Source: Gimesia algae (GTDB lineage: Bacteria > Planctomycetota > Planctomycetia > Planctomycetales > Planctomycetaceae). From it: a stretch of DNA of 64,000 bases. Within the stretch, counting starts at the first letter, position 1. Every line of letters begins with the position of its first letter. The notes beneath the pieces were generated by a model, which had not been told where the DNA came from, searched no databases, and was given only the letters and a program-made list of their open reading frames with translations. Shown in pieces: positions 1 to 64,000 of the stretch. The stretch lies in NCBI RefSeq assembly GCF_007746795.1, contig NZ_CP036343.1:1678531-1742530 (forward strand). Direction: 5' to 3'. Both the position numbers and the translations under genes were made by a program.

Positions 1-161
1 CTGGAAATTCAGTGAATTCAATGAAAGAATTGGCCATGACTGCAGACTACCAGTTGAATCGATCCCCCGTCTTACGATATCATGAACCACATACAGTAAC
101 TAATGGTCGGGAGAATTCTACCCCGACAGGTTCAGAACCACGTGACAGGGGGAATGCCGCC

Positions 162-458
162 ATGGATGTTAACGGCACCAGTTCTATTTCCGGATCTCTG
201 CCTATCAGTAAGCAGACCGGTCCGAGCAACACCAACATCAAACAGACACCTGCTTCGAAGCCAATCTCTTCTCCTCAGGATGAACTAGAGATTTCTTCCG
301 CCGGTCGAATGCTGGATGAAATGACGAACAACTCCGATATGCGTGCAGAGCGGTTAGCACAAATCAAGGCGGCTATTGACGACGGAACTTATGATACGGA
401 TGAAAAGCTGGATGCAGCTTTGAGCCGTATGCTGGATCAGATATCTGATTCTGAATAA
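162..458 (+). CDS. flgM: Anti-sigma-28 factor FlgM-like protein
   Basis: Predicted negative regulator of flagellar genes that holds the flagellar sigma factor FliA (sigma-28) until the hook is complete. The conserved FlgM core is in the C-terminal half: a DELEISSAGRML segment, then RAERLAQIKAAIDDGTYDTDEKL and a LDAALSRMLDQI helix (seen directly, known family pattern). The open frame reaches upstream to position 12, but the ATG at 162 has a good ribosome binding site (AGGGGGA, 147-153, 8 nt spacing) and gives 98 residues, the usual FlgM length, so I chose it. An alternative is a longer protein from 21 or 12. The two fur-like genes follow at short spacing, suggesting co-transcription. The main flagellar locus lies 28 kb away in this window. 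Confidence 0.8.
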   Translation: MDVNGTSSISGSLPISKQTGPSNTNIKQTPASKPISSPQDELEISSAGRMLDEMTNNSDMRAERLAQIKAAIDDGTYDTDEKLDAALSRMLDQISDSE

Positions 459-505
459 ACCACGTCTAAGCGTACTAGAGAAATTAGATGAGAAAGAGAT
501 AGACC

Positions 506-805
506 GTGCTCCATTTTGAAAGCCTGGAAATCGCTATGTCTCCTGTTGAGAAATTCAGAGAGTACCTGGCCTCCCAGGGTATAAGATTGACTGAGGAACG
601 AGAAATCATCGTTGCTGAAGTTTTCTCTTCTGATGAACAGTTTGACGCAGACCAGTTGGTTGAGCGAATGGCAGATCAAGGTGTTGGGCGCCGCGTCAGC
701 CGCTCGACTGTATACCGCACAATTGGTTGGCTGGAAAAAGCAGGAATGCTGCGAAAAGCAGGACGTAACAATGACCGCGATATTTATCAACCTGAATCAG
801 AATAA
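506..805 (+). CDS. Truncated Fur-family protein, DNA-binding domain only
   Basis: Encodes 99 residues that match the N-terminal winged-helix half of a Fur-family repressor, including the recognition region GRRVSRSTVYRTIGWLEKAGMLRK. It stops just after the DNA-binding domain (NNDRDIYQPESE). The dimerisation and metal-binding domain, with its His and CxxC ligands, is missing. It is a tandem duplicate of the gene at 846-1343: start codon (GTG), first ten codons and ribosome-binding region are nearly identical. The next in-frame Met is at 536. The stop does not look like a fresh frameshift, because the sequence after it does not continue the Fur C-terminus. It may act as a modulator of its full-length partner or may be decaying (inference). 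Confidence 0.75.
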   Translation: MLHFESLEIAMSPVEKFREYLASQGIRLTEEREIIVAEVFSSDEQFDADQLVERMADQGVGRRVSRSTVYRTIGWLEKAGMLRKAGRNNDRDIYQPESE

Positions 806-845
806 TCCGCGTACCTGACGACTTTAGAAGAGGAAGAGATCAACA

Positions 846-1343
846 GTGCTCAATTTTGAAAGCCTGGAAATCGCTGTGTCTCCCACGGAGAAATTCAGAG
901 AGTACCTGGCCACAAAGGGAATGAGATTGACTCAGGAACGTGAGTTGATTGTTGCTGAAGTTTTCTCTTCCCACGAACATTTCGATGCCGACCAGTTGGT
1001 CGAGCGTATGAAGCTGCAGAAAACCGGACGTCGTGTCAGCCGTTCGACCGTCTATCGAACCTTAGGTTGGTTGGAAGATGCAGGTCTGCTGCGAAAAGTC
1101 GCGCGGACCAATGACCGAGATGTATTCGAGCATGACTATGGCTACCCGCAGCACGATCATTTTATCTGTAAAAGCTGTGGGGAGCTGTTTGAATTCCAGA
1201 ACGATGATATTGCGGAAATCCTGGAAAAGCTGGCAGATGAAATTAACTTCCGTATGAACGAACACCGACTTGAAGTCTACGGAATCTGCGATGAATGTTC
1301 CCGGCCTCCTCAACGTCGTCATAAAAAGCTGGATCTCATCTGA
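846..1343 (+). CDS. fur: Fur-family metal-dependent transcriptional repressor
   Basis: Full-length Fur/PerR/Zur-family regulator of 165 residues. The N-terminal winged helix holds the GRRVSRSTVYRTLGWLEDAG recognition region. The C-terminal domain has HDHFICKSCGELFEF and a later GICDECS, giving two CxxC pairs for a structural zinc plus conserved His ligands. Family members repress iron, zinc or peroxide genes with a bound metal. The sequence alone does not settle which. The GTG start at 846 follows a GAGGAAGAGA ribosome binding site and matches the start of the upstream paralogue. Likely co-transcribed with that paralogue and flgM. Confidence 0.85.
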   Translation: MLNFESLEIAVSPTEKFREYLATKGMRLTQERELIVAEVFSSHEHFDADQLVERMKLQKTGRRVSRSTVYRTLGWLEDAGLLRKVARTNDRDVFEHDYGYPQHDHFICKSCGELFEFQNDDIAEILEKLADEINFRMNEHRLEVYGICDECSRPPQRRHKKLDLI

Positions 1344-1414
1344 GCCCAATCTGCCAGCGATGATTTTTGCGAAATTGGCCCCCTGCTCTCCTGACAGCAC
1401 TCAGTCTTACAGGG

Positions 1415-2479
1415 TCAGCGGCGTTTCACAGGGATCGCCCGATAAATCCGCAATAGAACCAGCAACAGGATGAGTGCGCCCAGAGCAATCCCGCCGATCA
1501 TCACCAGCCCCAGACCATCGCCGTATAATTTCCGAATCGAAAGTTCAGGAGCTGCTCCCGAAACACGCGCCGGCCATTCTGCCAGCCAGAACCATTTCCA
1601 GCCCATCAGCACAATTAAAGTGGCGGCGCACAGGTAAGGCCCGTAGGGCAGATAGGTTTTTCCACTCATCACCCGTGTGAGAAAGCCAATCAAAATCCCA
1701 CATAGCGGAGCCAGCAGCAGGATCGGCAGAATCGCCTGCCAACCCAGAAAGCTGCCCACCATCGCCATCAGAGTCACATCCCCCAACCCGAGCGCTTCCT
1801 GTCCCAGCAATACGGATGATACCAGACGCAATCCCCAGGTGAGCCCGCCCCCGACAATCAATCCCGCCAGACTCCAACTCAATCCGTGCCAGTGTGAATG
1901 AACTTTGATCCATTCGGGAATATATGGTCCGCTCAGTCCCGGAACCGCCTGATTCCAGTCCACCCACAGATGAATGATCTGCAGGTGACCGGCGATCGTA
2001 GCCCCCAGTACACCAATTAGCATCCCGGGAAGTGTAATCTGATCGGGAATCAGATACTCGCGAAAGTCAATCGAGGTCGCAGCGACCAGTAGCGTCAGCA
2101 AGACGTACAAATACAGCAGCCGCCATTCCAGCATTTCCCCGGACGGACGGACGGAAGGCACTTCCAGACAGCGCAACTGCACCGCCATGAAATAAAACAG
2201 TACAAACAGCGCGCCGGTTAAAATTTCCAGCAGAACCTCTGAACGTGGCAGTCTCGCAGTACACGCTCGACACTGGTTTTGTATCGGCAGCCAGCGAAGC
2301 ACTGGAATCAACTTCCAGAATCGGACGCGCGCGCCACAGGCCTCGCAGCGAGTCAGGGGGCGAATGACAGGCTGGAGGGTCATCAGCCGCACCCAGGCAT
2401 TCACGACTAGACCAATAACAGCCCCTGCGAAAAACAAGATTCCAGGCAATAATATACTATTCAATTGTCCCACTCTCAC
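1415..2479 (-). CDS. Prepilin peptidase (type IV leader peptidase, A24 family)
   Basis: Membrane aspartic protease that cleaves the leader of type IV pilin-like proteins and usually N-methylates the new end. It has multiple transmembrane helices, the N-terminal zinc-binding pair of CxxC motifs (CEAC and CRAC), and the two catalytic Asp regions SIDFREYLIPD and GLGDVTL (GxGD type). The 354 residues exceed the usual 250-290, through a longer periplasmic loop and an extra C-terminal helix pair. The start is GTG. It stands alone and converges on the fur gene. Likely substrates include the DUF1559 pseudopilin at 21-22 kb and Tad-type pilins elsewhere (inference). Confidence 0.88.
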   Translation of the reverse strand: MRVGQLNSILLPGILFFAGAVIGLVVNAWVRLMTLQPVIRPLTRCEACGARVRFWKLIPVLRWLPIQNQCRACTARLPRSEVLLEILTGALFVLFYFMAVQLRCLEVPSVRPSGEMLEWRLLYLYVLLTLLVAATSIDFREYLIPDQITLPGMLIGVLGATIAGHLQIIHLWVDWNQAVPGLSGPYIPEWIKVHSHWHGLSWSLAGLIVGGGLTWGLRLVSSVLLGQEALGLGDVTLMAMVGSFLGWQAILPILLLAPLCGILIGFLTRVMSGKTYLPYGPYLCAATLIVLMGWKWFWLAEWPARVSGAAPELSIRKLYGDGLGLVMIGGIALGALILLLVLLRIYRAIPVKRR

Positions 2480-2787
2480 TCTCGTCAGATCTTAACCAAT
2501 CCTGAACAAAACCCATTCTTTCTTGGGTGATTTTACTGCAGGGCTTTGGTAGACTGACGCGTTAACTGATTTGATCGTAAAGATCATGCTGGATGGAGGA
2601 TATGGTGAAGCCTGTTTCATCGAATCGCAATTGCGGTTGGATGAAAAAATCAATTTAGATGAAACTGCCTGCTCGCACAATCGTCTGAAGCGATTCATCC
2701 ACTTCGCAGATCGTCCGATCAATTCAGGGAACCAAAGCGCTCGCTCACTGCTTTGACAATTTTTTCGCGCTCGGAAAGGCCTTCGTA
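2480..2787. promoter_or_regulatory. amtB upstream region with a centred palindrome
   Basis: This 308-bp gap separates the divergent prepilin peptidase and amtB. It holds a symmetric element at 2615-2646: a CGCAATTGCG palindrome (2626-2635) flanked by TTTCATC and GATGAAA with exactly the same centre, 24 of 32 positions being symmetric. It could be an operator or a cruciform. No convincing sigma-54 or sigma-70 promoter was assigned. A 61-codon frame at 2571-2756 has no coding signature and is not called. Confidence 0.4.
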
Positions 2788-4212
2788 ATGAGGAGAGTCT
2801 ACAGACAGATTACGTACTGTGCTTTGATCACATTTTTCTTGAGTTTATCCGGAATGGGACAGATCTTCGCTGACGAGGAAACAAGTCCCCCTCCAGAACC
2901 TTCAAGCGTAGAAGCACCAGCCCAGCTGGAAGTTTCTGCTGAGTTAAATGGTGCCGACATGGCCTGGATGATGGTCTCATCAGCTTTGGTTTTGATGATG
3001 ACCGCCCCTGGACTGGCATTGTTTTATGGCGGACTGGTCCGGAAAAAGAACATTCTGGGTGTCATGATGCAATGTGTGTTCCTGATGGGGCTCATGTCAG
3101 TCGTCTGGGCAGTCTGGGGTTATAGCCTTGCCTTTGGGTCAGATATTCTCGGCGGTTTTGTGGGAGGCTTTGACCACCTGTTCCTCAAAGGGGTGATTCC
3201 CTACTGGGCAGATGGCACCTCGCATACTCCCAATAATGGCTCCATACCAGATGCCCTGTTTATGGTTTTTCAAATGATGTTTTTCATCATAACCCCGGCA
3301 CTGATTTGTGGGGCGTTCGCCGAACGTATGAAATTCAGCTCGATGGTGGTCTTCTCCATTCTATGGGGTACTTTCATCTATTGCCCCATCGCACACTGGG
3401 TCTGGTCCAGTACCGGCTGGCTGTACGATGGAAATAAAGAAGCACTTTTCCCTGCTTTCGACTTCGCAGGAGGAACTGTTGTTCATATCAGTTCCGGTTT
3501 CTCTGCGCTGGTTTGTGCGATCCTGCTGGGAAAACGACTGGGATACGGTCAGGAACCAATGCCGCCACACAATCTGACTTATACATTTATCGGTGCCACC
3601 ATGCTGTGGGTCGGCTGGTTTGGCTTCAACGCAGGTAGTGCCGGTGGTGCGAATGCGGCAGCCGTGAATGCCTTTGTCGCCACTCACCTGGCTGCAGCGG
3701 CTGGAGTTCTGGCCTGGGCGATTGCAGAATGGTATTTCAATGGCAAACCCAGTATTCTCGGAGCCTGTTCTGGTGCAGTAGCAGGCCTGGTCTGTATCAC
3801 GCCTGCCTGTGGTACGGTAACCCCCCTGTCAGGAATGATTCTCGGGTTGATTGCCGGTTTTGCCTGCTATCTCGCCTGTACCACTTTGAAGTCCAAGTTC
3901 AAATACGATGACTCCCTGGATGCCTTTGGCGTTCATGGCATAGGGGGAACTGTGGGGGCCATCCTCACCGGGGTCTTTGCGACCAAAGCCATTACGGGAG
4001 ATGCGGACGGTTCCGGTCTACTGGAAGGAAATTCGCAGCAGTTGATCAATCAGTTGGTCAGCGTGGGCGCTGCGATCGTCATTTCAGTAGTGGGAACGAT
4101 TATTATTCTGAAGCTGATCGACCTGACAATGGGTCTGCGGGTCAGTAAAGATGGTGAAATTCAAGGACTTGATTTGAGTCAACATGGGGAAGAAGGATAT
4201 ATCTTCCTGTAA
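2788..4212 (+). CDS. amtB: Ammonium transporter AmtB
   Basis: Ammonia/ammonium channel of the inner membrane. The 474 residues begin with a cleavable signal peptide (ITYCALITFFLSLSGMGQIFADE), as in AmtB proteins with an odd number of helices and an outside N-terminus. Family motifs include the FYGGLVRKKN start of the core, GAFAERMKFSS, GWFGFNAGSAGG, and FGVHGIGGTVGAILTG with the pore His. The C-terminal tail ends in DGEIQGLDLSQHGEEGY, the segment that contacts PII proteins. Two PII genes and glnD follow on the same strand, so channel gating by PII is very likely. Probably induced under nitrogen limitation (family knowledge). A hairpin terminator follows. Confidence 0.95.
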   Translation: MRRVYRQITYCALITFFLSLSGMGQIFADEETSPPPEPSSVEAPAQLEVSAELNGADMAWMMVSSALVLMMTAPGLALFYGGLVRKKNILGVMMQCVFLMGLMSVVWAVWGYSLAFGSDILGGFVGGFDHLFLKGVIPYWADGTSHTPNNGSIPDALFMVFQMMFFIITPALICGAFAERMKFSSMVVFSILWGTFIYCPIAHWVWSSTGWLYDGNKEALFPAFDFAGGTVVHISSGFSALVCAILLGKRLGYGQEPMPPHNLTYTFIGATMLWVGWFGFNAGSAGGANAAAVNAFVATHLAAAAGVLAWAIAEWYFNGKPSILGACSGAVAGLVCITPACGTVTPLSGMILGLIAGFACYLACTTLKSKFKYDDSLDAFGVHGIGGTVGAILTGVFATKAITGDADGSGLLEGNSQQLINQLVSVGAAIVISVVGTIIILKLIDLTMGLRVSKDGEIQGLDLSQHGEEGYIFL

Positions 4213-4223
4213 TATCAGGGAAT

Positions 4224-4260
4224 CGAGGGTCGGCTTCAGGCCGACTCTCGTTCCCATTTT
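4224..4260 (+). terminator. Rho-independent terminator after amtB
   Basis: An 11-bp stem (4224-4234 with 4240-4250, one G-U pair) closes a five-base loop and is followed by a T-rich tract. It lies 12 bases after the amtB stop, so glnB probably has its own promoter or depends on readthrough. Confidence 0.75.
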
Positions 4261-4394
4261 CAGGAATTTCGGTCCGAAAGGCCTGTCAGATCAATAGTTC
4301 TGATTGTTTTTTCAGGGAAATCAATTTGCGGTATCGAGATTTCCCGACAATTGCGATATAATATCCTAAGTGTGATAGTCGTCTGGGTTTCTGA

Positions 4395-4778
<384 letters not shown>

Positions 4779-4782
4779 CAAA

Positions 4783-4829
4783 TGACGGTAAAGCGAGGGG
4801 CGTGTTTTTGCCCCTTTTGCTTTACGTCA
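4783..4829 (+). terminator. Hairpin between the two PII genes
   Basis: A long imperfect stem-loop: the arms TGACGGTAAAGCGAGGGGC and its near complement end at 4829, around a T-rich loop. It lies directly after the glnB stop and probably ends or attenuates the first PII transcript. Confidence 0.65.
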
Positions 4830-4869
4830 GTCTGGCTGACTGAAATTACGGTTTTCGAAAGAGCTTTAA

Positions 4870-5208
<339 letters not shown>

Positions 5209-5287
5209 TTCTTCGCAAGATTTCCTGCAAGATATACTGTCTTGAATCCGGGCTTCTTTTGTTCGCGTTCGTTTCAGCCTGGAATTG

Positions 5288-7987
5288 ATGATGTCACACA
5301 CGTCGACTTCCTGCAATGCACAACAATTTGTTGTTTATCGCACGAAGGTAGAGCAAGCCCGCCTACGAGGTCAAGAGCTCTTGCGCAATGGCGCCAGCGG
5401 CTTGCAGATCGGTACTGCGATCGCCGAATCGATCGAACAGCTGCTGCTGCAGATCATTCAGGATCAGTTTCTGCAACTTCCTGAAAAACGCCAGAAGTTA
5501 CTGATTCAAAACTGCTCTATTCTCGTGATAGGTGGTTCTGGTCGCGGGTTGATGGCCCCCTACTCTGATGTGGACCTGCTGTTTCTATACCGGAATCAGG
5601 TTGACGATGAATTCGCGGAGTTTGTGGGAGACATCGTTCGCAACTGCTGGGATGCCGGCTTAAAGCTGGGACACAGCCTGAGGACGATTGCCGACTCTGT
5701 TAAAATGGCACGTACCGAACCCGAATTTGCCACTGCGATGATTGAAGCCCGTGCCATCTGGGGTGATGAACATCTTGCCGAACAGCTGATCCGGGCATTT
5801 TATCGACATGTGATTTTGTTTCGCAGACGGGTTTTCTTCGATCAGTGTGTCGAAGCACGCTGGCAGGAACGTAAACAGCATGGCGGCGCGGTCATGCAAC
5901 TGGAACCCGATATCAAACGCTCTCCCGGCGGATTGCGCGACATTCACCTCCTGCGCTGGACAGGCTTTGCCCGCTATGGAACCGCGAATCTTGACATGCT
6001 GCGACTCGATGGGCGGATCAACAGTCGCGATGTCAGAACCCTGAAAAATGCCCGCGACTATCTACTCAAAGTACGCATCCAGCTGCATTACGAAGCAGGT
6101 CGCCAGCAGGATCTGTTTACCAAAGACACACAACTCTGGATGGCCGAACAACGTCAGATTGAAGGCACAAATGGTCAACGCCCCGTCGAGCTGCTGATGC
6201 AGGAATATTTCAGACACAGTAAAGCAGTCGCAGAGATCACCGAACGGTTTATCAAAACGCATCGACCTCAGCCCCTGCTCTCGCGCATCTACGACTTCCT
6301 GATGACACACCGTTCGGACTCAATTCTCAAAATCGCCCCTGATCATCTGGATGTGATTCCCAGATACCGCGTTCAAGTCTGCAACAGTCTGGAAGATATC
6401 CTGAAACTGTTTGATACTGCTTCGCTGTATGGAATCTCAATTGCCCCTGATCTTCTCGATGCCATCCGGGAATCAGCACTCACCCTGCCACCGACTGTCT
6501 CCAACCGGACGATCGATCTGTTTCGTGCCATTCTGAATCGCAGTACGAACCTGGGCCCGACACTGAGGACCATGTCTGAAACGGGGATCTTGAATTTACT
6601 GATCCCTTATATGAAACACGCCTATTGCCTGCTGCAATTTAATCAGTACCACAGCTACACAGTCGACGAACATACTTTTCGCGCGATCGAAGCCTCTGAA
6701 ACATACTCTACCGATGACTCAAGCCTTGGCAGTTCGTATCGCCATATCGAGAAAAAAGATATCCTCAACCTGGCCATCCTGTTACATGACATCGGGAAAG
6801 GTTACGGAGAAGACCATTGTAAAATGGGTGCCATGATTGCTACGGACACTGCGGTTCGGCTGGGATTGAAAGAAGAAGAACAGAAACTGCTGGTCTTTCT
6901 GGTCTTTGAACATTTAAATATGGCACATCTGGCTTTTCGGCGTGATATTTCTGATCCGGATATCCTGTTTGCCTTCAGCCAGAAAGTCGGCAGTCCAGAA
7001 AAATTACGAATGCTGTATGTACTGACCGCAGCAGACATCACAGCTGTTGGCCCGGGTGTATTTACAGACTGGAAATCCGAATTGCTGGCAGATCTTTATG
7101 AACGTACCATGCTTCTACTGGGGGGGAAACATTCACGCTACAATCGCGATCAGCGACTCGCGCGCGTCAAACAACAGGTGCGCAGTTATTTGAATCTGCC
7201 TCTCCTGCACGCCCATGAAGAGGAACAGGAAGAGACCTGGTTCACAGAACTGTTCAATTCTTTCTCTCCGCATTATCTTTTGGTCACCCCCCCGGAACGG
7301 ATTGCAGCAGACATTGAGATTCTGCGGGACCTCCCTTCAGACCAGATCGTTGTCGAAGGTGAATTTGAACCGGAAACCGCTACGGTTAATTATCATGTGA
7401 TCGCTTCAGCGTTGTATTCACAATCCTGTTTTCACCGTATGGTCAGTGTATTTACTTCCCGGCGAATGGAAATCATTTCTGCACAGATTACGACCAGTGC
7501 CTCCGGTGGAGTGGTCGACAGCTTTCGCGTCATTGATCATGATTATGCAAGCGCAGTACCTCGCTCACGTGTGGAGACGATCGAAACGGAAATCCGCAAA
7601 GCTGTCATCGGCGAGAGTGACGCCAAGACCATGTTCTTAAACAATCAGCGTTTTCACGAATCAGCCAGTCTGAGTGGGGAGTTTGATCTGGGTCGAGTGG
7701 AAATCGATAATCAGTCTTCCAGGCGTTGTACCATTATTGATGTGATCGCCCATGACCGTACCGGGCTGCTGTATATCGTTTCTCGCGCCATCAGCCGTAT
7801 GGGGCTCTCTGTGGTGATGGCAAAAATTTCTACGCACCTCGATCAGGTTGTGGATGTGTTTTACGTCATTGATGAGCACGAACGGAAAATAGAGGATGGA
7901 GACAGGTTGCAGGAAGTGAAAGAACAGATGGAACGCACCCTGCATGATTTTGAACTGGAAGGCTACAAACGCTACCAGCGCGTCTGA
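5288..7987 (+). CDS. glnD: PII uridylyltransferase / uridylyl-removing enzyme GlnD
   Basis: Bifunctional sensor of glutamine that adds UMP to PII when nitrogen is scarce and removes it when glutamine is abundant. Domain order: nucleotidyltransferase with GGSGRGLMAPYSDVDLLFLY near residues 80-100, then a GlnD helical domain, an HD hydrolase domain with LLHDIGKGYGEDHCKMG near residue 500, and two C-terminal ACT domains (HRMVSVFTSRRMEIISAQI and DRTGLLYIVSRAISRMGLSV). About 899 residues, the normal family size. A TTG at 5285 and ATGs at 5288 and 5291 compete as the start. Its place beside two PII genes and amtB completes a nitrogen-sensing module. Confidence 0.95.
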   Translation: MMSHTSTSCNAQQFVVYRTKVEQARLRGQELLRNGASGLQIGTAIAESIEQLLLQIIQDQFLQLPEKRQKLLIQNCSILVIGGSGRGLMAPYSDVDLLFLYRNQVDDEFAEFVGDIVRNCWDAGLKLGHSLRTIADSVKMARTEPEFATAMIEARAIWGDEHLAEQLIRAFYRHVILFRRRVFFDQCVEARWQERKQHGGAVMQLEPDIKRSPGGLRDIHLLRWTGFARYGTANLDMLRLDGRINSRDVRTLKNARDYLLKVRIQLHYEAGRQQDLFTKDTQLWMAEQRQIEGTNGQRPVELLMQEYFRHSKAVAEITERFIKTHRPQPLLSRIYDFLMTHRSDSILKIAPDHLDVIPRYRVQVCNSLEDILKLFDTASLYGISIAPDLLDAIRESALTLPPTVSNRTIDLFRAILNRSTNLGPTLRTMSETGILNLLIPYMKHAYCLLQFNQYHSYTVDEHTFRAIEASETYSTDDSSLGSSYRHIEKKDILNLAILLHDIGKGYGEDHCKMGAMIATDTAVRLGLKEEEQKLLVFLVFEHLNMAHLAFRRDISDPDILFAFSQKVGSPEKLRMLYVLTAADITAVGPGVFTDWKSELLADLYERTMLLLGGKHSRYNRDQRLARVKQQVRSYLNLPLLHAHEEEQEETWFTELFNSFSPHYLLVTPPERIAADIEILRDLPSDQIVVEGEFEPETATVNYHVIASALYSQSCFHRMVSVFTSRRMEIISAQITTSASGGVVDSFRVIDHDYASAVPRSRVETIETEIRKAVIGESDAKTMFLNNQRFHESASLSGEFDLGRVEIDNQSSRRCTIIDVIAHDRTGLLYIVSRAISRMGLSVVMAKISTHLDQVVDVFYVIDEHERKIEDGDRLQEVKEQMERTLHDFELEGYKRYQRV

Positions 7988-8012
7988 CTGACCTCATGCC
8001 TCTGGCGTCGAC

Positions 8013-9014
8013 TCAGGCGGGTACTACTTCCAGAAAAGTAACTGGCGTCTCTATATGGATTTGACAATCCGAGGCAGCCGCGGGTACCAGCAGCGTTTTT
8101 CCCTGAAACAGTTCGTACGTTTCTGCACAGCAATCCAATTGACCGGAACCTTCCAGGACGATCAGGATCTGAGCCTGATTCAATGAATGCAGTTGAAATG
8201 ATTCATGGGAAACATGCCGACGAATAGAAAAATGCGCGCACGTTAGCAATTCTTCAATCTGGTGATTTGCTCGAAATTGCTTTTCGGGCTTTAAAAGATC
8301 GACGGGTCCCAAATCAAAATCAATGCAGGAAATTGCCTGCTCGACATGTACGGGACGGGGACTGCCTGACTGATCCAGACGATGCCAGTCGAATAACCGA
8401 TAGGTCACATCACTTGTCTGCTGCACTTCGGCCAGTAAAATCCCCTCACCAATCGCATGCAGAGTACCTGCGGGAATATAAACACAGTCTCCTTTTCGGA
8501 CAGGATAGCTGTGCAGACACTCTTCAACGGTTCCCTGTTCCAGATGTTTCCGGAGTTGCTCTGGACTCACCCCCTGCTTTAAACCTGCGTAGATACGACT
8601 CTCAGGCGATGCATCCAGAATGACCCAGGCTTCAGATTTCCCCGATTTCGTCGCATCAAAACGGGGCAGCTGACCCGCATCCGGGTGAACCTGCAACGAA
8701 AGTCGGTCAGTCGCATCAATAAATTTGATGAGTATCGGGAATAGTGGATAGCTCTTCCCCTCCCCAAACAACGCGATCGGGTTCTTTTCAATCAGCTCTG
8801 ACAATGTCCAGCCAGCGAATTCCCCACTGGCAATCAGGGTGGGTGCTCCCGGATAGTCAGAGAGTTCCCAGCTTTCTCCATAATCCTGTTCGACACCAAT
8901 TGATTTATGCAGCTGAGTGCCCAGACGCTCCCCCCCCCATCTGGCACGCTTTAAGATCGGCGTGAACTCCAGCGGTAATAAGGTGGCCGTGGATTGGACT
9001 TCTTGTAATGACAT
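8013..9014 (-). CDS. manA: Mannose-6-phosphate isomerase, class I
   Basis: Zinc-dependent isomerase that interconverts fructose-6-phosphate and mannose-6-phosphate and feeds mannose and GDP-sugar synthesis. Cupin fold with the N-terminal RARWGGERLG, then the metal-binding region LSLQVHPD, KSEAWVILDA with the Glu ligand, and YIPAGTLHAIG. From the ATG at 9014 the protein has 333 residues. The frame runs 10 codons further up to a TTG at 9044, but that leader is not typical of the family. It converges on glnD with 25 bases between the stops and no clear terminator. Confidence 0.88.
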   Translation of the reverse strand: MSLQEVQSTATLLPLEFTPILKRARWGGERLGTQLHKSIGVEQDYGESWELSDYPGAPTLIASGEFAGWTLSELIEKNPIALFGEGKSYPLFPILIKFIDATDRLSLQVHPDAGQLPRFDATKSGKSEAWVILDASPESRIYAGLKQGVSPEQLRKHLEQGTVEECLHSYPVRKGDCVYIPAGTLHAIGEGILLAEVQQTSDVTYRLFDWHRLDQSGSPRPVHVEQAISCIDFDLGPVDLLKPEKQFRANHQIEELLTCAHFSIRRHVSHESFQLHSLNQAQILIVLEGSGQLDCCAETYELFQGKTLLVPAAASDCQIHIETPVTFLEVVPA

Positions 9015-9335
9015 AATTAGATGAAAAGTAATACCCGGTAACAAGATAGAAAGACTGGAAAAGATAGAAGCTTTTATAATCGTAATTCAGGAAACCCCTC
9101 AATTGCAACTATAATCTGTACTAATTGTGAGATCGGGGATCTCCTGATTTATTTTGCTGTTTTCTGACAACTAACGATTTGAAAAGGTTTCAATTGCCAT
9201 AAACGGGAACTCCTGCTAATCTCTCCCCCCTTGAAGCCATCGACAGCCAGGACAGATCCCATGTACACATATCGGTGCCCGGTTTCGACCTGTTGTCTGG
9301 TGAAATATCGCTGTTTATCGATGAAAGGCTCATAA

Positions 9336-9518
9336 GTGGCAGATCTGATAACTCAAAGTTTAGAAGTTGAACTTACCATTGGCGACACAATACAGATCGG
9401 AGATCAGTTTTTAACGGTAGTTGATATCGAGGGAAACGAAATCCTGTTTCAACTCGATTCGGACAATCCAACCGGACCTGCTGCAAACGCCATGAAAGAT
9501 ACCCATTTCTGTCGCTGA
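9336..9518 (+). CDS. Small CsrA-like beta-strand protein, function unknown
   Basis: A 60-residue protein with GTG start at 9336 and an AAAGGCT site about 8 bases upstream. The central run GDTIQIGDQFLTVVDIEGNEI resembles the CsrA strand pattern (G-x-x-I-x-I-G-D ... V-x-V-x-x-I-x-G-x-x-V), followed by an acidic FQLDSD segment. The CsrA N-terminal L-T-R motif and the RNA-binding Arg near residue 44 are not evident, so RNA binding cannot be assumed. It stands alone between manA and a convergent membrane protein gene. It may be a planctomycete-specific small protein or a chance frame, but the regular strand pattern argues for a real gene. Confidence 0.55.
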   Translation: MADLITQSLEVELTIGDTIQIGDQFLTVVDIEGNEILFQLDSDNPTGPAANAMKDTHFCR

Positions 9519-9580
9519 AATTCGCTCTGGAATTGGTTGTCTGAAATTAGTTCCCATTCATTTAAGGCTGAGTTCCTGAT

Positions 9581-11197
9581 TCAGGGGGCTGCTGGAAAAA
9601 GCATCCATTTGGGTATTTCCGGCTTCAGAATTGCTGCCCGCCGGGAACGTGCTATCGTTGCCTGAAACCGGTTAACGTCTTTGCCCCAGAGTGTAGCCTG
9701 TTCATCTTCATAAATCAGGGACCAGTCATGCCTGTTCTTCAGATAGCCATTCGTCTGCTGAGACTTTGGCAGAAGAATGATTTCCGTTGGATATTGATCC
9801 AGCAGTGGGGTCGATGTGCTGGAATTCTGATTCAGCTTCTGAAATGCCATAAACTCCTCTTCCAATTGAGCTGAGTACACTGTCCGATAACGCCCATCAA
9901 AGGCAACACGAGATTCGGGAAAAGTCTGCCAGATCACGTATTGAGCCCAGCCATAATCCGTGAGAATGTTCCCGGTCAGACGTTCATTCTTTAAGACTTC
10001 CATGGCGGCCACAGGCATCCCGGGAGCTCTGCTTACTGTCTCCACTCCAATCTGCCAGGGCGGAACTCCTTCTCCCTGCAGATGGGTCACCGTATGAGCC
10101 CCCAGTCCCAGAATCGCCAGAGTCATCACGATGATCAGCACGGACCGTAATCCCAGTCTTGTGGGCCCTGACCATTGCTTGTTCATGATGGGAAACAGAC
10201 TTCTTACTGCGTCTGTGATCGGCCGGGGTAAGAGAATCATTACGGCAATCGCCAGTAAAGCCACATGCCTGATATGACTGACCGCCTGCCAGGCGACCAC
10301 TGCAATCAGCATCAGATCAATCCACTCCCATTTTCTCGAACGGAAAAAAGCCAGCGCAATCAAAAGAAACGGGATATAATACATCAGTGCCTGCCGGGCC
10401 TGCCACAGCGGCTGCCATTCACGGACGATCTGTGTCGTAATCAGATGATCCCAGAGCATCTGATGCAATTGAATCCCATAAGGGTTAATCAGAGTCACAA
10501 GCCAGCTCGCTGCAACAGCCACTGCCAGTCTGAGAAAATCTCTCCGCTGGTAGAGGCCTTGAAAAAAGCCCCATCCCACCCACAGAACGACCAGGGCCTC
10601 GATACCGACCCCGGCCAGAAAGCCACCGTGAGAGTTCGACCAGAAGAGCATGACCACGGGCAGATACCAGACCCCTTTTGCCTGAGGTCGATCAACATAG
10701 TCACGCAACAGTAACAGTGTCCATGCAAAACAACCAAATGTGACCAGTTGCGGGCGAACAAAAACCACAAACTGTGCCAGACAGAATGCACCGTAGACCA
10801 ATAACAGGACGGCACCAGAGAGACTTGCCCGGGATTTTCTTAATGCAATCCAGGCTGGAATCAGAATCATGCATAACCAGAAATTACGCCACAGCCATAA
10901 CCCGGGATTTCCCATCTGACTCCAGAGCCAGCCAAATGTCAATTCAGAGAACCATTCATGGTTAATCCAGATCGTGCCCGGTTCGGTATAACAGAATGGG
11001 TCAGTGCGTTCTACCAGAACATGTTGCTGCAAGGCACGTAAACCGTAGAGGGTATGTCCCCACAAATCGGGGTCAGCAATTGTCACACTGCCTGTTAAAA
11101 GCAGACATGCTAACCAGATACTCCCCGTAGAAAGATACCATTCACGAGAGCCCATTTCCCATTCAGCAATTCCTGATTCAATCTCAGACACTGACAC
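9581..11197 (-). CDS. Polytopic membrane protein, possibly GT-C-type glycosyltransferase
   Basis: A hydrophobic protein of about 538 residues with roughly ten transmembrane helices and a soluble C-terminal part of about 150 residues. Early loop residues DPDLWGH and TDPFCYTEPGTIWINHEW resemble the acidic first loop of GT-C-fold, lipid-linked-sugar glycosyltransferases, but I do not recognise a named family. The frame extends to an ATG at 11254 with no ribosome binding site. A GTG at 11197 has GGGAG seven bases upstream and is preferred. It is monocistronic, with a terminator just upstream that belongs to the next gene. Function unknown. Confidence 0.7.
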   Translation of the reverse strand: MSVSEIESGIAEWEMGSREWYLSTGSIWLACLLLTGSVTIADPDLWGHTLYGLRALQQHVLVERTDPFCYTEPGTIWINHEWFSELTFGWLWSQMGNPGLWLWRNFWLCMILIPAWIALRKSRASLSGAVLLLVYGAFCLAQFVVFVRPQLVTFGCFAWTLLLLRDYVDRPQAKGVWYLPVVMLFWSNSHGGFLAGVGIEALVVLWVGWGFFQGLYQRRDFLRLAVAVAASWLVTLINPYGIQLHQMLWDHLITTQIVREWQPLWQARQALMYYIPFLLIALAFFRSRKWEWIDLMLIAVVAWQAVSHIRHVALLAIAVMILLPRPITDAVRSLFPIMNKQWSGPTRLGLRSVLIIVMTLAILGLGAHTVTHLQGEGVPPWQIGVETVSRAPGMPVAAMEVLKNERLTGNILTDYGWAQYVIWQTFPESRVAFDGRYRTVYSAQLEEEFMAFQKLNQNSSTSTPLLDQYPTEIILLPKSQQTNGYLKNRHDWSLIYEDEQATLWGKDVNRFQATIARSRRAAILKPEIPKWMLFPAAP

Positions 11198-11266
11198 TAC
11201 TATTCTCCCGGTGGATTCAATTCGCGAACCACGCTGCCAGCAGCAGTTTGTCATGACTCTGAATAT

Positions 11267-11305
11267 AAAAAAAGACCTGCACTCAATGGTACAGATCTTT
11301 TTTTT
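11267..11305 (-). terminator. Terminator, possibly bidirectional
   Basis: An A/T-rich stem with core AAAGACCTG/CAGATCTTT (one wobble pair) around a 12-base loop. T-runs lie on both sides, so it can work in either direction. It serves the minus-strand Cys-rich protein gene that ends at 11350. Confidence 0.7.
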
Positions 11306-11349
11306 ATTCCGATTTCTGTTCTCAGCAGCTTAGTTCACAATTGAGGGAA

Positions 11350-11904
11350 CTATTTGCTTTTCAAAATATCTTCCAGGCTGGGAAGAGAATTATGAATCGG
11401 TTGCAGCGTGGGCACGCCATCACCGTCTGCTGGGAATTCTTCGTATGCTGTCAAGTCGATCTGCTCGTAGATTCGATCGAACATTTTGTGAGCGTAGGGA
11501 GCTTTCGGGTTTCCACCGAGAGCAATAATCTCACCTTTCTGACGAAGAATATTTGTGTAATTGTAAGGTCGGAAGTAATAGTATCCATGATAGACAGGCG
11601 GGTAAGGATAATGTGGGTACATATCACCTGTCGTTTTCCCACAAAACCAGCTACGCTTTTTCAGTTTGCAACCATTGTCACTGTAGCAGTTGTCCCACAG
11701 ACCCCAGTGACCGAAGAGCCCTCCGGGCTGACAAAGATCACCTGTACTACAACCACCTGTCAAACAAGAGTCCGAAGCAGTGCAGGTATTTTGACATGAT
11801 GCCATTGAGACTGTTGCGGGAGCACTGACCGAGTTGACGGGTACAACTTCTCCGTCGTACTGCCAGACACTTAAACCGATGAGCAATGCAAAACTCGCAT
11901 TCAT
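11350..11904 (-). CDS. Cys-rich exported protein, unknown function
   Basis: 184 residues from an ATG preceded by AAGGTGG. The N-terminus (MNASFALLIGLSVWQ) looks like a short signal segment. It is followed by a Cys-rich stretch of about eight cysteines (SCQNTC, SCLTGGC, then DNC, GC and WFCGK) and a strikingly aromatic segment, YPHYPYPPVYHGYYYFRPYNY. The C-terminal third is charged and less distinctive. I recognise no enzyme domain. The pattern suggests an exported, disulphide-bonded surface or envelope protein. It is divergent from the pilus secretin gene across a 480-bp intergenic region. Confidence 0.65.
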   Translation of the reverse strand: MNASFALLIGLSVWQYDGEVVPVNSVSAPATVSMASCQNTCTASDSCLTGGCSTGDLCQPGGLFGHWGLWDNCYSDNGCKLKKRSWFCGKTTGDMYPHYPYPPVYHGYYYFRPYNYTNILRQKGEIIALGGNPKAPYAHKMFDRIYEQIDLTAYEEFPADGDGVPTLQPIHNSLPSLEDILKSK

Positions 11905-12386
11905 GAGACCACCTTTTATTTTTACGTTGTATCAACAACACTTTTGGTTAGGCATTATGGTGGACAATAAATTGATATTCACTCTGGAATCAGAGCACAA
12001 ATTCTCCCACCATAATTCGTTTTCGTCCTGATATGGTCCAAATGTAAAGTGAAAATAGAGGAAATCAGTAAAATCTCAAAATATACATAAATTGGGAAAC
12101 ACGGCAAAATTAATATCAACCTTTCGTACAGTTCTAACCGATATGATTGATGCCATGGGATTTGTTTGTAAAGGACAAATACACATTGCCGATCATAAAG
12201 AACGAATACAACTGATAGTGTAAGTCACCGACTCTGTGACACGATAACTGGCAACACAGAACAGACACCTGGACTAAGTTTAAAATGAAAGTTCGCTTAA
12301 ACGTGGTTTTAATCGGACAATAGTTATTTAATAAATCACTTACTCCAATTTCTCAAAATTGACGACCAAAGGATTGGGAGACAAGT
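11905..12386. promoter_or_regulatory. Divergent regulatory region with a 10-bp inverted repeat
   Basis: AT-rich 480-bp region between the Cys-rich protein gene (minus) and the secretin gene (plus). It contains a perfect inverted repeat, ATTATGGTGG at 11954-11963 and CCACCATAAT at 12007-12016, separated by 43 bases. It also contains a short GTCAC/GTGAC palindrome near 12226-12241. These may be operator half-sites for the divergent promoters. No RNA gene or coding frame was recognised. Confidence 0.4.
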
Positions 12387-14060
12387 ATGTCTATAAATGC
12401 CTCATGGAAAAGACGCACAATGCTGGCAGTTGCCTGCGGTGTCGCTATCACAGCATCGCCAATTGCTGCACAGGTCCCGCCAGCTCCTCCTGTTCCGGGA
12501 AAGTTGAAAACGAATAACTACAAGCCTGGTGTGAAGAAAAAATATACACCAGTCATCAGCACTAAAACCAAAGAGAAAGTCCATCAACTCGTTGATCAGA
12601 TTTATGAATCTGAAGTAGAACTCAGTGTTCAACAACGACATTCAAAAATTCTGAAAATGAAGATGGACGTGTTCCGGGTAGCCATCGCAGACCCTTCAAA
12701 AATTGAAGTGGTCGCATTTGGATCACAGGAAGTGGAAGTCATCGGAAAAGAAACCGGTACTACCACCATGACACTCTGGCTGGGTGATGAAGCGAATCCC
12801 CAGATCCTGAGCGTGCAGGTAAAAGTGGAAGGTGACAATTCCATCGAAGATCTTCGTCGGATGGAATACGGCGAATTCCAGAAAATGATTAACGAGTTCT
12901 TCCCGAACAGCAAAATTCAACTCATCCCCTTCGCAGACAAACTGATTGTCCGCGGTCAGGCTCGAGATGAACAGGAAGCAACACAAATTATTTCAATTAT
13001 CCGTGCCCACTCTGGGTCAGGTGGAGGCCAGGGCGGCGGAATGGGCGGCGGTTCCCTGTTCGCAAATGGTTCTGCCGCTGATCCATTCCCGGATGGAGCT
13101 ACGCTTCCGGAAGCTACCGTCATTGACATGATGAAAGTGCCCGGTGAAAAACAGATCATGCTTAAGGTCCGTATCGCTCAGATCGACCGATCCGCAGCCC
13201 GTACCGCCAGCACCGACTTACTTGTACAATCCGGTGATTTTGGCTGGGCTCAGTTATTCTCTGGAGTTGCACAGCAACTGGGGAATGGGGGAACCGGTCT
13301 CGTAACTGCTTCCTTAACGAGCAATGATGTCGACCTGTTTATCTCAGCTCTGGCACAGAATGGCTATGCTAAAATACTGGCAGAACCAAACCTGGTCACC
13401 ATCAGTGGCCGCACAGCCAACTTTATCTCTGGTGGTGAGTTTGCTGTTCCGACAGTTGTCGGGGTTGGTGGTGCACAAGCTGCAACAACGACTTTCAAAG
13501 GGTTTGGAACTCAACTGTCCTTCCTGCCTACTGTTCTGGATAAAGACCGCATTCGATTACAGGTGTCTCCTTCATTCAGTACGGTCAATCCGGCATTAAC
13601 ATCAGGTGGGGTTCTGGGTGTGAATGTTCAAGCTGTCACTACGACGGTTGATCTGCGGGAAGGTCAAGTATTGGCTATCGCCGGTCTGCTCCAGGAACAA
13701 CAGCGGGGTGACTTGAACCGTGTTCCCTTCATTGGAGACATTCCACTGGTTGGTACACTGTTTTCTAATAAAGCAGTTTCTCGTGATGAAACAGAACTGA
13801 TCATCCTGATCAGCCCTGAACTGGTACATCCAATGGAACCTGAAGATGCTCCCACCGTACTACCTGGAATGGAAGTCACCGAACCAGGCGACGTGGACTT
13901 CTTCTTTATGAATAATATTGAAGGCAAACCTGACGTGCACCATCGAAGCACAGTCTGGTATATGCAGAAAAAGCGGATACACCAGCAACAGAAAGATTTC
14001 ATTCACCAGAGCAAGTGTGATAAATATTACATCAATGGTGATTACGGATTCTCTGAATAA
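12387..14060 (+). CDS. cpaC: Tad/Flp-type pilus outer-membrane secretin (CpaC/RcpA family)
   Basis: Outer-membrane channel for a Flp-type pilus or related secretion system. The 557 residues start with a signal peptide (ending SPIAAQ). An N-terminal domain typical of CpaC/RcpA follows (IADPSKIEVVAFGSQEVEVIGKETG), then a BON-like ring domain, a Gly-rich linker near residue 212, and the secretin core with VDLREGQVLAIAGLLQEQ and the VPFIGDIPLVGTLF signature. The C-terminus carries an extra charged, His- and Lys-rich tail of about 60 residues. The ribosome binding site GGGAG is six bases before the ATG. A lipoprotein and a TPR lipoprotein follow. No CpaF/TadA ATPase or TadB/C platform is in the window. 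Confidence 0.88.
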   Translation: MSINASWKRRTMLAVACGVAITASPIAAQVPPAPPVPGKLKTNNYKPGVKKKYTPVISTKTKEKVHQLVDQIYESEVELSVQQRHSKILKMKMDVFRVAIADPSKIEVVAFGSQEVEVIGKETGTTTMTLWLGDEANPQILSVQVKVEGDNSIEDLRRMEYGEFQKMINEFFPNSKIQLIPFADKLIVRGQARDEQEATQIISIIRAHSGSGGGQGGGMGGGSLFANGSAADPFPDGATLPEATVIDMMKVPGEKQIMLKVRIAQIDRSAARTASTDLLVQSGDFGWAQLFSGVAQQLGNGGTGLVTASLTSNDVDLFISALAQNGYAKILAEPNLVTISGRTANFISGGEFAVPTVVGVGGAQAATTTFKGFGTQLSFLPTVLDKDRIRLQVSPSFSTVNPALTSGGVLGVNVQAVTTTVDLREGQVLAIAGLLQEQQRGDLNRVPFIGDIPLVGTLFSNKAVSRDETELIILISPELVHPMEPEDAPTVLPGMEVTEPGDVDFFFMNNIEGKPDVHHRSTVWYMQKKRIHQQQKDFIHQSKCDKYYINGDYGFSE

Positions 14061-14153
14061 TTTCAACTGATTATTTCTTTGCCAAATGATACTTATAAAA
14101 ATTCCAATCACATTTTTTGAATCTTATGTGAGAGAAATACAAGGAAGTAAGCG

Positions 14154-14759
14154 ATGTCTATACAACCCAAAATTGCAAGTTTGCCTGCTATTGCTTTAGC
14201 AGCAATGCTGATCAGTGGTTGCCAACATAATCAACATCACGCAGAAATTCCCTACGACTCTGTAGCGCCACTGGGAACCATCAGTGATGACATTTGGCAA
14301 AAGCAGGAGGAAGACGGAGAAGCTTCTGACTTTGTGATCGTCGAAAGTGAATTCGTAGGTACTACTGCAAAACTGAATGCCGCTGGCGAAGATCACATTA
14401 AACAGATCGCAGTTCGTATGGCTTCAACGCCTTTCCCGGTTGTTGTCGAACCCAGTTCGATGTCAGTCAGGGAATCTTCGGAATATAAATATCCGATACA
14501 TGGCAATGACGACCTGGACATGCATCGTCGCAATATCATTGTCAAGATGCTGCAGGCGATGAACGTTCAGGATGCGGACGAACGTGTTGTTGTGGCCCCT
14601 GCCTTCACACCTGGCTTCGAAGGCTTCGAAGCCTACAGGGCTTACTCCACCGGATTCTCGAATCGCGGAAATGGCGGTGGATTTGGCGGTGGATTTGGTG
14701 GTGGATTTGGTGGTGGTGGTGGTGGATTCGGCGGCGGTGGCGGTGCGGGTGTCTTCTAA
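14154..14759 (+). CDS. Lipoprotein with Gly-rich tail, CpaD-like position
   Basis: 201-residue lipoprotein: signal sequence with lipobox LISGC, then a region with LNAAGEDHIKQIAVRMAST and LDMHRRNIIVKMLQAMNVQDADERVVV resembling CpaD-type pilus lipoproteins in layout (substitution of ring-forming residues not checked). It ends in about 30 residues of Gly-Gly-Phe-type repeats. A strong AGGAAGT site precedes the ATG. It follows the secretin gene by 93 bp and ends at a perfect terminator. A role as secretin partner or pilotin is inferred from position only. Confidence 0.65.
   Translation: MSIQPKIASLPAIALAAMLISGCQHNQHHAEIPYDSVAPLGTISDDIWQKQEEDGEASDFVIVESEFVGTTAKLNAAGEDHIKQIAVRMASTPFPVVVEPSSMSVRESSEYKYPIHGNDDLDMHRRNIIVKMLQAMNVQDADERVVVAPAFTPGFEGFEAYRAYSTGFSNRGNGGGFGGGFGGGFGGGGGGFGGGGGAGVF
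14670..14756 (+). repeat. Low-complexity GGN repeat coding for Gly/Phe tail
   Basis: Near-tandem 9- to 12-base units of the form GGTGGATTTGG encode the Gly-rich C-terminus of the lipoprotein. Such tracts can change length by slippage. Each unit is a multiple of three, so the frame is kept. Confidence 0.75.
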
Positions 14760-14783
14760 ACTCGACTGACTGAAAACTGATTT

Positions 14784-14819
14784 AAGGTGGACGGATTCTT
14801 AAGAATCCGTCCACCTTTT
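14784..14819 (+). terminator. Perfect 15-bp terminator hairpin
   Basis: AAGGTGGACGGATTC pairs with its exact complement at 14803-14817 around the loop TTAA, followed by T residues. It ends the secretin-lipoprotein transcript, so the TPR lipoprotein gene downstream needs its own promoter. Confidence 0.9.
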
Positions 14820-14958
14820 AATAAAACGATCCATTCACACCTCTCATCACAGAATTAAAATTTTCAACCATTTCTGCAGACGATTTTTTTCACTGTGACA
14901 CCTTAGAATTCCAGTTGAATTCTTCAATATTTTAGTCGAATTACGTCAGGACAGAGTT

Positions 14959-16161
14959 ATGAACGACAAAGGATTGTTTTGTTCAGCTGTAATCCTCATC
15001 ATTTCACTTCAGGGATGCGCCCAACTGGGAACACAGGTTTCCAAGGTGAAATCAGCTTTACCGGGAAAACATCATTCGGAACAGGTATTAACTGCGGCAC
15101 GCGGCTTTGAGCGTAAAAAAGAGTGGATGGCAGCGCGGAAACAGTACGAAACCTATCTGAAAAAGAATCCTCGTAGCGTTGTCGCCTGCCATCGATTAGG
15201 GATTGTCTGCTCGCAGCTGGGTGATTCGGTTGCTGCCACACGTTACTTCACTCAGGCAAAACAGCTGGATCCTAATAATTCAGAAGTGCTGAACGACTTC
15301 GGTTATGCCCTGTATAAACGCGGTCAATATGAAGCTGCGGAAAAAATCCTGTCAGCAGCCCTGCGGAACGATGCGAATAATAAACGTGTCATGAACAATC
15401 TGGCGTTAACAGTAGGAAACCAGGGACGTTTCAAAGAAAGTTACACACTCTTCCGCAATATCATGTCAGATGCTGAAGCCCATGCGAATGTGGCATACAT
15501 TCATACTCAGCGGGGTGAAGGGGAAATGGCCCTTAAGGAATATGATCTGGCATTAACCGCTGACCCGACTCTGGAAACCGCTGGTCTGGCTGCAGCCGAA
15601 TTGGCTGTGATGAAAAACATCTATCTCGCAAAACAGGAAATTCAGCCACAAGCTCAACCGGACAAACAGCTCGCTGCCAGCCAGGCACAGCCTGCTCAAA
15701 CCGCTCCTGAAAAAACAGCGACAAAGAATCCATTGAGCGAAAAAACGGTCACGAGACAAAGTGTCGCCAGTCGGACGGAAACAGTAAAACCGGCTGGAGA
15801 ACCCGATTTTCGTAAAATACCAGTTCAGCAGAATACTCAGTTAGTGAGTGCAAATCAGACTGCTCCAGAAGAATCACGGCAGTCTCTCAATTCACCAGTC
15901 AAAATAAACAGGCAGAAACTGGTGACACAGGCGACTCTCAAGAGAGAGTTACTTGCTCCAGCTGAGCCTGCTCCTGTAGCTAAAACCGCGCCGGTTATCG
16001 AAAATCAGGCCGAAGAAGAACTGGAACCGCTGGAGATCAATTCGTTCCGCAGCCTGGATGAAATCACCGAGGAAGACAAACCAGCCATTATCCGGATCTC
16101 AAACGAGGTTCCAGCAGAAGCACCCATGTTCCGCTCACTTAATGAACTAACCAGTCCGTAA
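14959..16161 (+). CDS. TPR lipoprotein, TadD-like
   Basis: 400 residues with a lipoprotein signal (ISLQGC), then about four to five tetratricopeptide repeats in residues 45-210 (for example ARKQYETYLKKNPRSVVACHRLGIV and YFTQAKQLDPNNSEVLNDFGYAL). A long, Pro/Gln/Lys-rich tail of low complexity ends in two related motifs, FRSLDEIT and FRSLNELT. TadD proteins are TPR lipoproteins needed for Flp pilus assembly, and the neighbouring secretin supports this role. AGGA precedes the ATG. It converges on a minus-strand gene with a gap of only 13 bases. Confidence 0.75.
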   Translation: MNDKGLFCSAVILIISLQGCAQLGTQVSKVKSALPGKHHSEQVLTAARGFERKKEWMAARKQYETYLKKNPRSVVACHRLGIVCSQLGDSVAATRYFTQAKQLDPNNSEVLNDFGYALYKRGQYEAAEKILSAALRNDANNKRVMNNLALTVGNQGRFKESYTLFRNIMSDAEAHANVAYIHTQRGEGEMALKEYDLALTADPTLETAGLAAAELAVMKNIYLAKQEIQPQAQPDKQLAASQAQPAQTAPEKTATKNPLSEKTVTRQSVASRTETVKPAGEPDFRKIPVQQNTQLVSANQTAPEESRQSLNSPVKINRQKLVTQATLKRELLAPAEPAPVAKTAPVIENQAEEELEPLEINSFRSLDEITEEDKPAIIRISNEVPAEAPMFRSLNELTSP

Positions 16162-16174
16162 ACCTCTGTCACGC

Positions 16175-17713
16175 TTAGTTGATCCGTGCTTCAATTGCTT
16201 TCACCGTGGAAGCAGCCTGAAAACGAAAACTGTTTTTAGTCGTAGTGCGCGTGACCTCCTCAATTTTTTTGAGGCTTTTTTCTGTGCCAATCTCTTTCAA
16301 CACACGTAAGACATTCACCAGTACAATAAACTGATCAGGATCCAGCTGTTCCAATACGGCATCTTCAGCTCCACTCCCATACTCAATCAGCTTCTTAGAA
16401 GCATGATGAGCTTTCACCGGGTCCTTCAGGAGTCCTGCCACTGCCTCGACACCTTCTGGGGTTTCGTGTTTCAGGATCGCTTCCATCACGTTTTCCTGGC
16501 CCAGAATATTCACTTCGGATAACACTTCGGTCATTGCAGGAATATCATCCTTCGACGACCAGACAACAAGCGCCCGTGAGGCATCCAGCACAACAGTGAT
16601 GTCTTTACTATTCAATACCCCGATTAAGATTCCGGATATTTCTCGATTCGGTTGCTCTGGCTTCGCCTGGCTTAACTTCTGCAATGCCGCTTTTCGCTTG
16701 AAAATATCTTTTGTTGCCAGATCCTTAAGTATTGTCTTCAATCCGGCGTCAATATTCTCGGGAATCTCAAATCGGGCTGCCTCCTCACGTTTTTTCATTT
16801 CAGCCGCTTGCTTCGCCATGGCTGCTTTCTGGTCTGCTCTCAGCTTTGCCAGTTCGTCTGCACTCAACAGTGTAGATGAAACGGTAATCGGAATTTTTTG
16901 CGTGATGTTCTCTGAACGCTTAATGAGTTTGTAATTCAAAGCCAGATTTTTAATGCACCCCTGTTTTTGATCGAACTGAACCGTGCCGTCTCCGGACAGT
17001 TCTACTTCCGGACCACTGTCTTCGATCATCGAAACTGTCTGGTAAGAGTACTTGACTTCTACAGTCACCAGATCTCCCTCTTGATTAACAATCTTATAAT
17101 CCGTCGTTTTCTTGGCTCCCAGTGTCTTTTCTACATTCGAACCCCGTAAAGGAGAGGAAAAACGATCTGAGGAGATGACTGATATCTTGCTTTTTTCAGA
17201 TTCCGACCATGATCGCTCCCCTTCAGGTGAAAGCGGAATCAGGTTGATCTGAGAGAGGTGTCCCAGCAGATAAGGCAACAAGGATGAACCTTTAACGGTA
17301 TCGATTTCGCCAAAGCGGTTCAGTTTAATTTCATGTTGTTCAAACGCGCCTGAAAAGTTGCCAGACAGTCCGGCAAAAGGACTGTGTAGTTGCATTCGCA
17401 TCGGGGGAATCAAGATACGCCTGCTCTTCCGTTTGGTCACGGAATTCAGACTTCCCGTACATCGTACAGAGATGGAATCGGCATCAGACTCGGTCACGTC
17501 ATATTGCTCAACTCCGCTTAGCGTTTCCGCATACTCTTCCATGCTGACTTCAATTTTGACTCGATAAGCATACTGCTGGCCTTTTTCCCAGTTGTATTTC
17601 AGGCGAAGCGGCTCTGCAGCCAGGCTGACAGCCGGGGCAGTGAACAGCAGGAAAGAGTAAGCCCCAAACAGCAAACTGGCAAACATCAATCGAGAGAAGT
17701 GACGAGCGAACAT
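16175..17713 (-). CDS. Exported protein with C-terminal HEAT repeats
   Basis: About 512 residues. A signal peptide (LMFASLLFGAYSFLLF ... AVSLAAEP) is followed by a beta-rich domain of about 250 residues (LKYNWEKGQQYAYRVKIEVSM onward). After a Lys/Ala/Glu-rich helix, the C-terminal part from about residue 310 shows HEAT/ARM-type helical repeats (VLDASRALVVWSSKDD, VEAVAGLLKDPVKAHHASKKL). The ATG at 17713 follows GGAG by six bases and is preferred over the in-frame GTG at 17725. The family is common in planctomycetes but I know of no assigned function. Possibly an envelope scaffold. Confidence 0.65.
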   Translation of the reverse strand: MFARHFSRLMFASLLFGAYSFLLFTAPAVSLAAEPLRLKYNWEKGQQYAYRVKIEVSMEEYAETLSGVEQYDVTESDADSISVRCTGSLNSVTKRKSRRILIPPMRMQLHSPFAGLSGNFSGAFEQHEIKLNRFGEIDTVKGSSLLPYLLGHLSQINLIPLSPEGERSWSESEKSKISVISSDRFSSPLRGSNVEKTLGAKKTTDYKIVNQEGDLVTVEVKYSYQTVSMIEDSGPEVELSGDGTVQFDQKQGCIKNLALNYKLIKRSENITQKIPITVSSTLLSADELAKLRADQKAAMAKQAAEMKKREEAARFEIPENIDAGLKTILKDLATKDIFKRKAALQKLSQAKPEQPNREISGILIGVLNSKDITVVLDASRALVVWSSKDDIPAMTEVLSEVNILGQENVMEAILKHETPEGVEAVAGLLKDPVKAHHASKKLIEYGSGAEDAVLEQLDPDQFIVLVNVLRVLKEIGTEKSLKKIEEVTRTTTKNSFRFQAASTVKAIEARIN

Positions 17714-17840
17714 TGGAGACTCCACGCAAAGAATGAAACTGGTATCTTCCGGTAAAACACCAGGCAGATGTCCCTGCCAGTATACACATAATTACTCACG
17801 TTGCATTAGTTTTATCGTGTTTTTTCCGGTCCTCCTGCAT

Positions 17841-20069
17841 TCATCCTTTCAGCAGCCAGTCGACAGCCGCTGCTTCTCGATTTGCCGTTTCATTATACAA
17901 AGTCACCTGATTCAGTTGGCCAGCCGCATTGTATGTCGCCTGAATCAGCTCAGGAACCGAACTTGATTTTCCCGCAAGCCAGAGCGATGCTGGCTGACAC
18001 AGAGACAATAATCCTTCCACGTCACCATACTTGATGGCGCCAGGCCACAAACGCAGATCCCGAATATTAGTGATCTCCTTAAAACGGAAGCCCCTCGTAT
18101 CAACAGCCAGTTTCTGAATGATATCGGAAGAGTGCGCACCAGCCGCAGCCGCCAGTACTCCGGAAAAACCAAAACCAGCCAGAGCAATCGATTGAGGCTG
18201 ACTATCGTGATGCTTCGAAAATGCGAGTACATTCAAGATGTCATGAACCTGCTTCGAGAAAACCGGATGATTATAGCCCAAGGTATACCCGGCGAATTCC
18301 CGGGGATTATTTACCACAGGCATTTCCGTTGGGGCCGCCTGCAGCTTGCTGAATTCTCCCTGATATAATACATCGATCCCCGCGACAGCAGTCCCGGAAT
18401 CAACCAGTCGCTGGATCGGCGATTTGAGAGTTCCATCAGCTTTCAACAGTCCGGATTTCCCCTGATTGTCTAACCAGATCACGACTTTCTGATTCCATTG
18501 ATCAGGCAAAAAGAAGAGGGTTGGTGTGACTTCTTCATATCGTTTGTTTTTGATCAATGTATGATACTGTCGATAACCTGATTTGGATTCTTCAGAAAGA
18601 TTCTCTGGTTCCAGGTCTTCTTTATCGGGCAGCGAACGGCCGATCATCACTTCAATCGCGCCGCCGACAACTCGGCGGTACTCCGCCAGGCTCTTTTGAT
18701 CCCGCGGCGTTAATCGTTTAATCTGTTTCGCATTATTCTTCGCCAGCGTATGTAGAATTTTGATTTCCGATTGTTCATCTCCGGGAGGAGCCGGGTATTT
18801 TTTGTTCCAGACAGTTAATTCCTCACGAGACAGCGGCTTGAAATCAGCTTCAACAATCGGAGAAGACAATCCCAGTTGAAAATGCTGATTGAAGAACTCA
18901 TACATCATCGCCCGACTGACATAATTATAATTATGAGGGAACGGAAAGTATTTCCCGATCACATTTTCTGGCACACCCAGCATTTTAAAATGCTGTTTCA
19001 GTTCCGGCAGACCTTTGCTTTCAATTTCTTTCGTCCAGTCATCAGCCGCCGTCACGCCCAGCGGACGCGGTGCCAGCAAAGCTGCAAATTCAATATTGCC
19101 CGTTCCGACGCGCAGATAGGTCGCATTTTCACAGGTACAGCCCCCCTGCATCGCAGTAGAAACCATCACTGCTGGAAACGCAGCGGTAATCCGCTGATCG
19201 ATGGCAGCCAGGATAAATGTTTGTGTCCCGCCGCCACTGGCCCCCGTAATCCCGATCCGTTTCTGATCGACTTCCGGCAGAGAGCAAACCCAGTCCAGCG
19301 CACGAATCGAGTTCAAAGTCTGCAAACCCAGCGCGCTGATCAGCCGCAATTCTGATTGCGCGCTGAACAGCCCCCAGTTCTTTTCACTCGACATTTCGGG
19401 CCGCTGTTTCGCAAAGCGGTGGATCAGATCATAACTCAAACAGAAACCGTCGGCGTATCCGAGCATATCATAATGAAAGACCATACACCCCATGCGCGCC
19501 AGTTCGACACAGCGCGCCTGTAATGGATAGCGTCCGCCGACTTCATATTTTTCTGCGCCCGCTTTAATATTAGCCTGAACCTTCTGCGCCCCACTGTCAT
19601 AGAAACGGCCTTCTGCAAAATGTCCATGCGGCGAGAGTACCATCGGAAATGGTCCTGATTTGCCTTTCGGACGATACAGGTTACCGGTCACATACAGTCC
19701 CGGAGAACTTTGAAAAAATACTTTCTCAACGGTGTACTCATCCCGATCTACTTTTCCATGGAGAGTTGCGTTGATTTTTGTATTCTCTGGTTCAGGCCAG
19801 ACTCCGGCGGCGACTTTAATCTGCCGCCTGACATATTCAGCTCGCTTTTCCCAGGCTTCCGGCGACTCCGCAGGCGTAAACGGGAAGTAACCATTCAGGT
19901 CCTTCAATGCTTCCAGCCGACTGTCTTTAAATGCCGGGTCTTCGTCCGCTGCGAATACGGATGCCAGTCCCGTGGGAGAACCAATGACTCCTGCGGACAC
20001 CAATGCCAGGCCAATATTCTGCAAAGCAGTTCTGCGGTCCATGGAAATCTGGTCGTCATTCTGAATCAT
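17841..20069 (-). CDS. Exported alpha/beta hydrolase, acetyl-xylan-esterase-like
   Basis: 742 residues. A Tat-like signal (MDRRTALQNIGLALVSAG, starting at residue 10) suggests folded export. The hydrolase domain shows GITGASGGGTQTF with the nucleophile Ser in GxSGG form, an oxyanion-type LSPHGHFAEGR segment, GCTCENATYLRVGTGNIEF, APRPLGVTAADDWT with a likely acidic residue, and FPHNYN with a likely catalytic His. This pattern fits carbohydrate esterase/peptidase S9-like hydrolases of planctomycetes. The C-terminal 250 residues form a second, degenerate hydrolase-like domain. The start at 20069 has a GGGG site upstream. Last gene of a likely three-gene unit with 20230-21090 and 21087-22139. Confidence 0.75.
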   Translation of the reverse strand: MIQNDDQISMDRRTALQNIGLALVSAGVIGSPTGLASVFAADEDPAFKDSRLEALKDLNGYFPFTPAESPEAWEKRAEYVRRQIKVAAGVWPEPENTKINATLHGKVDRDEYTVEKVFFQSSPGLYVTGNLYRPKGKSGPFPMVLSPHGHFAEGRFYDSGAQKVQANIKAGAEKYEVGGRYPLQARCVELARMGCMVFHYDMLGYADGFCLSYDLIHRFAKQRPEMSSEKNWGLFSAQSELRLISALGLQTLNSIRALDWVCSLPEVDQKRIGITGASGGGTQTFILAAIDQRITAAFPAVMVSTAMQGGCTCENATYLRVGTGNIEFAALLAPRPLGVTAADDWTKEIESKGLPELKQHFKMLGVPENVIGKYFPFPHNYNYVSRAMMYEFFNQHFQLGLSSPIVEADFKPLSREELTVWNKKYPAPPGDEQSEIKILHTLAKNNAKQIKRLTPRDQKSLAEYRRVVGGAIEVMIGRSLPDKEDLEPENLSEESKSGYRQYHTLIKNKRYEEVTPTLFFLPDQWNQKVVIWLDNQGKSGLLKADGTLKSPIQRLVDSGTAVAGIDVLYQGEFSKLQAAPTEMPVVNNPREFAGYTLGYNHPVFSKQVHDILNVLAFSKHHDSQPQSIALAGFGFSGVLAAAAGAHSSDIIQKLAVDTRGFRFKEITNIRDLRLWPGAIKYGDVEGLLSLCQPASLWLAGKSSSVPELIQATYNAAGQLNQVTLYNETANREAAAVDWLLKG

Positions 20070-20229
20070 CGTAGCCCCGCTTTCTTCATTGATGCGATCT
20101 GAGAGGTAATTCCAGCTGGAATCGAGATTGAATTTCGTCTATTCAGTCTAACCGGAACCACTTGATTGTTGCCAGTCCGAGAGTGCCTTTTACGGGAGTG
20201 TCGTACCCGATTCACAGGCTTCGCAGGAG

Positions 20230-21090
20230 TCAGGCCCGTTTTCTGATCAGGTACACAGCAATTAGAATACACAGCAAAGCGATGCCCGATACCAGGCTCC
20301 AGATCAGAGGAATGGAATGAGGCTGTGGAGCCGCCTGATAGGTGGGAACGTGGTGGCGCTCCCCCATCGCCAGCGAGTCGGGATGATTGGGAAATGCTTC
20401 CGCAGTGATCGACAGATCTTTCCACAAAACCTGGACGGGAGTTTCCAGATCGCTCTGCTGTGCTCCCAGCCGCAGCAGATCGACATCGGCTGTTCCCAGC
20501 TCAACTTCACGTAGTTCGCGAAACTCGTCTCCCGCTCCATCAGAAACCAGGAATTTCAGCTGACTCCCGGTTCTGATCAGCTTCAGTTTTCCTGAGTTCT
20601 GCTTCGCGTCAACCAGTTTGACATCAAAATTGCGTTTTCCTTCAACTGTTGTCGAAAGAGTGGTACTGAATACGTGCTTCTTCCCCGGGCGTAATAATCG
20701 ACCAATCATCGCAGCCGATTCTTTTTCATCATGCATCCTTAAATAGACGCTCGGCCCCATTCCATAACCTGACTCGGGATTTTTCCAGCCAGGCACCTCA
20801 TAAGAAGCAGTGATTTCAAAATCACCACTTAACTGAAATCGAGGGCTGATTCCTACTGAAGAGATTTTATGCCCCGCCGGCAGTCTCAAGAAAAGACCAT
20901 CCCTGCGCGGCTCTATCAATTTGACGATTCCTCTTCCCAGTGGCACGAGTTGCCCGTTATCAAACTGTTCTCCGAGGAAATCGAATTTCAACTCGCGTTT
21001 TTCCTGCTCGGCCTGGAGTGCTCCCGTACTCAACTGTACCAGACAGATCACGCACAAAAAAATCACTGCAGAATGAAATTGTGACTTCAC
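20230..21090 (-). CDS. Membrane-anchored beta-sandwich protein (DUF1583-like)
   Basis: 286 residues with a signal peptide (FLCVICLVQLSTGALQA), a beta-rich middle resembling lectin/LamG-like or DUF1583 domains (FQLSGDFEITASYEVPGW, VYLRMHDEKESAAMIGR), and one C-terminal transmembrane helix ending in RKRA. The GTG start overlaps the stop of the DUF1559 gene by four bases (GTGA), so the two are translationally coupled. The likely role is a surface or periplasmic binding domain. The family name is my recollection of the pattern. Confidence 0.6.
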   Translation of the reverse strand: MKSQFHSAVIFLCVICLVQLSTGALQAEQEKRELKFDFLGEQFDNGQLVPLGRGIVKLIEPRRDGLFLRLPAGHKISSVGISPRFQLSGDFEITASYEVPGWKNPESGYGMGPSVYLRMHDEKESAAMIGRLLRPGKKHVFSTTLSTTVEGKRNFDVKLVDAKQNSGKLKLIRTGSQLKFLVSDGAGDEFRELREVELGTADVDLLRLGAQQSDLETPVQVLWKDLSITAEAFPNHPDSLAMGERHHVPTYQAAPQPHSIPLIWSLVSGIALLCILIAVYLIRKRA

Positions 21091-22139
21091 AGACCTGCCC
21101 CCGTTACGGTTTCTCCACCAGAGATGGTTCCCATTGCCTGCCAGATCTCTGTATTGATATTTTCATTCACAAATCGGACAACGCCATCTCCCATCAACAC
21201 ATTCACCCCCTGACCATGCCAGCTGGAGGGATTCAAAATGACCCCATCCCAGGTAAGTCCATTTTTACAATTCGTCCGATTCGGAGTTCGCACATGGTTA
21301 TAACGGGTCCAGTTCATATTCCCTGCCAGCCAGGTCTGCCCCGATTCGACATCATACTGGTAGGCCCCTGCTGACTGGGGTATTAATCCTCCACAGGCAT
21401 CAGAAAACTGACTTTCTGTCCAGACTCCCTGCAGGTTATATAAATCTGACAGGGGATCAATCACTGTGTCATCCCAACTGCCTTTGACATGCTCACTGAA
21501 CATAGCTGTCTGAGAGAGTCCGTCTTTAACATCCCGCATGCGAACGCTGCTGTTCTGCCCAAACATCCCGTTCCCTGCTCTACCCGACCAGGAACTCCCG
21601 TTACATGACCGATAGTTATTGGGCCCCCAACGACTTTTCAGGCGGTCCAGGTCACTGGGACAGATAAAAACAGGTAGCCTGGCTTGTGCAGCCGCCCCGT
21701 TGATCACTTCATTAAATCGCAGTTCCAGTTCTTCCTGATCACCATCTGCTGCATTCACAAAGGGATAAAAGGGAGCGACATTGAAATTCAACTGATTATA
21801 AACCACTGCCTGATCCAGGTAAGGCAGTAACATCGCATGTGCAGAATAGCGACGATCTGCCAGGGTCCCCAGAGAGGAGATCGGCCCATCATGATCAGCG
21901 CCCACTCCAAATGGCAGTACGTCGTGGGATGCGTGGTAAGACTGTAAGGCAATCCCGATCTGATGCAGATTATTGGCACACTGCATTTTGCGGGCGGATT
22001 CGCGGACTGCCTGCACCGCGGGTAAGAGCAATGCAATCAATAGACCAATAATCGTGATCGCTACCAAAAGCTCTATCAAGGTGAACCCAGGTCGGATCAG
22101 CTTTACTGCTCTGCTGCCTTTATATTCAATGGCCTTCAT
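21087..22139 (-). CDS. DUF1559 pseudopilin-like protein
   Basis: 350 residues typical of the DUF1559 family, which is greatly expanded in planctomycetes. It has a type IV prepilin-like leader (GFTLIELLVAITIIGLLIALLLPAVQAVRESARKMQCANN), with cleavage expected after Gly and a Glu at mature position 5. The large C-terminal domain ends in the family signature LMGDGVVRFVNENINTEIWQAMGT. Processing by the prepilin peptidase at 1415-2479 is plausible. AGAGGG precedes the ATG by six bases. First gene of the unit continuing into 20230-21090. Confidence 0.9.
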   Translation of the reverse strand: MKAIEYKGSRAVKLIRPGFTLIELLVAITIIGLLIALLLPAVQAVRESARKMQCANNLHQIGIALQSYHASHDVLPFGVGADHDGPISSLGTLADRRYSAHAMLLPYLDQAVVYNQLNFNVAPFYPFVNAADGDQEELELRFNEVINGAAAQARLPVFICPSDLDRLKSRWGPNNYRSCNGSSWSGRAGNGMFGQNSSVRMRDVKDGLSQTAMFSEHVKGSWDDTVIDPLSDLYNLQGVWTESQFSDACGGLIPQSAGAYQYDVESGQTWLAGNMNWTRYNHVRTPNRTNCKNGLTWDGVILNPSSWHGQGVNVLMGDGVVRFVNENINTEIWQAMGTISGGETVTGAGL

Positions 22140-22286
22140 CTATAACCCTCTAATCTAGCCTCTTTTAGACAACTTCTGGACCACCACCGCAATTTTTACA
22201 TTTAATTCTTTCAAATTTCTCAGTTTTCTGAGTTAAGAAATGAACCTCACTATACAACTAACTACTGAAGTCTAACTTGAGCAGGC

Positions 22287-22329
22287 TTTCACAGATAAAC
22301 GCGCATTTTTCACAGATAAACACGCATTT
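22287..22329. repeat. 21-bp tandem direct repeat
   Basis: Two copies of TTTCACAGATAAACGCGCATT, differing at one base (CGCG versus CACG), in exact tandem with a 21-bp period. The period equals two helical turns, so both copies face the same side of the DNA, as expected for paired protein sites. It is about 150 bp upstream of the DUF1559 start and 480 bp from the lexA start. Confidence 0.8.
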
Positions 22330-22703
22330 AATGGTCAGATTCACTTTTTTTTGATAATTGAAACTTTAGACATCTTTTCAATAGAGGAAACCTACCTACA
22401 GTAATGCCGTATCTCCCTATGAACATTCAAACAAATATTCAGAAAAACATCGTGTTCAGGATTACTAAAGTTTTATAATCGCAACTCCAGTTAATTTATA
22501 ATCTTACGATTCGTTTCCACGTCTAATTTTGTTTAACTAAATATTTTAGACTGCATAATTCAAGTATGTTTTCAATCGTCCTCCTTGCCGTGTAGACGAT
22601 AGTATACTAGAATAGAAGCTATATGAAAAATCAGGATTCAATGTGAGTATCACATGAAGACACCCTCAATTCTTCTTTTCTTGATTTTTCGTACTACTTA
22701 AGA

Positions 22704-22738
22704 GATCCCAAAGCGGTTCTGTTTTGGGATCAGGCATT
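22704..22738 (+). terminator. Terminator-like hairpin in the lexA leader
   Basis: GATCCCAAA (22704-22712) pairs with TTTGGGATC (22723-22731) and is followed by AGGCATTTTTTT. No plus-strand gene precedes it, so it is either an attenuator of lexA or the end of an unrecognised short RNA. Confidence 0.65.
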
Positions 22739-22808
22739 TTTTTGTTCCTGATTGTTTCAGGAATCTATGATCAGTTCACTCTATATTGAAGAAATGGGGT
22801 ACTTTGTT

Positions 22809-23411
22809 ATGGCAGGCACCAAAGCAAACCTTACACAACGACAGCAGGAAATTTATGATTTCCTGAAAGACAAGATCATTAACCGTGGTTATGGCCCGAC
22901 CGTCCGTGAAATCGGTGCCAATTTTGGCATTCGCTCCCCCAATGGCGTGATGTGCCACCTGAAAGCCCTCGAAAAGAAAGGGCTCATTACTCGCGAATCT
23001 CACATGTCACGTGCGATTCAGTTGTGCGATCACTCACAGAAACGGACACGACTTCCACTGGCTGGACAAATCGCCGCAGGAAGCCCTGTTCTGGCTGTCC
23101 AGGATGATGAGCATATTGACTTCGGCTCCCTGTTTGATCCCGATGATCAGTTCTGCCTCAAAGTCAAAGGCGTTTCCATGATCGAAGATCAGATCGCTGA
23201 TGGAGATTATGTCATCGTCCACAAGCAGAACACCTGCAAAGAAGGTGATATTGTTGTCGCGCTGGTCGATGGTCAGGAAGCAACCTTAAAACGTTACTAT
23301 TCCGAAGGCGATCGCATTCGCCTTGAGCCCGCTAACTCCAGCATGCAGCCAATTTACTCCAAGAATGTTGACATCCTCGGAGTTGTGACAGGAGTCATTC
23401 GAAAATATTAA
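22809..23411 (+). CDS. lexA: SOS repressor LexA
   Basis: Repressor and autoprotease (S24) that controls DNA-damage genes. N-terminal winged helix: LTQRQQEIYDFLKDKI and TVREIGANFGIRSPNGVMCHLKALEKKG. With the start at 22809 the protein has 200 residues, the self-cleavage site is Ala90-Gly91 in QIAAGSP, the nucleophile is Ser123 in KGVSMIED, and the general base is Lys161 in ATLKRYY. The open frame begins at 22752 and also has Met codons at 22767 and 22794. I chose 22809 because conserved LexA sequence starts there. A strong terminator follows. Confidence 0.95.
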   Translation: MAGTKANLTQRQQEIYDFLKDKIINRGYGPTVREIGANFGIRSPNGVMCHLKALEKKGLITRESHMSRAIQLCDHSQKRTRLPLAGQIAAGSPVLAVQDDEHIDFGSLFDPDDQFCLKVKGVSMIEDQIADGDYVIVHKQNTCKEGDIVVALVDGQEATLKRYYSEGDRIRLEPANSSMQPIYSKNVDILGVVTGVIRKY

Positions 23412-23495
23412 AAGGATCTGTCTCGCTGAATCATCTGTAGCAACACTGTAACAGATAAAAGCAGACGGTATGTTTTTCGAAGCTAATTCAAATCA

Positions 23496-23528
23496 ATGCT
23501 CTGGCAGAAAATGCCAGAGCATTTTTTT
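23496..23528 (+). terminator. Terminator of lexA
   Basis: Perfect 11-bp stem ATGCTCTGGCA / TGCCAGAGCAT with loop GAAAA, followed by seven T residues. It lies about 85 bases after the stop and also separates lexA from the convergent response regulator gene. Confidence 0.92.
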
Positions 23529-23560
23529 ATATGCATGGAAAACGTGGTGGACAGACGGGC

Positions 23561-24958
23561 TTAACCAGCGGCCCGAGTCTGATACTGATTCAGTTTGTTG
23601 TACAGCGTTTTCAATGCGATACCCAGTTCAGCCGCACATTTGGGTTTATCACCATCGTGCGTATCGAGAACATGGTAAATCACTTCCATTTCGATATCCC
23701 GCAATGTTTTCCCCTCCATGCCCTCGGTCCAGTTGACGGCAGTCGAACCAGAAGACATCGGAATCGAAGAATGCCGGGTCAGATTGGATGGCAAATCGCC
23801 GACCTGAATCTGGACGCCATCCCATAAAATCACTGCATGTTCCAGAGCATTGGCCAGCTCCCGAACATTGCCTTTCCAGTCATACTCCTGCAGGATCTCA
23901 ATCGTATCTGGTGAGAGAATATCCAGGGGAATGGAATCCTTTTTCAAATGCCGTTTCAACAGCACACGAGAAATTTCCGGAATATCGCCTTTTCGTTCCC
24001 GCAATGCTGGAAGATTGATCTCAAACGTATTCACGCGGAAATAAAGATCTTCGCGGAATGTGCCTTCCGTAACCATTTCTTTCAAATCACGGTTGGTCGC
24101 GCAGACAATCCGCACATCAACATGGAATGTTTCACTGTCACCCACGCGACGGACTTCTCCTGATTCCAGGAAACGCAGCAGTTTCACCTGCATGGTTTTG
24201 TCCAGTTCTCCCAGTTCATCCAGGAAGAGTGTACCGCCATTGGCAATCTCGATCAGACCCTTACGTGGTGTATCTGCACCGGTAAAGGCTCCTTTACGAT
24301 GACCAAACAGCTCGCTTTCCACCAGGTTTTCCGGCAGGGCACCACAGTTAACAGGGACAAAGGGCATAGAAGCACGCGTACTCAAGTCGTGAACTCTGCG
24401 TGCCACCAGTTCTTTCCCGGTCCCGGTTTCTCCGAGGATCAGCGCCGTCGAATCGGTCGGTGCGATCTTTTCGATCAGTTTTTTCACCCGCATCATCGGG
24501 GGCGTTTCCCCCACAATCTGGCAGGGACCTTCCACACTTTTCAAGCGGGATTCCAGGGCATAATTTTTATTCTGCAGGGATCGTTTATCAGCCACTTTCT
24601 GTAAAACAGTAGCAATATCAATCAGTTTGCATGGTTTCGGCAGGAAATCATAAGCGCCGCGTCGGATCGCCTGAATCGCTTCGTCGATACTGCCATGACC
24701 GGTACTGATAATCACTTCGGTCTCGGGGGAGACCTTATTAATATGATCGACGACATCCCAGCCACTCAAACCAGGCATCCGTAAATCAACAATCGCTGCA
24801 TCAAAGGTAATTTTATCCAATGCGATTAGTGCCGACTGGCCATCTTCACAAATGGTGACATCATGTCCCATACGTGGCAGCTCAATTCGCATGACTTCCC
24901 GAATTGCCGCTTCATCGTCGACAAACAGGACCCGTAATTTATTGACCGAATTACTCAA
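23561..24958 (-). CDS. NtrC-family sigma-54-dependent response regulator
   Basis: 465 residues. Receiver domain (LRVLFVDDEAAIREVM, phospho-acceptor Asp in AAIVDLRMPG, Lys in FLPKP), then an AAA+ domain with Walker A GETGTGKE, the sigma-54 loop GAFTGAD, Walker B TLFLDELGEL and an R-finger region, and a C-terminal Fis-type helix-turn-helix (PKCAAELGIALKTLYNKL). The frame is open to 25006, but TTG at 24958 has a perfect AAGGAG six bases upstream, so I chose that start. The cognate kinase gene lies just upstream in the same orientation. The target genes are unknown. Confidence 0.93.
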   Translation of the reverse strand: MSNSVNKLRVLFVDDEAAIREVMRIELPRMGHDVTICEDGQSALIALDKITFDAAIVDLRMPGLSGWDVVDHINKVSPETEVIISTGHGSIDEAIQAIRRGAYDFLPKPCKLIDIATVLQKVADKRSLQNKNYALESRLKSVEGPCQIVGETPPMMRVKKLIEKIAPTDSTALILGETGTGKELVARRVHDLSTRASMPFVPVNCGALPENLVESELFGHRKGAFTGADTPRKGLIEIANGGTLFLDELGELDKTMQVKLLRFLESGEVRRVGDSETFHVDVRIVCATNRDLKEMVTEGTFREDLYFRVNTFEINLPALRERKGDIPEISRVLLKRHLKKDSIPLDILSPDTIEILQEYDWKGNVRELANALEHAVILWDGVQIQVGDLPSNLTRHSSIPMSSGSTAVNWTEGMEGKTLRDIEMEVIYHVLDTHDGDKPKCAAELGIALKTLYNKLNQYQTRAAG

Positions 24959-25348
24959 GTTGTGCTCCTTCTTCCTGCTCTGACATCCTGTCAAAGAGAA
25001 AGCCATTTAACAAATTTCATAACCGAATGGTATTCAGGAAGGATTATGGGAAAGGCTCTGGAGAAAGCCAGTTCGCAGTGAACTGACTCATCCTGTTCTC
25101 CAGTTTCGATACTCAAAGTTGCAGCCCCGGAACCGGGACTCCATACAGGACCTTTCTCTGCACGAACTGTGTCAAATCAGGAAGGGAAATACTGAGACTT
25201 GCCTGCAGTACAGAGAACATCCATTTTCTCCTGTATCGTTAACTTTATGTGAATCATTTGTGGGGAGAGACGTGTGATATCAGATTTTGAAAATCGTGGC
25301 AATCGGAGAATCGCAGAAACTCCATCAGAAAAAAATACCACTAAAGTA
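24959..25348 (-). other. Spacer between kinase and regulator genes
   Basis: 390 bases between the kinase stop and the regulator start. On the minus strand there are two tiny frames of exactly 15 codons each, 25224-25177 (AGGAG three bases upstream) and 25091-25044 (GGAG six bases upstream). A CAGTTC-N5-GAACTG palindrome (25069-25085) lies inside the second. They might be leader peptides or chance. No recognised RNA or promoter. Confidence 0.3.
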
Positions 25349-26911
25349 TTAAGCAGCAACACTTTGCAGCTTAGTCTTTTTCGGCAGTTCAACAAAAATG
25401 GTACTGCCCAGCCCGGGCCCGGGACTTTCCACTTCGATCTCACCACCATGATCTTTTACAATCCGATGTGTGATGGACATGCCCAGCCCCGTCCCTGTTC
25501 CATCTGCCCTCTGAGTGAAGAAGGGGTCAAACAGACTCTCTTTCACTTCCTGGGTCATCCCTCGACCATCATCCCGAAAAATCAGGGTGACCGAATCAAC
25601 ATGCTCATGGACTTCGATCTCCAGATTTCCCCCGACTTCCATAGATTCCAGGGCATTCGTCATAATATTAAGAACCACCTGCTTGATTTCAGCAGGGTTA
25701 AATTCAGCTCTACAGGGATTGCGGACAGAAAAATGAATGTTCCTGCCTTTCAGTCGCTTGATCAGGTTGACCATGGAGCAGACTTCATCAATGACTCCTA
25801 CAAGATCATTCTGACTGCGAACGGAATTCTGGCCACGGGAAAAATCAAGCAGTTTCGAGGTAATCTCGCGACAGCGCATCGATTCTCGCTGAATCAGACT
25901 CAGATACTGCTCGACAACTTCAAAGTCCGCATCTTCACAATGGGGTTTTAAGTCGACGATCCGTCCCTGTAATGATTCCGATGCCATCGAAATCGCAGAC
26001 AAGGGATTGTTGATTTCGTGCGCCACGCCTGCTGCCAGCACACCGATACCCGCCAGGCGCTCTGAACGTACCAGCTGTTTACTCCGCTCGTCCACCTTAT
26101 GATTCAATTCGTCTCGTTTCTCTTTGAACCGCATCGTCATCTTGTTGAATGCTTCCGCCAGTTCCGCCATCTCATCGTCAGATTTAATTTCAAAATGGTG
26201 GTCATAATGTCCCTGGGCCACGATGCGTGCCCCTTCATGCAATGCCTGAATCGGTGCAAGGACGGTACGGTAGCCGTACCAGATCAGACAGCCAAATGCG
26301 ATAAAAACCACCACGCAGGTCACTGATACCAGATTAAAGCGGGAACGATAAACGGAAGTCGCACGTGCCAGCACCGCTTTCGTACCAGAGGGGACATCGC
26401 GTACTTCCAGAATCATTGTTTCCAGATGGGCCACTTCCAGAATCATTTGCTCGGCCATCTCATGACGCTTCTGGGGATTTTCCAGTTGAACCTTCATCAG
26501 TTCCAGTTGATTCAGGATAGACATGCACGCACTGTGTTCGCTCAATTGTGATTCGACGAATCCTTTCCAGTTTTTGATTGCTGGATCCGCGGGCAAGCGA
26601 TCCACCTTCTGCAGAAAGCCCTGGATTTCCATGCGTACTTCCTGCAGTTGATTATCAAACTCCTGCTGAAAATGTGCACTGGCTGCTGGTTTGGAGTGAC
26701 GAATTCTCTGCAGGGGTTTATTGAGTGCCACCACAGAGACAACCAGGCGATCACGGTCAGGCAAGTTATCCAGAGAATACTTAAACTCATTAACCGTATT
26801 ATGATAAGACTGTAAACCGGACACTGCGCCATAAGCCATGATGATGAGCATGAAGAAGATAATCCCCAGCCCCAGTCCCAGCTTGCGCCTGATTGTTTGC
26901 GTAAAGAACAC
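25349..26911 (-). CDS. Membrane sensor histidine kinase
   Basis: 520 residues. An N-terminal transmembrane helix is followed by a helical periplasmic sensor of about 150 residues with no recognised ligand domain, a second transmembrane helix, a HAMP domain (LHEGARIVAQGHYDHHFEIKSDDEMAELAEAFNKM), a phospho-acceptor His in AAGVAHEINNPLSAISMASE, and an ATPase domain with N box QVVLNIMTNALESM, G1 DDGRGM and G2 GTGLGMSI. The GTG start follows GGAGGT by four bases. The NtrB-like core and neighbouring NtrC-type regulator make a two-component pair. Confidence 0.92.
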   Translation of the reverse strand: MFFTQTIRRKLGLGLGIIFFMLIIMAYGAVSGLQSYHNTVNEFKYSLDNLPDRDRLVVSVVALNKPLQRIRHSKPAASAHFQQEFDNQLQEVRMEIQGFLQKVDRLPADPAIKNWKGFVESQLSEHSACMSILNQLELMKVQLENPQKRHEMAEQMILEVAHLETMILEVRDVPSGTKAVLARATSVYRSRFNLVSVTCVVVFIAFGCLIWYGYRTVLAPIQALHEGARIVAQGHYDHHFEIKSDDEMAELAEAFNKMTMRFKEKRDELNHKVDERSKQLVRSERLAGIGVLAAGVAHEINNPLSAISMASESLQGRIVDLKPHCEDADFEVVEQYLSLIQRESMRCREITSKLLDFSRGQNSVRSQNDLVGVIDEVCSMVNLIKRLKGRNIHFSVRNPCRAEFNPAEIKQVVLNIMTNALESMEVGGNLEIEVHEHVDSVTLIFRDDGRGMTQEVKESLFDPFFTQRADGTGTGLGMSITHRIVKDHGGEIEVESPGPGLGSTIFVELPKKTKLQSVAA

Positions 26912-27066
26912 ACTGACCTCCGTGTCACAAGTCCTTCAGAGTCACTGAAATAAGGGACGGATCATATCTGAAACCCGTCGGGAATCCAATGTTAAAATTA
27001 CAAAGATCCGAAAGTGAACAAAACCCTGCAATCCTTGCAGATTTCTGAACAGCCGACATAGAAACT

Positions 27067-27160
27067 GGAGCGCATCACATTTGACCAGAGCGTCTCTCGG
27101 TCTATTATAATCGGTCTCAGTGTCTCTGGAGATGCGACAGCGAATCGGAACACTGTCTAA
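27067..27160 (-). repeat. Dispersed stem-loop element, copy A
   Basis: About 94 bp sharing conserved ends (GCGCATCACATTT at one side, CACTGTCTAAT at the other) with copies at 41.0 and 55.7 kb. On the minus strand the arms GAGATGC and GCGTCTC pair with one G-U. The last bases (CTA, plus strand) are the stop codon of the PP2C gene that ends at 27157. Confidence 0.75.
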
Positions 27161-28497
27161 TCTTCCGGGGAAGAGGTCGGAGGCCCTTTTTTCCAGCGCG
27201 CCTGATGCACCATTTCTTTACGGTAAGAATGCAGACCCGTCATCAAGATATCAATGGCACGGGAAAAATCGCGAAATGCGTGCAGATATTTCTTCTGTTC
27301 CAGCTCTTCTTTGGCATCGTAATAGATCTTGTTGTGTTCGGACCACTCGATCGTCCATTCCTCTTCCATCGCTGCCCGTTGTAACTCGGACTCCATGGTA
27401 GTCAGATACTGCAGGAAATCCGTATTAAACTTCAGCTTCTCTGATCGATAAGGCCTCCACTCAATCGTCTTACTTTTATCCAGATATTCTTCACGTTTAC
27501 TGGACTCGCGCTGCGCAAAGACTTTGCGGACCAGTAACATCACCAGTAGTGACATGCCCCCAAACGTCAGAAACTCGCCCCGGTCAAATTTGGTCAAAAT
27601 CCACATCAGAATTCCGGCTGCCACCATCAGCGAAGCCACCCAGACCCCAGCCAGCCAAAACCACTCTCCATAGTCGCGTTCCAGTTCGATTTCCGGCTCT
27701 GCTTCAGGTGCTTTTTCCTGAGGTAAATTCACGTCCGGCAAGTCTCCCACGCGCACCACGATGACCGAGATGTTATCTGACCCGCCCCGCAGGTTGGCGA
27801 GATTGATCATCAGGCGACAGGCGTCACTTGGTTCCAGGTATTTGGCAATCATGCCAATCTCTTCATCTTTCAGATGACATGTCAATCCGTCACTGCACAA
27901 GATGTAACGATCCCCCTCCAGGACCGCATAGGGACCTTCAATGTCCACTTTGACAACCGGTTCGGGGCCCAGTGACCGGGTGATGACGTTACGAGGCTCA
28001 TTCAGATAAACATCTTCGGGCTTCATCCGTCCCTGCCGAATCAGTTCCCACTGCAGGCTATGATCAAACGTCAGTTGATCGATACGATTTTCACGCACCC
28101 GGTAGACGCGACTGTCCCCTACATGACCGATTACCGCGCCTTCAGAGCACAGACACAAGGAACTGCAGGTTGTCCCCATTCGCATGAATTCGCGATTGGC
28201 CATCCCCCGCTCATTGATCGCCTGATTTGCAACCTCAATCGCAGATTTCAACGATTTGTCAACAGGCCCCGGTTTATTCTTGAAGAAGGTATGAGGTACC
28301 GTTTCTGAGGCAATCTTACTTGCCAGCTCACCCACGGCATGGCCTCCCATACCATCAGCAACCAGAAAGAAGTGCCCGTGATCTCGCCAGCCTTCCTGAT
28401 CTTTACAGATTCGAACCGAGATCGAATCTTCGTTATTTCTGCGCCGAAAGCCAACATCACTCTGCGATGCGAACTGAACCGGATGTTCCCAACGCAT
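27157..28497 (-). CDS. PP2C-type Ser/Thr protein phosphatase, membrane-anchored
   Basis: 446 residues. The N-terminal PPM/PP2C catalytic domain has the metal-binding motifs SDVGFRRRNNEDS, VADGMGGHAVGE, GHVGDSRVYRV, LCSDGLT and GGSDNISVIVVRVGD. A charged linker leads to transmembrane helices (WFWLAGVWVASLMVAAGILMWI) and a soluble C-terminal region of about 120 residues without a known domain. Such enzymes usually counteract Hanks-type Ser/Thr kinases, which are numerous in planctomycetes, but no kinase gene is adjacent here. The stop codon lies within the dispersed repeat at 27067-27160. The flagellar locus begins about 210 bp upstream. Confidence 0.9.
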   Translation of the reverse strand: MRWEHPVQFASQSDVGFRRRNNEDSISVRICKDQEGWRDHGHFFLVADGMGGHAVGELASKIASETVPHTFFKNKPGPVDKSLKSAIEVANQAINERGMANREFMRMGTTCSSLCLCSEGAVIGHVGDSRVYRVRENRIDQLTFDHSLQWELIRQGRMKPEDVYLNEPRNVITRSLGPEPVVKVDIEGPYAVLEGDRYILCSDGLTCHLKDEEIGMIAKYLEPSDACRLMINLANLRGGSDNISVIVVRVGDLPDVNLPQEKAPEAEPEIELERDYGEWFWLAGVWVASLMVAAGILMWILTKFDRGEFLTFGGMSLLVMLLVRKVFAQRESSKREEYLDKSKTIEWRPYRSEKLKFNTDFLQYLTTMESELQRAAMEEEWTIEWSEHNKIYYDAKEELEQKKYLHAFRDFSRAIDILMTGLHSYRKEMVHQARWKKGPPTSSPED

Positions 28498-28709
28498 TCA
28501 AACCCCCACAAACTTTAGAAACGTTATACCACTACTTGATTCCACTTCAATATCTTGGTGAATATTGAACGTAAACACCAGAGAATACTACCGGAAAACC
28601 TGTTTTTGTTACTGAAAAACAGGTACACGTTAATACTGCTCATATGGATTATTGTTCGTTTTCCTGAACGATCCTGCAGACAGAATGTCACTGTTTCGTC
28701 TCTGAAAGC

Positions 28710-29789
28710 TTAACGTTGATCCGGCATGGTTTTACCAGTCAAGCTGTAAACGTAGGCCATAATCTCAACGAAGACCTCATATAACTCAAAGGGAATTTCC
28801 TGTCCGGTTTTTACATCGCGGTACATCTGACGCGCCAGTGCTTTCCGTTCGATAATCGGAATCCCTTTTTCATTGGCAATTTTTCGGATCTGAAAGGCGA
28901 TCTCCCCTGCTCCCTTAGCCACCACTACCGGGGCGGGCATCGATTCCGGATCATACTTGATCGCGATCGAAATATGTGTGGGGTTCGTAATCACCACATC
29001 CGCTGTCGCCACCTTGGAAAGTTCCTGAGACATCGCGAGCTTTCGATGTGCCTCACGACGACGCTGTCGAATCAGTGGATCTCCATCCATCGACTTCATT
29101 TCTTCACGAATTTCCTGTTTACTCATCATCAGGTCTTTTTCATGCTTCCACTTCTGAAAGGCATAATCCAGTCCACCCAAAATGATCAGCGACAGTGCCA
29201 ACAGCAATCCCAGTTCGATCGTCGAATTAAATATGTCACGCAAAATCGTTTCAGGAGACGCCCCCATCAGTCCCAGAAAACTGGGAAACACCAGGTAGCT
29301 GAACCAGGCAGCAATCAACACCAGCAGACAGATTTTACCGAGACTCACTCCCAGCTTGACCAGGCCACGGATGGAAATGATCCGCTTGGCTCCTTCGATC
29401 GGATTCAACCGTTCCCACTTGAGTTGGAGCACGTCCGGAGTCATCATGAATCCCACCTGCACGATATTCAGGAACACCGCAGAGACAAATAACGCCACCA
29501 TCATCACGACTGTCCCCTCCAGGAACAGTTCGATAATGGACTCACAACGTTCGATGAGCAATGGATGATCTACACGCAGCCAGACGGGAGTCGTCAGCGA
29601 GACTTCCATCAGATTTTTCATGTCACTGCTGAGATTGACAGCAAAAAAATAAAGGACAGATGCTGTCGCCAGCATCATTCCGGCTGCAGTCAGGTCGGTA
29701 CTTTTTGCAATGTTCCCCTTCTCGCGGGCTTCATTGCGCCGACGATCCGTAGGTTGCTCTGTTTTTTCTCCTGTATCGTTTTCAGCCAT
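28710..29789 (-). CDS. flhB: Flagellar export gate protein FlhB
   Basis: Inner-membrane component of the flagellar type III export apparatus that switches substrate class from hook to filament. 359 residues with four transmembrane helices and a cytoplasmic domain containing the autocleavage site Asn269-Pro270-Thr271-His272 (VITNPTHISIAIKYD). The N-terminus TGEKTEQPTDRRRNEAREKGNIAKS is the typical FlhB start. Last gene of the locus, 22 bases after fliR. flhA, often next, is not in the window. Confidence 0.96.
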   Translation of the reverse strand: MAENDTGEKTEQPTDRRRNEAREKGNIAKSTDLTAAGMMLATASVLYFFAVNLSSDMKNLMEVSLTTPVWLRVDHPLLIERCESIIELFLEGTVVMMVALFVSAVFLNIVQVGFMMTPDVLQLKWERLNPIEGAKRIISIRGLVKLGVSLGKICLLVLIAAWFSYLVFPSFLGLMGASPETILRDIFNSTIELGLLLALSLIILGGLDYAFQKWKHEKDLMMSKQEIREEMKSMDGDPLIRQRRREAHRKLAMSQELSKVATADVVITNPTHISIAIKYDPESMPAPVVVAKGAGEIAFQIRKIANEKGIPIIERKALARQMYRDVKTGQEIPFELYEVFVEIMAYVYSLTGKTMPDQR

Positions 29790-29811
29790 GACAAAACGTT
29801 TTCAAATCGAT

Positions 29812-30801
29812 TTATAAAACAGTACTGCGACTCAACTGATCAATGGCAGAGGGAATGGATTCAACCACAATATCTGCAGCCCCCGACAGTGTAAAAACCA
29901 GAACAATCAGACTGATCATTGCTCGAATCGGAAAACCGATCACCAGAACATTGATCTGCGGGACGGTGTGCCCGAGATAGCCCATTGAAATCGAGATTAA
30001 AGCACTGACAGCCAGTAAGGGGGCTGCCACTTTAATCGACAGTACCAGCGACTGATGCATCAGCGTCTGCAGCAGATCCAGGGTATTCGTGGATACGATC
30101 CCTTCCCCTACAGGAAAGACCTGGAATGTATCAATCAGGGACGACAACATTAACAGATGGCCGTTGACCGGTTCCATCAGCAGAAATACGGTGATCCCTA
30201 TAAAATACAGATACTGACCGCTAAGTGAAGCATTCATGTCAAAGCCAGGATTGAAGACCTCTCCCAGCGCCATTCCGGCCTGCTGATCAATCATCTGACC
30301 GGCCATCTGCAGACTGAGTAGAATGATGTAAATCCCCAGCCCCAGCGAAAAACCTAACGTCAATTCCCCCAGAATCGACCAGGCATAATCCAGCAGGGAG
30401 TTCGGCATCCGCGTCACGAACCGGTAATCATTGACCGTCAGTTCTTGAGTCGCCTGGCGCCCCGCTGTGACGACAAGGTCATTAAATCGGTCCTGGAGAT
30501 GTTCCGGAACTTCATCCTGACTCAGCCTCTGGTTCTGGTTGCTGTCCAGTTGATAAAAGCCGACTGTCGTCTGGTCATGCAATGTCGGAGTAATGAGCAG
30601 AGACAGGCTCAGGATCAGCAGAATTCGGATATTCGTGGGAAAAATCGGTTGCCCGAACACAGGGCCGATAATCATCAGGCCACTGATCCGCACGACCACC
30701 AGCGTAAACGCATAAAACTGCAGCATCGCCCACTGCAGCAGCTGTCCCGGAGCCAGCTGCAGGATCGGATTCATCACATATTGATCGAGGAGTTCGCTCA
30801 C
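29812..30801 (-). CDS. fliR: Flagellar export gate protein FliR with inserted EF-hand-like loop
   Basis: Core export-gate membrane protein that forms a helical assembly with FliP and FliQ. 329 residues, about 70 longer than usual (around 260). The extra length lies between the second and third hydrophobic segments, residues about 76-135. It contains an EF-hand-like calcium loop at residues 86-97 with Asp86, Asn88, Asn90, Leu93 and Glu97 in the ligand positions, followed by an amphipathic helix VPEHLQDRFNDL. The rest is normal FliR, for example DQQAGMALGEVFNPGFD and SVLGIYIILL-type helices. GTG start. It lies between fliQ and flhB. Confidence 0.93.
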   Translation of the reverse strand: MSELLDQYVMNPILQLAPGQLLQWAMLQFYAFTLVVVRISGLMIIGPVFGQPIFPTNIRILLILSLSLLITPTLHDQTTVGFYQLDSNQNQRLSQDEVPEHLQDRFNDLVVTAGRQATQELTVNDYRFVTRMPNSLLDYAWSILGELTLGFSLGLGIYIILLSLQMAGQMIDQQAGMALGEVFNPGFDMNASLSGQYLYFIGITVFLLMEPVNGHLLMLSSLIDTFQVFPVGEGIVSTNTLDLLQTLMHQSLVLSIKVAAPLLAVSALISISMGYLGHTVPQINVLVIGFPIRAMISLIVLVFTLSGAADIVVESIPSAIDQLSRSTVL

Positions 30802-30839
30802 AGGACTCGTGGTTTCCCTGGTTCATACGACACAGGCAG

Positions 30840-31106
30840 TTAAAGGCGTGCCGGAATATTGGTAATCAGGTTCGTACTGTATTCCACCATTAATGAAGTG
30901 ATCCAAGGCAGCGTATACAGGATCGCCAGCACCATCATGATAATTTTGGGAACGAAGCTGATTGTCTGGTCCTGGATCTGCGTGACGGCCTGTCCAATAC
31001 TGATCACCAGGCCTACCACAACCGCGGTCAGCATGACCGGGCCGCTGACCTCCAGCATGATCAGCAGTCCCTCGCGTCCCAGATCAAGAACAGTGGATGT
31101 ATCCAT
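30840..31106 (-). CDS. fliQ: Flagellar export gate protein FliQ
   Basis: 88 residues with two transmembrane helices, the standard FliQ size. Recognised by DLGREGLLIMLEVSGPVMLTAVVVGLVISIGQAVTQIQDQT and FVPKIIMM. Forms the export gate with FliP and FliR, whose genes flank it. Normal in every respect. Confidence 0.95.
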   Translation of the reverse strand: MDTSTVLDLGREGLLIMLEVSGPVMLTAVVVGLVISIGQAVTQIQDQTISFVPKIIMMVLAILYTLPWITSLMVEYSTNLITNIPARL

Positions 31107-31157
31107 AACATTTACCTGAAATTAAGAAAGATGCGGGCGCAACCTGAGCGCCCGAAG

Positions 31158-32087
31158 TCAACCGACGGCCCTGATACTTTCCAGCAACATCCCGACCGTC
31201 AGTAACCAGCCATCAATCAAGACAAACAACAGAATTTTAAAGGGTAATGAAATCAGGACAGGAGGCAGCATCATCATCCCCATACTGATCAGGATAGAGC
31301 TGATTACCATATCGATCACAATGAAAGGCAGATACAGCTGAAAACCGATTAGAAAAGCAGTCTTCACTTCACTCAACATATAAGCGGGTAATAAAACCGT
31401 CAGTGGTACGTCGTCATAGTCCTTGGGTGCCTGATACGACTCAGCCCCGGGTGAACCTGGCAGAGGCTGCTGATAATCCAGAAACATCCAGACCGTATCA
31501 CTGTTGCCAGTTAATTCAATCTGATCACTCATAAATTTTCGCAGGGGTGCTACGGTTTTCTGAAAAGCAACTTCAAGTGAAACCGGTGCCTGTTGCGTCT
31601 GATTCGTGTAAGGCACAATGCCTTCGTCATATGCTTTTTCCCAGATCGGCGCCATGACCATGATCGTCAGAAACAGACTCAAGCTGGTCAGCACCTGGTT
31701 GGGCGGCAGCTGTTGAGTCCCCAACGCCTGTCGCAATAATCCAAACACGATTACAAAACGAATGAAGCTCGTCGTCATGATCAGAATCGAAGGCGCCAGG
31801 CTTAATATCGTCAGCAGTAGAAACAGCTTCAATGTCGAATTCAGCCCCTGAGGCGATGTCATTTGTTCGACATCCAGCATTTCCGGAACACCCGCTCCGC
31901 CATTTTGATTATCTTGCGACATAAAAACCGGCTGAACAGGCGACTGTGGGGAATTCTGGCTGGAAACCCCCTGATTGGATAATGCCTGATTCGAAGCAGG
32001 CGGCTGTGCCTGGACTCCCTGCGCAGACAATCCCAGCCACAGGATAACCAGCAGTGATCTTAGAAATCGTACTGTTGATTCAGTCAT
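31158..32087 (-). CDS. fliP: Flagellar export gate protein FliP
   Basis: Export-gate protein with signal peptide and four transmembrane helices. From the ATG at 32087 it has 309 residues: signal ([21 protein letters not shown]), a Gln/Ser/Pro-rich stretch of about 60 residues before the core, [33 protein letters not shown], and [35 protein letters not shown] at the end. The frame is open to 32150, overlapping fliO, but the signal peptide begins at 32087. The periplasmic loop (about 200-250) is longer than in E. coli. Confidence 0.94.
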
Positions 32088-32121
32088 CTTAGCTGTGATC
32101 AGTTTTGGAACGCCCCCCCGG

Positions 32122-33015
32122 CTATGCATGGTCCGACTCCGCACGCTCATTCAGGGACTGGCGAGGTGAATGCAGCAGCTTCTGCTGTAAACGGCTCACA
32201 GCCGAGTCATAATCTGAGTACTGGTCCTGTTCCGGAACTGGTTCTGATTCGTCAGCGTCCTGAAATGGTTCCGCTGCTGACCGTGTAAAACGCGACTCCT
32301 CTTTTTTCGATACGCTTTGAAACAGGTTTCGAAACGAATTCGCAGATCGAGCCGACTCAGCGCCTTCCCGGCACATGCCCGTGATCAGATCGACCTCTAC
32401 AGGATCAGCAACTTCACTCAGCATTTCCAGTCCGGCAGGAGAGGAACCAAGAATCAGAATCCGGGATCCACACCGCACGAAGTGGATAGTCTGCCTGGCA
32501 TCCAGTGGTTTTTTTCCCAGCACTTCCATCACTTCACGGGGCAGACCCGCTGACCCGAGCGGATGATGTTTCTTAAATAACTTTGCCCCTACCAGGATAA
32601 TCGAGATCACTACCAGCAAAGCACCGAATGTCCCCCAGATTGAGGGAGCCCGTTTACTCACGCTTTGACTGGAGGAGCCTGAACCGGTCTGCTTCTGACG
32701 CTCCAGGGGAGTGATGAGGTTAGGCTGGGACCTCCGCACATCGACTCCGCTGCGCTGCGGCAATGCCTGGGTTCTCGACTTGTGCATTGCATTCGAATCG
32801 GAAACGACGTTCGGCCGACTGGTTTGTGCGACTGGTCGCGGTGTGCCGCTTGGCATCGGCTGCTGATATTTTTGCTGGAACTGCCCTGTCGAATGATTCT
32901 GGTTTCGAAATTCGGATGGCTGTGTAAAGGCCGGATTCTCTGCTGAATGCACAAGAGAAGTACAGGTCAGAGAACACAGCAATGCCAGCAGAGATCTATT
33001 ACAAAGACGAATCAT
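32122..33015 (-). CDS. fliO: Flagellar biosynthesis protein FliO
   Basis: About 297 residues: signal peptide ([19 protein letters not shown]), a long periplasmic Gln/Ser/Pro-rich stretch, one transmembrane helix ([20 protein letters not shown]), and the FliO cytoplasmic domain [36 protein letters not shown]. FliO is a chaperone-like factor that stabilises FliP. The long periplasmic part is unusual, as E. coli FliO has about 120 residues. The ATG at 33015 with an AAAGGA site is preferred over a GTG one codon before. Its position between fliN and fliP is the standard one. Confidence 0.88.
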
Positions 33016-33074
33016 CACATCCTTTACGTCGTCAGTCTTCCCGCTTCACAGGAACACCGATTTCCAGCTGCCAA

Positions 33075-33758
33075 TTACAACTCCGGAGAAATAATCTCTG
33101 CGACACGGACGCAGAAATTATCATTCAAAACCAGCACTTCACCTCGAGCGATAATCCGACCATTCACCAGAATATCAACCGGATCCCCCGCCAGTTTATC
33201 CAGAGGAACTACGACGCCCTCTTTCATTTTTAACACTTCTTCAATCAGCAGTTCAGTTCTGCCTAGCTCAATACACAGGTCCAGCTCTACATTTTGCAGC
33301 GATGACAGTTTCATCGCTTCTTCCGGATTACTGGCCATTGCCTCAAAATTGGGGAATGCAAACGCTTTGGTTCCACCCAGATCATTGGGAATCCCGTTTC
33401 CAGGTCCCAGGTTAGGGGAAATCGCTGCAGCCAGATTTGCTTCCGCCTGATTTAATAATGCTTCCGTCTCTTCGCGTGAAGAAAACGGCATCCCTGACTG
33501 ATCGTCTGCCCCGGAGGAATGCTGATTGAACAGAGCATCGATATCATCGTTGTTGACGACTTTTCCCGGCTTGTCTGCGCCTTCGTTTTCTGTGGCTCCG
33601 GCCCCTTGCAGTAATTTTTCAATATCATCAGGATCGAGAAGATTATCTGAAGCCTCTCCCCCGGCAGGAGGAGAATCTGCAGGCGCACCCTGTCCCTGAG
33701 CATTCAGCAGTTTTTCTATTTCAGAAGGATCCAGAAGATCATCATTCTCATCAGCCAC
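33075..33758 (-). CDS. fliN: Flagellar motor switch protein FliN with repeated EIDALL-type motifs
   Basis: Switch-complex (C-ring) protein. The C-terminal FliN/SpoA domain (residues about 140-227) is clear: LQNVELDLCIELGRTELLIEEVL, LAGDPVDILVNGRIIARGEVLVL. The N-terminal 110 residues hold repeated short motifs, LLDPSEIEKLLNAQ (8-21), LLDPDDIEKLLQGA (40-53), VVNNDDIDALFNQH (67-80) and a weaker SREETEALLNQ (94-104), in acidic linkers. They resemble the CheY-binding EIDALL peptide at the N-terminus of FliM and FliY. fliM is missing from its usual place just upstream. GTG start with AGGAT. Confidence 0.92.
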   Translation of the reverse strand: MADENDDLLDPSEIEKLLNAQGQGAPADSPPAGGEASDNLLDPDDIEKLLQGAGATENEGADKPGKVVNNDDIDALFNQHSSGADDQSGMPFSSREETEALLNQAEANLAAAISPNLGPGNGIPNDLGGTKAFAFPNFEAMASNPEEAMKLSSLQNVELDLCIELGRTELLIEEVLKMKEGVVVPLDKLAGDPVDILVNGRIIARGEVLVLNDNFCVRVAEIISPEL

Positions 33759-33786
33759 ATTACCATCCTGTCATGCTATACACGCA

Positions 33787-34341
33787 TTATTGTGTCATTG
33801 TGCGATATTCGCTGATCACAGTCTCGATGACATAACTTTTCTTGAGAACCTTGTTAACGGCCTCTTTCATCATGCGTTTCATCGTACTTAACTGCGGATC
33901 ATTCAGATCACTCAGACTGGATTTTCGCACGACTTCAATGACTGCCTGCTTGACACGTGCTTTATTCTGCTCTTTGACCATGGAATCAAAATCAGCAGCA
34001 GCCCCCTGCTCGACCAGTGCTACCAGATTAAATGTGACATGAATCGTCGCTCCTGGCTCGGCGATATTGTTTGTCACGCTGAAGTTATCGACAGTCACTT
34101 CGGCTGTCGTCACCTGCAGATTTTCACTCCCTTTTGAAAGTGAATCTTCTGCCAGTTCAGCGGGTTGAGCCGGTGGAGTCAGCAGCCAGTATGAAATGCC
34201 GATCTGCAGGATGATTACCAGTAGTAACAATCCTCCAATTTTCAGCAGCTTTCCTTTCGATTGCCCCTGGGATGCTTCTTCCGTTGAAGCAACTGCCTCC
34301 GTATCGACACCAGGCTCTTGCGTTTCGGTGTCTGTTGCCAC
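33787..34341 (-). CDS. fliL: Flagellar basal-body-associated protein FliL
   Basis: 184 residues: cytoplasmic N-terminus of about 30 residues, one transmembrane helix (KIGGLLLLVIILQIGISYWLL) and a periplasmic domain. The C-terminal half has the stomatin-like FliL pattern (ARVKQAVIEVVRKSSLSDL ... MKEAVNKVLKKSYVIETVISEY). FliL surrounds the stator and supports torque. Sequence identity to textbook FliL is weak, so the call also rests on position after motA/motB and before fliN. GTG start with AGGAG four bases upstream. Confidence 0.82.
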   Translation of the reverse strand: MATDTETQEPGVDTEAVASTEEASQGQSKGKLLKIGGLLLLVIILQIGISYWLLTPPAQPAELAEDSLSKGSENLQVTTAEVTVDNFSVTNNIAEPGATIHVTFNLVALVEQGAAADFDSMVKEQNKARVKQAVIEVVRKSSLSDLNDPQLSTMKRMMKEAVNKVLKKSYVIETVISEYRTMTQ

Positions 34342-34499
34342 GAGTCTCCTCCTTGAACTCTCGCATCCTGTTTGCGCAAAGACAAATCCCTTGTCTTAAA
34401 ATACGCTCCGCTTCAGGCGGATCAGTTGATTACAGGCTCAGCGAAATATAACCGAGTGAATCTGAAAACGCTCGATCAGGTCTTATCAATCGTCTTGCT

Positions 34500-35228
34500 T
34501 TAACGATTGCCTGTCTTAGGAGAGACTATATACGCATCAATTAAAAATACGTCAACCCGACGATTTAAGGATTGCTCTTCAGGGTTACGCGTGATCGTCC
34601 TGGGCTCGGCATCACCCACTGAACTGACAATCAGTCTTTCGGGTTCAATTCCTTTGGACTCAAGATATTCTGCGACATTCTTGGCCCGATAAAAAGACAA
34701 CTCCTGTGAATCCAGGAATTTTGAGTCCTTTGGTAAAGGTTCTGGTGACGCATGTCCGCGGACGATCAGCCGATTCGGCGTTGGCAGAAGAATTTCGGCA
34801 ATGATGTCGAGTTTTTTCTTTATTTCCGGGGTCAGCTCAGCCGAAAATCTACCGAAACTAGCCGCTCCCCCCAGAGTCACTTCCGTACCTGTATTGATAC
34901 GTTCGACGGTTTTATTCGGGCCGCCCCCCCCGCTGGACTTTTCTTTCCCCGTTTTAGTTCCGCCATCAGAACTGGAGCCTTTTGAAGCAGGCTTACTCTG
35001 GTTACTGGTGGGGTCCAGAGATTTCCCGGGCACCGCAGCTGTTCCCTGATGAGTACCAAACCGCTCGCGTAACGAATCCAGCATCGCGCGGACGCTACCT
35101 TCATCGTTACGAATTTCACTCATTGACACCAGCATGATGAAGAATGTCAGTAGCAGCGACATCATATCACCATAGGTCACCACCCATTCCGGAACGCCAG
35201 GAGGTGCATCTTCTTCCGGCATCGCCAT
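34500..35228 (-). CDS. motB: Flagellar stator protein MotB
   Basis: 242 residues. VPEWVVTYGDMMSLLLTFFIMLVSMSEI contains the single transmembrane helix with the proton-binding Asp21. A plug/linker region rich in Ser/Gly/Lys follows, then an OmpA-like peptidoglycan-binding domain (LIVRGHASPEPLPKDS, LSFYRAKNVAEYLESKGIEPERLIVSSVGDAEP, NRRVDVFLI). Strong AAGGAGG site before the ATG. Partner of MotA, encoded just before it in the transcript. Peptidoglycan anchoring agrees with the PBP and rsmH genes in this genome. Confidence 0.95.
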   Translation of the reverse strand: MAMPEEDAPPGVPEWVVTYGDMMSLLLTFFIMLVSMSEIRNDEGSVRAMLDSLRERFGTHQGTAAVPGKSLDPTSNQSKPASKGSSSDGGTKTGKEKSSGGGGPNKTVERINTGTEVTLGGAASFGRFSAELTPEIKKKLDIIAEILLPTPNRLIVRGHASPEPLPKDSKFLDSQELSFYRAKNVAEYLESKGIEPERLIVSSVGDAEPRTITRNPEEQSLNRRVDVFLIDAYIVSPKTGNR

Positions 35229-35313
35229 CTGAATATCCTCCTTTGCGGTCTGCGAATATCAAAAACAAAACGGTTCTGGAACGAATCAGCATTCCAGGAG
35301 CATATTCAAAAAA

Positions 35314-36093
35314 TCAGGCTGCCTGGCTGTCTTTGCCCACCCGCTGATCCTGAGGTAAAAAGGTATTCAGTTTCTGTTCGATCACGCGCGGATTATCGCC
35401 TTCCTGAATAGCAATCAGACCTTTGATGATGACTTCACGGACTTGAAATTCCTGTTTGCTGTAATATGCCAGCTTATCTGCAAACGGAAGAAAAAACAGG
35501 TTCGAAACCAGGGCGCCATATAACGTGGTGATCAATGCCACCGCCATACCAGGACCGATTGCCTCTGGGTCATCCATGTTTCCCAACATGATGATCAACC
35601 CCATCAGAGTCCCGATCATCCCAAACGCGGGAGCATAACGTCCCACAGTATCCATCAGTGATTTACCGTTTTTATGTCTGCCGGCAACTGCTTCCATTTC
35701 CGTTCTCAGGATCTGCTCCATGAGATCCACATCGGTACCATCCACCGCCATCTGGACCCCCAGAAGAATAAACGGATCCTCGATCTCTGCGGTCTTGGCC
35801 TCTAATGCCAGAATCCCATCTCGACGGGCGATCTCAGCAAACTCCACAATTTGAGTAATCACGGGAGCCAGATTCTGCTGTTTGGGAAAGAATACTTTCT
35901 TGAGCACCTTGGGAAACAGCATCATCGCTGCACCGGGAAACGCAATAAAGCAGGCGGCGATAGCCCCGCCGACCACGACTGCAGCAGAGGGTATATCAAT
36001 AAATGCTGCGAAACTGGATCCCGGCGCAATCGCAATCGCCAACAGCAGCAATGCCATCCCGGAGACTAATCCACCCGCGGTTGCCTTATCCAT
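35314..36093 (-). CDS. motA: Flagellar stator protein MotA
   Basis: About 259 residues with four transmembrane helices and the MotA/TolQ signature GRYAPAFGMIGTLMGLIIMLGNMDDPEAIGPGMAVALITTLYGALVSNLFFLPFADKL (family known). The ATG at 36093 (MDKATAGGL) matches the usual MotA N-terminus. The frame is open to a GTG at 36132 without a ribosome binding site. With MotB it forms the ion channel that drives rotation. The ion used cannot be read from the sequence with certainty. Confidence 0.93.
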   Translation of the reverse strand: MDKATAGGLVSGMALLLLAIAIAPGSSFAAFIDIPSAAVVVGGAIAACFIAFPGAAMMLFPKVLKKVFFPKQQNLAPVITQIVEFAEIARRDGILALEAKTAEIEDPFILLGVQMAVDGTDVDLMEQILRTEMEAVAGRHKNGKSLMDTVGRYAPAFGMIGTLMGLIIMLGNMDDPEAIGPGMAVALITTLYGALVSNLFFLPFADKLAYYSKQEFQVREVIIKGLIAIQEGDNPRVIEQKLNTFLPQDQRVGKDSQAA

Positions 36094-36181
36094 TTCTGCC
36101 AATGTTCCTGATGATCGTGGCCTGTCAGCCACTGTAAATTCAAATCACTGCCTGATAGAGCTCACCAGCTGTGTTTCAGTT

Positions 36182-36376
36182 TTATAATCCGGGTACAAGA
36201 CGAATCGCCCGTGAATAGGCGATCGAACGTTTCACCACCTCTTCGACGCTTTCACGCACAATCAATCGATCATCTGATGTCAGCGTAATAAAGGTATCGG
36301 GACGACTTTCAATGCATTGAATCAACTCTGCATTCACGACGAATTCTTCGCCATTCAACCGGGTCAATTTGATCAT
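36182..36376 (-). CDS. flbD: Flagellar protein FlbD
   Basis: A 64-residue protein of the FlbD family: MIKLTRLNGEEFVVNAELIQCIESRPDTFITLTSDDRLIVRESVEEVV is the complete family pattern. FlbD genes sit between flgE and motA in many flagellar loci, exactly as here. The molecular role is unresolved. In spirochaetes and Firmicutes it is a small flagellum-associated protein unrelated to the Caulobacter regulator of the same name. Confidence 0.92.
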   Translation of the reverse strand: MIKLTRLNGEEFVVNAELIQCIESRPDTFITLTSDDRLIVRESVEEVVKRSIAYSRAIRLVPGL

Positions 36377-36439
36377 ACCGCCAACCTCCCTGGCAAAGCA
36401 GTTTCTGTGCTGCGATCATGAAACTTCATGCGCGGCTCA

Positions 36440-38131
36440 CTATCGCCCCAGAACCAGCAGTTCATCCACCAGCTGCTGCACAGAACTGATCACCCGCGCG
36501 TTTCCACGATAGTTAGTGGAAGCAACAATCAGGTCAACCAGACTACGACCGACGTCGGTGTTTGATAATTCAATTGAACCAGCACGAATTGTTCCCGCTC
36601 CGAAGTTACCGGGTGTCACCAGGAAGGGAGGACCGGAACTGACCCCTTCCTGAAATGTCGAATTTCCGAATTCCAGTAACCCCTGTGGGTTCGAAAAGCG
36701 TGCCAGAGTCACCTGCCCCAGAGTACGAATAATACCGTTATCGAATACGCCATTGATAATCCCGGTTTCATCAATCACGAAACTGGCGAGCGTTCCCGGA
36801 TCGGAACCATCCTGCAGAGTCAACTTCAAAGTACTACCGGCACTCGCAGAAGAAATACCGGAAATATCGGACAGGTCGATTGTCACATCCATTTCATCAG
36901 CGGCTGTATTAACACGACTGATTCCAAAGGTATTGGGAGTAAAATCGGTGACATTCCCGTTACTGTCAAATGTAATTGTTCCGGTCGATACAGCAATGTC
37001 TCCATCGTTATCGTCAGCACTTTCCATAAAGTAGCGGAACACCGTATTGTTAGACGAACGAGACTCCAGCACGCTGGTCATCTTCATTGTCACAGGCTCA
37101 CCAAGTGAGTCAAAGATCACAAAGTCGGTAATTGCACTTTCACCATTGGACGTTTCTGTTTTTGTAAATGGCAGAGACACCGTTGCACCATCGGATGTGA
37201 TATTACCGATTGTGATAGCGATGTCATTTACCGTTCCTGTATTACCGACGACTTGAAATGCTCCTCCCGCGGTTACCGAGACCCCTGGCTGGGCTCCCGT
37301 AGTGGCATCATTGGGAATGCCGCTGCCATTTTGAATTCCCAGGGTCCGATCCAGGAAATCTGCAAAGTCGGCTGCCGTCGTGGTTCCGGTTACCAGCAAG
37401 GTCAGCGGATCCAGCGAACGACCTCCCTTGTTGGGAGTAAATTCCAATGTCTCACCCACAGTAAACAAAGGCGTTCCAATCGAGGCTTCGACATCTGATA
37501 ACAGGGTGGCTCCCGTAATGGCAGCATTTGCATTTCCAGCGTCTGTCAGGTTTGCTGTGGACAGGATAGACCCCTGAGTTCCCAGGACACCCGTCGGTAA
37601 CAAGGCACCACCAATCTGGACGTTCTGAGTGGCCTGAGCTACGTTCAAATCCCCCAGCGGAATTTCAATATCAGCCAAAGTTGTTGTGACCAGATTAAAG
37701 TCTTCATCAACACCGTATCCCTGGACTTTAAAACCACTCTGGTTTGTCAACAGGCTCTGGCTGTTAAGTTCGAAGTTACCATTTCGAGAGTAAACCTGAC
37801 CATCCGGACCATCGAGAATAAAAAAGCCATCCCCCTGGATCGCAAGGTCGGAGGGACTGGTACTGTTGGTCACACTTCCCTGAGTAAAGTCTTTTCGAAT
37901 CGAGGCACTCAACGCCCCCAGACCAACCTGACGGGGATTTGTACCACCATTACTGGTCGTCGGACGTGACCCCACACTTAATGTACGGGATAACTGAGTG
38001 GTAAACAGCACATTTGAGGCTTTAAAGCCGTTCGTGCCCGCGTTGGCAATATTGTTACCCAGCACATCGATACTGGTTTCATTCAGGCTTAAACCACCCA
38101 ACGATGTATTTAATGCAGATGTCAATCCCAT
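36440..38131 (-). CDS. flgE: Flagellar hook protein FlgE
   Basis: 563 residues. N-terminal rod/hook motif (MGLTSALNTSLGGLSLNETSIDVLGNNIANAGTNGFKA), a SDLAIQGDGFFIL segment, a large surface-exposed middle rich in Thr/Gly/Asp (about residues 150-480), and the C-terminal coiled part GSIELSNTDVGRSLVDLIVASTNYRGNARVISSVQQLVDELL. Polymerises into the hook outside the cell. GAGGAG precedes the ATG. Longer than E. coli FlgE (402) through the variable middle domain, as is common. Confidence 0.95.
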   Translation of the reverse strand: MGLTSALNTSLGGLSLNETSIDVLGNNIANAGTNGFKASNVLFTTQLSRTLSVGSRPTTSNGGTNPRQVGLGALSASIRKDFTQGSVTNSTSPSDLAIQGDGFFILDGPDGQVYSRNGNFELNSQSLLTNQSGFKVQGYGVDEDFNLVTTTLADIEIPLGDLNVAQATQNVQIGGALLPTGVLGTQGSILSTANLTDAGNANAAITGATLLSDVEASIGTPLFTVGETLEFTPNKGGRSLDPLTLLVTGTTTAADFADFLDRTLGIQNGSGIPNDATTGAQPGVSVTAGGAFQVVGNTGTVNDIAITIGNITSDGATVSLPFTKTETSNGESAITDFVIFDSLGEPVTMKMTSVLESRSSNNTVFRYFMESADDNDGDIAVSTGTITFDSNGNVTDFTPNTFGISRVNTAADEMDVTIDLSDISGISSASAGSTLKLTLQDGSDPGTLASFVIDETGIINGVFDNGIIRTLGQVTLARFSNPQGLLEFGNSTFQEGVSSGPPFLVTPGNFGAGTIRAGSIELSNTDVGRSLVDLIVASTNYRGNARVISSVQQLVDELLVLGR

Positions 38132-38320
38132 GACTACTCCTCGGTTGAATCAACCAGGTAAAAACCTAATCCATTGGTTCCAGAGCGCAGCATCAGCTTT
38201 GCTGAGGCCGCTCCCTGTTCTGAATATCGTCTAAATAGAAACAATTCATACCATTTTTTTTAGAATGTCTCTGTTATCAGAGAACCCCATCAAAATGAAA
38301 TTGCTGTAACCTTAAAAACT

Positions 38321-38758
38321 CTAAACACTTGCGGGCTCTTGAACACTGGTAATTGCAGAGACAGGCAATTCAAATGCACCAATGCCGACATACGACTTTC
38401 CATCGCGGACAAAAGCGCGCTCCACAACACCCGCTACCGGGTTTTGCTGGCCTTCCTGCCCTTCTACTTCTTTTCCAATTAACCCGGCTGCCTGAGTCAG
38501 CGACTGCCCTGTCGTAATTGCTTTCAATGTATCTGATAACTCAATATTCGACTGCAGTTCCCGCATACTGGAAATCTGTGCCAGCAACTGCTCGTTCCCC
38601 AGTGGCTCTGTCGGGTCCTGGTTTTGCAGTTCGGTAATCAAGAGCTTCATAAACGATTCGGCGGTTAAACCATTGAAGCCAACTTTATCCGGATCGACGA
38701 CATCTACTGCAGACGTACCGCCGGTACTGCTACTTCCACCAATTCCATCAACGGCCAT
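38321..38758 (-). CDS. flgD: Flagellar hook-capping protein FlgD (short form)
   Basis: 145 residues. The conserved FlgD N-terminal part is present (FMKLLITELQNQDPTEPLGNEQLLAQISSMRELQSNIEL), followed by AAGLIGKEVEGQ and a short beta segment. The C-terminal tudor/Fn3 cap domains found in E. coli FlgD (231 residues) are absent, so this is a minimal scaffold form. It lies in order between fliK and flgE, and its export is needed for hook assembly. Confidence 0.9.
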   Translation of the reverse strand: MAVDGIGGSSSTGGTSAVDVVDPDKVGFNGLTAESFMKLLITELQNQDPTEPLGNEQLLAQISSMRELQSNIELSDTLKAITTGQSLTQAAGLIGKEVEGQEGQQNPVAGVVERAFVRDGKSYVGIGAFELPVSAITSVQEPASV

Positions 38759-38789
38759 AACGGCACTCCTTCATCCCTGAAAAATGGAC

Positions 38790-40724
38790 TTAAATTTGTA
38801 CGTCGATCTCTTCAACATTCTCTGTCACGATCCCCTGAGAACGAGCTACCTGGGGACGATCCTGGTCGGCAGGTTCATCCTGCTTCACAGTATCCTCTAC
38901 AAATGACTGCTCACCCGAGCGTTGCTCATTGTCTTGCGGGTTATCTGAGAACTGCTGAGAATTAAAATCATTTCCTGAGTTTGACTGTGTCCCTGACTGA
39001 GAAGAACGCTGGTCTTCACTGGCATCCGTATTGATGTGCACGTCAATACGATCTAACGAGACGCCTGTTTTTGATAATGCTTCTTTTAACTGGGCGATAT
39101 TATCATTGATCACTTTTTGTGCATGGCGATTCTGAACTTCCAGCTTCGCCGTGTATTCACCGTTTTTCAACGAGACTTCAATCTGTAACGTTCCCAGCTC
39201 AGGCGGACTCAAACGGATCTTTAGCTGCTGCCCGGTGGAATGTGACTGTTTGACGGCTGTGGAAATCCGTTCGACCAGTTGATCAACCTGTTTGACATCA
39301 AGCACGGGCCCTGCGGGCGCAGCTGTTGTTACCTCATTTGTCACGGGAGCAGCCAGATTGCCGTTGAGTGCTTGTATATTTGAAGGATCTGTCTGCTGAT
39401 TCGTGATCGTATTGTGAGTCTGTGGACTGGCCTTGGAAGCCTCTGTTAACAGGGGATTAGATGAATCTGGCGCAGACTTCACAGTCGGATGTGTCGGATT
39501 CAGGGTGGCAGCTTCTATGGAATTATCGCCCGAATCATCGACGGTCTCTGTCTGCGCATCTGTCTTTTTATCTGTCACTTCACTCTCCGCATCGGAAGTG
39601 GCATCTACAGGCTGCTGCAACTGTTGAATCACCGTTCGGGAAACTTCTTCCACAGTTGTATTTTCTGCCGACTGTTCACCCTGATTATTTTCATCCGCGG
39701 AAGAATCGGACTGGTTTTCTTCTCCGGAACTCTGATATTGCTGCTGAATGAGGGTTTGAATATCGATCTCAGAATCTTCTGTCGAAGCATCCGCGTTATC
39801 GGAATTCTCCGACTGAAATTCTTTAATCGCCTGCTTTAACTCCTCTGTTATTTTGATTTCCGGGAGTCCCGCTGACTGTAACAGAGAAACAGTCTCTTCT
39901 CCTGAATCAGCTGTTGCCTGCTCGGCTAAAGCTTCTGCTGTCAGATTCGGTTGTTGATCTGCCAGTATGAATTCACTCGACGTCCCCACCTGAGTCGATT
40001 CGGTAGATGTGATGTCGTCGCTCTGATTCTTCAATAAAGCTGCCAGACCTTCTGGAATCGGATAGGCTCCCTCTGGATTCGTTTCGGTAACTTCAGTCGG
40101 CAGTTTTACCAGAGTCTGATTCTCCGCAAACTGAAAACTGGCTGGAGGTTCTATTTCCCCAACAGTGGCAGTCACTTCCTGGAGAGATTGCTGCTGGGAA
40201 TCATTAACAGCAGAATCGCTAAACAGTGAGTAGACCTGTTCTTTCTGCTTGACAGGTTGTTGTGTCTCAGCAGCCAGCGGATTGATCGTATCTGATCCGG
40301 TTTCTGCGGACTCCGTACTGCTTTCTGAAGCTGGTTCAGTTGAGTCTGCTGACTTTTCCGACACGCTGCCTGCAGCTGCCGACTGATCCTGAACCTCGCG
40401 AGAGTCGTTTCTCGAATCTTCACGCTGCAGATTGCCTGCGGATTCTGAATTTTCCTGGCTCTCAGCCGCAGTCTGAGGTGCGGGAGCCTGACTATCTACA
40501 GGAGTTCGCTCTGAGGGTAATTCCCGTGATCGGGCATCGATTTCCGGTTTTCGATCAGTAGTATTGCTTGACTGTTTTTTGGCGAGAGACTCACTTAGCT
40601 GCCTGCGATAACTCGAATCGGGATTGCGGGTTGCTCCCTGTTTCAGATCAAGATTTTGCTTCCCATACTTACTGAGATCCAGCGATTGTAGATCCAGCAG
40701 CGAAACCTTGTGAGAATCTGACAT
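38790..40724 (-). CDS. fliK: Flagellar hook-length control protein FliK
   Basis: 644 residues. About 470 residues of Ser/Glu/Gln/Asp-rich low-complexity sequence, typical of FliK molecular rulers, precede the C-terminal Flg_hook domain (LKIRLSPPELGTLQIEVSLKNGEYTAKLEVQNRHAQKVINDNIAQLKEAL, in residues about 500-590). The acidic tail ends in VEEIDVQI. FliK measures hook length and triggers the FlhB switch. Position between motE-like and flgD is standard. Confidence 0.92.
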   Translation of the reverse strand: MSDSHKVSLLDLQSLDLSKYGKQNLDLKQGATRNPDSSYRRQLSESLAKKQSSNTTDRKPEIDARSRELPSERTPVDSQAPAPQTAAESQENSESAGNLQREDSRNDSREVQDQSAAAGSVSEKSADSTEPASESSTESAETGSDTINPLAAETQQPVKQKEQVYSLFSDSAVNDSQQQSLQEVTATVGEIEPPASFQFAENQTLVKLPTEVTETNPEGAYPIPEGLAALLKNQSDDITSTESTQVGTSSEFILADQQPNLTAEALAEQATADSGEETVSLLQSAGLPEIKITEELKQAIKEFQSENSDNADASTEDSEIDIQTLIQQQYQSSGEENQSDSSADENNQGEQSAENTTVEEVSRTVIQQLQQPVDATSDAESEVTDKKTDAQTETVDDSGDNSIEAATLNPTHPTVKSAPDSSNPLLTEASKASPQTHNTITNQQTDPSNIQALNGNLAAPVTNEVTTAAPAGPVLDVKQVDQLVERISTAVKQSHSTGQQLKIRLSPPELGTLQIEVSLKNGEYTAKLEVQNRHAQKVINDNIAQLKEALSKTGVSLDRIDVHINTDASEDQRSSQSGTQSNSGNDFNSQQFSDNPQDNEQRSGEQSFVEDTVKQDEPADQDRPQVARSQGIVTENVEEIDVQI

Positions 40725-41011
40725 TTCTCATTACCTTTAAGTAAAATAAGTACCGAGGACAGTCTTCCTGCCGATTACTTGCGAACCGCGCAGTGGTATC
40801 CACAATGGAAATCAACTGTTTCATCAGTATCATATTCGTCAAAATCCTCACCCGGACATCACGTAAGAATACACAAAATAGATCAATTTTAGCGAAAAAT
40901 TGCATTAGCCCGTTTAAAGGTCTGACCAGAGAGGGCTGAGAGGAGGTGAAGCAGACTTGATGCGAGAGTCGTGCCTGCATCAGATCACATCAAATGTCAG
41001 ACAGGCTACCT

Positions 41012-41108
41012 GGAACGCATCACATTTTACCACAGTATGTTTCGTACTACTCTACCCGGCCGAAATGCCATGGGCGACACTACAGAAAAAAACTGGGCAC
41101 AATCTAAT
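41012..41108 (-). repeat. Dispersed stem-loop element, copy C
   Basis: Shares the ends CGCATCACATTTTACCA and CACAATCTAAT and the ACTACAGAAAAAAACTGGGCAC block with copies A and B. It is the most diverged copy and its inner stem is only partly kept. It fills the middle of the 379-bp gap between fliK (start 40724) and the motE-like gene, and its CTA provides the stop codon of that gene at 41104. Nothing else was recognised in the gap. Confidence 0.65.
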
Positions 41109-41754
41109 TATTCCGGGACAATTCGTCCATCGTTCCATCGGCGAAACTGCGGAACGGTTCATCCTGAGAGATCTCTTTGAATATCTCTTTCCCGCGTTTG
41201 ATTACCAGCGGGTCAGGGGCAACCAGGAATTCTTTCAAGAGCTTGGCTATAAACTTACCATCCATGCCTTTCAACAGTTCGATATTTTCTTCGATGGAAA
41301 GCTGCATCAGATATTGAACTGCATCTCCGGAAGGTAAAGCAACCAGCACTGACTGGGTCTTTTTTGTCGCGACTCCCTGACTCTGTTCTTTCAGAATTTT
41401 CAGTTCTTCTTCAAAGGTCTTTTTCGCCAGTTCAAATGCCAATCGCTCTTTTTTGAGAGAATCTGAGGATTCAGTAATCGAACTTTTCAACATCTCGATT
41501 TCATCTTCACGTGATGCTAATTCCAGAATTCGCATTGCCCGTGTTTCAGCAACTTCATTTCGTGAGGGCAGACTGGTTTCTTCCTCAATTAATTCCACGT
41601 CATCCAGTGACTGTCCAGTCACGATCATACGAATGTCCTTAACGGAATCCGCATTCAGATGTCCGCGAACCCATAAAAAACTGAGACCGAGTATTTCCGA
41701 GATAATGGTCGCCACACAAAACACACAGAGAATAACAACCAGAGGACGAATCAT
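41104..41754 (-). CDS. MotE/FlbB-like flagellar membrane coiled-coil protein
   Basis: 216 residues: one N-terminal transmembrane helix (PLVVILCVFCVATIISEILGLSFLW), a long periplasmic or cytosolic coiled coil (residues about 75-125), and a C-terminal MgtE-N-like helical module (SIEENIELLKGMDGKFIAKLLKEFLVAPDPLVIKRGKEIFKEI). This layout is that of MotE/FlbB proteins, which help stator or motor assembly. The ATG overlaps the fliJ stop by four bases, so the two are coupled. The name is inferred from layout and position. Confidence 0.7.
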   Translation of the reverse strand: MIRPLVVILCVFCVATIISEILGLSFLWVRGHLNADSVKDIRMIVTGQSLDDVELIEEETSLPSRNEVAETRAMRILELASREDEIEMLKSSITESSDSLKKERLAFELAKKTFEEELKILKEQSQGVATKKTQSVLVALPSGDAVQYLMQLSIEENIELLKGMDGKFIAKLLKEFLVAPDPLVIKRGKEIFKEISQDEPFRSFADGTMDELSRNN

Positions 41755-42218
41755 TGATTACCTCCTGTCTGCTGAGTTGCTGACCAGGTCTCTTCCAACT
41801 CAACCATCTCTTTCTGATTTTGTACATAGAGGAATTCGTCACGATATTTATCGGACAGTTTTTCCATTGCTTTGACTTCCTGCTCGGCTTTGGCCAAAGC
41901 CTGCCTGCAGAGTGCAATCTGTTTTGCCACTAATTCCCGATTGGCAATGATCGACTGAATTTGTGTTTGTAACTGGCCCGCGTAATACCGTAAACTGGTC
42001 GTCCCATCGATGTCGACACGCCCTTCAGACTGACGCGCCCGGATTTCCTGAAACTGTTCTGTACGATGTAGTTTCAATTGCTCAGCCTGATCAATCAGCC
42101 GCTGATCTGCCTGGAGAATCTCCCCCAGCAACTGATGGCACATACTGCGTTTATGCCGTCGCATTTTAAGTACTGATTCAAATTGAAAATGAAATTTTTT
42201 CATCTCACTCAGGTTCAT
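41751..42218 (-). CDS. fliJ: Flagellar export chaperone FliJ
   Basis: 155 residues, nearly all helical coiled coil, with the FliJ pattern FHFQFESVLKMRRHKRSMCHQLLGEILQADQRL at the start and a charged helix to the end. FliJ inserts into the FliI hexamer like the gamma subunit of F1 and recycles chaperones. It follows fliI directly, as usual. Confidence 0.85.
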   Translation of the reverse strand: MNLSEMKKFHFQFESVLKMRRHKRSMCHQLLGEILQADQRLIDQAEQLKLHRTEQFQEIRARQSEGRVDIDGTTSLRYYAGQLQTQIQSIIANRELVAKQIALCRQALAKAEQEVKAMEKLSDKYRDEFLYVQNQKEMVELEETWSATQQTGGNQ

Positions 42219-42258
42219 ACAGGATTAAAATACAGTTGATCGTTTGATATGTTTTATG

Positions 42259-43638
42259 TTAGCGGGCGATTTCTGCAGTTTGACCGGTTGCGGGCGGCTG
42301 ACCTGCCACCGAACCAGTATTCATTGGTTTAAGTTGCTGCATCCGCGCAATCAGATTACCGAGCCCCTCTGAAGCAGAATGAAAATCAGAATCTTCAGTA
42401 TTTCCCTGCTTCAGAAATTCATTCCAGAGAGGTCTCATCTTGATCGCCAGATCGACTTCCGGATTTGACCCCGCCTGATAGGCGCCAATTGAGATCAGAT
42501 CTTCTGACTGCTGATAAGCGGCCATCAGTTTCTTGATCTGAGCCACAGCCTGCTGATGCGCGGGTGATGTAATATCGTTCATGGAACGGCTGATGCTCTG
42601 CAGCACATCAATCGCCGGCCAGTGTGATTCATGTGCCAGTTTCCGAGAAAGCATAATATGCCCATCCAGAATTCCGCGTACCGTATCAGAAATCGGCTCG
42701 TTCGCATCATCGGCTTCAACCAGAACAGTATAGAACCCGGTGATGCTGCCAGATTCAGTCCGCCCACTCCGTTCAAGCAGCTTAGGCAGGAGGGAAAACA
42801 CGCTGGGTGGATAGCCCCTTGTCGCCGGTGGCTCTCCTGCTGCCAGCCCGATTTCCCGCTGTGCCAGTGCATAGCGGGTTACGCTGTCCATCATCAGCAG
42901 GACATCTTTGCCACAGTCTCGGAAATATTCAGAAACAGCGGTCGCCAGATGAGCCGCCCGTAATCGAATCAATGCAGGTTCATCACTCGTAGCGACGATT
43001 ACCACACTGCGTTCCAGCCCTTCTTGCCCTAAATCACGATCCAGAAACTCACGAACCTCACGCCCTCGCTCACCCACCAGGCATACGACATTAATATCAG
43101 CAGAACTCTGACGCGCCATTTGCCCCAAGAGTGTACTTTTACCAACACCGCTCCCGGCGAAAATCCCAAGTCGTTGCCCTTTACCACACGTTAACAGCCC
43201 GTCGATAGTGCGGATCCCTGTACTCAAGGGCGTGTCGATACGGGGACGATTCAGGGGAGAGATCGGTTTGGCTTTTAAATTCGCGCGATGGGAAAGCATC
43301 GCCTGATTTTTACCATCAATACAGCGACCGCGACCATCCAGAACTCTTCCCAGAATCCCCTGTCCCACGGCAACGGCAGGCACCGATTGTATCAGACTGA
43401 CACGATCTCCACGTCGGATCCCCGCCAGATCCTCATAAGGCAGCAACAGTGTTTCTTCATTCTGAAAACCAACGACTTCCGCTTCGATCGCAGAACCATT
43501 TTCCCGATCAATGGCACAGACGGATCCCAGCGGCGCCGGAAAACCGGAAACGGACGCCGTCAACCCGACCACGCGCGTGACTCTCCCAGTCAGACGAAAG
43601 GGTAAAATCTGCTTTATCTGTTGAGAAACATCAAACAT
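42259..43638 (-). CDS. fliI: Flagellum-specific ATPase FliI
   Basis: 459 residues, F1-beta-like hexameric ATPase that energises export. Walker A GSGVGKST at residues 162-169, Walker B region DVLLMMDSVTRYALAQREIGLAAGEPPATRGYPPSVFSLLPKLLERSG, and catalytic Glu nearby. The N-terminal beta barrel is normal. The C-terminus has a Pro/Thr/Gly-rich extension of about 20 residues. It is preceded by fliH, its negative regulator. Confidence 0.95.
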   Translation of the reverse strand: MFDVSQQIKQILPFRLTGRVTRVVGLTASVSGFPAPLGSVCAIDRENGSAIEAEVVGFQNEETLLLPYEDLAGIRRGDRVSLIQSVPAVAVGQGILGRVLDGRGRCIDGKNQAMLSHRANLKAKPISPLNRPRIDTPLSTGIRTIDGLLTCGKGQRLGIFAGSGVGKSTLLGQMARQSSADINVVCLVGERGREVREFLDRDLGQEGLERSVVIVATSDEPALIRLRAAHLATAVSEYFRDCGKDVLLMMDSVTRYALAQREIGLAAGEPPATRGYPPSVFSLLPKLLERSGRTESGSITGFYTVLVEADDANEPISDTVRGILDGHIMLSRKLAHESHWPAIDVLQSISRSMNDITSPAHQQAVAQIKKLMAAYQQSEDLISIGAYQAGSNPEVDLAIKMRPLWNEFLKQGNTEDSDFHSASEGLGNLIARMQQLKPMNTGSVAGQPPATGQTAEIAR

Positions 43639-43647
43639 GAAATGTGG

Positions 43648-44367
43648 CTAGTCCTGAGTCTGGATAATCAGCTCCTGGAAAATACGATCCAGTTGTGCTT
43701 CGATTCTGGCGTCGATAGTTCCATGCTGTGTTTCAATAATACATCCCCCTGAGGAGATCGATTCATCTTCAATTATTTCACACGTCTGACATCCCGTCAG
43801 ATTGGTAATAAAGCTCTTTGCATTCTCTCCCAGGTGGGCAACATCCGTCGGATTCATCTGGAACCGGATATGCTGAGTTCCCGATGCCAGCTTGAGCGCT
43901 TCACTCATCATGGGTTTCACCGTTTCGGGATGTGTCTCGATCTCATGCCGCACCATCTTTTCGGCAATCACCAGACACATTTTGACGGCGGTTTCATCCC
44001 ATGTCTGTCTCCAGTTGACCTGTTCCTGCTGCAAGCCTGATACGGCAGCCTGCATCGCCGGAAATACCGTACCCAGCTTTTCTTCCACGATCTGACTGGC
44101 CCGCGCTTCAGACCGTGACTGGATCTGATCTTCCACATCACGTGATGCATCTTCCAGTCCCTGTTGTTTTCCTGCCTGATACGCTTCCTGTTTGATCTGT
44201 TCTGCTTCTGTTCGCGCATCGATGATCATCTGACGCGTCTGGTTACGCACATTTAAGATATGATCTTCGCAGCGTTTCTCAATGTCATTGAAGTTATAGG
44301 CGATTTTTGAACCCAGCGCGCGAAACGCATCCGCCTTTAACAATTTTGCAGTTTCCAGTTCCGCCAT
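43648..44367 (-). CDS. fliH: Flagellar assembly protein FliH
   Basis: 239 residues: long helical N-terminal half (RTEAEQIKQEAYQAGKQQGLEDASRDVE) and a C-terminal FliH/HrpE globular domain (LVIAEKMVRHEIETHPETVKPMMSEALKLA, ISSGGCIIETQHGTIDARIEAQLDRIFQELI). Binds FliI and links it to the C-ring FliN. It lies between fliG and fliI, 9 bases from fliI. Confidence 0.9.
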   Translation of the reverse strand: MAELETAKLLKADAFRALGSKIAYNFNDIEKRCEDHILNVRNQTRQMIIDARTEAEQIKQEAYQAGKQQGLEDASRDVEDQIQSRSEARASQIVEEKLGTVFPAMQAAVSGLQQEQVNWRQTWDETAVKMCLVIAEKMVRHEIETHPETVKPMMSEALKLASGTQHIRFQMNPTDVAHLGENAKSFITNLTGCQTCEIIEDESISSGGCIIETQHGTIDARIEAQLDRIFQELIIQTQD

Positions 44368-44434
44368 ATCTTCGACTATATCAATCCTGTTATTATTGGT
44401 TCCATCAGATTTTCAGGACAAAATTCAACATGCA

Positions 44435-45430
44435 TCAGGTAATGTACTGCTCGCTTTCATTTCCGGCAGATACTTCAATTTCTCCCGCATCTTCCAGACG
44501 TCTGACGCTGTCCACAATCTGCTGCTGAACTGTTTCCACATCACTGACTTTGATAGGACCAAGATATTCCATTTCTTCTCGCAGCATGTCCGCTGCCCGC
44601 TGAGACAGGTTGCTGAGCACTTTCTGTTTGATCTCTTCCGAGGCGCCTTTCAGAGCAACCGCCCACTGATTAGTATCCACTTCCTTCAGCAGAGCCTGAA
44701 TCGCTTTATTATCCAGTTTCACCAGATCGTCAAAGACAAACATCAGACGGCGAATTTCATCAGCCAGATCGGGAGTTTCCTGATCCATGCTTTCGAGGAT
44801 CCCTTTATTGGTCATGCGGTCTGTCACGTTCAGGATCTCGGCAACCAGTTCCACTCCCCCTGCCTTTTCTGTCCCCTGACTGAACGTATTTTTCATGCGA
44901 TGCTCCAGACTCTTCTCGACATCACGTATCACTTCCGGACTGGTTTGCTCCATATTAGCAATGCGTTTGATCACATCCATCTGTTTATTGGAAGGCAGCC
45001 CGGCCAGAACTTCCGCAGCCATGTTACTGGGCAGGTGTGACATGATCATGGCAATCGTCTGAGGATGTTCTTCAATGATAAATGTCAACAGGTTGTTTGC
45101 GCCCGATTTCTGCAGGAACCCAAACGGCACTGAATTCATCGTCTGATTAATACTATCCAGAATCGAGCCGGCACCTTCTTTCCCGAGTGACTGCTCCAGC
45201 AGTTCATTCACGGCAGCCAGACCGCCTCGCTCCATGGTGGTCTGCTCGCCGCGCAGGTTTGTAAATTCGGACAAGACACTGGCCTGCTGTTCTTTGGAGA
45301 CATCCTGCATCCGGGCGATCATCATTGTTACTTTTTCGACATCCTCTTTGGACATCAGACTGAGTACTTCAGCGGCGAGCGCTTTATCCAGACTCAATAA
45401 CAAGACAGCGGCTTTTTGTAGTTCATCCAT
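44435..45430 (-). CDS. fliG: Flagellar motor switch protein FliG
   Basis: 331 residues. All three domains seen: N-terminal MS-ring binding part (LQKAAVLLLSLDKALAAEVLSLMSKEDVEKVT), middle domain with EHPQTIAMIMSHLPSNMAAEVLAGLP and the EHPQ motif, and the torque-generating C-terminal domain (MFVFDDLVKLDNKAIQALLKEVDTNQWAVALKGASEEIKQKVLSNLSQRAADMLREEMEYLGPIKV). The torque helix keeps the Lys/Arg/Asp/Glu residues. Follows fliF. Confidence 0.96.
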   Translation of the reverse strand: MDELQKAAVLLLSLDKALAAEVLSLMSKEDVEKVTMMIARMQDVSKEQQASVLSEFTNLRGEQTTMERGGLAAVNELLEQSLGKEGAGSILDSINQTMNSVPFGFLQKSGANNLLTFIIEEHPQTIAMIMSHLPSNMAAEVLAGLPSNKQMDVIKRIANMEQTSPEVIRDVEKSLEHRMKNTFSQGTEKAGGVELVAEILNVTDRMTNKGILESMDQETPDLADEIRRLMFVFDDLVKLDNKAIQALLKEVDTNQWAVALKGASEEIKQKVLSNLSQRAADMLREEMEYLGPIKVSDVETVQQQIVDSVRRLEDAGEIEVSAGNESEQYIT

Positions 45431-45483
45431 TTTTCAGCCTGTAAAACAAGTATTACAATAACTTCGAATCAGAAAAATCAGTC

Positions 45484-47100
45484 TCAGGTTTTTGAGTGGA
45501 TCCATTTACTCAACACCATCGCGGCAACTTCCGGATTATCACGAACCAGTAATTGAACTTCATCACGCTGTGTCGGTTCTTTCTTAGGTTTTTCTGCTTC
45601 TTCATCCGGGTTTGATGCGGCTGCTCTTTTCTGGGGTAACTCGATCTCTTCTGATTTGATTTCTTCCATTTGAGGCATGCTCTTATTCAGCATCCATAGA
45701 GCCCAGATCGCAAACAACCCCAGGCCAATGGTACTGCCCCACTGGCTCACAAACTCGCCGACACTTTCAGTTAATGGCAATTCGAGTTCGGGTACTTCTG
45801 CATCAATGCGTACATAAGAAGCTACACTGACAGCATCTTCGGCTGACTGGGAAGGAATCAGCCTCTGGACCTGCTTTTGAATGCTGGTTTCCACTTCGGT
45901 CTGAATGGCAGTAGTAGCCTGCTTGAAAGTGGCAAGATCAGCTTCCGCTTCTCCCTTTTTGATTCCCCGTTTCACGGCAACAGCAGAGTAGTAATCCTCC
46001 GGAATGGAAACGGAAACCTGCACCGTACTGGGCATGGCAGCTACGAACTCTTTTTCTGTCCAGGTAAATGAGGGCGCAGTGGTCGCTTCATTATTCGTTT
46101 CGGTCACTTTCTCATTTTTTTCGTTCCCCCGCGCGACTGACAGTGAGTTAGGCTGGTTCGAACGCGCCCCTGGTTCTGCCCGTGTAGGCTTTTCTGTAAG
46201 GCTGCGTTCAGTAGATTGCTCCTTCGACTGCAGCGTCACTGAGCCATCAGTACTGATCTCCTGTTTGCGTTCGACATACCGTTTCAGGTTTTCAACGTCT
46301 ACATTCACATTCACGATCACATCCGGAATATAGGACAGAGAATCGAGAATTTTATCCTGGTAGTTTTTTGTATGCTTATTGACCCAGCTGATGAATTTAC
46401 TGTCAAAGGCATCGTTTTTATCACCCGCGGTATAGGATGTTCCCGTGGATTGATCAAATACGGTTACCGAATCTGTCGACAGGTCGGGGACCATTGTCGA
46501 GACCGCAGCTCTCAGGCTGGTTACCAGCACAGGAGTCAGTTCCTGTCCCGGACGGGGCTTGACCATCACGGTTGCCGTCACTTCCGGAGTGGTATTATTC
46601 CAGCGTAAGCGTTTTTTAGAACGTGCCCACATCACACTGGCATCTTCAATCGCGGGGATGGCGCGGATCATCCGTCGCAACTGGTTACCCAACGCGATAT
46701 CCCGCATGACCTGCAATTGGTCCTTGCTGACAAACATGCTCGATTTTTCAAACTGCTCCTGCCATTCAGAAGCCCAGTCTGTCGGAAGTCCACCACCTTC
46801 AATGAGCGCTGCGTTATAGCGGGGTACTTCATTCTGCGGGACCATAATTCTCTGCCCCTTTCGCGAGAAATCGATTAACCCGGCCCGTAACAGAACTTCT
46901 TCTGCATGAATCACCTCTTCGGTCGTAAAATCTTTACCCAGAGAGAGTGAAACATAGCTCGATTGACTGTCCCGGAAAAAGAGGAAGCCAAAAGCCAGCA
47001 TCATCAGCAGGGGGACAGACAGCAAAATCGCGCGCTGGCTGCCTGACATTGTTTGAAACAGGTTTGCGAACTGTTGATATATTTTTTTTATCGTATCCAT
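45484..47100 (-). CDS. fliF: Flagellar MS-ring protein FliF
   Basis: 538 residues: transmembrane helix 1 (AILLSVPLLMMLAFGFLFF), two ring-building motifs (GQRIMVPQNEVPRYNAALIEGGGLPTDWASEW; VNVDVENLKRYVER), a linker rich in Thr/Glu/Asn, transmembrane helix 2 (WGSTIGLGLFAIWALWML) and a charged C-terminus that binds FliG (EEEAEKPKKEPTQRDEVQLLVRDNPEVAAMVLSKWI). Forms the MS ring of the basal body and houses the export gate. Confidence 0.95.
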   Translation of the reverse strand: MDTIKKIYQQFANLFQTMSGSQRAILLSVPLLMMLAFGFLFFRDSQSSYVSLSLGKDFTTEEVIHAEEVLLRAGLIDFSRKGQRIMVPQNEVPRYNAALIEGGGLPTDWASEWQEQFEKSSMFVSKDQLQVMRDIALGNQLRRMIRAIPAIEDASVMWARSKKRLRWNNTTPEVTATVMVKPRPGQELTPVLVTSLRAAVSTMVPDLSTDSVTVFDQSTGTSYTAGDKNDAFDSKFISWVNKHTKNYQDKILDSLSYIPDVIVNVNVDVENLKRYVERKQEISTDGSVTLQSKEQSTERSLTEKPTRAEPGARSNQPNSLSVARGNEKNEKVTETNNEATTAPSFTWTEKEFVAAMPSTVQVSVSIPEDYYSAVAVKRGIKKGEAEADLATFKQATTAIQTEVETSIQKQVQRLIPSQSAEDAVSVASYVRIDAEVPELELPLTESVGEFVSQWGSTIGLGLFAIWALWMLNKSMPQMEEIKSEEIELPQKRAAASNPDEEAEKPKKEPTQRDEVQLLVRDNPEVAAMVLSKWIHSKT

Positions 47101-47163
47101 ACCGGGTGACCAATCGACGAATCCGTGTCAAAATGGTGAAAGTACTGCCTGACGTGCTTGAGT

Positions 47164-47478
47164 TTACATTTGCATCTTCTGGATCTCGTTATAAGCTTCC
47201 AGAAGTTTATTTCGCATTTGAACCATCATTCTCAGAGCCAGATCAGCCTTCTTGATTGAGGAAAAGACTTCCGCCTGAGTAATATCTTCTCCCAGTAGCC
47301 CCGCCTGAATTGCCTGTTCGGATTGAAGTTGCAACTGATTAGCACCGTCCAGAGACTGTAGCATCATATTTTTAAACGAAGGGGCGCCGGCGGATGTGCC
47401 TGCGCCAGCATCTTTGAGCCCTGCCGGTGAAAGGCCAGGCAGTAATGAGCTACCGATATGACTGATGGAACTGGTCAT
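47164..47478 (-). CDS. fliE: Flagellar hook-basal body protein FliE
   Basis: 104 residues: SFKNMMLQSLDGANQLQLQSEQAIQAGLLGEDITQAEVFSSIKKADLALRMMVQMRNKLLEAYNEIQKMQM is the full FliE pattern. Links the MS ring or gate to the rod. Small spacing to flgC upstream and fliF downstream. Confidence 0.94.
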   Translation of the reverse strand: MTSSISHIGSSLLPGLSPAGLKDAGAGTSAGAPSFKNMMLQSLDGANQLQLQSEQAIQAGLLGEDITQAEVFSSIKKADLALRMMVQMRNKLLEAYNEIQKMQM

Positions 47479-47534
47479 GCTGTTCCCTTCCCTGAGATCA
47501 GATGAATAGATTTAATTCTGTATATATCTCTAAT

Positions 47535-47948
47535 TTAAGCTAAAATCCGCAATGAAGTGCTGAACATTTCCTTGGTGATATCCAAAGCCGATATATTGGC
47601 TTCATAAGCGCGTCCTGCTTCCAATGCATTGACGAACTCGGTTACCAGATCAATGTTAGGATAGGTCACATTCCCATCCTGGTCCGCATGGCGGTGTCCG
47701 GGATCATAGGTTTTTCTTAAGGGTGTGTCTGTATCAATTTTGACATGATATTTTACGCCGGTTCCGGAAGCGCTCTGGTCCAGGCTCTCCGTATCTGCCT
47801 GAAAGGTGACAATCCGGCGATAAAACGGCTCTTCACCACTTGCGGGATCGTGCGACACATTGACCGCTGCAATATTCCCCGCAATCGTGTTCATCCGTTG
47901 CCTCTGGGCGACCAGGGCGCTGGTACTGATATCAATTCCTTTTAACAT
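47535..47948 (-). CDS. flgC: Proximal rod protein FlgC
   Basis: 137 residues with the rod signature DISTSALVAQRQRMNTIAGNIAAVN and the C-terminal FVNALEAGRAYEANISALDITKEMFSTSLRILA. Standard size. Polymerises as part of the proximal rod with FlgB, encoded 50 bases upstream. Confidence 0.95.
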   Translation of the reverse strand: MLKGIDISTSALVAQRQRMNTIAGNIAAVNVSHDPASGEEPFYRRIVTFQADTESLDQSASGTGVKYHVKIDTDTPLRKTYDPGHRHADQDGNVTYPNIDLVTEFVNALEAGRAYEANISALDITKEMFSTSLRILA

Positions 47949-47999
47949 CTGCTGCTCCTTTCAAATTTTCTGATGTTTCCTGATCGCTTAGATAAAACC

Positions 48000-48464
48000 T
48001 CAAGCGCGTTCAGAAATGACCGTCAACAACTGATTCATCTGCGCCATCATGACCTCGACGGCAAACTGCTGCATCATTGAGTTTTTGGTCATCTGCATCA
48101 TTTGTGATTCAACGCTTCGATTATTGGCATCCTGAAACGTCAGGTTCTGCGGAGTTGCTTCCCGTGCCTGAAACAGGCTGCGCGGAAACAGATCCTCCAG
48201 TTGTGCTTCAACTGACTTGGGTTTTTCAAGAGTTACAGGCATTGCCAGAGAAGAATGCGAGATCGGATCAGCTGCATTTTCCTTCAACACAACCGCATCA
48301 CGTAAAGCCTGCTGAAACTCCTGAACGGGAAGGTCTCGCATCTTATATGAAGGGGTGTCGATGTTCGCAATATTACCCGCCAGGACATCCTGTCGCCGTT
48401 CGGAGAACGCCGCCATTTTTTCCAGCAATGGTATTGCATTCGAATTGATAATCTGATCTATCAT
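48000..48464 (-). CDS. flgB: Proximal rod protein FlgB
   Basis: 154 residues from the ATG at 48464 (AGGTGG site four bases upstream). Rod motif MAAFSERRQDVLAGNIANIDTPSYKMRDLPV and C-terminal RSVESQMMQMTKNSMMQQFAVEVMMAQMNQLLTVIS. The frame is open upstream to 48566 and overlaps the regulator gene, but the extension has no rod sequence. First structural gene of the flagellar locus. Confidence 0.93.
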   Translation of the reverse strand: MIDQIINSNAIPLLEKMAAFSERRQDVLAGNIANIDTPSYKMRDLPVQEFQQALRDAVVLKENAADPISHSSLAMPVTLEKPKSVEAQLEDLFPRSLFQAREATPQNLTFQDANNRSVESQMMQMTKNSMMQQFAVEVMMAQMNQLLTVISERA

Positions 48465-48501
48465 ACTGCCACCTGCCTGAATAAAAACACAAAGCCCGCG
48501 A

Positions 48502-49950
48502 TCAGGCGGCACGCCTGACCGAAAATGTCCGTTTGGAATCTGGACCTCCTCGAGGCGGGTACCCATAGGATCTGAGTTTGCCCGAAAGTGTTCTCAACCC
48601 GATATCCAGTATTTGAGCCGTACTTTCGCGATTGCCTCCACAGCGTGCAAAAGTACTCTCAATCAGTTTCTGTTCCATCTCTCGCAGAGTCATCCCCGTC
48701 AGGGATTCAGCGTTTGAAATCGATTCCGAATCAATCCATGGCAATAAACTGGCGGCATCCAGTCGTGGCCCATTATCGACACGGTTCACGTGTTGAATCA
48801 GATTTCGCAGTTCCTGAATGTCCCCGCTCCAGTTATGTTTCTTCAACAGTTCCAGGCCATCCAGGGTTAACAGTTTTGGTATCGTGCCTTCAGAGATAGC
48901 CACTTCACTTAACAGATTTTCTGTCAACAGCGCGAGATCTTCTTTCCGGTCATTCAAACGCGGAACCGACAGAATAGAGGCGGAGAGGATTTCGGCCAGC
49001 TTTCGCTTGAACTGATTCTGGGCCGACAGTTCATGGAGTGAGACATGGCTCAGTGAGATAATGCGGCAGTTTAATTTTTTCAACTGCCTGTCTTCCGGCG
49101 AGCTATATTCGCCGTTTTCCAGAATTTTCAGCAGAGCCGCCTGCACGGGCAGTGAGGTCAAATGAACCTGATCGAGCACCAGTGTGCCACCTGCTGCCTG
49201 TTCAAGTTGACCCGGATTCCATACAGGCTCATCGGAATAACTGCTCTTTTCATTTGAATAATAACCGATCAGCTCTCGTTCCACATTTTCAATGGTCAAA
49301 GTGCTGCAGTTGACTCTGATTAAAGGATGATAGTTCAGGTACATGGCATCATGAATGATTTCTGCCACCACCGACAGTTCCGCCCCGACTCCCCCCTGAA
49401 CCAGTACGGGAGTTTGCAAATGCACCAGATCTGCGATCCGATCTCTCAATGTCTGGATTGCCTGACTGTATCCGATCAATCGGCGGCTGGAACGCAGGTT
49501 TAATTCGGAAATCAGCTCAGTGCATTCGCGTGACAGTCGGGAGTATTTGATCGCAGAATCCAGGAGACGACTGATATGATCCAGTGAGTCGTTCGAACGC
49601 AGTTCCGCAAAGGGTGCCATCGTTTCATGGGATGCAGTACGGGAAGGCTTCAGACAGGCCTGTTGAATCTCGTGCGTCAGCATGGGATAATACAGTACCG
49701 GGATCAGATTCTGCTCTGTAACAGCATCGACGGCAAACATAAACTCTGTAATTGACCGTTGATCCAGGAGAACACAGATATCTGCATCCGGTCGCGGGGA
49801 TGTGGGAGTGAATGTCATTTCCGACAATGGAATAACCGTATAGCCCAGATTTGAGAATTGCGTGCAGACTTCCAGTCTGCGGATACGATCCTCAGAAACA
49901 ATCTGAATCAGACCACGTGATGTTGAACTGTGTAACAAGCTATGATTCAT
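48502..49950 (-). CDS. NtrC-family regulator with degenerate ATPase domain
   Basis: 482 residues. Layout is receiver-like N-terminus (residues 1-110), AAA+ domain (about 155-385) and Fis-type helix-turn-helix (REMEQKLIESTFARCGGNRESTAQILDIGLRTLSGKL). The ATPase motifs are damaged: the Walker A position reads GGVGAEL (residues 186-192) with no Lys, the GAFTGA loop is replaced by SNEKSSYSD (232-240), and Walker B is GGTLVLDQV with Gln for Glu. It lies in the flagellar locus like FlrC/FleR regulators, directly before flgB. It probably binds DNA but cannot hydrolyse ATP or contact sigma-54 in the usual way (inference). Confidence 0.85.
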   Translation of the reverse strand: MNHSLLHSSTSRGLIQIVSEDRIRRLEVCTQFSNLGYTVIPLSEMTFTPTSPRPDADICVLLDQRSITEFMFAVDAVTEQNLIPVLYYPMLTHEIQQACLKPSRTASHETMAPFAELRSNDSLDHISRLLDSAIKYSRLSRECTELISELNLRSSRRLIGYSQAIQTLRDRIADLVHLQTPVLVQGGVGAELSVVAEIIHDAMYLNYHPLIRVNCSTLTIENVERELIGYYSNEKSSYSDEPVWNPGQLEQAAGGTLVLDQVHLTSLPVQAALLKILENGEYSSPEDRQLKKLNCRIISLSHVSLHELSAQNQFKRKLAEILSASILSVPRLNDRKEDLALLTENLLSEVAISEGTIPKLLTLDGLELLKKHNWSGDIQELRNLIQHVNRVDNGPRLDAASLLPWIDSESISNAESLTGMTLREMEQKLIESTFARCGGNRESTAQILDIGLRTLSGKLRSYGYPPRGGPDSKRTFSVRRAA

Positions 49951-50010
49951 TATTTAAAACCCGTTTCAATCAGAGGGAATACTGTTATTCTTTATAGTAA
50001 TTTGTAACTG

Positions 50011-50463
50011 TTATTGATCAATATTCAGATGCCGATGTGTTGCAGGTGCCAGACTGTCACGGTAGGCCTCCCCGACTTTCGCCCCCTGATTTAACGACTG
50101 GATCTGCTGTTTTGTCCGCTCCCGTCGATCGACCATGGACTGTGTACTGGTATCCTCATTCTTCAGCAACTGTGCCAGCACCGCTTCTGAATCACTCAAA
50201 ATCTGCTCACAGATTGAGCGCTGCTCGGCGGGTAACCGGTCCCTGTCCTGCTGCCACTGCTCCCAGAGCCGAGGCAACTGTTTCTTATATTGATCCAGCT
50301 GACCAAGCAGTCTCTGTTTTTTACTTAACACGTCCAGCAGACTGGAATAATCATCTTCTTTGATCAGTTCCTGCTGTTGAAGTGACAGAGTCAATAGCGC
50401 CCGGGAGTACTCCAGACGCACTGCAAACAGTTTGGGATAATCAATTGTATTTGTCGAAGTCAT
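50011..50463 (-). CDS. FlgN-like flagellar chaperone
   Basis: About 150 residues, all helical: YPKLFAVRLEYSRALLTLSLQQQELIKEDDYSSLLDVLSKKQRLLGQL has the FlgN layout, with a long Gln/Arg-rich coiled coil and a distinct C-terminus SLAPATHRHLNIDQ. FlgN holds hook-associated proteins FlgK and FlgL before export. The ATG at 50463 is chosen. A TTG at 50493 is possible and neither has a clear ribosome binding site. Its position at the head of the flagellar locus supports the call. Confidence 0.65.
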   Translation of the reverse strand: MTSTNTIDYPKLFAVRLEYSRALLTLSLQQQELIKEDDYSSLLDVLSKKQRLLGQLDQYKKQLPRLWEQWQQDRDRLPAEQRSICEQILSDSEAVLAQLLKNEDTSTQSMVDRRERTKQQIQSLNQGAKVGEAYRDSLAPATHRHLNIDQ

Positions 50464-50529
50464 ATCAATTACATCATTATTCAGGTTTAACAATGAGGAA
50501 CAGATCCCGTCCTCTGGAAAAGTCTCCGT

Positions 50530-53133
50530 TTAGGCACCATTAACTGATGGCAGCGCGCTGGTTCGACTGTCGGAATCGCGAAACTCGCGCGACCAGTCCA
50601 GCCAGCGATTCCATTCTTCTCGTCCCAGGTTCGTTGCCCCGGACTCGAAGACACTATCAGGCATCTGTTTCAATATTATTTTGGCTTGTTCCAGCATACT
50701 TTTGGCTTCATTTCTTTTCCCCAACGCTTCGTAACAGCCGGACATTTTCATATACGCAATCAACACTTCTGTACATTGCGGGTACCGGTTGACGGCATCG
50801 TGGTACGATTTGATTGCCTCGGCATATTCTTCAGTCAGATACAATATGTGGGCTTTTCCATAGCAACTCGATTTCAACAACCGCTTTCCCAGAGCATTAA
50901 GCCTGTCTCGACTTTCCAGTTGGCGCAAATCACGATTCAGATATTGAAGCTGTACGAGAGCCTGTTTCAAATAACCAATTTGCTTACGTTTTAATTCCTG
51001 CCGGGCGTTGTCTGTCCTGGCTTCCTTCATCTCCTGAAGTGGCTGATCTGACAGATTCTGTAAGGACCGTGCCAGTAGATAGCGTGCTTCAGAAATTTTC
51101 TCAGATTCGGGATAACGGTTGACGTATTCGGTCAGGCGACGCGTCGCCTCTTCATAATAACGGTTCTGCCTGGAGCCGGTGACCTGTCCTTCTGGCGGGA
51201 CCTCTGCGGTCTCACTCTGTTTTTCTGACTCGGCAATCTTTCCCTGGTGAAAATTCAACTTACCCAGCGAAAACAGTGCATCCCCCCACTGCTTTGCTTT
51301 GGGGGTTAAATTGTTCGACTCCAGGATCTCTTTCCACACGGTTTGAGCCTGATCGAGTTCATTTTTTTCCAGATAAGCAATCCCCAGTAAATACTGAGCT
51401 TCGAAGGCAGACACGTCGGTCGGGTAATTCGTCATCACGCGTTCGAAGTGGTTAATTGCTTCTTCAAGCTGATCCAGCTCGAGCAAAATTTCACCACGCT
51501 GAACCAGTGCCTGCGGCATTTGCTTTTCCGGATTTGTATTGATGAACCGCGTCAGTACTTTGAGCGCGGTCTCGAAGTCCATACCTTTCTGGAAGTGTTC
51601 TGCAGAGATGGCAAGGATATCTGCATAGCGGTCAGAGGTTGTCAAGCGACGGGCGAGTTCAAAATAAGCACGCCCGCTTTGCTTCCAGTGTTCATTCAAC
51701 TCGCTTCTGAGCGACTCCTGCTCCGTGACTGTAGCTGCTTCATAACGCCGTTCCAGATATTCCGCCCAGCGACGATTGGCATTCGCTGCCAGTTCCTTTG
51801 CCTGGACTTCAGGCAGCAGAGGAGGCAGATAGTCAGACAGCTGAATTGCCGCATTGAAGTAGGTCACGTCGTTTTTGATCCGGTCTTCATCCACCCAGTC
51901 GTTCCACGCATTCAGGACATAAGTCCGGACGCCCTGCAGACTGATCCAGCGATTACGAAATTCATCCGGACTGTCGATGGACCGCAATGCAGTCCGATAA
52001 GCAATTAAAGCTTCTTCAGTACGTCCATTTTTCCGCAGTAATTCGGCAAGACGCAGAAATGCTGCCTGGCCTTCCTGGGTCCCTGCATAACGATGTGTTG
52101 TCTGCTCAAAAAAGTCGATTGCACCATCAGCATTGCCAAGCGACTCTGCACACACGCCCATCAGATAGGACGCCTGTCTTGAAAATTTACGCTCCAGACC
52201 CAGGTTGTCCTTAACCGGAGCCAGAATAGTTAAGGCTTCCTGGTATTTTCCTTCCGCCATCAGGGTCTGTGCCTGAAACACAAGTGTCACCTGATTCACA
52301 GAATCCTGCTGCTTGACCTTGTCCAGAACTTCCTGTGCCTGAGCATTCTTGCCTTGTGCCAGAAAAATCTGTGCACGCTGTAAATACAATCGATCGTGCG
52401 ATTCATGATCCAGGTTTTCCAGCTGCAGACATTCTGAATTTAAATCGAATGCCTGCTTTATTTCAGCAGATTCTTTGTGATCGAGATAAATATCCGTCAA
52501 TGACATGGAAGCACGTAACTGACCTCCCGCAAACGTCTTGACCGCTTCTTCCAATAGAGGACGCGATTTTTGAATAGACCCTGTCAGGTAGAGACTTGTG
52601 CCCAGTGCATAGCACCATTCCGGACGATGTTCCTGATCAATGGCCCTGCGGTCTGCTTCTTTCAGGTAGCGGCTGGCAATCAGATACTGGTGATCCTGAG
52701 CTTCCCCAGTCAGCTCTTCAGCATTCCGAAAAGCAACAATACCAAAGATAAAGTACAGAGCACCAGGAAAATCGGGATCCAGATATTCCTGTTTTTTCAG
52801 CAAATAAGCCAGTTCCAGAGCCTCGGTCCGTGTTTTTGTATCTGTCGAAGCCTCCAGTTTCTGCAGTGCCTCTGTCAAAATTTCTTTGGGAGTCTTTTCC
52901 GGCTCCCCGGAGAGAGACATCAGGTATCCACCCAGCAGGAGAATCACCGGTACGCTACCCGCCAGAATCTTCCAACGTGATTTGACAAAGCCTGTTAAAC
53001 GAACGCGCAACGCGACCGAATCGGAAGCAGCAGCCTCGATCTCTGCGTCTTCTGATGGTTTTGCAGGTGAGTTTGGAACTGGGACGTTCGCTGACTCATC
53101 TGATTCTGGTTGAGCTATTGTTTCATTGGCCAT
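50530..53133 (-). CDS. Membrane-anchored TPR protein
   Basis: 867 residues: acidic N-terminus, one transmembrane helix (ILAGSVPVILLLGGYLMSL) and then about 750 residues of tetratricopeptide repeats, for example IDFFEQTTHRYAGTQEGQAAFLRLAELLRKNGRTEEALIAYRTAL and AINHFERVMTNYPTDVSAFEAQYLLGIAYLEKNELDQAQTVW. TPR arrays serve as protein-binding scaffolds. I cannot name the partner. It is next to the flagellar locus (36 bases before the flgN-like stop-side gene), so it might be part of it. Confidence 0.75.
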   Translation of the reverse strand: MANETIAQPESDESANVPVPNSPAKPSEDAEIEAAASDSVALRVRLTGFVKSRWKILAGSVPVILLLGGYLMSLSGEPEKTPKEILTEALQKLEASTDTKTRTEALELAYLLKKQEYLDPDFPGALYFIFGIVAFRNAEELTGEAQDHQYLIASRYLKEADRRAIDQEHRPEWCYALGTSLYLTGSIQKSRPLLEEAVKTFAGGQLRASMSLTDIYLDHKESAEIKQAFDLNSECLQLENLDHESHDRLYLQRAQIFLAQGKNAQAQEVLDKVKQQDSVNQVTLVFQAQTLMAEGKYQEALTILAPVKDNLGLERKFSRQASYLMGVCAESLGNADGAIDFFEQTTHRYAGTQEGQAAFLRLAELLRKNGRTEEALIAYRTALRSIDSPDEFRNRWISLQGVRTYVLNAWNDWVDEDRIKNDVTYFNAAIQLSDYLPPLLPEVQAKELAANANRRWAEYLERRYEAATVTEQESLRSELNEHWKQSGRAYFELARRLTTSDRYADILAISAEHFQKGMDFETALKVLTRFINTNPEKQMPQALVQRGEILLELDQLEEAINHFERVMTNYPTDVSAFEAQYLLGIAYLEKNELDQAQTVWKEILESNNLTPKAKQWGDALFSLGKLNFHQGKIAESEKQSETAEVPPEGQVTGSRQNRYYEEATRRLTEYVNRYPESEKISEARYLLARSLQNLSDQPLQEMKEARTDNARQELKRKQIGYLKQALVQLQYLNRDLRQLESRDRLNALGKRLLKSSCYGKAHILYLTEEYAEAIKSYHDAVNRYPQCTEVLIAYMKMSGCYEALGKRNEAKSMLEQAKIILKQMPDSVFESGATNLGREEWNRWLDWSREFRDSDSRTSALPSVNGA

Positions 53134-53464
53134 GACTGAGTTGCCCGTGAAGTAATCAGGTCATCCTCAACAAGGATTCGAAACCTGATTTAATATCAGC
53201 AGGTGAATTTTGGAATGGAATATTGGAGTAGAAGCAGAAAAGCTAAAATGACTTGTCGTATTCCGCGCCGGGAAGAAATCCGCTTCGCAGAATTGATGTG
53301 AGAGTGTTGTGATTATTGAAGAAGTGAGAATGAGAGAGGTGTAACTTGAGCATTAATACAAAAAAAAGTGATTTTTTGTCAATATTGATTCAAGTCTGCT
53401 CCAAATCACAGGGCAGAGAGTTGCTCAGTCTCCTGGAAATCACAAAACAGGTAAACTGAAAAAT
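53134..53464. terminator. Gap with extended terminator-like stem-loop (53344-53395)
   Basis: Between the PBP gene and the TPR gene. An imperfect long hairpin spans 53344-53395: ACTTGA pairs with TCAAGT, ATTAATA pairs with TATTGAT (one wobble), and A-run pairs with T-run around GTG. It lies 70-120 bases after the PBP stop and probably ends the dcw transcript. No coding frame or promoter was recognised in the rest. Confidence 0.5.
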
Positions 53465-55306
53465 TCAGCGAAGGGCATTTCGCAATTTTTGTGCAGTCCG
53501 TTCTGGAGGCGTCTGACTGGAATGATCAAAGGGAACCCGTTGATACATTAATGTCTGCTTCAGGATTTTTGCAGCAGGAGGCCCGGCAATCGTTCCTCCA
53601 TAGTGATTCTCACCTACCGAAGGCTCATTCACCACAACCAGCACGAGAACACGGGGATCATGTGCCGGGGCACCACAAATAAAGGAACTTACATGTAACT
53701 CGGAGGAATACTTGCCTGTTTGCGGGTCGGGCTTTTGAGCGGTCCCCGTCTTCCCAAACACCACGTACTCCTCAAGCTGAGCTTTCCTCCCGGTCCCTCG
53801 CGTCACCGTCTCCACCATGGGAACCTGAACCAGCCAGTCAGCGACTTCAGGAGAAACAATCGGTGTCGAAACAAGGGGGCGTACCTGGGCCGGTTCTTCT
53901 TCTGACCGGGGAAAGTAATTGTGATCGATCTGATCACGAATCAAACGCGGATTCAACAATTTCCCCTGATTCGCCAGCGCCACATGTCCGGTAATCAATT
54001 GCACCGGGGTGACGGCAATTTCCTGCCCCATCGGTATCGAACCTGTCGAATAGATATTCCAGTTTTTTAAAGGCCTGACTATCCCCCCCAGTTCACCGGG
54101 CAACTGGATGCCTGTCTTCTGGCCAAACCCGAACGCTGTCACTGCTTCATATAAGCCGGGATTGGTCAGTTTCTCTCCAATCTTGGCCATACCAATGTTA
54201 CTCGACTTCACAAGAACATCAGTCACGCTCAACACCCCGTAACTGTGGTGATCGTGCAACAGTCGCTTTCCCATGCGGTATTCGCCATGCTCACAATCAA
54301 ATTCTTCGTCAGTTTGAATCAATCCCTTTTCGAGCGCTGCTGCAACAATAAACGGCTTGAGTGTTGAACCAGGCTCATAGATCGAAGCGATGGCTGTATT
54401 TTTCCAGGCAGATTCATCGATGCCTTCGGGATGATTTAAATCGAATGTCGGAACCGATGCCATCGCCAGAACTTCACAGGTTTTAACATCCATCACGATC
54501 GCACAGGCGCTTTTAGGCTTCCACTCTTCTACAATCGACTGCAGTTGCCGTTCAGTGTAGAGCTGAATGATGGAATCCAGAGTCACCACCAGCGTTTCGC
54601 CATTTCTGGCTGCGACTCGTGAGTCATTGCGAACTTCAATCACGCGACCATGGGCATCACGAATCAGAAAACGATGACCATCCTGACCACAAATCAAATG
54701 GTTAAATGCTTCTTCCAGCCCCCCCTGACCTTTTCCATCAATATCCCGCAATCCCAGGGCATGCGCTGCTAAAGCCCCTTGTGGATACTGTCTGCGATAT
54801 TCCTGCCGAAATCCCCAGGCGTCATCTGAAAGATCCAGTGCCCTGACCCCGGACAGTTCCCGATCAGAGAGACGACGTTTGACCCACAAGAACAATTTGT
54901 CCTGATTTTCTTGCAAGCGATTTCGAAACGCAGCCTGATCGAGTTGCAGAAGGTCACAGATCCGGGCGACGCTCTTCTCATTTTCCAGTCGCTGGGGAAC
55001 GACATACAGACTGTTACTGACAATTGTGGTAGCCAGCAGTCGACCGTTCCGGTCGAGAATGTCCCCGGGACGCGCGGGAATTTTTTCTTTGTAGACCTGC
55101 TGTCGCGCCACAACCCGGGCAAACTGACGGTGACCAATATATTGCAGATAGACCAGACGCGCCGAGATCACAAGCCAGGCCAGCACCACAATCAGGACCA
55201 GGCTCCCGGTGCGCCAGCTGTTTCGCAGATTTGATGGTACGAATTTCAAAGATTGCTTCTCCCGCAGATCTGGCTTCTGCTGCTCTTCGCCTGACAGGCA
55301 GAGCAC
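53465..55306 (-). CDS. ftsI: Penicillin-binding protein, FtsI/PBP2-type transpeptidase
   Basis: 613 residues. N-terminal transmembrane helix (LVLIVVLAWLVISARLVYLQYIG), PBP dimerisation domain (IPARPGDILDRNGRLLATTIVSNSLYVVP), and a transpeptidase domain with the three active-site motifs: Ser314-Thr-Leu-Lys317 in EPGSTLKPF, Ser368-Ser-Asn370, and Lys519-Thr-Gly-Thr522. This is the class B enzyme that cross-links septal peptidoglycan in division complexes. Its presence with an intact active site supports a peptidoglycan wall in this planctomycete. GTG start, 18 bases after the ftsL-like gene. Confidence 0.93.
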   Translation of the reverse strand: MLCLSGEEQQKPDLREKQSLKFVPSNLRNSWRTGSLVLIVVLAWLVISARLVYLQYIGHRQFARVVARQQVYKEKIPARPGDILDRNGRLLATTIVSNSLYVVPQRLENEKSVARICDLLQLDQAAFRNRLQENQDKLFLWVKRRLSDRELSGVRALDLSDDAWGFRQEYRRQYPQGALAAHALGLRDIDGKGQGGLEEAFNHLICGQDGHRFLIRDAHGRVIEVRNDSRVAARNGETLVVTLDSIIQLYTERQLQSIVEEWKPKSACAIVMDVKTCEVLAMASVPTFDLNHPEGIDESAWKNTAIASIYEPGSTLKPFIVAAALEKGLIQTDEEFDCEHGEYRMGKRLLHDHHSYGVLSVTDVLVKSSNIGMAKIGEKLTNPGLYEAVTAFGFGQKTGIQLPGELGGIVRPLKNWNIYSTGSIPMGQEIAVTPVQLITGHVALANQGKLLNPRLIRDQIDHNYFPRSEEEPAQVRPLVSTPIVSPEVADWLVQVPMVETVTRGTGRKAQLEEYVVFGKTGTAQKPDPQTGKYSSELHVSSFICGAPAHDPRVLVLVVVNEPSVGENHYGGTIAGPPAAKILKQTLMYQRVPFDHSSQTPPERTAQKLRNALR

Positions 55307-55324
55307 GACAGCATGCAGACAGTA

Positions 55325-55639
55325 TTATTTTTCTGCCTGCCCCTTAAGCGGGTTTAAATGCCATTGCAGTAAAGGCATCTCACGTCGATTGCTGAGCGCA
55401 GGCTGCTGATTCGATTCGACATCCAGCTCCCCGCGTTCGATCGAATTTAAAACCTGACGGGGAGAACCCGCGCGTTGCGTTGCCAGCTTCATCTTGGCAT
55501 GAGCATTCACCAGAACATCCAGCTGATAATATTGTCGACTGACCAGTCGTTTCAGCTTCAGGCTCTCTTTTTCCAGTGCAATTCCGATCAGAGAGACGGC
55601 AACCGCCAGTAAGATTGCACTACTGAAACGGAATAACAT
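55325..55639 (-). CDS. ftsL: FtsL-like division protein
   Basis: 104 residues: one N-terminal transmembrane helix (AILLAVAVSLIGIALE) followed by a coiled coil (KESLKLKRLVSRQYYQLDVLVNAHAKMKLATQRAGSPRQVLNSI), the layout of FtsL/DivIC. Sequence conservation in this family is low. Gene order between rsmH and ftsI is the main support. In other bacteria FtsL activates FtsWI through FtsB. Confidence 0.7.
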   Translation of the reverse strand: MLFRFSSAILLAVAVSLIGIALEKESLKLKRLVSRQYYQLDVLVNAHAKMKLATQRAGSPRQVLNSIERGELDVESNQQPALSNRREMPLLQWHLNPLKGQAEK

Positions 55640-55670
55640 CCAATCGACCTTCCCCGCCAGCGAGAATGTT

Positions 55671-55764
55671 AGAGCGCATCACATTTAATTATAGCGTCTG
55701 TCAATCTGATCTTCTCGGTCCACAGGGACCTGGAGACGCTACAGTAAAACTGGACACAGTCTAT
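55671..55764 (-). repeat. Dispersed stem-loop element, copy B
   Basis: Best-preserved copy: GCGCATCACATTT at one end, GGACACAGTCTATA at the other, and a perfect inner stem AGCGTCT / AGACGCT. In RNA from the minus strand the outer arms also pair with several G-U. It lies in the 187-bp gap between the LysM gene and ftsL, on the 3' side of the LysM gene by about 60 bp. Confidence 0.75.
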
Positions 55765-55826
55765 AGGAAAGTTCGCCGCCAGCTAAGTTGATAATGAAAC
55801 AGAACGCACCATTGCGCCTGTATTCA

Positions 55827-57695
55827 CTATCGGCTGGATGAGTTCCCAGGAACAAGACTGACCCGGCTGGCATCATAAGGCAGCTGCAATTCTGTCCCAA
55901 TTTGAAGCTTGTTCGGGTTTTGCAGTCTCTGACGGTTAATCTGATAAATCTGATACCAGCGAGACGAACGTCCCAGATGCTTCTGTGAAATATCAGTCAA
56001 CGTGTCATTACCTCCCACACGATACATGGGCTGCCCGTCGGAGCTGATAAAAAATCCGGAAGGTTTACCTGACTTGCGGACGGCTTTATTACCGGCGAAC
56101 TCACTGACGATGGTCTGAGTTGCTTTATGGCTGGCCTGATAGCGTGCTTCAATTGCCGCCTGATCAGGAGCGATCAATTTCAAACCCGGTTTCATTTTGC
56201 GAGGATCACTCACGCGACTCTTATTGATCTGAGCCAGCAGTTGAAAATAGCGACCGGTTCCATAGAGTTTTTTAGAGATCGTCCAGAAATTTTCACCATT
56301 CTGCACCACATATTCTCCGCCCACTGCTGTCGCAGGCTGCTGACTGAATGATTCTTTCTGAAATGATCCAAACTCTTCGGTAGAAACTTCCTGCACCGGA
56401 GCCGGCCCGTCAAACAACCCGCGCGCCTGTACCTGATTTTCAGCGGACATTTCGGCATCGCGAAATGTATTCGAATCAATGGCGGCGGCAGGACGTTTCA
56501 CAGTCGTCACACTTTCTGCCTGCTGTGCTGAAAACTCTTCCGCCCGAAAATCACCAAAACGCTCTTCAGTTTGAGCGACTTCCGCTTCGCCGAATTCCGA
56601 AACGGAGGGACGTTCAAACTGCCCGTTTTGCATAGCCGGTGTTTCCGACTCAAACGTGTTTTCAGCCTGCGCTGCGGGAGTTTGTGGTTGTTCTTGAGAA
56701 AAACCGGAATCACTAAACTCGTCAAACCCCTTCGAATTTGAGATTTCCGTAATATTGACTCTCGCTGTTTTCTCGGGTAATGATTCATTGTTCTGCATCT
56801 GACCTGCACTCGAATCCTCCGCCAGTCCGAAACTGTCAAACTCGTTAGCGGCAGGTTGCTGCGGCTGCATCGACTGCGCCGGTTGCGTTTCTGCTCCGAA
56901 TGGATTTTCATCCACTTGAACTGTTTCTGTTCCCGTTTCAGCGGCAGGCGCAAATTCGTTTGCGGCAGGCTGTTCCATCAAGCCTGACTGATCAATGGCA
57001 GCGGGTTGAGAAAAATCGGACACCGGTTCATTTCCAAATTCGTTCGTTTGAGGTGTTGTCGCTGGTTGCTGTGCAAACTCGTCAGTCCCGCCAAAAGGGT
57101 CCTGTTGCGGTTTATCAAAAGCGGCTGGTTCTGCCTGATTCTGCATGCCTCCCTGGAATTCATTCGCAGAGGGATTCGAAAATTCATTCGCGGGTTGTGG
57201 GGGAGGATCAAACTGTTGAAATCCGTTGTCAGCCTGATTGGCTGCAATATCGATTGACTGTGCTGGCTCACTTTGTGAATTGAATGCATTCTGATCGAAC
57301 TGATTTGTGGTCTTTGATGCAGATTGTTCCGATGCAAACGGGTTATCCTGACCTGAGGTCTCAGCAGAACTCGAAAAACCTGAGTTCTCAGTCGGCGGAT
57401 TAAAGTCATCGGACTGCTCAGCCATCTGACCACTGGTTTTAGAATCGTCGCTACCTGCTGCAAAAGGATCGACTTTCCCGGACGATTCCTGTTCCTGAGT
57501 TCCCTCTTCAGGACCATTAATGGCAACCGCTTCCTGCGGACGATTTATTTTCTGATAAACAACCAGACCAAAGGCACTGAGCAGGATACAGATCAGACAC
57601 AGTCCTACTTTAGTTTCAATGGCGATTCCTGACTTGGGTTTTTCAATTCCCCAGTCTTCTTCAGTGGGTTGTTCTGCTTTTTTTTCTTCAGTCAT
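55827..57695 (-). CDS. Membrane-anchored LysM protein with low-complexity linker
   Basis: 622 residues: cytoplasmic N-terminus, one transmembrane helix (IETKVGLCLICILLSAFGLVVYQ), then about 400 residues rich in Gln, Asn, Pro, Glu and Ala with recurring NPFA/AANEF units. Two LysM domains follow, GEYVVQNGENFWTISKKLYGTGRYFQLLAQINKSRV (about 445-490) and YRVGGNDTLTDISQKHLGRSSRWYQIYQINRQRLQ (about 555-590). LysM binds peptidoglycan or chitin-like glycans. The gene sits inside the dcw order between rsmH and ftsL, which suggests a division or wall role (inference). Confidence 0.85.
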   Translation of the reverse strand: MTEEKKAEQPTEEDWGIEKPKSGIAIETKVGLCLICILLSAFGLVVYQKINRPQEAVAINGPEEGTQEQESSGKVDPFAAGSDDSKTSGQMAEQSDDFNPPTENSGFSSSAETSGQDNPFASEQSASKTTNQFDQNAFNSQSEPAQSIDIAANQADNGFQQFDPPPQPANEFSNPSANEFQGGMQNQAEPAAFDKPQQDPFGGTDEFAQQPATTPQTNEFGNEPVSDFSQPAAIDQSGLMEQPAANEFAPAAETGTETVQVDENPFGAETQPAQSMQPQQPAANEFDSFGLAEDSSAGQMQNNESLPEKTARVNITEISNSKGFDEFSDSGFSQEQPQTPAAQAENTFESETPAMQNGQFERPSVSEFGEAEVAQTEERFGDFRAEEFSAQQAESVTTVKRPAAAIDSNTFRDAEMSAENQVQARGLFDGPAPVQEVSTEEFGSFQKESFSQQPATAVGGEYVVQNGENFWTISKKLYGTGRYFQLLAQINKSRVSDPRKMKPGLKLIAPDQAAIEARYQASHKATQTIVSEFAGNKAVRKSGKPSGFFISSDGQPMYRVGGNDTLTDISQKHLGRSSRWYQIYQINRQRLQNPNKLQIGTELQLPYDASRVSLVPGNSSSR

Positions 57696-57785
57696 GGCTC
57701 TGAACCATTTCCCGTTTAAACGAAATAAGTCTTATTCAGACAAACAGAAAACTGTCTGTCTCCCTGTTCATTTCAATAGTCACAT

Positions 57786-58706
57786 TTATGTTTTCACAGC
57801 CACTCGCAGCTTGGCAGAGCGGCAGCGTGGATTGACTCTTTGTTCTGCCTGAGACGCCACAATGGGTTTGGCAGTCAGGTTTTTCCAGATCTTCTGATTT
57901 TTGAAAGCCTGCTTGACCATCCGGTCTTCCAGAGAATGAAAGCTGATAATCACAGCCCTGCCACCGGGTCGCAGCACCTGTGGTAACACAGATTCAAGCA
58001 TGGTTTCCAGTTGTTCGAGTTCCTGATTTGCCGCAATGCGCAACGCCTGAAAGACACGTGTTGCTGGATTTTTTCTCGCGTTCGCCAGCGCTTTGCCAGG
58101 AATCGCCTGCTGTACTGCTTTGATTAAATCGGCAGCTGTTCTGACAGGAGCTGTTTTCCTCTGCTTCACTAGTTGATTTGCAATCCGCTGGCTGAAACGT
58201 TCTTCACCATACACTTCCAGAATCTCACATAATTCTGATTCCGACAGACTTTCCAGTAACTGCCAGGCAGGAACCCCGGTACTGGTATCAAAACGCAAGT
58301 CTAACTCACCTGCCGATTCAAAACCGAATCCCCGTTCATCGTCGCCTAGTTGATCGGAAGATAATCCCAGGTCCAGCAGTACTCGGTCCACAGACGAAAT
58401 CTGTAATTCCTCCATCACAGCAGGTAGTGCTGCGTAACTACTCTGCCGCAAGTAACATCGACCCTCGGGCAGTGACTCTGATTTTAATTTTTCCGTGGCA
58501 AAGCCCAACATCATGGAATCTCGATCCAGACCAATTAAGGCGCCTTCTGTACTAATTTTTTGCAGTATATGCTCACTATGACCACCTGCCCCGACTGTGC
58601 CGTCAACGACAATCAGCCCAGGAGACAGATCCAGTTGTGATATCACTTCACGTAACAGGACCGGTAAGTGGACAGGCCTCCTCTGATCACCGGGCTTACC
58701 TGACAT
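57786..58706 (-). CDS. rsmH: 16S rRNA (cytosine-1402-N4) methyltransferase RsmH
   Basis: 306 residues. Motifs: VHLPVLLREVISQL, SAM-binding IVVDGTVGAGGHSEHIL, GLDRDSMML, RVLLDLGLSSDQLGDDERGFGF, and the C-terminal RAVIISFHSLEDRMVKQAF. Methylates C1402 of 16S rRNA in the decoding centre. Also called mraW. It lies downstream of mraZ as in the standard dcw cluster, but with an unusual 606-bp gap. Confidence 0.95.
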   Translation of the reverse strand: MSGKPGDQRRPVHLPVLLREVISQLDLSPGLIVVDGTVGAGGHSEHILQKISTEGALIGLDRDSMMLGFATEKLKSESLPEGRCYLRQSSYAALPAVMEELQISSVDRVLLDLGLSSDQLGDDERGFGFESAGELDLRFDTSTGVPAWQLLESLSESELCEILEVYGEERFSQRIANQLVKQRKTAPVRTAADLIKAVQQAIPGKALANARKNPATRVFQALRIAANQELEQLETMLESVLPQVLRPGGRAVIISFHSLEDRMVKQAFKNQKIWKNLTAKPIVASQAEQRVNPRCRSAKLRVAVKT

Positions 58707-59312
58707 TCAACTGAAAACGATTCTAAATAAATGAATTGCACAATAGATTGGTAAACTGACTCCGACAGAAAAGTCCGACAGAAGGCAGCAGAAATACGAA
58801 TTGATTTTTTCGGGATGGGGTAGAGACTTGAGAAGTGAAACTCAGAGAGATTATTGACCTGAGTCGCGGATCTTAGAACAAGTCCGAACCTCAAGCGCAG
58901 GAAGTTTAGAAAAATCCTGATTTTTTGGCAAGATCAGTTAAAGATTTTTAGGAAACGGATTTTAATAGTCCTAAGTGACTGATTTGAAACCGATTGAAAG
59001 CACGCGCGTCTGGCAGATTGAATTCAGAGGAGGCATCTCAACTCTGTTCCTGCACCGACTTCTCCTGTTCAAGGAGGGAACCCTGAAGCCATCCGTCTCA
59101 AGCAGCATCCATTCTACTTGTCATCGGAGACGAACGACTGGTGGCCCAACCCAATATCATGAGCACACACAGGTGACATCCATTTCACCTTCAATCCGCA
59201 AAGCCCGGTAGCCAGCGGAAGAGTCCCAATTTGTCCTCCTTGAACAATACAAGTTACGATTTGTGTTTATCACCTGGTCATCTAACAGAAATGTTCCACA
59301 TTCCTTCAACGA
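58707..59312 (-). other. 606-bp gap between mraZ and rsmH with structured-RNA candidate
   Basis: The two genes are usually adjacent or overlapping in dcw clusters. Here a large gap holds the RNA candidate at 59066-59246 and little else. A 78-codon plus-strand frame (58975-59211) has no coding signature and is rejected. No promoter was recognised for rsmH. Confidence 0.5.
59066..59246 (-). ncRNA. Candidate structured RNA between mraZ and rsmH
   Basis: TGTTCAAGGAGG (59066-59077) and CCTCCTTGAACA (59235-59246) form a perfect 12-bp closing stem around 157 bases. On the minus strand the interior holds hairpins: CGTCTC...GAGACG enclosing AAGTAG/CTGCTT (one G-U), GGTGA/TCACC, and CCGC/GCGG. The G-U pair works only on the minus strand, which is also the dcw gene strand. 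The total of 181 nt is near 6S RNA size, but I cannot match it to a known family. Confidence 0.5.
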
Positions 59313-59768
59313 CTACCAGGGCAGCTGACCAAAGGCCTGAGCGGCCATTTCATCAAAATGTGGCCCATGATTATTAAGATAGGTATTCCATCGTTCTGCA
59401 CTCCAGATTTCCGCATGGTCCTGAACTCCAATCAAAACCACATCCTGTTTCGGCTCCAGACTGGCCAGTTCCGCTAATCGCTCCGGGATACAAACTCTTC
59501 CCTGCGAGTCGACTTCCACTTTCTCTGCTCTGGCATAATACAGACGCAGATATTGGGCAGCTTCCGGACCATTTCTGGAAAAGTCCGCTAATCGTTGAGC
59601 CTGCTGTTCAAATCCTTTTTCAGAGTAAACCAACAATACGGACGCAGTACCGGGAGCGATATAAATCTGGGGAGACTTTTCCTCTACGAGCTCTTCCTTG
59701 AGACGTTTCGGAATTGCCAAACGACGTTTACCATCCAGAATCTTATTGAAAGTTCCCGTTAACGCCAT
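59313..59768 (-). CDS. mraZ: Transcriptional regulator MraZ
   Basis: 151 residues from the ATG at 59768. Two AbrB-like swapped-hairpin halves: MALTGTFNKILDGKRRLAIPKRLKEEL and VEVDSQGRVCIPERLAELASL, each with the DxxGR-type turn. MraZ is the first gene of most dcw clusters and represses its own promoter through tandem GTGGG-like repeats. Such repeats stand directly before this start. The frame is open to 59798, but that extension is the operator itself. Confidence 0.93.
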   Translation of the reverse strand: MALTGTFNKILDGKRRLAIPKRLKEELVEEKSPQIYIAPGTASVLLVYSEKGFEQQAQRLADFSRNGPEAAQYLRLYYARAEKVEVDSQGRVCIPERLAELASLEPKQDVVLIGVQDHAEIWSAERWNTYLNNHGPHFDEMAAQAFGQLPW

Positions 59769-59773
59769 TGAGC

Positions 59774-59798
59774 CCCACTCACCACCACCAGACACCAC
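59774..59798 (-). promoter_or_regulatory. MraZ box: three GTGGN repeats with 10-bp period
   Basis: On the minus strand the sequence reads GTGGT, five bases, GTGGT, five bases, GTGGG, five bases, then the mraZ ATG. This matches the tandem GTGGG-like sites with 5-bp spacers known for MraZ. It overlaps the ribosome binding site. Confidence 0.75.
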
Positions 59799-59807
59799 AG
59801 AGTGATG

Positions 59808-59835
59808 AATTTACCACCCAAATTGAAATCGTCAA
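59808..59835 (-). promoter_or_regulatory. Candidate sigma-70 promoter of mraZ
   Basis: TTGACG (-35, 59830-59835) and TAAATT (-10, 59808-59813) with a 16-bp spacer, reading on the minus strand. Transcription would start just before the MraZ box, so MraZ bound there could block elongation or translation as well as initiation. Confidence 0.5.
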
Positions 59836-59970
59836 GCATGATTGAAAGTTCGGTTAGAACTCGGCGAACATGAATCGACCTAGATACTTATCACGACAGG
59901 AATTGTGACTTTGCTGATTTTTAAATTTTGTTGTGGGAAGTCGATTCAGCGGCCACAATTTCGTGCAAAT

Positions 59971-61092
59971 TCAGTCTTCTAGACCCAGCAGTTGCGTATA
60001 AATCTGATCGTATCGGTCAGCAATGGAGTTCCATGTAAACTCATTCTTCACAAGATGTTGCGCAGTCTCAGCCATCTCGATAAACCTGGCAGGATGGGCA
60101 CTCAAGTCACTCAGCGCCTGAGAAATCTCAGCAGGCTCTCCCGTCGCCACTACGGTCCCCTGCTCCCCATCTCGGATCAACTCGGAAATCCCATCAACCC
60201 GGGTGGAAATGACGGGTAGTCCGGACGCCATCGCTTCCAGAACCACGTTGGGCATGCCCTCCCATAAGGAAGGCAGGACAAGACAGGTTGCAGCCTTCAT
60301 CAATTGGGGAACCTGGGCCTGCCAGCCGGAAAAATGAATCCGATCTGCACAGGACAAGCTGCTGGCTTTCTGCTGTAATTCTGCTTTCAACGGTCCCTCA
60401 CCTGCAAACAGTAGATGAAAATCAGCCGCCTGTCTGGCGAAGAGTTCAAACGCGGTTAACAGATCATCAGGAGCCTTCTGGGGATCCAGTCTACCTGCAA
60501 ACAACACCACTTTCACGCCAGCAGGGATTCCCCAGGGAGTTAAATCCAGTGGTTCCGCCGCATCAAACAGTTCAAAATCCACGCCATTCGGGATCACCGT
60601 TACCTTGGAGGCAGGCAGTTTCCCCTGTTGAATCGAGAAATCAGCCACCGACTGGCTAACACAGATATTCAGCTCTACCAGGCGATTTGTAAGTCGGTCC
60701 AGCAACAGGTGACCATTTTTCCGTTTCTCCGAAACTCGAATTCCGGAGACAATGTGTGGGATTCCCGCCAGCTTCCCGGCCAGTCTTCCGGCCAGATTCG
60801 CGTGAAACAGAAATGTCTGCAGTAAAAGCGGTTTTTGTACTTTCAGCTTTTGTGCCAGCGTTCCGATGATACGCACATCCCAGGCAGAACGAACCAGCAG
60901 GATTTCCGTCGGAATATTTGCTGCCTCCAGACGCTCCACCAGTGGGCCTGTCCCCGTCAGAGAATAGACCACCGGCGCCCAGCGTTCTCGATTCAAGCGA
61001 GTTACAATCTGAACCAGCGCACGTTCTGCGCCACCGGGTTGCAGGCCGGTAATGCAAAACGCGATTGGAACAGGTCGGGTCTGATCAGCCAA
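59971..61092 (-). CDS. Glycosyltransferase, GT4 family
   Basis: 373 residues with two Rossmann domains (GT-B fold). N-terminal FCITGLQPGGAERALVQIVTRL, linker VTVIPNGVDFELFD, and in the C-terminal half VVLFAGRLDPQKAPDDLLTAF, DRIHFSGWQAQVPQLMKAATCLVLPSLWEGMPNVVLEAMASGLPVI with the E-x7-E type motif. Transfers an activated sugar to an unknown acceptor, probably in surface polysaccharide synthesis. The start is TTG. No sugar-synthesis neighbours. Confidence 0.88.
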   Translation of the reverse strand: MADQTRPVPIAFCITGLQPGGAERALVQIVTRLNRERWAPVVYSLTGTGPLVERLEAANIPTEILLVRSAWDVRIIGTLAQKLKVQKPLLLQTFLFHANLAGRLAGKLAGIPHIVSGIRVSEKRKNGHLLLDRLTNRLVELNICVSQSVADFSIQQGKLPASKVTVIPNGVDFELFDAAEPLDLTPWGIPAGVKVVLFAGRLDPQKAPDDLLTAFELFARQAADFHLLFAGEGPLKAELQQKASSLSCADRIHFSGWQAQVPQLMKAATCLVLPSLWEGMPNVVLEAMASGLPVISTRVDGISELIRDGEQGTVVATGEPAEISQALSDLSAHPARFIEMAETAQHLVKNEFTWNSIADRYDQIYTQLLGLED

Positions 61093-61442
61093 GCATCATC
61101 TTTCTGGGGACATAACCGATTTTATCAGAATGCAGGATGCATCCCGTTTCATAACCGTCTCGTTATCAGTATGATAGCCTCTCTTCCGTTCAGGGAGAGA
61201 AAACATTTCTCTTGTTCACTTATTGCCTATTGTTCTCAGGTTACAATGCGCGACAAGCTTAGATTCGGATTTAGTATTCATTGAGTCCGGAGAAAATGAA
61301 AACCTCCGTTAAAATCCTTCATTTTCATCAGTCTACCCGACGAAATGATCAACGTTCCCTGTTCAGACTGACGGAAGCAAACTCATACCATCTCCCTTGT
61401 AATAGTGAAATTCAACTTGAAAACCAGCTGGAACCTTGCTGA
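61093..61442. other. Divergent spacer between glycosyltransferase and queA
   Basis: 350 bases between genes on opposite strands. A polypyrimidine-rich and AT-mixed sequence in which I recognise no hairpin terminator, repeat or RNA. Promoters for both genes presumably lie here but cannot be assigned. Confidence 0.3.
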
Positions 61443-62498
61443 ATGACCGATTTAAGCTCCTTTGACTATCAACTGCCTCCTGAATTAATCGCAACCGAGC
61501 CGAATCAGCAGCGGGATCAGTCGCGCCTGCTCATCCTTGACCGCAAATCTCAGTCTATTACACATGGTTCCATTTCTGACCTGCCTCAATATTTAAACCC
61601 GGACGACTGTCTGGTTCTGAATAATACCCGTGTCCTGTCAGCCAGGTTATTCGGCACGCGACAGTCCACGGGTGGTAAATGGGAAGGCCTCTATCTTGGC
61701 TCCCCTGCTCCGGGTGAGTGGAAACTGATGAGTAAGACCCGGGGTAAACTGCATCCGGGGGGAATCATCGAGTTGCGCCCCGCGCATCAACGGTCACTCG
61801 AGAAACAGGTGACACTGAAATTATTGTCGAAAGATTCTGAAGGTTACTGGACTGCCCAGGTACAATCCGACGAAGATCACCACAGCCTGCTTGCCCATTT
61901 TGGGACGATGCCCCTGCCTCCCTATATGAAACGCGATCTTGCCACCGAGGAAGACTGGGAACGTTATCAGACGGTGTATGCTGCTCAACCAGGAGCAGTC
62001 GCTGCCCCGACTGCGGGATTACATTTCACACCGGAGTTGCTGGAACGTTGTACCCAGCGGGGAACCAGAATTGCGAACGTGACGTTGCATGTTGGTATTG
62101 GAACATTCAAACCAATCTCAGTAGAAACTCTCGAAGCCCACCAGATGCATTCGGAATGGTGCGAGCTGCCTGCCGAATCGGCAAAGCTGCTCAATCAGAC
62201 GCGACAGCAGGGAGGTCGGGTTGTCTGTGTCGGCACGACCAGCGTTCGTACTCTGGAATCGGTCGCACAACAGGGGCCGCTGAAAGCCTGGCAGGGAGAG
62301 ACCGATATTTTCATTTACCCCCCTTACCAGTTTCAGGCCGTGGATTGCCTGCTGACGAATTTTCACCTGCCGAAGTCGACATTGCTGGTGCTGGTGAGCG
62401 CCTTTGCCGGATCAGAATTCATTCGCGAAGCCTACAAAAAAGCTGTAGAAGCAGATTACCGCTTCTACAGCTATGGTGACGCCATGCTGATTTTATAA
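61443..62498 (+). CDS. queA: S-adenosylmethionine:tRNA ribosyltransferase-isomerase QueA
   Basis: 351 residues. Makes epoxyqueuosine in tRNA wobble position 34 by moving the ribose of SAM to preQ1. Conserved sequences: FDYQLPPELIATEPNQQRDQSRLLILDR, CLVLNNTRVLSARLFG, PLPPYMKR, YQTVYAAQPGAVAAPTAGLHFTPELL, VGIGTFKPI, VVCVGTTSVRTLES and TNFHLPKSTLLVLVSAFAG. It stands alone, with a weak ribosome binding site. Convergent with the HEAT/cytochrome gene, 22 bases between stops. Confidence 0.96.
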   Translation: MTDLSSFDYQLPPELIATEPNQQRDQSRLLILDRKSQSITHGSISDLPQYLNPDDCLVLNNTRVLSARLFGTRQSTGGKWEGLYLGSPAPGEWKLMSKTRGKLHPGGIIELRPAHQRSLEKQVTLKLLSKDSEGYWTAQVQSDEDHHSLLAHFGTMPLPPYMKRDLATEEDWERYQTVYAAQPGAVAAPTAGLHFTPELLERCTQRGTRIANVTLHVGIGTFKPISVETLEAHQMHSEWCELPAESAKLLNQTRQQGGRVVCVGTTSVRTLESVAQQGPLKAWQGETDIFIYPPYQFQAVDCLLTNFHLPKSTLLVLVSAFAGSEFIREAYKKAVEADYRFYSYGDAMLIL

Positions 62499-62520
62499 GT
62501 TCAGTCTGACTGGGGCAGTT

Positions 62521-63999
62521 TTACTGAGGCTTGGCGATCTCTTTGGGAACCTGCCCACTCAGATAACGCCAGTTTTTAATGAAGGAAATCAAATCGGCCA
62601 TCTGTTGCGGATCAATCGTCTTCTCCAGACCGACGGGCATCAGTGAGACACCATTCGATTTCATCTCATCGATCTCATCTTTCAGAATCGTAATCGTCTT
62701 ACCTTCCGGCTGCGTCAGGGTAATGGACGCACCACTGTCTGAAGAAATGATTCCCGTGTGAACCACACCATCGATGGTGATAATCGTATAGCTGAAGAAA
62801 TTCGCATCAATGGCCCGGTTGGGGTCCAGAATATTTGTCAGCAGATACTCTGGAGTCTTGGTTCGTGAATCCCCGATATCGGGAGCCACATTCACTCCGA
62901 TCTCGCCAATCTTGTGACAGGTGACACAGTTCTTGGCAAACACCAGTTTGCCTTGCAGAGGATCAGCTTTCAATGACAGCGATTTCTGATAGTCGGCTAA
63001 TACTTTCTGGCGATCCGCAGGAATCGCAGCGGCAAACAGAGCAGCTGCCCGCTTTTTGATTTCGGGATTGCGATGACGCTGCAGACTGCTGGAACGCGAG
63101 GGTCCCAGTTCCGAAATTTTGATCTGATCTTTTTCGATCGCATCCAGTAACAGGCTTGTGCGATCCTGGTTCGACAGCATCGCATCCAGAACAGCACGTC
63201 GCATGCCAGGTGTTTGAGTCGAGAAACCATCCATTAATATCTGGCCAATCCGGGGATCAGAATAAGGGCTGATCGCTGCGATCGCTGCGATTTTCACCGC
63301 TTGAGAATTGCCCTCCTGGATCAGCGAAAGCAGTGTTTTGCCGCTGATTTCAAAACCGACGAACTTCAAGATACTGATGGCATTCAACCGCTGTGCCAAT
63401 GGGGTTTTGGAACTGGCGGCGGCATCCACAATCTTCTGATAAAACTTCTTCAGCTTCTGCTGATCAGTCTCAGACAGCTTCGCCTGATATTCCGTGATCG
63501 ACTTGCCACGGCGTCTGAGACTGTTACCCAGTCCTTCAAAACCGGCAAGCTGTAACGGCAGGAGTGCATCGGAATTGAGACCGGCCAACAAAGACAGCGT
63601 TTTCTGAATTTCCTCTGGTTTCAACCGGGGACCGATGACGGCTGTCATTTCTCCGACGGCATCAGCGACGCCCGCCTGAGCTGCCTGCTTTTCATCACTG
63701 GCTTGTAACTGTTTTAAGAATGAAGTGAAAATCTCCACCGTCTGTTCGGGTGCAGAGGAAAGCACAGCCGCACGCGTAAATGGATCTGCGGCGCCATTTA
63801 ACATCAGGCTCGCCAGCTGATCGACCGCAGACGGGCCGCCTTTCGCTTCCCCCAGACTGATCGCCAGCTGAAATCGCAGGGGGCCATCCGCAGACTTCAC
63901 CAGTGACAGCACTTTGGTTTTCAGCTTGTCATTCTGAGACAATCGGGGCTCACTCAATCGTACTGCCTGGGCCACAACACGCTGAGACTGGTCCTTCAA
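62521..63999 (-). CDS. HEAT-repeat protein with C-terminal c-type haem domain (partial)
   Basis: Only the last 492 residues are in the window. The start lies beyond position 64000. The visible part has HEAT-type helical repeats (LQRHRNPEIKKRAAALFAAAIPADRQ and similar) and a C-terminal cytochrome-like domain with the haem site CVTCH in FAKNCVTCHKIGEIGVNVAPDI, then TKTPEYLLTNILDPNRAIDANFFSYTIITIDGVVHTG. This architecture, often with N-terminal sorbosone/glucose-dehydrogenase-like domains, is typical of the large secreted haem proteins of planctomycetes and verrucomicrobia. The first codon read here is internal, not a start. Confidence 0.85.
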   Translation of the reverse strand: MKDQSQRVVAQAVRLSEPRLSQNDKLKTKVLSLVKSADGPLRFQLAISLGEAKGGPSAVDQLASLMLNGAADPFTRAAVLSSAPEQTVEIFTSFLKQLQASDEKQAAQAGVADAVGEMTAVIGPRLKPEEIQKTLSLLAGLNSDALLPLQLAGFEGLGNSLRRRGKSITEYQAKLSETDQQKLKKFYQKIVDAAASSKTPLAQRLNAISILKFVGFEISGKTLLSLIQEGNSQAVKIAAIAAISPYSDPRIGQILMDGFSTQTPGMRRAVLDAMLSNQDRTSLLLDAIEKDQIKISELGPSRSSSLQRHRNPEIKKRAAALFAAAIPADRQKVLADYQKSLSLKADPLQGKLVFAKNCVTCHKIGEIGVNVAPDIGDSRTKTPEYLLTNILDPNRAIDANFFSYTIITIDGVVHTGIISSDSGASITLTQPEGKTITILKDEIDEMKSNGVSLMPVGLEKTIDPQQMADLISFIKNWRYLSGQVPKEIAKPQ

Positions 64000-64000
64000 T

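Follow-up and report, generated by a model that had tools for sequence, protein, structure and literature searches.

FliN of Gimesia algae carries several peptides resembling the CheY-docking peptide of FliM

What is the role of a flagellar FliN that bears, ahead of its ordinary domain, several copies of a peptide of the type that docks CheY on FliM and FliY, in a gene cluster without fliM? The question is raised by a stretch of 64,000 nucleotides of Gimesia algae (positions C1:1678531-1742530 of a 7.93-Mb, one-contig genome, G000), the whole of which is called the window below. A preliminary description of this DNA, made from the sequence alone, had placed four motif copies in residues 8-104 of FliN (33447-33737), noted that fliL and fliN lie 28 bases apart, found no fliM in the window, and proposed that FliN could take over the signal input from FliM. 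The residue positions agree with a 227-aa open reading frame on the minus strand, and the spacing agrees with the coordinates of the two reading frames (Table 1). EIDALL is described as the motif through which FliM and FliY dock CheY; CheY-P is said to bind this peptide first, with high affinity, before it binds at a second site (PMC9126983).

The fliN locus and a distant fliM

FliN of the window exceeded the curated NCBIfam cut-off for fliN (TIGR02480, 95.3 bits against 84.05) and, with its SpoA domain, the Pfam cut-off for PF01052 (79.7 bits against 23.8); a Pfam search returned no domain besides FliMN_C. With the FliY model NF005995 it reached 90.6 bits against a cut-off of 218, over residues 134-226 only, and so did not match the middle part of FliY. 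Its closest organism-named homologue among the matches listed is FliN of Gimesia maris (P0002, 90% identical). Upstream, fliL scored slightly below the cut-off for PF03748 (23.5 against 24.6 bits). A plasmid search with the flagellar cluster in 'distant' mode returned 40 records, the best five of which were fliP/SctR-type pieces of about 200 bases. FliR, encoded in the window at 29812-30801 (minus strand), has an EF-hand-like loop, DSNQNQRLSQDE, that appears to lie between membrane segments and may be a calcium site of the export gate; counting the FliR of the window, 16 of 39 FliR-like frames have the loop (the other carriers being L132-L136, L138, L139, L141, L142, L144-L146, L153, L207 and L208), 18 are without it, and five could not be judged.

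Table 1. Positions of the features discussed. Plain numbers refer to the window, C1 to the genome contig, and L or P labels to other loci and proteins.
Feature	Position	Strand	Evidence
fliN, 227 aa, GTG start	33075..33758	-	TIGR02480, PF01052 over cut-offs
FliM-like peptide copy 1, FliN residues 8-21, LLDPSEIEKLLNAQ	33696..33737	-	16.6 bits, model helix 11-22
FliM-like peptide copy 2, FliN residues 40-53, LLDPDDIEKLLQGA	33600..33641	-	7.8 bits, model helix 43-52
FliM-like peptide copy 3, FliN residues 67-80, VVNNDDIDALFNQH	33519..33560	-	2.8 bits, model helix 70-79
Ala-rich longer helix, FliN residues 94-113	33420..33479	-	helix 95-113, pN/pS 0.06, 5.5 bits
FliMN_C (SpoA) domain, FliN residues 153-223	33090..33302	-	PF01052 1.5e-22; Foldseek to FliN chains
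fliL, directly upstream of fliN, 28-base gap	33787..34341	-	PF03748
fliO, downstream neighbour of fliN	32122..33018	-	PF04347 31.3 bits, cut-off 22
fliM	C1:2936317-2937426 (L001:1159-2268)	-	PF02154, TIGR01397
Third FliMN_C protein, 297 aa	G000:C1:161017-161907 (L210:7015-7908)	-	
Array protein	L256:6094-7833 = L241:727-2466	-	
Array protein	L257:119-2092	+	
Array proteins, further	L244-L252; P0122-P0241		

The genome encodes a single FliM, outside the window and 1.2 Mb away (PF02154 match at C1:2936659-2937237). This protein exceeded the TIGR01397 cut-off (300.5 bits against 219.6), begins, from the likely ATG, with MADVLSQNEVESLLSAL, and has a docking-type peptide of its own, VLSQNEVESLLSAL. 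The lack of fliM that had been reported therefore holds within the window and fails for the genome, where a PF02154 search for the missing protein found a normal FliM complete with its peptide, and a FliM-less switch was rejected. The gene is an orphan, far from the flagellar cluster, and adjoins genes that read, from their translations, as proA and rplT. PF02154 was matched in all 25 genomes of the class that were studied, and in all 13 class genomes whose fliM and fliN share a contig, the two genes are 0.48 to 3.9 Mb apart; the fliM-free gene order is thus ordinary for this lineage. Because a fliM with its peptide is present in the same genome, FliN is not a substitute for a missing FliM.

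A third protein with a FliMN_C domain begins with MSGFSQENVESIF, which includes a faint FliM-like peptide (P 0.031). It is full length in 15 of the 17 genus genomes searched (own included), is split by a stop in another and was not matched in one that is 74% complete; no flagellar neighbour was recognised at its locus. As an orphan gene product with only a faint peptide, it was set aside as a switch component.

FliM-like peptides on FliN in Gimesia and across Planctomycetota

FliN was scored with a 14-position matrix trained on 43 N-terminal peptides of FliM from the phylum, with 25 distinct sequences among them; FliN itself was excluded from training. The peptides came from 43 of 47 FliM frames; of the four that gave none, G019 and G170 are in a wrong frame, G241 is very long and was scanned over its first 130 residues, and the peptide of G217 is degenerate. 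Three short FliM-like peptides stand out on FliN of the window. The score of copy 1 was equalled by the best window in none of 3000 shuffled N-termini, while the best window of a shuffled N-terminus was as good as copy 2 in 1.1% and as good as copy 3 in 6.1% of shuffles. With its low score and this frequency in shuffles, copy 3 is weak taken alone; it is present in all eight genus genomes read. FliM peptides score 24.8-42.2 bits, being the training set of the matrix, and judged by their sequences the FliN copies are clearly related to them, yet lower-scoring, copies 2 and 3 well below.

The fourth of the copies first reported proved different. Its best matrix window (residues 92-105) reaches a score attained in 2.1% of shuffles, and residues 95-113 form a single 19-residue helix in the model of FliN; as a longer helix, it was set apart from the three short peptides. 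It continues Ala-rich and LLNQAExxLA-like, as the same region does in many FliN of the class. Conservation across 48 homologues reaches 90% or more at E99, L102, A105, L109, A110 and A112, and block 101-110 has a mean pLDDT of 81, the highest value of the N-terminal arm. Since the corresponding region scores copy-like on the FliM matrix in two other genomes (13.5 bits in G268, 7.0 in G280), the later helix may, by sequence, derive from a peptide copy.

Across eight genomes of the genus, own included, pN/pS was 0.02 in the domain and 0.35 in the linkers; copies 1, 2 and 3 gave 0.04, 0.11 and 0.18, and the later helix 0.06. These ratios are rough because synonymous sites are near saturation (pS 0.65-0.73). 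With values below those of the linkers, a neutral repeat was rejected for copies 1 and 2 and is unlikely for copy 3. Copy 1 residues L8, E13, I14, E15 and L17 are conserved at 90% or more in the 48 homologues.

An AlphaFold2 model built from 48 sequences, poor overall (mean pLDDT 63, pTM 0.31), contains helices at residues 11-22, 43-52, 70-79 and 95-113 of the arm, short helices being easily predicted, and gives the linkers 22-40, 55-66 and 82-92 a pLDDT below 50. Foldseek matches at an E of 0.001 or better were FliN, FliM and related C-ring or secretion-ring chains, FliN of T. maritima and Salmonella among them, with alignments of 68-98 columns, as expected for the C-terminal domain. From this model we infer that the arm is probably laid out as short peptides of a binding type along a flexible, disordered chain.

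For the spread of the copies, the class sample comprised 34 genomes with a FliN match (own included), of which 25 were used; the nine left out (G022, G077, G092, G121, G167, G226, G234, G257 and G288) are probably not flagellar, with weak FliN matches and weak or no FliM. In other classes 130 genomes matched, 45 of them, chosen for high scores and not at random, were read and 44 were used (G021 is cut by its contig), and 79 named loci were reduced to 76 (L198 and L200 are cut, L205 is in a wrong frame). The 25 class N-termini gave 42 matrix hits at 6 bits or more, seven of which fall on the later helix, against 0.37 in shuffles; the 44 FliN of other classes gave 12 against 0.47. A pattern count, which sets the later helix apart and misses some copies with an altered ending, yielded 51 copies against 1.6 after shuffling in the class and 149 against 3.8 in the named loci. 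Because matrix hits and pattern counts far exceed those in shuffles, a chance motif was rejected.

In the class, at least one copy is present in 24 of 25 flagellar-type FliN, and two or three in 18 (none in one protein, one in six, two in nine, three in nine). The 76 named loci have none in two cases, one in 20, two in 33 and three in 21, and 120 homologues among the matches listed have one in 33, two in 45, three in 40 and four in two. In the 44 FliN of other classes, 32 have none, 10 have one and two have two. P0036 and P0054 each carry four nearly identical copies, and in P0036 linker pieces repeat along with the copies, which indicates a recent duplication. The description of several docking-type peptides per FliN is therefore upheld at the level of sequence by the matrix, the constraint, the model and the counts. 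A precomputed Pfam family, PF28396.1, is assigned to some FliN homologues (P0010, P0011, P0013, P0018, P0019 and others) and may cover part of the N-terminus; four FliN homologues rescanned with Pfam gave no match to it.

Possible roles of the FliN arm

In model bacteria, how many docking peptides the motor has depends on how many FliM it contains, and FliY carries a single copy of the peptide. Like FliM, Gimesia FliN is a C-ring protein with a short N-terminal peptide of LSQxE(I/V)xxLL form, but here three copies stand on FliN, while FliM retains its single one. With FliN of E. coli and Salmonella it shares the C-terminal fold, as seen in the Salmonella chains, and differs in a longer N-terminal arm with peptides; to our knowledge, the enteric arm has none of this kind. 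FliY of Bacillus subtilis likewise combines a FliN-type C-terminal domain with a CheY-binding motif at its N-terminal end (PMC8809382), whereas Gimesia FliN gives no match to the middle part of FliY and repeats a motif that is single in FliY. Tandem docking peptides on FliN appeared in none of the titles and abstract openings among the literature matches listed, a set in which subscription journals are mostly not represented.

We consider it reasonably probable that the FliN arm supplies the lower C-ring with extra docking sites for CheY-P, beside the N-terminal dock of FliM itself. FliN of the class would begin with a probably disordered arm bearing helical peptides of the FliM/FliY CheY-docking type, three in this protein and as many as four in others; a conserved helix distinct from them comes next, and the ordinary FliN domain last. 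The extra docks would lie beside the place on FliN where, in E. coli, tethered CheY reportedly acts. In that species a fusion of CheY with the FliM peptide associates with FliN (PMC7355467). The arm could serve as a multivalent tether for CheY-P near its second site. At the E. coli FliM:FliN ratio of 1:4, with about 120 FliN per motor (PMC4161238), there would be 12 docks on FliN against one on FliM per unit, or about 360 FliN docks per motor beside about 30 of FliM.

The genome encodes CheA (PF02895, 1.6e-16) and CheW (three PF01584 matches). Some 0.46 Mb from the window lies an operon that reads cheB-cheY-MCP-cheW-cheA (L130), with names mostly, and for cheB and MCP only, from translations. 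The putative CheY of this operon is a 122-aa receiver of which residues 4-117 align with solved CheY chains (best 2.1e-25); its best NCBIfam model is CheY, at 87 bits and below the cut-off of 189.

No CheA or CheW match was found in four of the 25 class genomes (G217, G238, G264 and G272), which have 0, 2, 1 and 1 FliN copies, where the 21 with CheA average 2.24 (p 0.010), a comparison that ignores kinship, eight of the 21 belonging to one genus. Named loci averaged 1.68 copies in the 19 without CheA and 2.05 in the 57 with it (p 0.045), and in the other classes copy number and CheA were not associated (p 0.74). Earlier counting rules had given p 0.019 for the class and 0.16 for the named loci, then 0.032 and 0.045; once the later helix of G264 was seen to have been counted as a copy, the rule was widened, which lowered the class value from 0.032 to 0.010 without altering the other tallies. 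Because the genomes are related and the named loci come mostly from draft metagenome assemblies, the tracking of chemotaxis genes by copy number is weak and a hint at most. In G217 (L113, L129), one of the genomes without CheA and CheW matches, FliN is without copies and the FliM peptide is degenerate.

The other three genomes without CheA and CheW (G238, G264 and G272) keep copies on FliN, those of G238 below 6 bits, and the peptide on FliM, and this survival counts against the CheY reading. It would suit an arrangement in which the partner of the peptides is not chemotaxis CheY but another CheY-like receiver and FliN integrates a different signal, much as with the Cle proteins of Caulobacter, where CleD likely binds the N-terminal motif of FliM (PMC7534056). 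However, since the FliM peptide persists in these three genomes as well, the pattern is not peculiar to FliN, and no candidate for such a receiver was identified; we regard this alternative as unlikely.

The arm might also be a passive store of CheY-P, or a brake, that alters the sensitivity of the motor without itself producing switching. Several copies on flexible-looking linkers would fit such a store, as would the limited CheY-P pool of a model motor (PMC7064772). Sequence cannot tell it from a productive role, which is favoured by the position of the peptides on FliN, a reported partner of tethered CheY in E. coli, and we think a mere store or brake quite unlikely. An improbable third alternative is that the peptides are unrelated to receivers and serve, as amphipathic helices, in C-ring assembly or in export, binding, for example, FliH, FliM or FliG. 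Helix 95-113, constrained and with six residues conserved at 90% or more, would be in keeping with such an interface, as would the copies that survive without CheA in some genomes, but the match to FliM peptides lies far above shuffles, a copy number from 0 to 4 is unlike a fixed assembly interface, and 32 of 44 FliN of other classes have no copy. That FliN has replaced FliM as the CheY receptor, as first proposed from the copies and from a window without fliM, is refuted as stated and scarcely credible, for an intact FliM peptide is encoded in the same genome and is kept in 24 of the 25 class FliM frames.

Added docks for CheY-P on the FliN arm, the reading that we prefer, would bear on the long-standing question of how CheY-P occupancy is converted into sharp motor switching. 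With none to four docking-type peptides per FliN, the class offers a natural series on docking valency, which bears on whether valency sets the sensitivity, the cooperativity or the buffering of the motor.

Peptide arrays in other planctomycete proteins

With the four-copy region of P0036 as a query, a metagenomic protein of 426 aa (P0121) was found that carries seven copies by pattern, eight by matrix and nine by eye; it had no Pfam match over cut-off, and its C-terminal part was not recognised. It led to a protein type that occurs in another family of the phylum (f13), in which nine of the ten genomes searched gave a match; the Gimesia algae genome gave none. Among the best 120 of 154 homologues, each has 2 to 10 FliM-like copies by pattern, the copies precede the most hydrophobic segment in all 120, and 764 matrix hits were counted against 8.7 in shuffles. 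The hydrophobic segment looks membrane-spanning, which suggests that these proteins are probably membrane-anchored; the part behind it is TPR-like at best, with one match below cut-off, and where the proteins are named it is mostly as hypothetical protein. As far as the sequences tell, FliM-type peptide arrays are not confined to a single kind of protein in the phylum.

It is conceivable, and we put it forward tentatively, that planctomycetes evolved multivalent antennas for CheY in the form of peptide arrays, on FliN in the class of Gimesia and, in another family, on proteins that are probably membrane-anchored and whose arrays reach nine or ten copies. If so, most docks of the motor would sit on FliN, 12 per FliM at the E. 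coli stoichiometry, and the length of an array would tune the capture of CheY-P by the motor or the membrane.

The array proteins are perhaps receiver-docking arrays at the membrane. In one genome (G172), an array gene lies in a same-strand run with a gene for a receiver protein (PF00072), with a histidine kinase three genes away on the other side, and a receiver-like frame was found near the array gene in three of nine loci with short flanks. Arrays in more than one kind of protein and receivers nearby thus suggest, short of proof, that receivers are the partners of the arrays.
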